From Bacteroidales bacterium (lineage in GTDB: Bacteria > Bacteroidota > Bacteroidia > Bacteroidales > JAADGE01): 32,173 nucleotides of DNA. Shown in pieces: positions 1 to 32,173 of this stretch. Within the stretch, counting starts at the first letter, position 1. The number at the start of each line of letters is the position of its first letter. Location: positions 1-32,173 of the forward strand of contig JAOZMB010000025.1 of NCBI GenBank assembly GCA_029934515.1, written 5' to 3'. Made by a program: the position numbers and the translations under genes. The notes beneath the pieces are model-generated. The model was not told the origin of the DNA and did no database searches. It saw nothing but the letters and a program-made list of their open reading frames with translations.

Positions 1-85
1 CAAGGAATTACTATTTTGAAAAATAGATAACAACAAATAGCCACTAACCACTAACAACTAACAACTAACAACTATATAAGAATCA
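1..85. repeat. Left copy of heptamer-containing inverted repeat
   Basis: This stretch reappears as its reverse complement at 15335-15503. Shared parts are a flank of 40 bp (1-40, containing the small palindrome CTATTTTGAAAAATAG), a run of heptamers (41-74: CCACTAA twice, CAACTAA twice, then a partial unit) and a distal flank AACTATATAAGAATCA (70-85). The left copy has about four heptamers and the right copy sixteen, so the two differ mainly in repeat number. The repeat may extend past the window edge. No coding potential is seen. Confidence 0.85.
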
Positions 86-537
86 TAAGTTATTTTTTAA
101 CGATTACTTAGATATTTAATGAATTTAAAAACAGACCTTTTTAGTTTGTCATTATTTAAAAGAGTTTGTTTTCCTACTCTATCAAAAATGTATGATTCAT
201 TATTTTTTTAAATGTTGGATAAAATTTTCCTGCATCTACTGTTTGTAATAAAGAATAATTTATCAGAACAGTATTTATCGAAGATGTTTCAATAATATTT
301 ATCTACAAAAACCAAAATAAAGAGACTCTACTGGACGTGCAAATGAACACCATTGCCAACGTCCGCAAAATGACTGCTTAAAAACGTTTTTAACAATGCA
401 AAATTAAAAATAAGTTTAAAAAAACTACATTTTTTTTTTTATTTTCATAATTTTTTTGTTTTATTGCATTATCTGCAATGATAAAAAAATAAAATTTAAT
501 CAATTATTAAGTAATCGTTAAAAAATAACTTATGATT
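81..537. mobile_element. MITE-like element with 30-bp perfect terminal inverted repeats
   Basis: Positions 81-110 and 508-537 are perfect 30-bp inverted repeats; the outer end begins AATCATAAGTTATTTTTTAA. The 397 bp between them has no ORF longer than about 40 codons. It holds an 11-T run (about 430-440) and one GC-richer block at 333-364 that can fold as GGACGT-GCAA, a 10-nt loop, TTGC-(CA)-ACGTCC. The arrangement fits a non-autonomous insertion element or IS remnant. The outer 5 bp overlap the end of the heptamer repeat, so the exact insertion point and target duplication are unclear. I do not recognise the family. Confidence 0.6.
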
Positions 538-573
538 TGTTTTTTGTAAAATATTTATTATCAGGTGTAAACC

Positions 574-607
574 AATTCGTAATTCGTAATTTATAATTCG
601 TAATTTA
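574..607. repeat. Short AATTCGTAAT-type direct repeat
   Basis: AATTCGT occurs three times in 34 bp (574, 581 and 595), the last two inside the longer unit AATTCGTAATTTA. It is a small intergenic tandem repeat upstream of hypB. The rest of the gap from 538 to 684 shows no further structure and no convincing -7 box. Confidence 0.6.
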
Positions 608-684
608 CTAATGCTCGCAGACAGGAAATTAAAAAATGTTGATATTGATAATAAAAATAATCTCAAATTAAATAATTAAAATCT

Positions 685-1491
685 ATGTGTACAACATGCG
701 GCTGTGGTGTAACAGATAAAATCACCATAAAAAAACCTGGAGAATTGGTATCTTTTGATAAAGGTATTAAAAAAGAAAATCATCATGAACATACTCACGG
801 ACACGAACATCACCATCATAAAACAATTGTGGAGATAGAGCAAGATATTTTACAATCTAATCAGATGCTTGCCGAAAGGAATAGAGGCTATTTTATTGGT
901 AAAAATATTTTTGCAATAAATTTAGTCAGCTCACCCGGTTCGGGAAAGACAAGTTTACTTGAAAAAACTATTAGCGACCTAAAAAATGATATTAGTTTTT
1001 ATGTCGTAGAAGGTGACCAGCAGACAATGAACGATGCTAATAGAATTGATGCTTTACAAATACCTGTTATTCAAATTAATACAGGTAAAGCTTGCCACCT
1101 CGATAGCGACATGGTAAATAAAGCATTGTTAAAACTTAATCCCTCTTTTGGTTCTATTGTAATGATTGAGAATGTTGGTAATTTAGTTTGTCCGGCTATG
1201 TTTGACCTTGGCGAGAATGTTAGAATTGTTATTATTAGTACGACTGAAGGCGATGATAAACCTATTAAATATCCAGATATGTTTGCTGGTTCACAAATTT
1301 GTATTATAAATAAAATAGACCTATTGCCTTATGTAAATTTTGATATTGAAAAAGCTAAGAAATATGCGTTGCAGGTGAATCCGAGACTCGATTTTTTTGA
1401 GTTATCAACAACAACAGGAGAAGGAACAGAGGAATGGTACGCATGGTTGAGAACTAAAATATTAAAATTAAAAACAGTTGATAACAAATAA
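685..1491 (+). CDS. hypB: Hydrogenase nickel incorporation GTPase HypB
   Basis: HypB is the GTPase that, with HypA, delivers nickel to the large subunit of [NiFe] hydrogenases in the cytoplasm. The protein (268 aa) starts MCTTCGCG, the CxxCGC high-affinity metal site known from E. coli HypB. A histidine-rich stretch (residues 33-45, HHEHTHGHEHHHH) follows, as in HypBs that store nickel. The P-loop SSPGSGKT ends at residue 89, and the G-domain continues through VEGDQQT, ENVGNLVCP and NKIDLL. Length and motif order are normal for the family. It is followed after 12 bp by hypC, so the two are probably cotranscribed. Their hydrogenase is about 10 kb away on the same strand. Confidence 0.97.
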   Translation: MCTTCGCGVTDKITIKKPGELVSFDKGIKKENHHEHTHGHEHHHHKTIVEIEQDILQSNQMLAERNRGYFIGKNIFAINLVSSPGSGKTSLLEKTISDLKNDISFYVVEGDQQTMNDANRIDALQIPVIQINTGKACHLDSDMVNKALLKLNPSFGSIVMIENVGNLVCPAMFDLGENVRIVIISTTEGDDKPIKYPDMFAGSQICIINKIDLLPYVNFDIEKAKKYALQVNPRLDFFELSTTTGEGTEEWYAWLRTKILKLKTVDNK

Positions 1492-1503
1492 TATTTATAA
1501 TTT

Positions 1504-1752
1504 ATGTGTTTAGCAATTCCGGGAAAAATAATTAAAATTAGTTCTGAATTAGATGATGTATTTCGCATAGCAAAAGTATCTTTTAATGGTATAATAAAAG
1601 ATGTAAATTTGGCAATGGTTCCAGAAGCAAGAATTAATGATTATGTATTGGTTCACGTTGGAAGTGCGATAAGTGTTGTAGATGAGCAGGAAGCCAAAAC
1701 GACAATGGATATACTTTTGAAAATGGAAGTTCCAGATATTAGCGAAATGTAA
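1504..1752 (+). CDS. hypC: Hydrogenase assembly chaperone HypC
   Basis: HypC/HupF is a small chaperone that works with HypD to carry the Fe(CN)2CO moiety to the hydrogenase large subunit. The 82-aa protein begins MCLAIPGKI, the family signature in which Cys2 (after Met removal) is the functional residue. The central VHVGSAISVV stretch and the acidic C-terminus are also typical. It lies 12 bp after hypB, and its transcription probably ends at the hairpin 1766-1799. The usual partners hypD, hypE and hypF are not in this window. Confidence 0.96.
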   Translation: MCLAIPGKIIKISSELDDVFRIAKVSFNGIIKDVNLAMVPEARINDYVLVHVGSAISVVDEQEAKTTMDILLKMEVPDISEM

Positions 1753-1765
1753 ACTCCGTGAATTA

Positions 1766-1799
1766 TCTTAGTTTGGCTCTCGTAACAGCCAAACTAAGA
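1766..1799. terminator. Bidirectional hairpin between hypC and PPIase operon
   Basis: A perfect 13-bp stem (TCTTAGTTTGGCT with AGCCAAACTAAGA) encloses an 8-nt loop, CTCGTAAC. It sits between two convergent genes, 13 bp after the hypC stop and 11 bp past the end of the opposing gene. There is no strong T run on either side, so the terminator call rests on position and stem quality. Confidence 0.7.
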
Positions 1800-1810
1800 A
1801 ATACATACAG

Positions 1811-3163
1811 TTATTTTGCTATCCAACCTTTATGTTTAAAATTACAAGTTCTGAACTCTGGAACTATTCTTACAAAAGTTGTTTTTTGTTTTTCTTTTAT
1901 CCATTCGTTTACTACATCGGTTCTTATTTCTTCAAGCGCCATATCGCTTATTTTTTGATAATCTGTTTCAAAAGAAGCTATATGAGCTTTTGTTTTTCTG
2001 TTTAGTTTAATTATTTTCATTTCTGATTTTCCTTTCATATTCATACTCTCGTATGAGTCTGATATTTCGTCTATTTTCATTTGTTTGACTGTATAATTTG
2101 TTGCAGGGTCTATCTGCGAACTCTCAAACATCGATGTCCCCGTGTATGGATTAACAACTATCCCGCCGTTTATTTTACTATCTTCGTCTTCCGAGAACTT
2201 TATTGCAGCATCTTCGAAGGTCATTTCTTTGTTTCTTATTAATTTTGAAATACTGTCAAGACGATTTTTTGCTTTCATTTTTGCTTTTGCTGAGACGCGA
2301 GGTTTTTTTAGAATATGTCTAAGATTAATTCTTTCGCCTTTCTGTTCGAGAAACTGAATAATATGAAAACCGTACTCTGTTTCAATAACTTCTGAAATTT
2401 CACCTTTCTTTTCCAAGCCAAAAGCGGCTTCTGCAAACTCGTGAACAAGGTCTCCACGTCTGACCCATCCGAGGTCTCCACCGTTTTTTGCAGAGCCTTC
2501 ATCATCAGAATAAAGAGTCGCCAGCATTGAAAAATCATCGCCGTCTTCTATTATTCTTTTCTTATAATCTTCTAAATTTTTTTTTACATATTTTATTTGT
2601 TCTGGTTTTATCTCTGGATAAATTATAATTTGAGATATTTCTATTTCAGATTCTATAATTGGCAAACTATCTTTCGGAATTTTCTTATGAAATTTTTTAA
2701 CTTCTTCTGGTGTTATTTGAGTTCCGATTGTAATTTCAGATTGCATTGTTTGTGCGATTATTTGGTCTTTAACAACATCTCGCAAATAGCTTTTAATTTC
2801 TATGTAAGCTTTTCCAAAATATGTTTCCATCTCTTCGCGTCCTCCCATTTGTTCTTCGTAAAATGCTAATCTATTTTGTAATTCGCTATCAACACGACTA
2901 TCTGAGACTTCGATACTGTCAATTTTTGCTTGATTTAGTAGCAGGTTTTGGTAGAGTAACTCCTCAAATATATTACATTTCATATTATCTTGTAATGTAA
3001 TTCCTCTTGCTTTGTATTGTATCATCTGCCCTTCTACATCAGATTTTAAGATAATCCTTTGTCCGATAACTGCAATTATTCCATCAACGGAAACGCTATT
3101 TTGTCCATAAATTGTTGATGACAATAATAAAATCACTATTATTAATTTTATTTTTAATGACAT
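1811..3163 (-). CDS. SurA-like periplasmic peptidyl-prolyl isomerase
   Basis: This 450-aa protein has a cleavable signal peptide (residues 1-20, ending SSTIYG-Q), a SurA-type N-terminal chaperone region (about 25-150) and two parvulin (PpiC) regions. The first (about 171-272) is clear, with [12 protein letters not shown] and YGFHIIQ. The second (about 279-395) is more divergent but keeps LRHIL and the KINGG stretch. SurA-family proteins escort outer-membrane proteins through the periplasm. It is the last gene of a three-gene minus-strand run, 71 bp after the lipoprotein gene. The symbol is left blank because several SurA/PpiC paralogues are common in Bacteroidota. Confidence 0.85.
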
Positions 3164-3234
3164 ATTTTTTATTAAATTTATAAATATTGAAAAAATTGTG
3201 AGCTGTATATATAATAATTAGAACTCACAAATGT

Positions 3235-4080
3235 TTAGTAAATTTTAATATTCCCTTGTCCAAAAGCGTTCATATAGATATTATTTTCAAGTTCTTTTAT
3301 AAGTTCTATCTTTCTTTTGTTGTAAAGTATAATTCTGATATGTGCTTTTACTGCTTCAATTGGTTTTGGGTCTCCTGTTAATCTATAATTTTTTATATTA
3401 ACAAAATAAAAAAAACTTCCGTCTCTACTTTGCATATTTTTCGTTGACTTTAAAATCCTTTTTGGGTTTGATATTTTTGTAGGCAACATTATTAATATTT
3501 CAGAAAAAGGTATCCATTTATTATTAAAATATTCATGTTCTAGTTTATGTTCATTAACAAATTCGTCAAGTTTTAAAGAATCTTTTGTCGAAAAAAATAA
3601 TCTACGAAATTTTCCAAAATGTTCTGAACCTTTCGGTATTTTATAAAATTTTGCCTTAACAATTTCCCGGTCGCTTTTAAAACTCTCATGATACAATGTA
3701 TAATATGATTCTATTTCACTGTCGGTAATTGTAGTATCAAGTTCCTGTTTTATAAATTCTTGTTTATATTTATCAATCAATAATGAAGTTCTATAATCCT
3801 CTACAATTTTGTTAATATTTTGTTGTTCTTCCGAGAGGTTTATTTCTGCTTTGTTAATCATTAATTGCTTTCTTATCCAAATTTCTATTTTGCGTTTGAC
3901 AATAATCACACTATCTTCGCTACTAATTCCTTCTGGAACAGTTCCATCTAAATCTTCGGCATATAACACTTTATCAAACACTTTGGCGAGTTTTATTTTA
4001 TTTATATTCTCGTCTTCCTTCTCACACGATAAAAAAGTTATAAACAATAAAACAAATATTAAAATTTGGATTTTTTTCAT
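3235..4080 (-). CDS. Lipoprotein, non-catalytic partner of PPIase operon
   Basis: The 281-aa product has a lipoprotein signal with the lipobox ending FLSC at Cys19, followed by the acidic stretch EKEDE. In Bacteroidota acidic residues after the cysteine often mark surface export, although anchoring in the periplasm is equally possible. The rest is mainly helical and charged, resembling the N-terminal chaperone part of SurA/PpiD proteins, with no recognisable parvulin motif. Its start overlaps the stop of the upstream PPIase by ATGA (4077-4080), implying translational coupling. I infer a chaperone role from context only. Confidence 0.7.
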   Translation of the reverse strand: MKKIQILIFVLLFITFLSCEKEDENINKIKLAKVFDKVLYAEDLDGTVPEGISSEDSVIIVKRKIEIWIRKQLMINKAEINLSEEQQNINKIVEDYRTSLLIDKYKQEFIKQELDTTITDSEIESYYTLYHESFKSDREIVKAKFYKIPKGSEHFGKFRRLFFSTKDSLKLDEFVNEHKLEHEYFNNKWIPFSEILIMLPTKISNPKRILKSTKNMQSRDGSFFYFVNIKNYRLTGDPKPIEAVKAHIRIILYNKRKIELIKELENNIYMNAFGQGNIKIY

Positions 4081-6050
4081 TTTTTCATTTTTCTTTTAAT
4101 TACATCAAGGATTTCTTTATTAATTTTAATTTTATATTTTTTCTTTAATTTAGTTATCCATTTTTGTTCTAGATAATCTTGATAATCTGCAATAATAATT
4201 CCTTTTATTTCATTAAACGGTTTAGAAGATGCTTTGCTTATGTTCCTAATATATATTATTTTTTTTTCTTTTGGCAGTTTCACTATTCTTTGGTTTTCGA
4301 TAATCTTGCCTTCTTTTACCAGATTCAAAACTTTATCACTTATTATATTATCGCCTTTTACGAAATTGCCACTAATTTCTTTTTTGAAATTTTTTGGGTT
4401 AGTTGATATTTTATTAATAATTTCATCGTCTGAATATTTACCGTCTGACTTTGACAATAATTTTTCAGCTTTTGATAAATATCTATTTTTGCTGTAACTA
4501 AAACAAGAAATATCAATTTTTGTTTGTTTATTATAAATATCAATATTTTCATCATAAAAATTTTTCAAACCAACACTGTCATTAATTGCTTTATCCCAGA
4601 CTTCATTTTTTGTTAGGTCGAACAATAACATTCCATCGTGATATTCTTTCATCAAATAACCATATTCTGGATATAAATCTGGTAGTTTTTCTTTTTCGAT
4701 ATTAACCAAACTTTCATAAACAAAATCTTTGTATTTTTCGTCAACATAAGATGCTATTGGAATAGGAATTCTTTTCTTTTGATTATTTTCAATAAAAATA
4801 GAAAAATCACTACTACTAAATTTTACATCATTTATAGTAAAAAGTAAACCTTTTATGTTCTTAGCTTTTTTGGAATCCCATTTGGCTTTAAAAATAGAAC
4901 TATCAACACTTGTGTAAAAATTTTTAATACTTTTATGTTCTTTAAAATTAAACCTATTTTTTAGTTTGTTGGTAACATATTTTTGTATTATTTCTTTTTT
5001 TTCAATGTCTCTTTCTATTTGTTTTCTGATATCTTTTTCTTTATCTTCGTATTTTGGATATGGTTTTTTTTCTATTAATTTGATTATATGCCATCCAAAA
5101 GAAGTACGAATAGGTTTTGATATTTCACCTGGATTTTTAAGTGCAAAAGCTGTTGCTTCGAATTCTGGAACCATTTTACCAGTTGTGAATGGTCTCAGTT
5201 TACCGCCGTTCTTAGCTGTTCCTTTGTCGTCAGATAATACTGTCATTTTCTCAAAATTATCTCCAGCTTGCAGACGTTTGTAAATACTATCTATTTTTAA
5301 TTTTTTCAAACTGTCTTCTGTTTTGGATAAATTATCTGGGGCGCTTATCATAATGTGCGAAACTGTAATTTCACCAGGATTCAAACGAGTATCTACCAAT
5401 CGAATAATATAATAACCAAATTTCGTTTTAAGTGGCATTGATAATTCATTTTTTTGGGCTGCAAAAATAAAATTTTGAATACTATAAGGTGGAATCTTTG
5501 AAACAGAAATAAATGACAAATGTCCTTTGCTCTTTGATACTGATTTATCATCAGAAACTTCGCCAGCTACCTTGTCCCAATCTTCGCCTTTTGCTATTCT
5601 TTTTCTGGTATTTAAAGCCTTGTTATAAGCTAATAATGTATCCTCAGGCGAGGCGTTCTTATCCATTTTAATAAAAATAAGGTCTAATTTAGCATCTGTT
5701 TTACCTCTTTCGTAGCTTTCTTTTGTCATCTCTTCAAATTTTTCGTTCTCTGTAAGATAAGGTTTTGACAATTGGTTTTTGTAGCCAGTAAATTCATTTA
5801 TAAAAACATTATTTGTATCCATTTTAAGGTTCTCTGCTTCAACTACCTTTAACTTGAAATTTATAAAAAGTTCAAGGTATTCATCAACGGATTTTTCACT
5901 GATTTCAGATGAGTTATTTTTCGTATAAATATGAACGAACTCATCTGATGAAATTTTCTTATTGTCGATTGTTAATAGAATATCGCTTTTTTGTGCAGAA
6001 AGCGATATCGACAAAATCAATGTTAAAATAATAATCTGTATTCTTTTCAT
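4077..6050 (-). CDS. Periplasmic peptidyl-prolyl isomerase with two parvulin domains
   Basis: The 657-aa protein starts with a signal peptide (1-19, ending SISLSA). An N-terminal helical region (20-118) precedes two tandem parvulin domains: residues 119-222 (FGYYIIRLVD at its end) and 227-328 (VSHIMIS, GTAKNGGKL, FGWHIIKLIE). About 330 C-terminal residues resemble no domain I know and are rich in lysine and aspartate. It should act in the periplasm on outer-membrane or secreted proteins. It is the first gene of the operon, and a TAATTTTG -7 box lies about 39 bp upstream on the minus strand. Confidence 0.85.
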   Translation of the reverse strand: MKRIQIIILTLILSISLSAQKSDILLTIDNKKISSDEFVHIYTKNNSSEISEKSVDEYLELFINFKLKVVEAENLKMDTNNVFINEFTGYKNQLSKPYLTENEKFEEMTKESYERGKTDAKLDLIFIKMDKNASPEDTLLAYNKALNTRKRIAKGEDWDKVAGEVSDDKSVSKSKGHLSFISVSKIPPYSIQNFIFAAQKNELSMPLKTKFGYYIIRLVDTRLNPGEITVSHIMISAPDNLSKTEDSLKKLKIDSIYKRLQAGDNFEKMTVLSDDKGTAKNGGKLRPFTTGKMVPEFEATAFALKNPGEISKPIRTSFGWHIIKLIEKKPYPKYEDKEKDIRKQIERDIEKKEIIQKYVTNKLKNRFNFKEHKSIKNFYTSVDSSIFKAKWDSKKAKNIKGLLFTINDVKFSSSDFSIFIENNQKKRIPIPIASYVDEKYKDFVYESLVNIEKEKLPDLYPEYGYLMKEYHDGMLLFDLTKNEVWDKAINDSVGLKNFYDENIDIYNKQTKIDISCFSYSKNRYLSKAEKLLSKSDGKYSDDEIINKISTNPKNFKKEISGNFVKGDNIISDKVLNLVKEGKIIENQRIVKLPKEKKIIYIRNISKASSKPFNEIKGIIIADYQDYLEQKWITKLKKKYKIKINKEILDVIKRKMKK

Positions 6051-6088
6051 CTGGTATTTATGTATGTAATTAAGAAATTAGTTTTTTG

Positions 6089-6096
6089 CAAAATTA
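6089..6096 (-). promoter_or_regulatory. -7 box (TAATTTTG) of PPIase operon
   Basis: Read on the minus strand this is TAATTTTG, a match to the Bacteroidota sigma-ABfr -7 consensus TAnnTTTG, about 39 bp before the ATG at 6050. The -33 region is an A/T run without a clear TTTG at the ideal distance. Confidence 0.5.
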
Positions 6097-6136
6097 TAAC
6101 TTTATTAACTAACAAAAAAAAACACATGATATTATT

Positions 6137-6168
6137 TTTGTGTAATAAAAAAATATTTAATAACTTTG
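6137..6168 (+). promoter_or_regulatory. Consensus promoter of gpsA
   Basis: TTTG (6137-6140), a 20-nt spacer and TAACTTTG (6161-6168) match the Bacteroidota -33/-7 consensus exactly. A transcript would start near 6174, about 22 nt before the TTG start codon of gpsA. It lies divergently from the PPIase operon promoter. Confidence 0.7.
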
Positions 6169-6196
6169 CATAATTAATCAATAAAATTAATTTAAT

Positions 6197-7201
6197 TTGG
6201 ACAAAAATAATAGAATCACGCTACTTGGCGGAGGCAGTTGGGCAACAGCATTAATAAAGTTGCTTTCGGAAAATATTAATGGAGATGAAAAAATTCATTG
6301 GTATATCAGAGACCCAGAAAAAATAAAATATATCAGAGAGCATAAAAAAAATCCGAGATATTTAAGTTCTGTAAAAATTGAAACCGATAAGCTTATTCTT
6401 TGTGATGATATTAATGAAGCAGTTGAAAATTCAGATATACTTATTTTTGTTATACCTTCGGCATTTCTGAAAGAAGCCGTAGATAAAATAAAAAATAAAA
6501 TAGAAAATAAAATAATAATATCTGCGATAAAAGGAATTATTCCTAATGATAATATGATTATTGGTGAATTTTTCAACAAAAAATGCAATGTTCCTTATAA
6601 TTCTTTTGGAGTTATTACGGGACCTTGTCATGCAGAGGAAGTTGCTCTGGAAAGGTTATCTTATATTACAGTTGCTGCTGAGAATTTAAAAATTGCAGAG
6701 AAAATTGCAGATAAATTGGAAACAAGGTATGCTAAGACAAATATATCTGATGATATTTTTGGAACGGAATACTCGTCTGTACTAAAAAATGTTTTTGCAA
6801 TAGCCTCAGGTATTTGTCATGGTTTGGGGTACGGCGACAATTTTCAGGCTGTTCTTGTATCAAATGCGATACGTGAAATAAAACGATTTGTGGATACGGT
6901 ACACCCAATAAAAAGAGATATTAAAAGCTCTGCTTATCTTGGCGACCTGCTTGTTACGGCATATTCAAATTTTAGTCGAAATAGAGTTTTCGGAACAATG
7001 ATAGGAAAAGGATATCTAGTAAAAACTGCTCAATTAGAGATGAATATGATTGCTGAAGGTTATTATGCAGCAAAAAGTATAAATGAAATAAATAGAAAAT
7101 TTAATATATTTATGCCTATCTCGGAGGCTGTATATAACATAATTTATAAAGGAAAACCACCAGGATTTGAAATTAAACTTTTGACAGATAAACTGAGATA
7201 A
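6197..7201 (+). CDS. gpsA: Glycerol-3-phosphate dehydrogenase [NAD(P)+]
   Basis: GpsA reduces dihydroxyacetone phosphate to sn-glycerol 3-phosphate for phospholipid synthesis in the cytoplasm. The 334-aa protein shows the Rossmann motif LLGGGSWATA (residues 9-18), the GPCHAEEVA stretch, the catalytic-lysine region SVLKNVFAIASG and the C-terminal NRVFGTMIGKG. The start is TTG: an in-frame stop lies at 6188-6190 and no ATG occurs before the Rossmann fold, while TTG gives a normal family N-terminus. A consensus promoter lies just upstream. It stands alone, as the next gene is 107 bp away. Confidence 0.95.
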   Translation: MDKNNRITLLGGGSWATALIKLLSENINGDEKIHWYIRDPEKIKYIREHKKNPRYLSSVKIETDKLILCDDINEAVENSDILIFVIPSAFLKEAVDKIKNKIENKIIISAIKGIIPNDNMIIGEFFNKKCNVPYNSFGVITGPCHAEEVALERLSYITVAAENLKIAEKIADKLETRYAKTNISDDIFGTEYSSVLKNVFAIASGICHGLGYGDNFQAVLVSNAIREIKRFVDTVHPIKRDIKSSAYLGDLLVTAYSNFSRNRVFGTMIGKGYLVKTAQLEMNMIAEGYYAAKSINEINRKFNIFMPISEAVYNIIYKGKPPGFEIKLLTDKLR

Positions 7202-7308
7202 CTTTAATTTAGACAAAGGTCTTAAATAAATTCCGAATATTTAATAATTTGTATGTGTAATTTTTCTTTACTCCAGCAAAATTTAATCATTAAAAATTTA
7301 ATCATAAG

Positions 7309-7890
7309 ATGTTCCAATATAAAAAAAAGTTCTCAAAAGAAGAAGTAAATAGATTACCATTAAATTCTTTTCAAGGTAATATAATATTGCTTGAAAATAT
7401 AGAAAACGCTAAGAAAGTAATTCATTATTTAAAAGAACAAAAAGTTCTTGGGTTCGACACAGAAACAAAACCAGCTTTCCGAAAAGGACAAAGATACAAT
7501 GTCGCTCTTTTACAATTAGCTACAAACAAAGAGGCTTTTCTTTTTCGATTAAATAACTACAACACAATTGATGTTATAGTTGATATACTTTCAGATAAAA
7601 ATATTATAAAAGTGGGAGTCGCTGTACGTGATGATATTAAAGGAATTCAAAAAAGATGTAAATTTATACCAGAAGGATTTATAGAACTACAAAAATTAGT
7701 GAAAAAATTTGGAATCGAAGACACTGGATTACGAAAACTTACAGCAAATATTCTTGGTTTTAGGATTTCGAAAGTAGAACAAATATCAAACTGGGAAAAA
7801 ATAAAACTTACAAAATCACAAATGAAATATGCAGCAACAGACGCATGGGTAGGATATAAAATATATAATAAACTAATGAAAAATGGATAA
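7309..7890 (+). CDS. DEDDy-type 3'-5' exonuclease domain protein
   Basis: The 193-aa protein is a single RNase D/WRN-like exonuclease domain. Motif I is GFDTET (D50, E52), motif II is in VGVAVRDDIKGI (D108 or D109) and motif III is YAATDAW (Y174, D178), the Y-x3-D form of the DEDDy subclass. These acidic residues bind the two catalytic metal ions. There is no HRDC domain, so it is not full-length RNase D; it matches the short stand-alone exonucleases common in Bacteroidota. The physiological substrate is not known from sequence. Its stop codon lies inside a 32-bp palindrome that probably terminates transcription. Confidence 0.9.
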   Translation: MFQYKKKFSKEEVNRLPLNSFQGNIILLENIENAKKVIHYLKEQKVLGFDTETKPAFRKGQRYNVALLQLATNKEAFLFRLNNYNTIDVIVDILSDKNIIKVGVAVRDDIKGIQKRCKFIPEGFIELQKLVKKFGIEDTGLRKLTANILGFRISKVEQISNWEKIKLTKSQMKYAATDAWVGYKIYNKLMKNG

Positions 7891-7906
7891 TTATCCATTT
7901 TTCATT
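7875..7906. terminator. 32-bp perfect palindrome between convergent genes
   Basis: Positions 7875-7906 are a perfect palindrome whose core is AAATGGATAATTATCCATTT. It overlaps the last codons and stop of the exonuclease gene and ends 11 bp before the stop of the opposing gene. It ends with T-rich sequence in both directions, so it can serve as a bidirectional terminator. Confidence 0.7.
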
Positions 7907-7916
7907 TCTAATTTTA

Positions 7917-8402
7917 TTATTTATCTTTTAAATTTTGATGAATAATATTCTGGACTATTTCGTTATCAACTGTAAAAAATACATCAGCTTCTTCGCCCTC
8001 AAGTAATATCTTATTTCTTGTAAGTTCCACTATCTCAAGTCCTTGATGTTCGCCGTACAAGAAACTTTTGTCTTTGCTTGATATATGCAATATGCTTATC
8101 CCTTTTTTTCTGTTTTTTATTTCCAACAAGTCATCAAAAATAGAACCCGGATTGCAATATTTTATTTCTAAATCCTGAATTACTTTTGAAACACCTTGCT
8201 TTTTGGTAAGTATAATAGGAGGTTCGCTTAGTTTAATCTCCTCAAAAAGATATTTTTTGTCATACTTAATTGCAACAATAACACCGCTTTTGTTTTCTTC
8301 TGTCTTAAGCACATTCTCTGTCTTCATAAAGAAAAGCTGGTCTTGTTTTTTTATTTTATTTGATTTGCTAAATAGAGTTCTAAAAATTGATTTCATAATC
8401 AT
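7917..8402 (-). CDS. Unknown 161-aa cytoplasmic protein
   Basis: I do not recognise this protein. It has no signal peptide or membrane segment. The N-terminus is basic (MIMKSIFRTLFSKSNKIKK) and the remainder alternates short beta-like and charged segments (GVIVAIKYDKKYLFEEIKL, GISILHISSKDKSFLYGEH), suggesting a small alpha/beta fold. There is one cysteine (YCNPGS) and no obvious catalytic motif. Translation could also start at Met3. A -7 box (TACTTTTG) lies about 20 bp upstream, and codon usage looks like that of neighbouring genes, so it is likely real. It is monocistronic between two plus-strand units. Confidence 0.75.
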   Translation of the reverse strand: MIMKSIFRTLFSKSNKIKKQDQLFFMKTENVLKTEENKSGVIVAIKYDKKYLFEEIKLSEPPIILTKKQGVSKVIQDLEIKYCNPGSIFDDLLEIKNRKKGISILHISSKDKSFLYGEHQGLEIVELTRNKILLEGEEADVFFTVDNEIVQNIIHQNLKDK

Positions 8403-8422
8403 TTTAATTTAAAAATACTTTG

Positions 8423-8430
8423 CAAAAGTA
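8423..8430 (-). promoter_or_regulatory. -7 box (TACTTTTG) for the 161-aa gene
   Basis: The minus-strand sequence TACTTTTG fits TAnnTTTG and lies 20 bp before the ATG at 8402. No good -33 box is visible. The rest of the gap to 8633 is AT-rich and holds no other clear signal. Confidence 0.45.
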
Positions 8431-8633
8431 TATATTTTTTTAATATAAAAAAAAGCATTATTTATTTTTTGATTTTTTATAAATAGGACTGGTTAAATTA
8501 TTTACATTAAGAAATAAACTCAACAAGTGTATCAATATTAATCAAAAACAAATTGATAAAGCAACAAATAAATATACTGATTATCAATAAATTTTGAAAA
8601 TCTGTAAAGTTTATTAGTAATATTTTCAAAAAT

Positions 8634-10157
8634 ATGAAAAAAAAATATATCTGGTTTCTGACAGCCGTAATGACAATTACTATGATTTGGTTAATAATTG
8701 TTCAGGCAAGATGGATAAAAAACGCATTAATAGTTAAGGAACAACAGTTTAGCCAAACAGTGAACAAAGCTCTATTTCAGATTGTAAACAAAATAGAAGA
8801 AAGAGAAACAGTTATGCAAATATCAAACGAAACTGTAACATTTAGCACAGACAGCTCAGAGCTAAAAAAAGCGAAAATGTTCTTTGATGAAAATTATTTT
8901 AACCAAATTGATACAAATAAATACAACAAAAAAAATATTTATTTCATAAACAATGATTCAATTATTTATGAAATAGATAATAACAAAAAAGATACATTAA
9001 AATCTTATAATAAATATTCAAGAAAAGAACTGAGAGATAAAATTATAAAAAAAATAGATAAAAAAACTGTCTTTGTTCAGAACATTATTAATAAATTAAT
9101 GATGAAAGAGATAAAAATCGAAGAACGAATAGATAAAGAAAATATTAGATATATAATTGATAAACAATTTAAACTAAATGATATTATTATTCCGTTTGAG
9201 TTCGGAGTAAAAGATGCAAATAATGAATATTATATAAAATCGAAAAAATTCAGCTTGGATTATATAAACAAAACATACGAAACATTGCTTTTCCCCAGCG
9301 ATGTTTTGATTTCACAAAATTATCTGGTAGTATATTTTGGTAAAGATAAAAGTTATATGAGAGAAAAAATGCCACAAACAATTGTAATTTCAATTCTATT
9401 AACAATAATTATAAGCCTTACTTTTTCGTTTACAGTATATATAATTTATAGGCAAAGAAAATTATCAGAGCTAAAAAACGACTTTATCAGCAACATGACA
9501 CACGAGCTTAAAACACCAGTCTCAACAATATCATTGGCATCGCAAATGCTCAAAGATAGTAGTTTAAATCTTAACAGAAAAAGTATTATAAACATATCAA
9601 AAATAATAGACGATGAAAGTAAAAGACTTGGATTTCAGATTGAAAAAGTTTTGCAAACATCAATATTCGAAAGAGGCGGAATACATCTGAAATATACTGA
9701 GGTCGATTTACATGAATTAATTTCAATTGCCGTGCTAAATATGAACCTAAAAGTACAAAGCAAAGGAGGAAGTATTGAAACATTTCTCGAAGCAGAAAAT
9801 TCAATTATAAAACTCGACGATATGCACTTTACAAATGTTATATTTAATTTGCTTGACAATGCTGTAAAATATTCAAAAGAAGAAATACCGCCGAGAATTA
9901 AAATTTATACAAAAAAATTACAAAACGATTTACAAATTAAAATCTCTGATAACGGAATAGGTATTTCAAAAGAAAACCAGAAAAAAATATTTAATAAATT
10001 TTATCGTGTTCAAAGAGGAAATATACATAATGTTAAAGGTTTTGGACTTGGACTTAGCTATGTTAAGAGAATTATTGACGAGCATAAGGGAAGTATTAAA
10101 ATTAAAAGCGAACTTGGAAAAGGTACAACTTTTATGATTAATTTGATTGTTAAATAG
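8634..10157 (+). CDS. Membrane sensor histidine kinase (RprX-like)
   Basis: The 507-aa kinase has an N-terminal membrane helix (about 5-25), a periplasmic sensor of about 220 lysine-rich residues without a recognised fold, and a second membrane helix (about 247-270). A HisKA domain follows, with the phosphorylated histidine in FISNMTHELKTP (H290). The HATPase domain has the N box NVIFNLLDNAVKYS, G1 box SDNGIGIS and G2 box GFGLGLSY. It autophosphorylates and passes phosphate to the response regulator encoded 68 bp downstream. The layout resembles Bacteroides RprX; the signal is unknown. Proximity to hypA and the hydrogenase makes a regulatory link possible but unproven. Confidence 0.92.
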   Translation: MKKKYIWFLTAVMTITMIWLIIVQARWIKNALIVKEQQFSQTVNKALFQIVNKIEERETVMQISNETVTFSTDSSELKKAKMFFDENYFNQIDTNKYNKKNIYFINNDSIIYEIDNNKKDTLKSYNKYSRKELRDKIIKKIDKKTVFVQNIINKLMMKEIKIEERIDKENIRYIIDKQFKLNDIIIPFEFGVKDANNEYYIKSKKFSLDYINKTYETLLFPSDVLISQNYLVVYFGKDKSYMREKMPQTIVISILLTIIISLTFSFTVYIIYRQRKLSELKNDFISNMTHELKTPVSTISLASQMLKDSSLNLNRKSIINISKIIDDESKRLGFQIEKVLQTSIFERGGIHLKYTEVDLHELISIAVLNMNLKVQSKGGSIETFLEAENSIIKLDDMHFTNVIFNLLDNAVKYSKEEIPPRIKIYTKKLQNDLQIKISDNGIGISKENQKKIFNKFYRVQRGNIHNVKGFGLGLSYVKRIIDEHKGSIKIKSELGKGTTFMINLIVK

Positions 10158-10225
10158 TGTTAAAGTTACTATGTTTTGAAATTTTTTGATTTATTAATTA
10201 TAAAATCATAAAAAATTAAATAAAA

Positions 10226-10915
10226 ATGGATAAAATTAGAGTTTTACTTGCCGAAGATGATTTAAATCTTGGTTCTTTATTAGAACAATATTTAAATGCA
10301 AAAGGATATGAAACAGATTTATATACAGATGGAATAAAAGCAAATAAAGGTTTTATGACAAAGAAATATGACATATGTTTACTTGATGTTATGATGCCAA
10401 AAAAGGACGGTTTCGAACTCGCAAAAGATATAAAAGCTGTTGATAATCAAATACCTATAATTTTTTTAACTGCAAAAACTTTGAAAGAAGACGTGCTGGA
10501 AGGATTTAAAATCGGGGCAGACGATTATCTTACAAAACCATTTAATATGGAAGAACTGCTTTTTAGAATTGAAGCTGTTATGAGAAGAACAAACAATAAA
10601 GTTGTAAAAATAAAAGATATTCACAAAATTGGAAAATTTACATTCGATACAAAAAAACAACTACTAATAGACGAAAAAAAAACAGTTAAACTTACAACCA
10701 AAGAATCAGAATTACTAAAATTACTTTGTGAAAATATGAACAGTATGTTGGAAAGAAATTTTGCTTTAAAGAAAATCTGGAGAGACGATAACTATTTTAA
10801 CGCAAGAAGTATGGACGTATATATAACAAGACTTAGAAAACACCTGAAAACAGACGAGCTTGTTCAAATTATGAACGTACACGGAAAAGGATATAAACTT
10901 ATAATTTCGGATTAA
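10226..10915 (+). CDS. OmpR-family response regulator (RprY-like)
   Basis: The 229-aa protein has an N-terminal receiver domain (acidic pair in LAEDDLN, phospho-acceptor D54 in LLDVMMP, K104 in YLTKPF) and a C-terminal winged-helix DNA-binding domain ending RSMDVYITRLRKHL...VHGKGYKLI. It pairs with the kinase gene just upstream. The gene order kinase then regulator and the overall similarity to RprY are typical of Bacteroidota. Targets cannot be told from the sequence. Confidence 0.94.
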   Translation: MDKIRVLLAEDDLNLGSLLEQYLNAKGYETDLYTDGIKANKGFMTKKYDICLLDVMMPKKDGFELAKDIKAVDNQIPIIFLTAKTLKEDVLEGFKIGADDYLTKPFNMEELLFRIEAVMRRTNNKVVKIKDIHKIGKFTFDTKKQLLIDEKKTVKLTTKESELLKLLCENMNSMLERNFALKKIWRDDNYFNARSMDVYITRLRKHLKTDELVQIMNVHGKGYKLIISD

Positions 10916-10950
10916 TAAATGAAAAATTGACAACGTTAAATTTGAGATAA

Positions 10951-11024
10951 ATTAAAATATTTTATAGTAAACAGAAAAATTAATTAACTTGTTAAAAATT
11001 GAAGTTTACTATAAATATTTTAAT
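10951..11024. terminator. Long inverted repeat between response regulator and hypA
   Basis: The arms 10951-10972 (ATTAAAATATTTTATAGTAA then AC) and 11004-11024 are inverted repeats differing only by one T, with a 31-nt loop. They lie between the convergent regulator and hypA genes and would make a stable AT stem of about 21 bp. A terminator role is likely from position; the symmetry is long enough that a small insertion element is also possible. Confidence 0.6.
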
Positions 11025-11064
11025 ATTATATTTGTACGATTCAAATAAATAAAATAAAATATTA

Positions 11065-11406
11065 TTACTCAATCGTAACAGCCTTTACTCTGAGTTCTTT
11101 TCCATGATAAATATTTTTAAAATGACTGTTACATTTCGAACAAGAATCAAAAAGATTTTCCAACTCAAAATTATTTCCACAGTCAAGACATTTAGCTTTT
11201 CCACTTGGAGAATTAATTTTTTTTTTAGCATTCTCCAGAACAGTTCCTCGCACAGCCGATTCCCAAACAAAATTAAGAGATTCCAACTCAATTCCAGATA
11301 ACTTTCCTATCTCAAGTTCGATTAATGATACTCTTGAAGCATTAACTTTTTTTACTTCTTTTTCAGCTATTTTTACAATACCAATAGCTATAGATAATTC
11401 GTGCAT
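11065..11406 (-). CDS. hypA: Hydrogenase nickel/zinc chaperone HypA
   Basis: HypA binds nickel through its N-terminal MHE and works with HypB to load the hydrogenase active site. The 113-aa protein begins MHELSIA and has the structural zinc site with two CxxC pairs (C73/C76 in CLDCG and C89/C92 in CSKC). Length is normal. It is transcribed away from the hydrogenase operon, which starts 274 bp upstream on the other strand, so the two may share regulation in the intergenic region. Its partner hypB lies about 9.5 kb away. A TATTTTTG -7 box sits 11 bp before the ATG. Confidence 0.96.
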   Translation of the reverse strand: MHELSIAIGIVKIAEKEVKKVNASRVSLIELEIGKLSGIELESLNFVWESAVRGTVLENAKKKINSPSGKAKCLDCGNNFELENLFDSCSKCNSHFKNIYHGKELRVKAVTIE

Positions 11407-11417
11407 TTTTTTATTTG

Positions 11418-11425
11418 CAAAAATA
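11418..11425 (-). promoter_or_regulatory. -7 box (TATTTTTG) of hypA
   Basis: On the minus strand this reads TATTTTTG, a full match to TAnnTTTG. It is so near the ATG at 11406 that the transcript would have only a few leader bases. No -33 box is evident. Confidence 0.45.
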
Positions 11426-11475
11426 TAAAATATAATTCAAAAAAAAATGTAAAACATCTTTTTTCCTTGTTTTTA

Positions 11476-11564
11476 TTTAGAATGATTTTAAATAAGAATA
11501 TTCATATTATTTAGAATTATTATAAATAATATGAATAACTAATTTATTTTCAAGTGTTTAGAAT
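11476..11564. promoter_or_regulatory. TTTAGAAT direct repeats and 15-bp palindrome upstream of hydrogenase operon
   Basis: TTTAGAAT occurs three times on the plus strand (11476, 11510, 11557). The middle copy overlaps a perfect 15-bp inverted repeat (TATTCATATTATTTA at 11499-11513 with its complement at 11523-11537, loop 9 nt). All lie in the divergent hypA/hydrogenase gap, 70-155 bp upstream of the hydrogenase -7 box. This could be a regulator-binding array, but AT-rich sequence makes such matches easier by chance. Confidence 0.35.
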
Positions 11565-11629
11565 AAATTTTAATTAAGCTCAAGAATAAAAAATAATATG
11601 TTATAAAACACATTTAATTTAATTTTTAT

Positions 11630-11637
11630 TATATTTG
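11630..11637 (+). promoter_or_regulatory. -7 box (TATATTTG) of hydrogenase operon
   Basis: TATATTTG matches the TAnnTTTG consensus exactly, 43 bp before the ATG of the small subunit. There is no TTTG at the -33 position, which may mean the promoter needs an activator. A possible 11-codon upstream ORF (ATG at 11673) overlaps the small-subunit start in another frame and is probably chance. Confidence 0.5.
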
Positions 11638-11680
11638 TGCTGTTGTTAATTAGTTTACTAAATTTAATAAATATGAAAAT

Positions 11681-12784
11681 ATGGATAAGACTTATTATGA
11701 GAATATAATTCAGAAAGGATACACAAGAAGACAGTTCTTAAAATACGCTACTTACATGACTGCGTTTATGGGACTAAAATTCAGTGCAGTCGGTCAGGTT
11801 GTAGAGGCATTGGAGACGAAAAAAAGAATTCCTGTTATATGGGAACATTTTCAGGAATGCACAGGATGCTCAGAGTCATTTATCCGCTCAGACCATCCAC
11901 TTGTTGCAGATATAATCTTAGATAAAATATCTTTGGATTATACTGATACATTAATGGCTGCATCTGGACATAATGCTGAGGCAGCAAAACAAAAGTCGAT
12001 GAAGGAAAACTATGGCAAGTATATTTTAATAGTGGAAGGAGCAATACCAATGAAAGACAATGGAATATACTGCACAATCGCTGGACGAACAGCAATAGAA
12101 ATCCTTAAAGAATCGGCAGCAGGAGCAGCAGCAATAATTACATTTGGCAGTTGCTCGGCATGGGGCGGAGTGCAGGCAGCACACCCAAACCCAACAGGTG
12201 CAGTACCTGTAGACGAAATAATTAAAGATAAACCAATTATTAAAGTGCCAGGATGTCCACCTATCTCAGAAGTAATGACTGGTGTAGTGTTACATTATGC
12301 TACTTTCGGTACTATACCAAAGTTAGATTCAGATGGCAGACCAAAACAATTTTACGGTAAAAGAGTTCACGATAGTTGTTACAGAAGAGCTAATTTCGAT
12401 GCAGGATTGTTTGCAGAAAGTTTCGACAGCGAAGAAGCTAAAAACGGACATTGTTTGTACAAATTAGGTTGTCGAGGCCCCATTTCTTATAATGCCTGCG
12501 GAACAATGGAATGGAACAATGGAGTTAGTTTTCCTATAAAATCTGGTTACCCATGTATTGGTTGTAGCGAAAACGATTTTTGGGATAATAGCCCTTTTTA
12601 CGAGCAGTTAGAAAATATACCTGGAGCAGGAATCGGAACAACAGCAGATAAAATAGGAAAAGTCGTACTGGGAACAGCCGTTGCAGGAACTGTTGTACAC
12701 GCTTTGGCTACAAATATAGCCAAAAGAAAAGAGCTGAAAGAAGCTGAAAGTTTTGGCGAGAAAAATAAAAATAATATTAAATAA
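11681..12784 (+). CDS. [NiFe] hydrogenase small subunit, Tat-exported
   Basis: The 367-aa subunit carries the iron-sulfur relay of a membrane-bound uptake hydrogenase. It has a twin-arginine signal (TRRQFLKY, R16-R17). The proximal-cluster motif is ECTGCSESF (C60, C63), with C158 in GSCSAWGG and a further cysteine in PGCPP. The distal cluster has HDSC and CLYKLGC, and the medial cluster CNACGTMEW and CIGCSENDFWD. A C-terminal membrane helix (VVLGTAVAGTVVHALATN) would anchor it and contact cytochrome b. Gly62 and Gly163 replace the two extra cysteines of oxygen-tolerant enzymes, so the proximal cluster should be a standard [4Fe-4S]. Uptake of H2 in the periplasm is the likely role. Confidence 0.96.
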   Translation: MDKTYYENIIQKGYTRRQFLKYATYMTAFMGLKFSAVGQVVEALETKKRIPVIWEHFQECTGCSESFIRSDHPLVADIILDKISLDYTDTLMAASGHNAEAAKQKSMKENYGKYILIVEGAIPMKDNGIYCTIAGRTAIEILKESAAGAAAIITFGSCSAWGGVQAAHPNPTGAVPVDEIIKDKPIIKVPGCPPISEVMTGVVLHYATFGTIPKLDSDGRPKQFYGKRVHDSCYRRANFDAGLFAESFDSEEAKNGHCLYKLGCRGPISYNACGTMEWNNGVSFPIKSGYPCIGCSENDFWDNSPFYEQLENIPGAGIGTTADKIGKVVLGTAVAGTVVHALATNIAKRKELKEAESFGEKNKNNIK

Positions 12785-12797
12785 TAAAAATTGTACC

Positions 12798-14534
12798 ATG
12801 GCAAACAGAATAGTAATAGACCCAATTACCAGAATAGAAGGACATTTACGAATTGAGGCTGAAATAGAAAACGGAAAAGTTGTAAATGCTTACAGTTCCT
12901 CTACAATGATAAGAGGTATGGAAAAAATAGTGGAAGGAAGAGACCCTAGAGATGTTTGGGCGTTTGTTCAGCGTACATGTGGAGTTTGTACGACAGTACA
13001 CGCAATTGCATCTGTCAGGTCTGTAGAGGATGCGCTTGGCATTGTAATACCTCCGAATGCAGAAATAGCAAGGAATCTTCTTACAACAGCTCACGCAATA
13101 CAAGACCATGTAGTTCACTTTTATCATCTGCACGCACTTGACTGGGTGGATGTTACAAAAGTATTGTCGGCAGACCCAAAAGCTACATCTGAATTAGCAC
13201 AAAGTATTTCGAAATGGCATAAAAGCTCGCCTGGATATTTTTCTGATGTAAAAAAGAGAATTAAAAAATTTGTGGAAAGCGGTCAGCTTGGTATTTTTGC
13301 AAACGGATACTGGGGACATTCGGCAATGAAATTGCCACCAGAGGTAAACCTTTTGGCTGTGGCACACTATCTTGAGGCACTTGAATGGCAAAAAGAAATA
13401 GTAAAAGTACATACAATTCTCGGTGGAAAGAATCCACATCCGCATTTTCTTGTAGGTGGTATGGCAAGCGCAATAAACCTTGACGATGCAGGTGGACTAA
13501 ATACAGAAAGACTCGCATACGTAGGAAAATTGTTAAAAGATGCTCACAAATTTGTAAACGAAGTTTATATTCCAGATTTATTGGCAATAGCTTCGTTCTA
13601 CAAAGACTGGGGAGCGATAGGCAATAATAAATTTAATAATTATCTTTCATTTGGTGATTTGCCAACTGATAATTATCGCAATCCATCAAGTTTTAAATGG
13701 CCTCAAGGTGTTATTCTTGATGGAGATTTGAGTAAAGTACATCCTGTAGATTTGACAAAAACAGATGAAATAAAGGAGTTTATAAATAAATCTTGGTACA
13801 ATTATGCTGGAGGAAAAACAAAAGGATTGCACCCTTGGGAAGGAGAAACAGATATTAATTATACTGGACCAAAACCGCCGTTTACTGAACTTGATGTTAA
13901 TAAAGAATATAGCTTCCTTAAAACACCGCGTTGGCAAGGAAAACCTATGGAAGTCGGCCCTTTGTCGAGAATGTTGATAGGATACGCAAAAGGAATTCCA
14001 GAGTATAAAGAAATTGTTGATTTTGCACTAAAAACACTTGATGTTCCTGTTTCGGCATTGCTTTCAACTTTGGGAAGGACAGCAGCAAGAGGATTGGAAT
14101 CGAAATTGTTGGCTGATTGGAGTCTCGAATTTTATGACAAACTTATTAGCAATATAAAAAACGGAGATACCAGAATGGCAAGCACTGAAAAATGGGATCC
14201 TGCAACATGGGAAAAAACATCAAAAGGTGTTGGTTACATGGAAGCACCACGCGGTGGTTTGGCACATTGGATTGTAATAAAAGACGGTAAAACAGCTAAT
14301 TATCAAATGGTCGTACCGACAACATGGAACGCATCTCCGCGTGACCCAGAAGGACAGATGTCGGCTTACGAATCATCGTTAATCGGAACACCTATAGCAG
14401 ACCCTGAGAATCCACTTGAAATTCTAAGAACTATACATTCATTCGACCCTTGTTTGGCTTGTGCCGTACACTTATACGATGAACACGGTAAAAATATTAG
14501 TCAAATTCAAACTGGCGGAGTTTGTGGTATTTAA
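12798..14534 (+). CDS. [NiFe] hydrogenase large subunit
   Basis: The 578-aa subunit holds the NiFe active site. The nickel ligands are in the N-terminal RTCGVCT (C61, C64) and the C-terminal DPCLACAVH (C552, C555, ending at H558). The 20 residues after H558 (559-578) should be removed by a maturation endopeptidase, which is not in this window. I chose the ATG at 12798 because it gives the family N-terminus MANRIVIDPITRIEGH; the same frame is open upstream to 12753, but that would overlap the small-subunit gene and add an unlikely basic extension. It follows the small subunit by 13 bp. Confidence 0.97.
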   Translation: MANRIVIDPITRIEGHLRIEAEIENGKVVNAYSSSTMIRGMEKIVEGRDPRDVWAFVQRTCGVCTTVHAIASVRSVEDALGIVIPPNAEIARNLLTTAHAIQDHVVHFYHLHALDWVDVTKVLSADPKATSELAQSISKWHKSSPGYFSDVKKRIKKFVESGQLGIFANGYWGHSAMKLPPEVNLLAVAHYLEALEWQKEIVKVHTILGGKNPHPHFLVGGMASAINLDDAGGLNTERLAYVGKLLKDAHKFVNEVYIPDLLAIASFYKDWGAIGNNKFNNYLSFGDLPTDNYRNPSSFKWPQGVILDGDLSKVHPVDLTKTDEIKEFINKSWYNYAGGKTKGLHPWEGETDINYTGPKPPFTELDVNKEYSFLKTPRWQGKPMEVGPLSRMLIGYAKGIPEYKEIVDFALKTLDVPVSALLSTLGRTAARGLESKLLADWSLEFYDKLISNIKNGDTRMASTEKWDPATWEKTSKGVGYMEAPRGGLAHWIVIKDGKTANYQMVVPTTWNASPRDPEGQMSAYESSLIGTPIADPENPLEILRTIHSFDPCLACAVHLYDEHGKNISQIQTGGVCGI

Positions 14535-14569
14535 GCAAATAAAAAATAATAATTCAAATCAATTTTGTA

Positions 14570-15334
14570 ATGGAAACTAGAACTTATAATTATAAAAGAG
14601 TTTATGTATGGGAACTTCCAGTGAGATTATTTCATTGGACTATGGCTTTGTGTGTACTTATTCTTATCGCAACTGGCTTTGTTATTGCCAATCCGCCTGC
14701 AATTAGCAGTAATGCTGAAGCTATAAATTCGTCTTGGTTCGGATTTATAAGAACAGTTCATTTTGCAACAGCTTTCGTTCTAATTGCAGCATTATTTTTC
14801 AGGGTTTACTGGGCATTTGCAGGAAATAAATTTGCACACTGGAGTAATTTTATTCCTTATACAAAAAAAGGACTAAAAAATATATTATATGTGTTAAGAG
14901 TCGATGTATTTTTGATGAAAGATAAGAAACACAAACTGTCAAATATAAGTATAGGACACAATTATTTGGCTGCATTTTCGTATTTTTTAGTGTTTTTAAT
15001 TCTTATATTTCAAATTTTTTCGGGACTTGCCTTATATGCAGATAGCTCATCGTGGTGGCTGCCAAGAATGTTTCATTTTATGTTGTCTATGCTGGGAGGT
15101 GATATTGTTGTCAGATATTTTCACAATATAATGACTTGGTTATTTATGGCTTTTATTGTTGTTCATGTGTATCTGGTATTGTACCACGACTACGTGGAAG
15201 CAAGAGGAGAAACATCTGCAATGATTAGCGGTTTTAAATTTATTAGAGCTGAAAGAATAAAAGAAACAGAAGATAAAATTATAGAAGAAACAACAGAACA
15301 AATGTGGGACGGAAATAAAGAAAAAGATAATTAG
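14570..15334 (+). CDS. Ni/Fe-hydrogenase b-type cytochrome subunit
   Basis: The 254-aa integral membrane protein belongs to the HyaC/HydC cytochrome b family, which passes electrons from the small subunit to quinone. It starts with the family signature YVWELPVRLFHW, with likely haem-ligand histidines in LFHW, VHFATAF and in the last helix (VVHVYLVLYHDY). Four membrane helices are apparent: about 20-40, 62-84, 130-155 and 180-207. A charged C-terminal tail with many Glu and Lys follows. It comes 35 bp after the large subunit and completes a standard small-large-cytochrome operon. Confidence 0.94.
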   Translation: METRTYNYKRVYVWELPVRLFHWTMALCVLILIATGFVIANPPAISSNAEAINSSWFGFIRTVHFATAFVLIAALFFRVYWAFAGNKFAHWSNFIPYTKKGLKNILYVLRVDVFLMKDKKHKLSNISIGHNYLAAFSYFLVFLILIFQIFSGLALYADSSSWWLPRMFHFMLSMLGGDIVVRYFHNIMTWLFMAFIVVHVYLVLYHDYVEARGETSAMISGFKFIRAERIKETEDKIIEETTEQMWDGNKEKDN

Positions 15335-15503
15335 TGATTCTTATATAGTTTTTAGTGGTTAGTGGTTAGTGGTTAGTTGTTAGTTGTTAGTGGTTAGTTG
15401 TTAGTTGTTAGTTGTTAGTTGTTAGTTGTTAGTTGTTAGTTGTTAGTGGTTAGTGGTTAGTGGCTATTTGTTGTTATCTATTTTTCAAAATAGTAATTCC
15501 TTG
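15335..15503. repeat. Right copy of inverted repeat with 16 TTAGTKG heptamers
   Basis: Positions 15352-15463 are exactly 16 heptamers, either TTAGTGG or TTAGTTG, in the order 3 GG, 2 TG, 1 GG, 7 TG, 3 GG. The flanks 15335-15350 and 15464-15503 are the reverse complement of the left copy at 1-85. It starts directly after the cytochrome b stop codon. The uneven copy number (16 here, about 4 at the left) suggests slippage. It is not a CRISPR: units are contiguous and have no spacers. Confidence 0.9.
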
Positions 15504-15651
15504 ATTTTCAGCACTTAAATATTTTGATGTGTTGCCATATTATTAGTAACTTTTGTAAAACTGTAAGAAGCAAAAACTAATTTATTATTTAATGATTACT
15601 TAGGTGAAACAAAATCAGATGAAATAATAGATGGAGATTTATGAAATTATT
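15504..15651. other. Non-coding gap with a partial match to the TIR element
   Basis: No gene is seen here. TTTAATGATTACTTAG at 15588-15603 matches 15 of 16 bases of the inner part of the left terminal repeat at 97-112, and might be a trace of a related element. An 11-codon ORF (15631-15666) runs into the next hairpin and is probably not meaningful. Confidence 0.4.
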
Positions 15652-15690
15652 AACCCGTTAGAATAGTTAAGCAAACAGCTCTAACGGGTT
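15652..15690. terminator. Hairpin terminator between hydrogenase operon and M14 peptidase
   Basis: A perfect 11-bp stem, AACCCGTTAGA (15652-15662) with TCTAACGGGTT (15680-15690), encloses a 17-nt loop. On the plus strand it is followed by TTCT, giving GGGTTTTCT. It lies 51 bp past the end of the peptidase gene and about 320 bp past the cytochrome gene, so it can stop transcription from both sides. Confidence 0.75.
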
Positions 15691-15741
15691 TTCTAAGTTT
15701 ATATATTATTAATAAAAAAAATCTATATATTGAAATCAGGA

Positions 15742-18330
15742 TTAATGATTAATAACAATTTTTTTGTTAATAATATTTTTTCCAGTCAGTCTCACAAAAT
15801 ATATTCCAGATTTAAAATTTTCTGAATTAATTAAAACTTTACCAGATGATGTATCAAAAATATCTTTTATAATTTTTCCTGTTACATCTAAAATCTGTAT
15901 TTTATCATAACTTTGTCCGTCAAATATTACAGTAAAATTATTGTTCGCTGGGTTTGGAATTATATCTATATTTTTTTCTAAATTTTCAACAGAAAGAGCA
16001 ACATTAACGGTCAAATTAAAAATATCACTATAATCAAAACCATCGTTAACTTTTATAGGAATACTTAATGTGCCTGCGTATTCCGAACTTGGCGTAATAA
16101 CTGTTCCATCAAAAGTGTAATTCTCGCCCTGATAAACAATCAATATAAAATCATCAGGAAAATTGCTGTCTGGGTCATCAATTATTAAATCACTTACATT
16201 AAGTTCAATTGTTTGATTTAATTGACAATATAAATTTTCTTGACCACTTATAACTGGTTGAATATTTGTTGTTTCAAGATTAACAACCGAAAAATCATCA
16301 AAGTAAAAACCGTCTGCGGTTGTATTTACATCTGTTGCTATTTTGAATTTAAATTTTACATTATCTGTTAAATATTCACTCAAATCAACAGTTTCGTTTA
16401 TCCATTCTGAGTTTCCGTCATATACTGGTTCTCCTGTTGGTTGGAAGCTTCCACTTCCGGGTGATGTATTGTTTGTAGTTAGCGGAGTCCAACTTGTTCC
16501 TCCGTTGTTTGATACAAAAAATTGTGCATAATCCCAACCTGTTTCGATGTTCCATTTAGCCCAGTAATCTACATTTGCCGATGTGTATCCAGATAGGTCT
16601 ATTGGGTTCGTCAATGTAATTTCATTGTTAATATTATTTTGATAGTTTCCTCCTTCCGAGTCTGTTATAGAACTAATTTCCGAATGGAATGCTTCGTCTG
16701 TTACCGACCATACGCTTGATGTCCAATTATTCAAATCGTTACCTGGGTCTTCAAATATTGAATTTGTTTTTCCTATAATTTTAGTGAACGTTTTTGTAAA
16801 TGTGTATAGTCCGTTGTTTACCTCAATATTAAATGTAAATTCGTCTCCAATATTCAAATTATCATTAAGTTGATAATATATTTCTCCTTGTCTGTGTTCG
16901 AACATATTAAAATCCGAAAAAGGAACATTCTCACCTATTTGTTCGAAATCGTTTCCCGATATAGCGACTTCAAAAGTTCCAATCGTATCTAATCCAATAA
17001 AATGAATATCAAAATCTATATAACCGTATTTTGGCATATAATAAGGACTTAAATCGCTGACCTCCGCATACAAACCAGCAAGTCTTGTTAAAAATAAATT
17101 TGATTCTATATTTTCTTCGCATAGCGGAATAACTTCATTTGTTTCAGGCCAGAATTCGTCTCCTGTTTCTTGCGTAAATGCAAATATTTTATTTTTAGTT
17201 GTTTGTTCTCCGTACATCCAATCGCATGCTTCGCCGTTTACTGTATAAAGAATTTCCCATCCGTGTCCGGCTGTGTATCCGTTTTCTCTTGTCATAATTG
17301 CGGCATAATTATCAAAAATTGTTTCATCTGGTTCTGGCGTGTTGATTGATTCGTATCCCCACGGATATATCAGTAAATTACTGTAAGTATGATGATTATG
17401 TGCCAATAAAAATTCGTGTGCTTCTACAAATTCTTTTATCATTTGAGTTTCAGGTTCAGAGAATGCTTCTGTTCCTCTGTAAGTATCAGAACTTGTATCT
17501 CCAGACGAACCAGTATTATCATATCCCCACATAAATCCGTAATTTCTATTTAGGTCGACTCCGTAGCTTCCGTTTCCGTTATTTTTTCGATTTTTTCGCC
17601 ACATTCCTCCACCGTTTGGGTCTGTAAGCTCGTTGTATTTATATCCGTCAACATTTATACAAGGGACAAAATACATTTCAAAATTATCAATCAGATATTG
17701 ATTTTCTCCACCGTTTTCGTAATCTTCGAGCATATACCACATTATATATATCATTTGCATCATCGACAATGGTTCTCGTGCATGATGAAGTCCCGTATAT
17801 AATACTTCGGGTTCGTTATCTTCGTCAATATCAGGGTTATCAGATATGCGTACCCAATGTAAACTGTTTCCATCGTGTGTTGTATAATCGTCTGTAATTG
17901 TTTGTTTTGCAGAAATTAAATCTGGATACAAAGCTCTCATATCATCTAATTCGCTAATCATTTCATCGTAAGTCAGATTACCACCCATTGAGCCAAGATT
18001 AAAATTTACAGGTGTTTTATCGCTTCTTACAACAACTCCGGATTTTTCTATTTTTTCGCGATAATATTTACTTAAATCATCAATAATTATTTCAAAGGTG
18101 AAATTATTTTCTTTCAATATCATCAAATCACGCTGAGAAAATTCGCCTGTCAAATGTCCGTCTTTATATCTTACTCCAAAATCAACAGCTAATCCTTTTT
18201 CTGCCAAATACTTAATATTCTGTTGTTCTATAGGGATTTTCACTCTCGAATATTTCATATTCTGTGCAATCGACATACTAAAAGTTAATACTGTCAAAAG
18301 CATTGTTATAAATAGTTTACTTTTTCTCAT
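15742..18330 (-). CDS. Secreted M14 zinc carboxypeptidase with type IX sorting domain
   Basis: The 862-aa protein has a signal peptide (1-22), a propeptide-like region and a peptidase M14 domain (about 115-420). Zinc ligands are H183 and E186 in HHAREP and a third histidine in LLAHNHHTYSN; the DLNRNYGF substrate-binding stretch and the ETGDEFWP region with the catalytic glutamate are present. A beta-rich region follows (about 520-690) with a MAM/jelly-roll look (WAKWNIETGWDYAQFFVS), then a cadherin-like segment. The last 75 residues (IIPNPANNNFTV to IVINH) form a Por secretion C-terminal sorting domain, so export by the type IX system to the cell surface or medium is expected. Role: extracellular protein degradation. 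Confidence 0.93.
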   Translation of the reverse strand: MRKSKLFITMLLTVLTFSMSIAQNMKYSRVKIPIEQQNIKYLAEKGLAVDFGVRYKDGHLTGEFSQRDLMILKENNFTFEIIIDDLSKYYREKIEKSGVVVRSDKTPVNFNLGSMGGNLTYDEMISELDDMRALYPDLISAKQTITDDYTTHDGNSLHWVRISDNPDIDEDNEPEVLYTGLHHAREPLSMMQMIYIMWYMLEDYENGGENQYLIDNFEMYFVPCINVDGYKYNELTDPNGGGMWRKNRKNNGNGSYGVDLNRNYGFMWGYDNTGSSGDTSSDTYRGTEAFSEPETQMIKEFVEAHEFLLAHNHHTYSNLLIYPWGYESINTPEPDETIFDNYAAIMTRENGYTAGHGWEILYTVNGEACDWMYGEQTTKNKIFAFTQETGDEFWPETNEVIPLCEENIESNLFLTRLAGLYAEVSDLSPYYMPKYGYIDFDIHFIGLDTIGTFEVAISGNDFEQIGENVPFSDFNMFEHRQGEIYYQLNDNLNIGDEFTFNIEVNNGLYTFTKTFTKIIGKTNSIFEDPGNDLNNWTSSVWSVTDEAFHSEISSITDSEGGNYQNNINNEITLTNPIDLSGYTSANVDYWAKWNIETGWDYAQFFVSNNGGTSWTPLTTNNTSPGSGSFQPTGEPVYDGNSEWINETVDLSEYLTDNVKFKFKIATDVNTTADGFYFDDFSVVNLETTNIQPVISGQENLYCQLNQTIELNVSDLIIDDPDSNFPDDFILIVYQGENYTFDGTVITPSSEYAGTLSIPIKVNDGFDYSDIFNLTVNVALSVENLEKNIDIIPNPANNNFTVIFDGQSYDKIQILDVTGKIIKDIFDTSSGKVLINSENFKSGIYFVRLTGKNIINKKIVINH

Positions 18331-18430
18331 AATTGAGTTTTTATATTAATGTTATTTAATTTGTCAAAAAGATATTATATTATCAAATTGGTTGCATACA
18401 ATTATTGACTAAAAAAAATTATATAAACAA

Positions 18431-21400
18431 TCAAATTTTTACAGCTATTACTGTTATATCATCTCTTTGGTTTTCATTTTTTTGATAATTTTCTAATTCT
18501 TTAATCAACAGATTTTGTTGTTCTGCGATAGTTTTTTTTGCATTTTTTAATAAAATTTTCAGAAATCGTTTTGTCCCCAAACGTTTGCGTAAATAATTAT
18601 TTTGGTCTATTAGTCCGTCTGAAGTCAAGAAAATTATATCACCCTGTTCTAATAAAATTTCTTTTTTAGTAAAATTATATTTCTTTTTTCGCGAGCTACT
18701 ACCTCCGATGAACTGTCTATCTCCTTTTATAATTTTTATCTCATTTTCATCTTTTTTATATATAAACAAATGACGTTTAGCACCCGAAAAAATAACATTA
18801 CAATTGCCGTTTTTATATTTATCTAATCTGCACATACAAATATCCATTCCATCGTTGTTATCTGTTTCGTCTTGTTTTAGAGCTTTAATAACTTTTAAGT
18901 TTAACAAATCCAAAATTTTATTTGGCTCTTTGACCTTTTTTTCGGTTACAATTTCGTTTAACAAACGGTTACCTATAAGAGACATAAATGCTCCTGGAAC
19001 TCCGTGTCCTGTGCAATCAATTGCTGCAATAAGACACGATTTTACGTTGTTATTTTCTTTTATTTTTTCAACTGGAACGAACCAATAAAAATCACCTGAA
19101 ACAATATCTTTTGGTCTAAATAAAATAAAACATTCAAAAAAATCTTCTATATGCTCCTTCCTTGGAAGTATAGCTTCTTGGATAGTTTTGGCATAACGAA
19201 TACTTCCAAGTGTATGTTCTCGTTCACGATTTAAAGCATAATTTGTGTCAGATAAAATATCTGATTGTTGTTGTATTTCTTCCTGTTTTTCTTCTAATTC
19301 TACTGTTAGTTCTTGTAAAAAATTTGCCTGTTTTTCTATTTCTACATTTTGTTCTATTAGTTCTGTAGTTCTTTCTTTTACTTGTTTTTTTAAAATTTGT
19401 TTTTGTTTTTTCAAACTGTTCATTCTAATTCTATAGAACAAAAATATACAAAATATAATAACAATAATACCTAATGCACGGAACCATAATGTTTTCCAAA
19501 TTGGAGGTAAAATTCTAATTTTAACTTCAACAGATTTATCACTCCATATACCGTCGCTGTTACTTGCCATTACTCTAAATATATAATCGCCAGGGTCGAG
19601 GTTTGTATAAGTTGCAAATCTTCGGTCTGCCGAAATTGGTATCCAATCATCGTTAAAATTTTCAAGTATATATTTATATTGATTTAATTCAGGAGACGAG
19701 AAATGGAGATACGAAAATTCAAATGCAAAGATATAATCTTCGTGAGTTATCTCAATAAAATCAGTATAATCGATAGCTTTTTTCAATATCGAGTTCTTAT
19801 TTACAGGCACGTCTTCGTTCATAATTTGAAAATTTGTAATCACAACAGGAGCTTTATATGGATTATCTTTAATATCTTCTGGAAAAAAAGCATTAAAACC
19901 GTTTGTTCCACCAAAAAATATTTCACCTGTTTCATCATTAAAAAAATAAGAACCTCCATTAAATTGATTACCTTGCAAACCGTCTTTTGTGTTATAACTT
20001 TTGAAAACCTCTGTTTCTGGATTAAAAACAGACAATCCTCTGTTTGTACTGAGCCAGATATTTTGATTTTTATCTTGCAAAACGCCCCATATACCATTGT
20101 TTGGCAAGCCGTTTTTTTCAGTATAAAAAGTAAAAGTTTTAGTTTTTTGATTATATTTATTAAGTCCACCACCGTTTGTTCCAATCCAAACAATATTATC
20201 TTTATCCACAAAAACCGACCATACGTAATTTTGATTTAGCGAATTAATATTTTCTTTATCATTAAGAAATTGTGTAAATTTTTCTGTCTTTGTATCAAAC
20301 CGATTTAGACCATTTGCTGTTCCTATCCACAAATTACCGTTCCTGTCTTCTGTAATTTTTCTAATTCTATTATCACTAATTGTTGTTGAATCTTGTGGGT
20401 TATTAAGAAAAACATCAAATTTTACATCGTCTGGTTCTTCTCCTGTTTCTGTATTTGCAATAATAAGTTTGTATAAACCATCGTCTGTTCCTACCCATAT
20501 GACTCCAGATTTTATGTATAAACACCTAACTACGTGATGATTAAAATTACGAGTTTTATTTTTTATCAGGTTATAAACTACAAATTTTTTTGTTTTTTTA
20601 TCTAATTTTTGCAGTCCGAATCTTGTTCCTATCCACAGTGTTCGTTTTTCGTCCATACATATAGTATAAACAGCACTTTGTGGGTCTTGAATTGAATATG
20701 GATTATTTTCTTGGTATTTATAATTAATAAGTTTATCCGTTTCTCTGTTCAGACAAGTTAATCCGTTCCTTGCTGTTCCTATCCAAATATTGTTTTCTTT
20801 ATTGTCTTCAAAAATTGAAGTAACAATTTCCATTACTTCATATTTTTGTTTTGCAGATGGCAAATAAGCTTTGAATTTTTCTTTTTTAGGGTCGTATTTA
20901 TTTAATCCAGAGTTCCATGTTCCCATCCAGATTATTCCAAATTTATCTTCTAATATAGATGTAACATTATGGTCGCTTAATGATGTCGGTTTATTATTGT
21001 TTCTTGTATAATTTATAAATGTATCTCTTTCTGGGACATATTTATTTACTCCCATTCCCCATGAGCCAAACCATATATCACCTTTTTTATCTTGTAATAT
21101 TGATTTAACATTATACTCTTGTTTGAGTCCGAAGTCTGTTGAATGATAATTTACAAAATGTCCGACTCTGTCTGTTTTGTTGTTCATTTTGGAGATTCCG
21201 TTTTCTGTTCCAACCCATAAATTATGTTCTCTGTCTTCGTAAATTGCTCTCACAAAATTGTAAACTAAGCTGTGTTTATTTTTTTTATCTTCTGTAAGGA
21301 AGTGTACAAATTTTTGTGTCTTTGGGTCTATTGCAGCCAAACCTTTACCGTGTGTACCTATCCAGATTAAACCTTTGTGGTCTTGAAAAATAGAGCGTAC

Positions 21401-21940
21401 AATATTATTAGGAAGAGAATTTTTCTTATTTTCATCGTTAAAAAAACGAGTAAAAGTTTGTGTTTTTTTATCAAATTTGTTTAAACCGTTTCTTGTACCA
21501 ATCCAAATATCGTTGTTATTGTCCTGAATTAAAGAATAAACCCAATTATTGCTTAATGTATTCGGATTTTTTTCATCGCTATAAAATCTTTTAAATACTT
21601 TTGTTTTCGGATTGAAACGATTTAACCCGTTTCTCGTAGCTATCCAAATATATCCTTCTTTATCTTGTAAAAGTACTGTTATCCAACTCGAACTGAGACT
21701 GTTATCATTTCCAATTTCATTTTTATAAACTTCAAAGTTGTAGGCATCATATTTATTTACTCCATCAGCAGTTCCTATCCACAAGAACCCCATAGAATCC
21801 TGCATCATACAGGTAACAACATTTTGCGAGAGTCCTTCTTCGGAAGTAAAATGTTCAAATTTTAATTCTTTTTCCTGAGCCACACAACTTATTATATTTA
21901 AAAAAAATATTGAAAGAAATATTATAATATTTTTTTTCAT
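18431..21940 (-). CDS. Beta-propeller sensor with SpoIIE-type phosphatase output
   Basis: The 1169-aa protein has a signal peptide (1-21), about 13 to 14 Reg_prop repeats of the form IWIGT..GLNKFD...F (about 30-670) that should form two beta-propellers, a Y_Y_Y domain (about 710-790, ending GDYIFRVMASNSDG), one membrane helix (LWFRALGIIVIIFCIFLFYR) and a long coiled coil. The C-terminus is a SpoIIE/PP2C-like phosphatase: SGDFYWF, AAIDCTGHGVPGAFMS, DGMDICMC, FLTSDGLIDQ and RDDITVIAV, with the metal-binding aspartates intact. The periplasmic part looks like that of Bacteroides hybrid two-component systems, but the output is a phosphatase. It lies 62 bp downstream of another SpoIIE-type gene. 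Confidence 0.92.
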   Translation of the reverse strand: MKKNIIIFLSIFFLNIISCVAQEKELKFEHFTSEEGLSQNVVTCMMQDSMGFLWIGTADGVNKYDAYNFEVYKNEIGNDNSLSSSWITVLLQDKEGYIWIATRNGLNRFNPKTKVFKRFYSDEKNPNTLSNNWVYSLIQDNNNDIWIGTRNGLNKFDKKTQTFTRFFNDENKKNSLPNNIVRSIFQDHKGLIWIGTHGKGLAAIDPKTQKFVHFLTEDKKNKHSLVYNFVRAIYEDREHNLWVGTENGISKMNNKTDRVGHFVNYHSTDFGLKQEYNVKSILQDKKGDIWFGSWGMGVNKYVPERDTFINYTRNNNKPTSLSDHNVTSILEDKFGIIWMGTWNSGLNKYDPKKEKFKAYLPSAKQKYEVMEIVTSIFEDNKENNIWIGTARNGLTCLNRETDKLINYKYQENNPYSIQDPQSAVYTICMDEKRTLWIGTRFGLQKLDKKTKKFVVYNLIKNKTRNFNHHVVRCLYIKSGVIWVGTDDGLYKLIIANTETGEEPDDVKFDVFLNNPQDSTTISDNRIRKITEDRNGNLWIGTANGLNRFDTKTEKFTQFLNDKENINSLNQNYVWSVFVDKDNIVWIGTNGGGLNKYNQKTKTFTFYTEKNGLPNNGIWGVLQDKNQNIWLSTNRGLSVFNPETEVFKSYNTKDGLQGNQFNGGSYFFNDETGEIFFGGTNGFNAFFPEDIKDNPYKAPVVITNFQIMNEDVPVNKNSILKKAIDYTDFIEITHEDYIFAFEFSYLHFSSPELNQYKYILENFNDDWIPISADRRFATYTNLDPGDYIFRVMASNSDGIWSDKSVEVKIRILPPIWKTLWFRALGIIVIIFCIFLFYRIRMNSLKKQKQILKKQVKERTTELIEQNVEIEKQANFLQELTVELEEKQEEIQQQSDILSDTNYALNREREHTLGSIRYAKTIQEAILPRKEHIEDFFECFILFRPKDIVSGDFYWFVPVEKIKENNNVKSCLIAAIDCTGHGVPGAFMSLIGNRLLNEIVTEKKVKEPNKILDLLNLKVIKALKQDETDNNDGMDICMCRLDKYKNGNCNVIFSGAKRHLFIYKKDENEIKIIKGDRQFIGGSSSRKKKYNFTKKEILLEQGDIIFLTSDGLIDQNNYLRKRLGTKRFLKILLKNAKKTIAEQQNLLIKELENYQKNENQRDDITVIAVKI

Positions 21941-22002
21941 TGCTTTGATTTTCGCTAATTTTAGAACTCATTATTTGAAAAGAAAAAATTAAAATCCATT
22001 AA

Positions 22003-23952
22003 TTATATTTGAGTCTTTATTTCATTATCTTTAAATTTCATCCCAAAAATAAGAATATCATCAGTTTGGTCATTTTTACCTTTCCATTTCATAAAAATGT
22101 TATTAAGTTTATTTTCTTGTTCGTCCATGTTCAAATTATGAATATTAAGTAATAGTTTCTTAAAATTCTTTGACATAAATTTTTTATTTTTAATCTCTCC
22201 AAATTGGTCTTGGAAACCGTCTGAAAATATATATATTATATCATTATTTTGTAATTTAATTTTGTTATTATTAAATTTTTTTTCTTTTGGATAAAAACCT
22301 ATCGGATTTCTGGTTGCTTTATATTCAATTAATTCTTTGTTTCTTATAATTATTAACGGATTGTATGCGCCTGCATACTGCAATAAATTTGTTTCCATAT
22401 CAATGCTGCATAGCGCAATATCAAGTCCGTTTTTATTATTTGAACCAAATTCTTTAAATGTTTTTTTGAAACGCTGTCTTAATACTTCCAATGCTCTTGC
22501 TGGATTATTTATATTTTTATTTTTTATTATTTCATGTAAATATGTTATTCCGAGCATTGTAAGGAATCCGCCGGGTACTCCATGCCCTGTGCAATCTGCA
22601 ACTGCAAAAATTAGATGTTTATCAATTTTGTTGATATAATAAAAATCGCCGCTTACTTTTTCTTTTGGTTTGTTAAATATAAGATATTCGTTTAAGTAGT
22701 TATCAATTAATTTTTTGCTTGTTAAAAGAGCATCTTGTATTGTTTGTGCATAATTTATACTGTCTGTTATATTTTTGTGAGCTTCTTCGATTTCTTGTTT
22801 TTGTATTCTTAATAATTTTTCTTTTTCTTTTGCTTCTGTTAGGTCTATTACAACTACATGCAATGCCGTTGTGTTTTCATATGGAATTGCTGTTAGCCAT
22901 ATTTCTGCTGGAAATTCTGTATTATCAGAACGTTTGTGTGTCCACTCAAATTTATAAAAACCTTTTTTTAATGCTATTTCAATATTTTTTTGTGCTTTTG
23001 TTTCAGATAATTGTCCGTCTTGTTGATATTTCGGCGAAAGCATTAAAGGTGAAATTTCTGATTGTTTATTTTTTATATCAAAAAGTATTTCAGCGGCTTT
23101 GTTATATACAGTAAATATTCTGTTTTGTAAAATTAATGTAGCATTTCTACTTTTTTCAAAAAGAGTTCTATATTTTTTTTCGCTTATTTTTACTATTTCT
23201 TCTGCTCTTTTTCGTTCTGTAATATCGCGCAATATTCCCTCTACGCCTGTTATGTTTCCTTCTTTGTCGAATATTAAATGAGAATTTGTTTCAAAATTAA
23301 CTGCTGTATTGTCTTTGTTTTTAATTAGTATTTCATAATTTTTAATTTTGCCACCATTTTTTTTTAGTGCTTCTAATAATTTTACTCTGTCTTCTGGATT
23401 ATAATAAAATATTTCAGGAACATTTTTGCCTATTATTTCATCGACGGTTTTTGCATTTGTATAGTTCAATGCCGATGGGCTAACAAGTGTTAGTTCCTGT
23501 TTAATATTTGTTCTATAAAATATGTCGTCCATATTTGTAAGTACAGCTTTGTATCTTTCTTCGCTTTGTATGATTTCCTTATTTTGATTTTTAATTTTTG
23601 TACTTTGTGTAATTATTTCTTCTTTTTGTTCTTCTAATTCAATATTTCTTTGGTCGATTTCTATATTTTGAGCAAATAATTTTTGATTTAAAATATTTTG
23701 TTGTTTTACATATATATCAAGTTTGTTATTTGTATTTAATAGGTCTTTATTTTTTTCTTCAATTTCTTTTACCATCGAGTTCAAAAGATACCGAGTTTTT
23801 GTTGTTGTTGTTTTTATGCTTGATATTTTAAACTCTGCTTTCACAAATTGTTTATCAATTTTCTTTATTATTTTATAGAGTTCATCTTTTTGATATGTTT
23901 TAATATCAAGTATATCAATTTTTTCTTTTAGTGTTTGTAATATTTTTTCCAT
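22003..23952 (-). CDS. PAS-domain SpoIIE-family protein phosphatase
   Basis: This soluble 649-aa protein has an N-terminal helical region with a coiled coil (about 50-130), a first PAS domain with PAC tail (131-250, ending EGILRDITERKRAEE), a second PAS domain (256-378, ending VVVIDLTEAKEKEK), a short coil, and a SpoIIE phosphatase domain (about 425-645: VSGDFYYI, AVADCTGHGVPGGF, NGLDIALCSID, IFSDGFQDQFG, QTDDILIFGM). The metal-binding aspartates are present, so it should dephosphorylate serine/threonine, typically on an anti-sigma-factor antagonist. No such substrate gene is nearby. It begins 9 bp after the FIST gene and is almost surely cotranscribed with it. Confidence 0.92.
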   Translation of the reverse strand: MEKILQTLKEKIDILDIKTYQKDELYKIIKKIDKQFVKAEFKISSIKTTTTKTRYLLNSMVKEIEEKNKDLLNTNNKLDIYVKQQNILNQKLFAQNIEIDQRNIELEEQKEEIITQSTKIKNQNKEIIQSEERYKAVLTNMDDIFYRTNIKQELTLVSPSALNYTNAKTVDEIIGKNVPEIFYYNPEDRVKLLEALKKNGGKIKNYEILIKNKDNTAVNFETNSHLIFDKEGNITGVEGILRDITERKRAEEIVKISEKKYRTLFEKSRNATLILQNRIFTVYNKAAEILFDIKNKQSEISPLMLSPKYQQDGQLSETKAQKNIEIALKKGFYKFEWTHKRSDNTEFPAEIWLTAIPYENTTALHVVVIDLTEAKEKEKLLRIQKQEIEEAHKNITDSINYAQTIQDALLTSKKLIDNYLNEYLIFNKPKEKVSGDFYYINKIDKHLIFAVADCTGHGVPGGFLTMLGITYLHEIIKNKNINNPARALEVLRQRFKKTFKEFGSNNKNGLDIALCSIDMETNLLQYAGAYNPLIIIRNKELIEYKATRNPIGFYPKEKKFNNNKIKLQNNDIIYIFSDGFQDQFGEIKNKKFMSKNFKKLLLNIHNLNMDEQENKLNNIFMKWKGKNDQTDDILIFGMKFKDNEIKTQI

Positions 23953-23961
23953 TTTGATTTT

Positions 23962-25086
23962 TTAAACTTCTTTTAATAAGACAAGTGAACATGTTTCATT
24001 ATGAAAATCTGATTTTTGATTTTTAGCATTTCCTATTTCACCGTAAGTAAAAAATCCAATAAGTGGTGCGTTCCAGATTTCATGAATACCTTCAATTTCG
24101 TCTTCCATCATAGGACCGAAAGCTACTTTTCTTCCTTTACATGAGAACATTATCATTGCGTCTGTTTCTGGTACTTCTGTTTTAAACTCTTTAATTTCGG
24201 CAATTGTTTTATCAATAATTTCAAAAGTTGCCTGAGTTGTAAATTTTACTTTTGCACCTTGTTCGATACGTCCTGTGAGTGTTATTGAGCCGTCTTCTGA
24301 ATTTCCAGAAACGGGTGTTCTTAGTACAGGAGTTTTATTTTCATAATTTACTTGTAATGGATATTTTGCGCCTATTGATAATCCTATCGGTTCTGTTGAA
24401 TTTTCTAAACCGTAGTATTTCAAGAACATATCCAATGCTGGTTTGTCGTCTATTGTATAAATTGTATTTCTTTTTGCTTTTGTTATTATTTTTTCTGAGC
24501 CGACAGCCTCCCATCCGCTTGTTGCAATACCTTTTACTTCTATTTTATTATTATCCAATATTAGAAATATAACTCCTTCATCTATTATTTTTTTATTTGT
24601 AAAAATGGTAGTTTTTTCCATTTTTATGTCGCTTGCCATTCCTCCGAATATTTGATTTCTTGATTTAATAACTTCTGATATTCCTTCAATAACAGATACT
24701 CCATCTGTTGCAAGTGATGATGTCAATACAATAAATGCAGGGTTTTCAAATTTCTTTTTTGCATATTTAGCTGCATTTTCACTTATTTGTGCAGTGTTGT
24801 TATTTTGTGTTTCTTGATAATATAGAGTAAAATATTCCTCTTTTATATCAAACAACATTACAACTATTGAATGTTCTAATACTTCATCGTTCATAATTTC
24901 TGCACCTGTTCCTGAGCCAAAAATTTTGATATTATGTTTATCAAAAATTTCGCTTACTTTCTGCAAATTATGACTTACAGAAGCAAAAACAATAGCCAAA
25001 TTATGATTAAAATTGCTATTTACTATACTATCAACTTTTGTGTTGAGTTCTTCTACTGAGTTACTTTGTATTGTTATAACTTTCAT
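23962..25086 (-). CDS. FIST-domain sensory protein
   Basis: The 374-aa protein has an N-terminal FIST domain (about 15-190; typical stretches KIFGSGTGAEI and NQIFGGMASD) and a C-terminal FIST_C domain (about 210-355; PLQVNYE and MIMFSCKGRKVAFG). FIST domains are cytoplasmic ligand-sensing modules usually linked to signal-transduction outputs; small ligands such as amino acids have been proposed. No membrane segment or output domain is present, so the signal must pass to another protein. The gene sits directly upstream of two SpoIIE phosphatases, the nearer only 9 bp away, which suggests the PAS-SpoIIE protein as its partner. Confidence 0.88.
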   Translation of the reverse strand: MKVITIQSNSVEELNTKVDSIVNSNFNHNLAIVFASVSHNLQKVSEIFDKHNIKIFGSGTGAEIMNDEVLEHSIVVMLFDIKEEYFTLYYQETQNNNTAQISENAAKYAKKKFENPAFIVLTSSLATDGVSVIEGISEVIKSRNQIFGGMASDIKMEKTTIFTNKKIIDEGVIFLILDNNKIEVKGIATSGWEAVGSEKIITKAKRNTIYTIDDKPALDMFLKYYGLENSTEPIGLSIGAKYPLQVNYENKTPVLRTPVSGNSEDGSITLTGRIEQGAKVKFTTQATFEIIDKTIAEIKEFKTEVPETDAMIMFSCKGRKVAFGPMMEDEIEGIHEIWNAPLIGFFTYGEIGNAKNQKSDFHNETCSLVLLKEV

Positions 25087-25105
25087 TTTATTTTATAATT
25101 TAATT

Positions 25106-25163
25106 AAAAAATCAGCGAACAATTTAACTTATTAAAATTGTTAAATTCGGTAAATTGTTCGCT
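25106..25163 (-). terminator. Rho-independent terminator of the ABC permease transcript
   Basis: On the minus strand a 13-bp stem (AGCGAACAATTTA with TAAATTGTTCGCT; arms 25151-25163 and 25114-25126) is followed by GATTTTTT. It separates the permease gene from the FIST gene. Inside the loop GTTAAATT (25140-25147) could instead pair with AATTTAAC (25121-25128). Confidence 0.8.
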
Positions 25164-25167
25164 TGTT

Positions 25168-25188
25168 CAACAACATAGAATGTTGTTG
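25168..25188. repeat. Second small hairpin in the permease/FIST gap
   Basis: CAACAACAT (25168-25176) pairs with ATGTTGTTG (25180-25188) around the loop AGA, a 9-bp stem just before the terminator in minus-strand transcription. Its function is not evident; it may stabilise the mRNA end. Confidence 0.5.
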
Positions 25189-25215
25189 TAGGTTAGAATT
25201 TATAAAAAATATCTT

Positions 25216-26508
25216 TTAAAATCTTAGCCATTTCCATAGTTCTTTATATGTAACTTTTTTGCCGTACATTAATATTCCTGTTCTATATATTTTTGCTGCA
25301 AACCATACTGCACCTAAAAATGTTAGAATCAATAATATCATCGAAACAGCAAGTTCCCACATTGCATAAGCATCGTATGCGATTCTTATTGGCATAACAA
25401 TAGGCGATGTAAATGGAATTATTGAAAACCAGAATGCAATTTGTCCGTCAGGATATTGTATTATTGTTTGTGATGCAACAAATGCAAGTATTAACGGTAT
25501 TGTAACTGGCAACATAAATTGTTGTGTATCTGTTTCATTATCAACAGCCGAACCTATTGCTGCAAACAGCGAGGCATAAAGCAGATAACCGCCTATAAAG
25601 AAAAATATGAAAACAAATGCAAGCATACCCCAATCAAAATTGTTCAGTTTGTTTATAATTTTTGCTATTTTTTCATTATCAAAATCTCCAATTTGCTCGC
25701 CAGATATATTTTGATTTGTTGTTACTTGTTCTATTTGAGAGCCAGACAGAAAAACAGCTTGTATAGGAATAATAATTGCGCTTGTTAAAATTGTCCACAA
25801 TATAAATTGTGTTAAGGCTACCATAGCTATACCAATAATCTTACCAGCCATTAGTTCAAATGGTTTTACAGAAGAAATTATTACTTCAATTACACGGCTT
25901 GTTTTCTCTTCTATTACACCTCTCATAACTTGTGAACCGTACATAAAAATAAAAATATAAATTATTATGGCTGCGATAAATCCTATTATCATTGTTAGTT
26001 CTGTTGAGCTTTCTACCGACTTCCAGTCTAATGTTTTTATTTCTATATCTGAGTTTGCTTCTTCAACTTGTTCTTTTTTTACGCCAAGTTCATTAAATTT
26101 TTGCAATTCTATATGTTTATCTATTGCATTCTTAATATACTTTTTTAGGTGTATACCTGGTTGCTTTTCAGAGTATAAATTTATTGATTGTTCTTCCAAA
26201 GAACTTGGTATTACCAGAAAAGCAAAATAACCTGATTTGGGGAGTTCTTTTTCTATTTCATCTAAATTTGCAGATTCTACGAAATCAAATTTTATTGTCT
26301 CTGTGTTTATTAGTACATTTTTGTAATGTCCAGCTTTGTCATAAACTCCAATAGTTTTTTCTGTCTCATCGCCTTTTTTCAGTAACCAAATAGGAACAAT
26401 AAATAATGCAGCCATTAGAACAGGTCCAATAATAGTCATTATTATAAAGGTCTTATCTTTTATACGAGTTAGATATTCTCGCTTAATAATTAAAGGTATT
26501 TTATTCAT
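25216..26508 (-). CDS. ABC-2 type (NatB-like) transporter permease
   Basis: The 430-aa membrane protein begins IIKREYLTRIKDKTFIIMTIIGPV, as in NatB-type ABC-2 permeases: one N-terminal membrane helix, a long extracytoplasmic domain (about 45-170), then about five helices, including the segment MRGVIEEKTSRVIEVIISSVKP typical of the family. Such permeases form exporters with a separate ATPase. That gene normally lies immediately upstream in Bacteroidota, but here an M23 peptidase gene comes first (67 bp away) and the next gene is a FIST protein. Its substrate is unknown. Confidence 0.88.
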   Translation of the reverse strand: MNKIPLIIKREYLTRIKDKTFIIMTIIGPVLMAALFIVPIWLLKKGDETEKTIGVYDKAGHYKNVLINTETIKFDFVESANLDEIEKELPKSGYFAFLVIPSSLEEQSINLYSEKQPGIHLKKYIKNAIDKHIELQKFNELGVKKEQVEEANSDIEIKTLDWKSVESSTELTMIIGFIAAIIIYIFIFMYGSQVMRGVIEEKTSRVIEVIISSVKPFELMAGKIIGIAMVALTQFILWTILTSAIIIPIQAVFLSGSQIEQVTTNQNISGEQIGDFDNEKIAKIINKLNNFDWGMLAFVFIFFFIGGYLLYASLFAAIGSAVDNETDTQQFMLPVTIPLILAFVASQTIIQYPDGQIAFWFSIIPFTSPIVMPIRIAYDAYAMWELAVSMILLILTFLGAVWFAAKIYRTGILMYGKKVTYKELWKWLRF

Positions 26509-26575
26509 ATTTTGAATTTTTTTTATTGAAATAATTGGAAATTAAAAATTTATTTGATAATTGAATTTATATTTT

Positions 26576-27532
26576 TTAATCAAGACTTAATCCAGCTTTT
26601 GATGCAGCATACCTAATTTTATAATATTGTTCGGGTGTTAAATCAAGAAAAAAATAATTTACTGGATTTATAGGTTTTTTTTTGTATTGTACTTCGTAAT
26701 GTAAATGCGGGAAAAAAGATTTGCCAGTATTACCAACAGTTCCTATAATATCACCACGTTTTACTTTCTTACCTCGTTTTGCAATAGCCGTTTTTAAATG
26801 TGAATATATTGTTTTGTATCCGTTATGATGGTTGATAACAATAGTTATTCCGTGTGTTTTTTTTCTATCTGATGTAATTACTTTACCATTTGCTGTTGCA
26901 TAAACATTTGTGTTCTCTGGTGCCATAAAATCAATTCCTGAATGGAAAGCTGGTACTTTATAGAAAGGGTCAATTCTGTTGCCAAAACCGTAAACTTGTT
27001 GTTTTAATTCATTATTAATAATAGGTTGGATTGCTGGAATATTTTCTATTTCGTCTTTTTTTGATTTAAGAAGTTTCATAATATTGTTATATTCTATTCT
27101 TCGATTTTTTAATGAATTGTATAATTTTTTCAATCTTTCTTTATTTTCATCTACGATTGGCAAAATATCAACGTTCTCAAATCTTTCGTATGGATTTTTC
27201 AATAATGAGCTGTCGATGTCTGGTTCCGACTCAAATATTGCCCTATAAATAGCTCTATCTTTTTCCTGTAATTCAATTAAATGTTTTTTAGTCAAAGCCT
27301 CGTGTTTGCTTAGCGATTCATATTTTTCTTTCATAATTTTAATTTCTCTTTTGACAAGTCTTTGACGAGGTGTTTCAGTTACACTAGCAAAAACAACGGT
27401 CAGAACTATGGCTATCAATATTGATGCAAACATAGTTGAAATAATAAAATTGAAAATTTTTTTTCTTCTTGATTTGTTTGACAACTCATACTCAAGAGTA
27501 TCGGAGTTAAATTTATATTTATTTTCTGGCAT
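26576..27532 (-). CDS. Membrane-anchored M23 (LytM) metallopeptidase
   Basis: The 318-aa protein has one membrane helix (about 27-50) near its N-terminus, a charged coiled-coil region (about 60-165) and a C-terminal LytM domain (about 180-295). Zinc-binding residues are H197 and D201 in HSGIDF and the HLH pair in FPHLHYEV. It would cut peptidoglycan cross-links or, as with other coiled-coil LytM proteins, regulate amidases. It is monocistronic or leads the permease gene, and it has a consensus promoter 57 bp upstream. Confidence 0.92.
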   Translation of the reverse strand: MPENKYKFNSDTLEYELSNKSRRKKIFNFIISTMFASILIAIVLTVVFASVTETPRQRLVKREIKIMKEKYESLSKHEALTKKHLIELQEKDRAIYRAIFESEPDIDSSLLKNPYERFENVDILPIVDENKERLKKLYNSLKNRRIEYNNIMKLLKSKKDEIENIPAIQPIINNELKQQVYGFGNRIDPFYKVPAFHSGIDFMAPENTNVYATANGKVITSDRKKTHGITIVINHHNGYKTIYSHLKTAIAKRGKKVKRGDIIGTVGNTGKSFFPHLHYEVQYKKKPINPVNYFFLDLTPEQYYKIRYAASKAGLSLD

Positions 27533-27588
27533 AGAATATAATTTTATTATTATATGAGTTCAGTATAAAAACTATTTTTTAAACAATA

Positions 27589-27620
27589 CAAATGTAATTT
27601 ATAATATTAACAATTACAAA
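27589..27620 (-). promoter_or_regulatory. Consensus promoter of the M23 peptidase gene
   Basis: On the minus strand TTTG (27620-27617), a 20-nt spacer and TACATTTG (27596-27589) give a full match to the Bacteroidota -33/-7 consensus, 57 bp before the ATG at 27532. Confidence 0.7.
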
Positions 27621-27681
27621 AAAAGATTTATTTTTGTTACTAACAAATCACATTATATTTTTTTATCAACAATATTTTTAT

Positions 27682-27697
27682 TATTTTTGTATTTTTG
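27682..27697 (+). promoter_or_regulatory. Tandem -7 boxes (TATTTTTG twice) upstream of FAH gene
   Basis: TATTTTTG is repeated back to back at 27682-27689 and 27690-27697, both fitting TAnnTTTG. No TTTG is found at the right -33 distance. A transcript would start just before a GC-richer leader at 27698-27740. Confidence 0.45.
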
Positions 27698-27752
27698 CGT
27701 CAGAAAGGTCGGTGAAAACACAGCCAAAGCGCAAGGCTTTACTTTTTTAATA
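27698..27752 (+). promoter_or_regulatory. Structured leader of the FAH-family gene
   Basis: This part is GC-rich compared with its surroundings and can fold into GGT-CG-GTG AAAA CAC-A-GCC (27708-27725 region) followed by AAAGC-GCAAG-GCTTT with a T run (CTTTTTT) soon after. The second hairpin plus T run looks like a weak terminator placed before the start codon. It matches no riboswitch or ncRNA I recognise. Confidence 0.3.
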
Positions 27753-27767
27753 AAATTTAATTAATTT

Positions 27768-28376
27768 ATGAAAATAATTTGTATTGGAAGAAATTATGCA
27801 AATCATGCAAAAGAAATGGGTAGTGCTGTTCCGAGCGAACCAGTATTTTTTATGAAACCAGATACAGCTTTATTGTTAAAAAATAAACCTTTTTATTATC
27901 CAGATTTTTCAAAAGAAATTAATTATGAAACAGAAATAGTTTTGAAAATTAATCGTGTTGGAAAATATATCAAAAAAAAATTCGCGCATAGATATTATAA
28001 TAAAATTGGACTCGGTATTGACCTAACAGCAAGAGATTTACAACTAAAATGTAAAATAAATGGATTACCATGGGAAAAAGCAAAATCCTTTGATAACTCA
28101 GCCCCACTATCAAAAAGATTTTTTGATAAAAATAAATTACCTGATAATATTAATTTTTATCTAAAATTAAACGGAAGTAAAGTACAAACAGGAAATACAA
28201 AAGAAATGATTTTTTCTTTTGATGAAATAATAGAACATATTTCAAAATTCTGCACTTTAAAAATCGGTGATTTGATTTTTACGGGAACACCAGAAGGCGT
28301 AGGAAATATTAAAATCGGAGACCGTTTACAAGGATACATTGAAGATAAATGTATCCTTGATTTTGAAATAAAGTAA
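27768..28376 (+). CDS. Fumarylacetoacetate hydrolase family protein
   Basis: The 202-aa protein is a short, single-domain FAH protein starting MKIICIGRNYANHAKEMG, like the YcgM/FAHD1 group (acylpyruvate hydrolase or oxaloacetate tautomerase/decarboxylase). Divalent-metal ligands are visible as E54 and E56 (INYETEIV) and D85 (GIDLTARD). The later stretches WEKAKSFDNSAP and IFTGTPEGVG are also family hallmarks. The exact substrate cannot be told within this family. It is monocistronic and converges on the phosphonopyruvate decarboxylase gene. Confidence 0.92.
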   Translation: MKIICIGRNYANHAKEMGSAVPSEPVFFMKPDTALLLKNKPFYYPDFSKEINYETEIVLKINRVGKYIKKKFAHRYYNKIGLGIDLTARDLQLKCKINGLPWEKAKSFDNSAPLSKRFFDKNKLPDNINFYLKLNGSKVQTGNTKEMIFSFDEIIEHISKFCTLKIGDLIFTGTPEGVGNIKIGDRLQGYIEDKCILDFEIK

Positions 28377-28471
28377 AAATATAATTGATAATTATGATGC
28401 TTTCGGAATAAAATATCAAAATAATTCTGTAACGCTACTTAATGATATCATAAGCTTTTCAAATTGTTAAA

Positions 28472-29602
28472 TCAGCATTGAATAAATTTCATAAACTCAT
28501 TTTTATTTTGAACTGGATTTTTTTTAGGTCTCGATAAATTCTTCCTTGCTCCTTTTTTGACTTTTATTTCCAACAAAACAGGACCTTCTGTATTTATTAT
28601 TTTTTTAATATTATTTTTAAGGTCTAATTTTTTTTCAATAGAAAAGGCATTTTTATAATTCATCGATTTAGCTAATAATACAAAATCAATATTTCCAGCT
28701 ACAGTAGGTTGTCCACCAACAGAATCGTGTGCTTGGTTGTTAAATATTATATGTATATAATTTTTGGGATAAAGACTTCCTGTAATTGCCAAAGCGCCAG
28801 TGTGCATAATTAAAGAACCATCTCCATCGAGACAAAAAATTCTTTTTTTAGTTTTTTTTATGGCTATAGCAAGTGCTGTCTGTCCAGCATGTCCCATGGA
28901 GCCGACCATAAGAAAATCGCTGGAATGACTTTGCTGTAACTCGTCTCTATATTCATACAATTCTCGTGAAATTTTCCCTGTTGTTGCGATAACAATATCA
29001 TTTGATTGTAAATTATTAATTACCATTTTTATTGCTTCTTCTCGTTCCAAATCATATTCATTTTTTTGTATATTTTTCTTTAATGAATATTTTTCAAAAG
29101 TATCTTTTCTTACAACTAAAGCATAAGGAGTTTTATTTATTTTAGCAAACATTATAGCTTTTTCAATTATAGATTTAGCCTTTTCGAAATCATTAGGCAA
29201 AATATCATAACAAATATCTGATGCCTCCAAAAGTTTAAGAGTTACAGCTCCCTGTTTGATATGTTGTGGTTCGTCTTTTGTTCCTGGTTCGCCGCGCCAA
29301 CCAATCAAAAGCAAAATAGGAATAGAATATACCTCTACGGCTGCTAATGAAAGTAACGGATTTATGCTATTGCCGAGTCCAGAGTTTTGCATATATACCA
29401 AAGATATTTCGCTAGTTGCCAAATAGTTACCTGCCGCAAGCGCCACCGCTCCTCCTTCATTTGCAGAAATAATATGTTTGTTTTTTGTTGTATTGTCCGT
29501 TATATATGCACAAATATCTTTAAGCAAAGAATCTGGAACTCCAGTAAAAAAATCAATTCCATTATCTCGCAAAAGTTCAAAAAAATAAGCTGGTTTTATC
29601 AT
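28472..29602 (-). CDS. Phosphonopyruvate decarboxylase
   Basis: This 376-aa thiamin-diphosphate enzyme should convert phosphonopyruvate to phosphonoacetaldehyde, the irreversible second step of phosphonate biosynthesis. The N-terminal pyrimidine-binding part has E49 in ANEGGAVALAAG and MQNSGLGNSINP. The C-terminal part has the diphosphate motif GDGS (260-263) to NN (288-289) and the signature AHDSVGGQPT (291-300). Sulfopyruvate decarboxylase is a related alternative but is less likely given that signature. The usual partner PEP mutase and an aminotransferase are not next to it. It starts 3 bp after the PAP2 gene, so the two are cotranscribed. Confidence 0.9.
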   Translation of the reverse strand: MIKPAYFFELLRDNGIDFFTGVPDSLLKDICAYITDNTTKNKHIISANEGGAVALAAGNYLATSEISLVYMQNSGLGNSINPLLSLAAVEVYSIPILLLIGWRGEPGTKDEPQHIKQGAVTLKLLEASDICYDILPNDFEKAKSIIEKAIMFAKINKTPYALVVRKDTFEKYSLKKNIQKNEYDLEREEAIKMVINNLQSNDIVIATTGKISRELYEYRDELQQSHSSDFLMVGSMGHAGQTALAIAIKKTKKRIFCLDGDGSLIMHTGALAITGSLYPKNYIHIIFNNQAHDSVGGQPTVAGNIDFVLLAKSMNYKNAFSIEKKLDLKNNIKKIINTEGPVLLEIKVKKGARKNLSRPKKNPVQNKNEFMKFIQC

Positions 29603-29605
29603 TTT

Positions 29606-30169
29606 TTATTTTATAATTTTTTTTATTATATAAGCATAAAATTTAAAAAAAAGTATCGAAATAGTACCGCCTAATATTGCACCGCCAAGAATATCAGCAG
29701 TGTAATGAACACCAAGATAAACCCTGCTATAAGCAACAATAGTAGCCCAAAATATTATACCAAAAGAGTAAAATTTATTTTTTAGTATCAAAAGAGAAAA
29801 AACAGCAAATGCAAAAGAATTGGCAGCATGAGACGAAACAAAACCATACTGTCCTCCGCAACGTTTTACAATATGAACATAATTTTGGATATCTGGATTA
29901 TGACAAGGACGCAGACGTTCAAAAACATTTTTGAACAAATGAACAGAGCTTAAATCTGCAACAGCTATTATTAATCCAAAAAAAACAACAATAACTATTC
30001 CAACTCTAAGTTTATATTTTATAAAAATAAAAACAGCAACCGTCAGATACAAAGGAGCCCATATTATTTTGCCGCTGATTTGATACATCACTACGTCCCA
30101 GAACGATGAATGAAAACTATTTAAAAACAAAAATATATCTTTATCAAGATTAATTAAGAATTCGAGCAT
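29606..30169 (-). CDS. PAP2-family membrane phosphatase
   Basis: The 187-aa integral membrane protein carries the three acid-phosphatase motifs: KNVFERLRP (K80, R87, P88), SSHA (residues 112-115, in place of the usual PSGH, keeping catalytic H114) and SRVYLGVHYTAD (S148, R149, H155, D159). About five or six membrane helices are seen. Family members dephosphorylate undecaprenyl pyrophosphate, phosphatidate or lipid A. It is adjacent to the phosphonopyruvate decarboxylase gene, 3 bp apart, but a functional link is not obvious. Confidence 0.9.
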   Translation of the reverse strand: MLEFLINLDKDIFLFLNSFHSSFWDVVMYQISGKIIWAPLYLTVAVFIFIKYKLRVGIVIVVFFGLIIAVADLSSVHLFKNVFERLRPCHNPDIQNYVHIVKRCGGQYGFVSSHAANSFAFAVFSLLILKNKFYSFGIIFWATIVAYSRVYLGVHYTADILGGAILGGTISILFFKFYAYIIKKIIK

Positions 30170-30247
30170 TTTTTATAATTTTTATTTTATTCAGAATAAT
30201 TAAAATTTGTAAATACAAAATTTTCGATTAAAAATATCACTACAAAA

Positions 30248-31450
30248 CTAGCGAACAATTTCCTCAATTACTTCGTTAAAAGCGAGCATCAGTTCTTTTT
30301 TATTTTCCTGTGATATTCCTTCTTTTTCAAGTCTTTTATTAAAAACATCATTAACTTTAAGCTCATTTAAATTCAATCCTTTGTCAAACAAATCATCTGT
30401 TCCAGTAATTCTGTCTTTAAAATGGATTTTATAATTTAAGATTTCAATATTTTTAACAGTTTTGGAATATTCTTCAAAACGAATGACAATAGATGGGTCG
30501 TAGTTCTCTTCGATTATTAAAATATCTGCTCTATTTTTAATTGCACTTTTCGATTTATAATGTCCAATTTTTCTTATGACCTCATTATATGTACCTGTAA
30601 TTTTTATTAATTTCCTGTAAGGTGTAATTTCAACTGGTTTAATATCACTAATTTTATTTTCCAGAATTGTTATAATAATTATCTGTTTTTTATCATTTCT
30701 TTCGCTAAAACTCAAAGGAATAGGCGAGCCTGAATATCTAATATTTTCTTTTCCGTTAATTATCTGTGGACGATGAATATGTCCAAGTGCCCAATAATCA
30801 AATATATCTGGCATATTGCTGAGCCTTATACCGTCAAGGTTTCCTACATGAATATCGCGTTCGCTGTCGCTTTTTGAAACACCAGTCATAAATAAATGAC
30901 CTGTAACAATAACAGGAAATTTGTCTTTTTTTTTCTTAACAATATCTGCAACAGTCGTATAATATTCTCCAATTCCAGTTTGCAATGCTTTTTTGCGTTC
31001 TGTATGTGTCTGTCTAATAACTGATTTTCTTATATTACTGTCTCGCAAATAAGGAACAGCACAAATATGAACACCATTATTTTTATATTTAACAGTAAAT
31101 ATTAAATCCTCAGGACGCAATGGCATACCGCCAATAATATTTATATTCAAAATTTTTAATATTTCTTTTGGCGCTTCAAGTGTGCTAACGGAATCATGAT
31201 TTCCACCTATTATAAAAACATTTTTGCAGTTTGTCTCTAATAGTTTCATTAAAAAACCGTAATAAAGTTTTAATGAGCTGTTTGAAGGATATGCAATATC
31301 AAAAATATCGCCAGAAATAATTAAGGAATTTACATTTTCAGATTTAATATATTTAATAAGATTATTGAAAAAATATATATGGTCTTCTTCTAAATCTTTT
31401 TTATATAATTTTTTACCTATATGCCAATCAGATGTGTGTAATATTTTCAT
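30248..31450 (-). CDS. sbcD: Exonuclease subunit SbcD (Mre11-like)
   Basis: The 400-aa protein begins MKILHTSDWHIGKKL and holds all calcineurin-like phosphoesterase motifs: D8/H10, SGDIFD, GGNHDS, VTGHLFM and LGHIHRPQ, followed by the SbcD C-terminal capping region. With SbcC (Rad50-like) it cuts DNA hairpins and processes ends. sbcC usually follows directly; here a PAP2 gene follows 78 bp later, so the partner must be elsewhere or is missing. Confidence 0.93.
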   Translation of the reverse strand: MKILHTSDWHIGKKLYKKDLEEDHIYFFNNLIKYIKSENVNSLIISGDIFDIAYPSNSSLKLYYGFLMKLLETNCKNVFIIGGNHDSVSTLEAPKEILKILNINIIGGMPLRPEDLIFTVKYKNNGVHICAVPYLRDSNIRKSVIRQTHTERKKALQTGIGEYYTTVADIVKKKKDKFPVIVTGHLFMTGVSKSDSERDIHVGNLDGIRLSNMPDIFDYWALGHIHRPQIINGKENIRYSGSPIPLSFSERNDKKQIIIITILENKISDIKPVEITPYRKLIKITGTYNEVIRKIGHYKSKSAIKNRADILIIEENYDPSIVIRFEEYSKTVKNIEILNYKIHFKDRITGTDDLFDKGLNLNELKVNDVFNKRLEKEGISQENKKELMLAFNEVIEEIVR

Positions 31451-31526
31451 TATTGTTAATTTTTTTTATAAGAGACATGATTATAATAATTGTATCACAA
31501 GCTTTCAGGTTGTAAAATCATAATTT

Positions 31527-31937
31527 TTATTTTTTTATTTTATTTTCAAAAACGTACAACATTTTTTCGATTTTTCCTGCCGTATTTTTATATTCTATCA
31601 TATCCCAAATACGCTCAAAATATTCACGCAAAAGATAATATTGTACTTCTGTTTTTATTTTTCCTTTTTCCACAATTTTATTAATTTTTTTCACATGTTT
31701 TTTATCAGCCTCGAATAATCCTTCTCCGAATTTATCTTTTAAAATTTTGTCGAGAGTTTTGTATTGCTCAGGCAAAAGGTCTTGTACAATTTCAAGCGAA
31801 TCATTGTAAGCCTCCTGCCAACCTTTTAAATCATTTTTTGTCATTATCGGTTTTTCAAAATCATCTCTCCAATTATGGTCGGGAGCAGGTGAAAGATATT
31901 CAATGTATTCGGTTATAGTCATATTCCATTCGTACAA
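31527..31937 (-). CDS. Unknown small protein, candidate immunity protein, 5' end frameshifted
   Basis: I know no family for this acidic/basic, mostly helical, cytoplasmic protein (136 aa from the TTG at 31937; an ATG at 31922 gives MTITEYIEYLSPAPDHNW). Upstream, an ATG at 31984, only 4 nt after the preceding gene's stop, opens MKKNKLTTEQKKK but runs out of frame after an 11-A tract (31946-31956 read on the minus strand). One extra A would join the frames as TTEQKKKIWFLYEWNMTITE, which reads like one natural protein. So either the tract is miscounted, the gene is switched off by slippage, or the short start is used. Its place directly behind a probable RHS-type toxin tail suggests an immunity role. 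Confidence 0.6.
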   Translation of the reverse strand: MYEWNMTITEYIEYLSPAPDHNWRDDFEKPIMTKNDLKGWQEAYNDSLEIVQDLLPEQYKTLDKILKDKFGEGLFEADKKHVKKINKIVEKGKIKTEVQYYLLREYFERIWDMIEYKNTAGKIEKMLYVFENKIKK

Positions 31938-31945
31938 AAACCAAA

Positions 31946-31956
31946 TTTTTTTTTTT
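31946..31956 (-). other. 11-nt homopolymer (A11 on minus strand) at an apparent frameshift
   Basis: Eleven consecutive T on the plus strand. With 11 bases the upstream ATG (31984) frame closes after 21 codons at a TGA overlapping the ATG at 31922 (ATGA); with 12 it continues into the 136-aa frame. Confidence 0.75.
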
Positions 31957-31988
31957 GTTCAGTTGTAAGTTTATTTTTTTTCATTATT

Positions 31989-32173
31989 TTATTTATTTCC
32001 TGTAAATTTGGATAAATATCCAAAATATTCATTTGAATGTTTGTGATACCGATGTCTTCGTTTGTTTGTTTTACTGACACCTCGTCTTATATTTGCGACC
32101 TGTTTATATCCAATTCCACCGTAAAAATCAATTAATTGTTGTTCGCGTCCTCGAATTGCAGAACGAGCATTAA
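31989..32173 (-). CDS. C-terminal fragment of RHS-like/polymorphic toxin protein (partial)
   Basis: An open frame enters from the window edge and ends at TAA 31991-31989, giving 60 residues. It starts NARSAIRGREQQLIDFYGG and ends EYFGYLSKFTGNK. The AIRGREQQLID...GG stretch followed by a short basic tail ending YxxxxNEYFG resembles the C-terminal end of RHS-core or related large secreted proteins in Bacteroidota. Only the tail is visible, so the protein class and any toxin activity are inference. The next gene starts 4 nt downstream. Confidence 0.55.
   Translation of the reverse strand, partial: NARSAIRGREQQLIDFYGGIGYKQVANIRRGVSKTNKRRHRYHKHSNEYFGYLSKFTGNK

Follow-up and report, generated by a model that had tools for sequence, protein, structure and literature searches.

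FIST sensors are known regulators of kinases and c-di-GMP enzymes, and the locus described here raises the question of what such a sensor might control when the two genes that follow it both encode SpoIIE-type phosphatases. The window, by which we mean the whole stretch of 32,173 nucleotides that was analysed, is contig JAOZMB010000025.1, positions 1 to 32,173, of a Bacteroidales bacterium (JAADGE01; assembly GCA_029934515.1). On its minus strand, a gene for a 374-residue FIST sensor protein with FIST N and FIST_C domains (23962..25086) is followed by one for a PAS-PAS-SpoIIE phosphatase of 649 residues (22003..23952) and one for a propeller-Y_Y_Y-SpoIIE protein of 1169 residues (18431..21940). 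This order, with gaps of 9 and 62 bp, had been read in a first-pass annotation and was confirmed by open reading frames and Pfam searches. The 129-nt gap upstream of FIST holds a long, strong hairpin with a T run after it (25114..25163, minus strand; z -5.3), which probably terminates the ABC-permease gene lying upstream, and so the gene group probably begins at FIST. No comparable hairpin structure was found in the 62-bp gap before the propeller gene (z +0.6), and a promoter scan yielded nothing. The explanation that we favour, with moderate confidence, is that FIST controls a Ser/Thr phosphatase of the SiaA type, whose substrate would be one or more SiaC proteins encoded elsewhere, with the propeller protein adding a periplasmic input and all three genes forming one transcription unit.

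The FIST protein passes both Pfam cut-offs comfortably (FIST N, PF08495, 112.8 bits vs 23.2; FIST_C, PF10442, 80.7 vs 28.5), and a PDB sequence search with it returned no solved relative at E up to 1. Matches over the curated cut-offs in the PAS protein were PAS_9 (57.3 bits), PAS (43.2) and SpoIIE (74.1), the second PAS domain being weak (PAS_8, 22.4 bits against a cut-off of 21.8), and those in the propeller protein were Reg_prop (212.8 bits over eight stretches), Y_Y_Y (64.3) and SpoIIE (73.9); by eye, the latter protein also has a signal-like N-terminus and one transmembrane-like stretch. For the PP2C domain of the PAS protein (22033..22623, minus strand) the best PDB match was SiaA-PP2C, 6k4e, at E 6e-25, with the runner-up 20 orders of magnitude worse at 2e-4, and for that of the propeller protein (18437..19033, minus strand) 6k4e was the sole match (E 2e-27); no SpoIIE or RsbU structure matched either domain at E up to 0.01. 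The Asp motifs of the metal site (GDFY, DC.GHG, DG and DDI) align in both domains and, taking this together with their greater nearness to SiaA-PP2C than to SpoIIE/RsbU, both are by sequence of the SiaA kind. The whole-protein SiaA equivalog cut-off of 700 was not reached (163.9 and 167.4 bits), the match being C-terminal. A tandem duplication of the two domains was considered and rejected, as they are only 33% identical and each has a closer match elsewhere in the genome. The domain of the PAS protein shares 75% identity over 282 residues with a paralogue in the genome for which no FIST partner was seen, and may therefore act on the same substrate independently of FIST.

FIST pairs were then read among relatives. 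An order-level survey took 40 regions from 43 places (G017 was added from the family search and the partial match G365:C4 left out), a phylum-level survey took 76 regions (18 places in 17 genomes of genus g266 were omitted and five g266 genomes kept), and 79 named loci were chosen as those nearest to the window FIST. Removal of five duplicates (L215, L216, L233, L237 and L239) left 192 distinct FIST loci, the combined sets being no random sample, and outputs were classed with profiles built in this analysis, with Pfam applied to some of the neighbours. Within 300 bp, 151 loci had a kinase and 6 a SpoIIE output (one a fusion), leaving 35 with no output by profiles at that distance, some of them at contig ends; counting downstream genes only, there were 146 kinases plus 2 kinase fusions, 5 SpoIIE genes plus 1 SpoIIE fusion, and 38 loci with neither. 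FIST proteins are, as had been claimed, usually paired with kinases. Where at least two output genes lay within 300 bp (53 distinct loci), 50 sets were all kinase, 3 all SpoIIE and none mixed, a result matched by none of 100,000 label shuffles; once the limit is raised to at least 500 bp, L144 becomes mixed, with a receiver-SpoIIE gene 395 bp after its kinase. In the phosphatase tree the FIST-linked domains are of two kinds, one SiaA-like (the window, L036 and L212) and the other comprising L148, which is of the SpoIIE/RsbU kind, L151 and L207. Two kinds among six loci imply that FIST has switched between kinase and phosphatase at least twice, and FIST trees require at least four changes of the SpoIIE label among 138 rows and at least eight among 91 rows (multi-FIST operons counted repeatedly). 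We do not claim six independent switches, as the L148, L151 and L207 domains form one clade and may share one origin. Our literature search found no paper joining "FIST domain" with SpoIIE.

A possible physical basis for the pairing is a common N-terminal segment of about 60 residues in FIST-linked kinases. When the profile was built solely from kinase partners, it recovered the SpoIIE partners of L207, L148, L151 and L212 (E 7e-28 to 2e-9). The first segment test gave no match at E below 1e-3 among 598 true controls, and three more "controls" that did match proved to be genes directly downstream of FIST. The corresponding segment of the window PAS protein (residues 21-69; 23746..23892, minus strand) resembles it weakly, giving E 0.67 with the first profile and 34.4 bits (9.4 after bias correction, with E 0.058 at Z=1000) with a larger one. 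This score exceeds those of 2000 of 2000 shuffles, although the match is still weak, and after bias correction the kinases upstream of FIST in L106 and L107 outscore it. By sequence, then, the segment is clear in four other FIST-linked SpoIIE proteins and weakly supported in that of the window. The proposed link between FIST and SpoIIE beyond mere adjacency is supported by its recurrence, with six loci, a fusion and the same layout in L148.

It might be argued that FIST simply landed in a loose neighbourhood, beside two SpoIIE genes in a genome that holds about 25 of them (29 matches, 8 of which are halves of 4 genes). Such richness, the rarity of FIST in the family and the low score of the N-terminal segment in the window would all suit this explanation. 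Of the 21 family genomes searched, 19 lack FIST; two have it, and in the one other than the window's own (L053) it is followed by a kinase. The three-gene order can thus not be upheld as a conserved, inherited cluster, we reject inheritance of the set within the family, and the rarity of FIST implies that its link to SpoIIE has not been long conserved there. We nevertheless consider a chance arrangement improbable, given the 9-bp gap between FIST and the PAS-SpoIIE gene, the six SpoIIE pairs among 192 loci with their one fusion, the return of the layout in L148, and L212, the nearest FIST relative, which also precedes a SiaA-type phosphatase carrying the N-terminal segment. By a rough estimate rather than a formal test, a SpoIIE gene would stand next downstream of a given FIST gene in ~1% of cases, and two in succession would be far rarer (about 25 SpoIIE genes among ~2,700, the gene total being estimated from 3.34 Mb). 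A partial version, in which FIST and the PAS-SpoIIE protein cooperate and the propeller-SpoIIE gene functions apart from them, we regard as rather unlikely. The 62-bp gap would fit it, as would the relatives of the propeller-SpoIIE protein, which occur without FIST in 13 of 15 matching genomes and so suggest that the third gene may be independent. In addition, in the single-FIST loci nearest the window the profiles show no third output gene beside FIST and its partner, and the L212 contig terminates shortly after the phosphatase gene. Set against this, FIST, a soluble SpoIIE protein and a propeller-Y_Y_Y-SpoIIE protein follow one another in L148 as in the window, a kinase version (FIST, a small output and a large propeller-Y_Y_Y output) occurs in L140, L149 and L156, and none of the 53 loci mixes output types within 300 bp.

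The substrate is a further point at which the explanations diverge. An anti-sigma antagonist or some other protein had been named as the possible target, STAS proteins are established substrates of SpoIIE domains, and FIST could control the PAS-SpoIIE protein with an ordinary STAS antagonist of the RsbV/SpoIIAA kind, and a sigma factor, as its output. The genome does hold two STAS matches, both small genes, and the phosphatase linked to FIST in L148 belongs to the SpoIIE/RsbU group. In structure searches, however, the window domains scored far better against SiaA-PP2C than against any structure of SpoIIE or RsbU, and with PF13581, the one anti-sigma HPK model used, three matches were found in this genome and none over the cut-off. 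The same genome has 12 SiaC and 10 SiaB-like (DUF6272) matches, including a SpoIIE-SiaB-SiaC run at C137, and all 12 SiaC proteins have Ser or Thr at the position aligned with the SiaC phosphosite motif. Across 40 relatives, counts of SpoIIE matches correlate with those of SiaC (rho 0.89) and SiaB (0.86) more than with STAS (0.41), with 0-1 SpoIIE matches in the 10 genomes without SiaC and 4-65 in the 30 with it; within the 21 family members alone they follow genome size (0.79) and STAS (0.66) somewhat better than SiaC (0.58) or SiaB (0.32). Given the few STAS matches, the PF13581 result and the SiaA-type domains, we reject the ordinary SpoIIE-STAS-sigma output as very improbable; the SiaA kind of the domains makes a SiaC protein the likelier substrate. 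No SiaB or SiaC was found among the window proteins scanned, and at L036, the locus with the fusion, the two genes follow on the same strand after 2.4 and 3.5 kb, with opposite-strand ORFs in between. Literature searches found no papers on DUF6272, nor on DUF1987 with Bacteroidetes.

Our best reading of these sequences is a FIST input into a SiaABC-type partner switch. From a single transcription unit, the soluble FIST protein would bind the N-terminal helical segment of the PAS-PAS-SpoIIE protein and alter its phosphatase activity, much as FIST/NosP proteins act on histidine kinases. The SiaA-kind phosphatase may then remove phosphate from Ser/Thr of at least one SiaC-family protein encoded elsewhere, working against SiaB-like kinases, and the freed SiaC would bind its target; the propeller-Y_Y_Y-SpoIIE protein would be a second, periplasmic input into the same kind of output. 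Points against this reading are the weak window segment, the lack of SiaB/SiaC in the window, the rarity of FIST in the family, the FIST-less paralogue, propeller-SpoIIE proteins without FIST elsewhere, the mixed L144, and within-family SpoIIE counts that follow genome size and STAS. More tentatively, FIST in Bacteroidota and neighbouring groups may bind a portable N-terminal docking segment that has moved among histidine kinases, SpoIIE/RsbU-type and SiaA-type phosphatases, with the FIST partner and the propeller protein kept on one output so that two inputs reach one substrate; L144 lowers the probability of this proposal. If it is true, one sensor family could drive His-Asp signalling in some cases and Ser/Thr partner switching in others, and the data suggest that the same FIST sensor is pluggable into two quite different signalling chemistries. 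The link to phosphatases would tie FIST sensors to partner switching, offer a defined docking segment for testing or re-use, and point to SiaC proteins as the targets of the numerous SpoIIE phosphatases in these Bacteroidota, for which substrates are otherwise hard to name.

In the NosP/FIST - NahK/NosK systems, as set out in PMC12570481 and PMC8846402, the gene of a soluble FIST protein adjoins that of the output protein it regulates, and the window FIST gene likewise adjoins that of its putative output protein. The output differs, being a Ser/Thr phosphatase rather than a histidine kinase, and the window FIST scores 63.7 bits with the NosP model (NF041558) against a cut-off of 450, so that NosP identity was rejected and haem and NO are not implied. 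The likeness to the SiaABC(D) threonine partner switch of Pseudomonas aeruginosa, as described in PMC7647112, lies in the SiaA-kind domains, the SiaB-like and SiaC genes and the one SpoIIE-SiaB-SiaC run. In place of that single set there are 12 SiaC and about 25 SpoIIE genes here, SiaB and SiaC lie outside the predicted operon, and the input side consists of a separate FIST protein together with PAS domains, plus a propeller. The SpoIIE/RsbU - SpoIIAA/RsbV systems share the SpoIIE-type PP2C family (PF07228) with the window, but its domains match no SpoIIE/RsbU structure at E up to 0.01, and STAS genes are few, with no PF13581 match over the cut-off. Hybrid two-component kinases with propeller and Y_Y_Y domains are known in Bacteroidota, and the window propeller protein has the same Reg_prop - Y_Y_Y sensor part, with a SpoIIE output in place of their kinase and regulator domains.

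The FIST gene and its two neighbours are encoded on the minus strand of one contig (G000:C41) of a 201-contig, 3.34-Mb genome: FIST itself (23962..25086, 374 aa), PAS-PAS-SpoIIE (22003..23952, 649 aa) 9 bp after it, and propeller-Y_Y_Y-SpoIIE (18431..21940, 1169 aa) a further 62 bp on. A long hairpin and then a run of T residues (z -5.3) lie upstream of FIST and probably end the ABC-permease transcript; no comparable hairpin structure was found in the 62-bp gap between genes two and three. A promoter scan was uninformative, returning 30 sites, below the shuffle mean of 41.6. The next gene, 100 bp past the three, encodes a carboxypeptidase that bears a T9SS sorting tail. Elsewhere, the window encodes the small and large subunits of a [NiFe] hydrogenase and a b-type cytochrome (11681-15334), accompanied by a histidine kinase and response regulator (8634-10915) and by a CobW/HypB-like gene (685-1491). 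A phosphonopyruvate decarboxylase gene (28472-29602; TIGR03297, 472.9 bits against a cut-off of 312.5) adjoins PAP2 and calcineurin-like phosphatase genes, and phosphonate metabolism is possible for this region.

Of the 60 relatives searched, 7 have FIST, as do 37 of the 393 genomes from the order and 89 of the 395 from the phylum. We read 41 regions from the relatives and order sets, 76 from the phylum, the window and 79 named loci, which gave 192 distinct loci once 5 duplicates were removed. Counting genes chained within 300 bp on either side, 151 of these have a kinase output, 6 a SpoIIE output and 35 neither; with downstream genes only, the figures are 146 kinases, 2 kinase fusions, 5 SpoIIE proteins, 1 SpoIIE fusion and 38 neither. 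By Pfam, HisKA was found in 22 of 30 FIST-near proteins, the exceptions including a TPR protein (L023), a peptidase (L027) and PAS-only pieces (L047, L048). The six SpoIIE loci are the window, L036, L148, L151, L207 (an Ignavibacterium MAG) and L212 (a Cytophagales MAG). L036 is a FIST-SpoIIE fusion that is possibly decayed or misassembled, since a stop falls inside its FIST part; on its own strand it is followed, at 2.4 and 3.5 kb, by DUF6272 and SiaC genes, with opposite-strand ORFs intervening. At seven loci (L139, L142, L144, L188, L190, L207 and L211) four to six FIST genes stand ahead of the kinase or SpoIIE gene, which we read as several sensors feeding one output.

Among solved structures, the phosphatase domains of both window proteins are most similar to that of SiaA. 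In a PDB sequence search the PAS protein domain matched SiaA-PP2C (6k4e) at E 6e-25, with the runner-up at 2e-4, and the propeller protein domain matched it at 2e-27, with no second match at E <= 0.01; the metal-site Asp motifs of both align with those of SiaA. Both whole proteins fall far under the SiaA equivalog cut-off, and we therefore describe them as SiaA-type rather than as SiaA. The two domains are not sisters in a 27-domain SpoIIE tree, which includes part of this genome's SpoIIE genes. The PAS protein domain instead forms a supported pair with that of a paralogue elsewhere in the genome (L078; 75% identity over 282 aa), judged by eye to be of membrane type. PAS-SpoIIE appears to be the product of domain shuffling, which would have joined a new N-terminal half to a SiaA-type domain already resident in the genome.

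FIST has switched to SpoIIE output at least twice, since two kinds of phosphatase occur among the FIST-linked loci. The window FIST pairs as sister with the FIST of L212 (support 94/85, slightly under the tool's star), which likewise precedes a SiaA-type phosphatase (6k4e, E 5e-26), and the L036 phosphatase is also SiaA-type (E 7e-32). That of L148 is closer to Rv1364c, RsbU-like and SpoIIE structures. More than two switches are likely. The SpoIIE label requires 5 changes, at least 4 of them forced by well-supported branches, on a 138-row FIST tree for which the tool warned of long branches, L036 included; it requires 8, all forced, on a 91-row tree that includes some of the named loci, leaves out L036 and counts L148 twice and L207 four times. 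The phosphatase domains of L148, L151 and L207 form a single clade, so these loci may share one origin, with FIST genes exchanged later.

Proteins encoded directly after FIST tend to share a start segment of around 60 residues, helical by look. A profile built from kinase partners only matched 66 of 85 FIST-downstream partners, in large part the rows used to build it, and 0 of 598 true controls at E < 1e-3; three more nominal controls that matched all lie directly downstream of FIST. With a larger-set profile the SpoIIE partners of L207 (E 7e-28), L148 (1e-24), L151 (2e-11) and L212 (2e-9) were recovered. The window PAS-SpoIIE matched weakly (34.4 bits raw, 9.4 bias-corrected, E 0.058 at Z=1000; E 0.67 with the first profile), scoring above every one of its 2000 shuffled versions and above all of 19 SpoIIE proteins other than FIST partners (17 with a score). 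The controls that outscored it (L136, L179, L234, L242) are all downstream of FIST, and two kinases upstream of FIST (L106, L107) did so only after bias correction. At the sequence level, these comparisons argue strongly for a segment common to the FIST-partner class and weakly for its presence in the window protein.

L148 repeats the window's three-gene layout, with FIST followed after 1 bp by a 323-aa SpoIIE protein and, 76 bp beyond it, by a 1211-aa propeller-Y_Y_Y-SpoIIE protein, but its phosphatase is of another kind; kinase versions occur at L140, L149 and L156, and L146 and L032 carry other large kinases in the third position. Among 53 distinct loci with at least two output genes within 300 bp, 50 were all kinase, 3 all SpoIIE and none mixed. 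This was reached by 0 of 100,000 label shuffles, which ignore differences in SpoIIE gene stock between genomes, and so it is only suggestive of operons keeping their output types unmixed; raising the limit to 500-1500 bp gave one mixed locus, L144. Counting against a shared-output link, 15 of the 40 genomes have relatives of the propeller protein (E <= 1e-100), and 13 of these 15 lack a FIST match; no clear orthologue was found among the 40, the best reaching 46% identity over partial length.

As candidate targets, this genome holds 12 SiaC and 10 DUF6272 (SiaB-like) matches alongside 29 SpoIIE matches (~25 genes), with 2 STAS matches and none to PF13581 over cut-off; on contig C137, SpoIIE, DUF6272 and SiaC genes are consecutive. 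In a comparison of 40 relatives, SpoIIE match counts correlate with SiaC (rho 0.89) and SiaB (0.86) and more weakly with STAS (0.41) and genome size (0.42), although within the 21 family members the SiaC and SiaB correlations are weaker (SiaC 0.58, SiaB 0.32, STAS 0.66, size 0.79). The 10 SiaC-free genomes have 0-1 SpoIIE matches and the 30 SiaC-bearing ones 4-65. In the motif corresponding by alignment to the P. aeruginosa SiaC phosphosite region, 8 of the 12 proteins have Thr and 4 Ser. From chain numbering and PMC7647112, we read the aligned Thr as T68, described there as the site acted on by SiaA and SiaB; SiaC in turn is reported to activate the cyclase SiaD (PMC8457831). DUF6272 and SiaC also occur in single open frames of ~510-524 aa (L076:7299-8828 and G000:C105), and in relatives, too, DUF6272 matches recur within frames of similar length (507-545 aa). 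A 379-aa protein at L036:4045-5184 has two DUF6272 stretches, as do several frames of ~365-420 aa in relatives, as if two SiaB-like units were fused. One 5.7-Mb genome (G036) has a very large SiaABC-like stock, with 65 SpoIIE, 20 SiaC and 17 DUF6272 matches.

Within open-licence papers, where absence is not proof, we found no literature pairing 'FIST domain' with SpoIIE, none on DUF6272 or on DUF1987 with Bacteroidetes, and no title linking FIST to phosphatase output in searches on PP2C or NosP. The system combines a sensor and an output that are each known, but whose pairing we did not find described in that literature. For the mechanism, NosP offers a comparison, although the window FIST falls below the cut-off of the NosP model. 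NosP carrying haem is reported to bind its kinase and inhibit autophosphorylation (PMC12570481), whereas in another species NO-bound NosP activates the kinase (review PMC8846402), so the sign of control varies. By analogy, FIST would switch the phosphatase, on or off, by binding its N-terminal part, much as NosP acts on its kinase.
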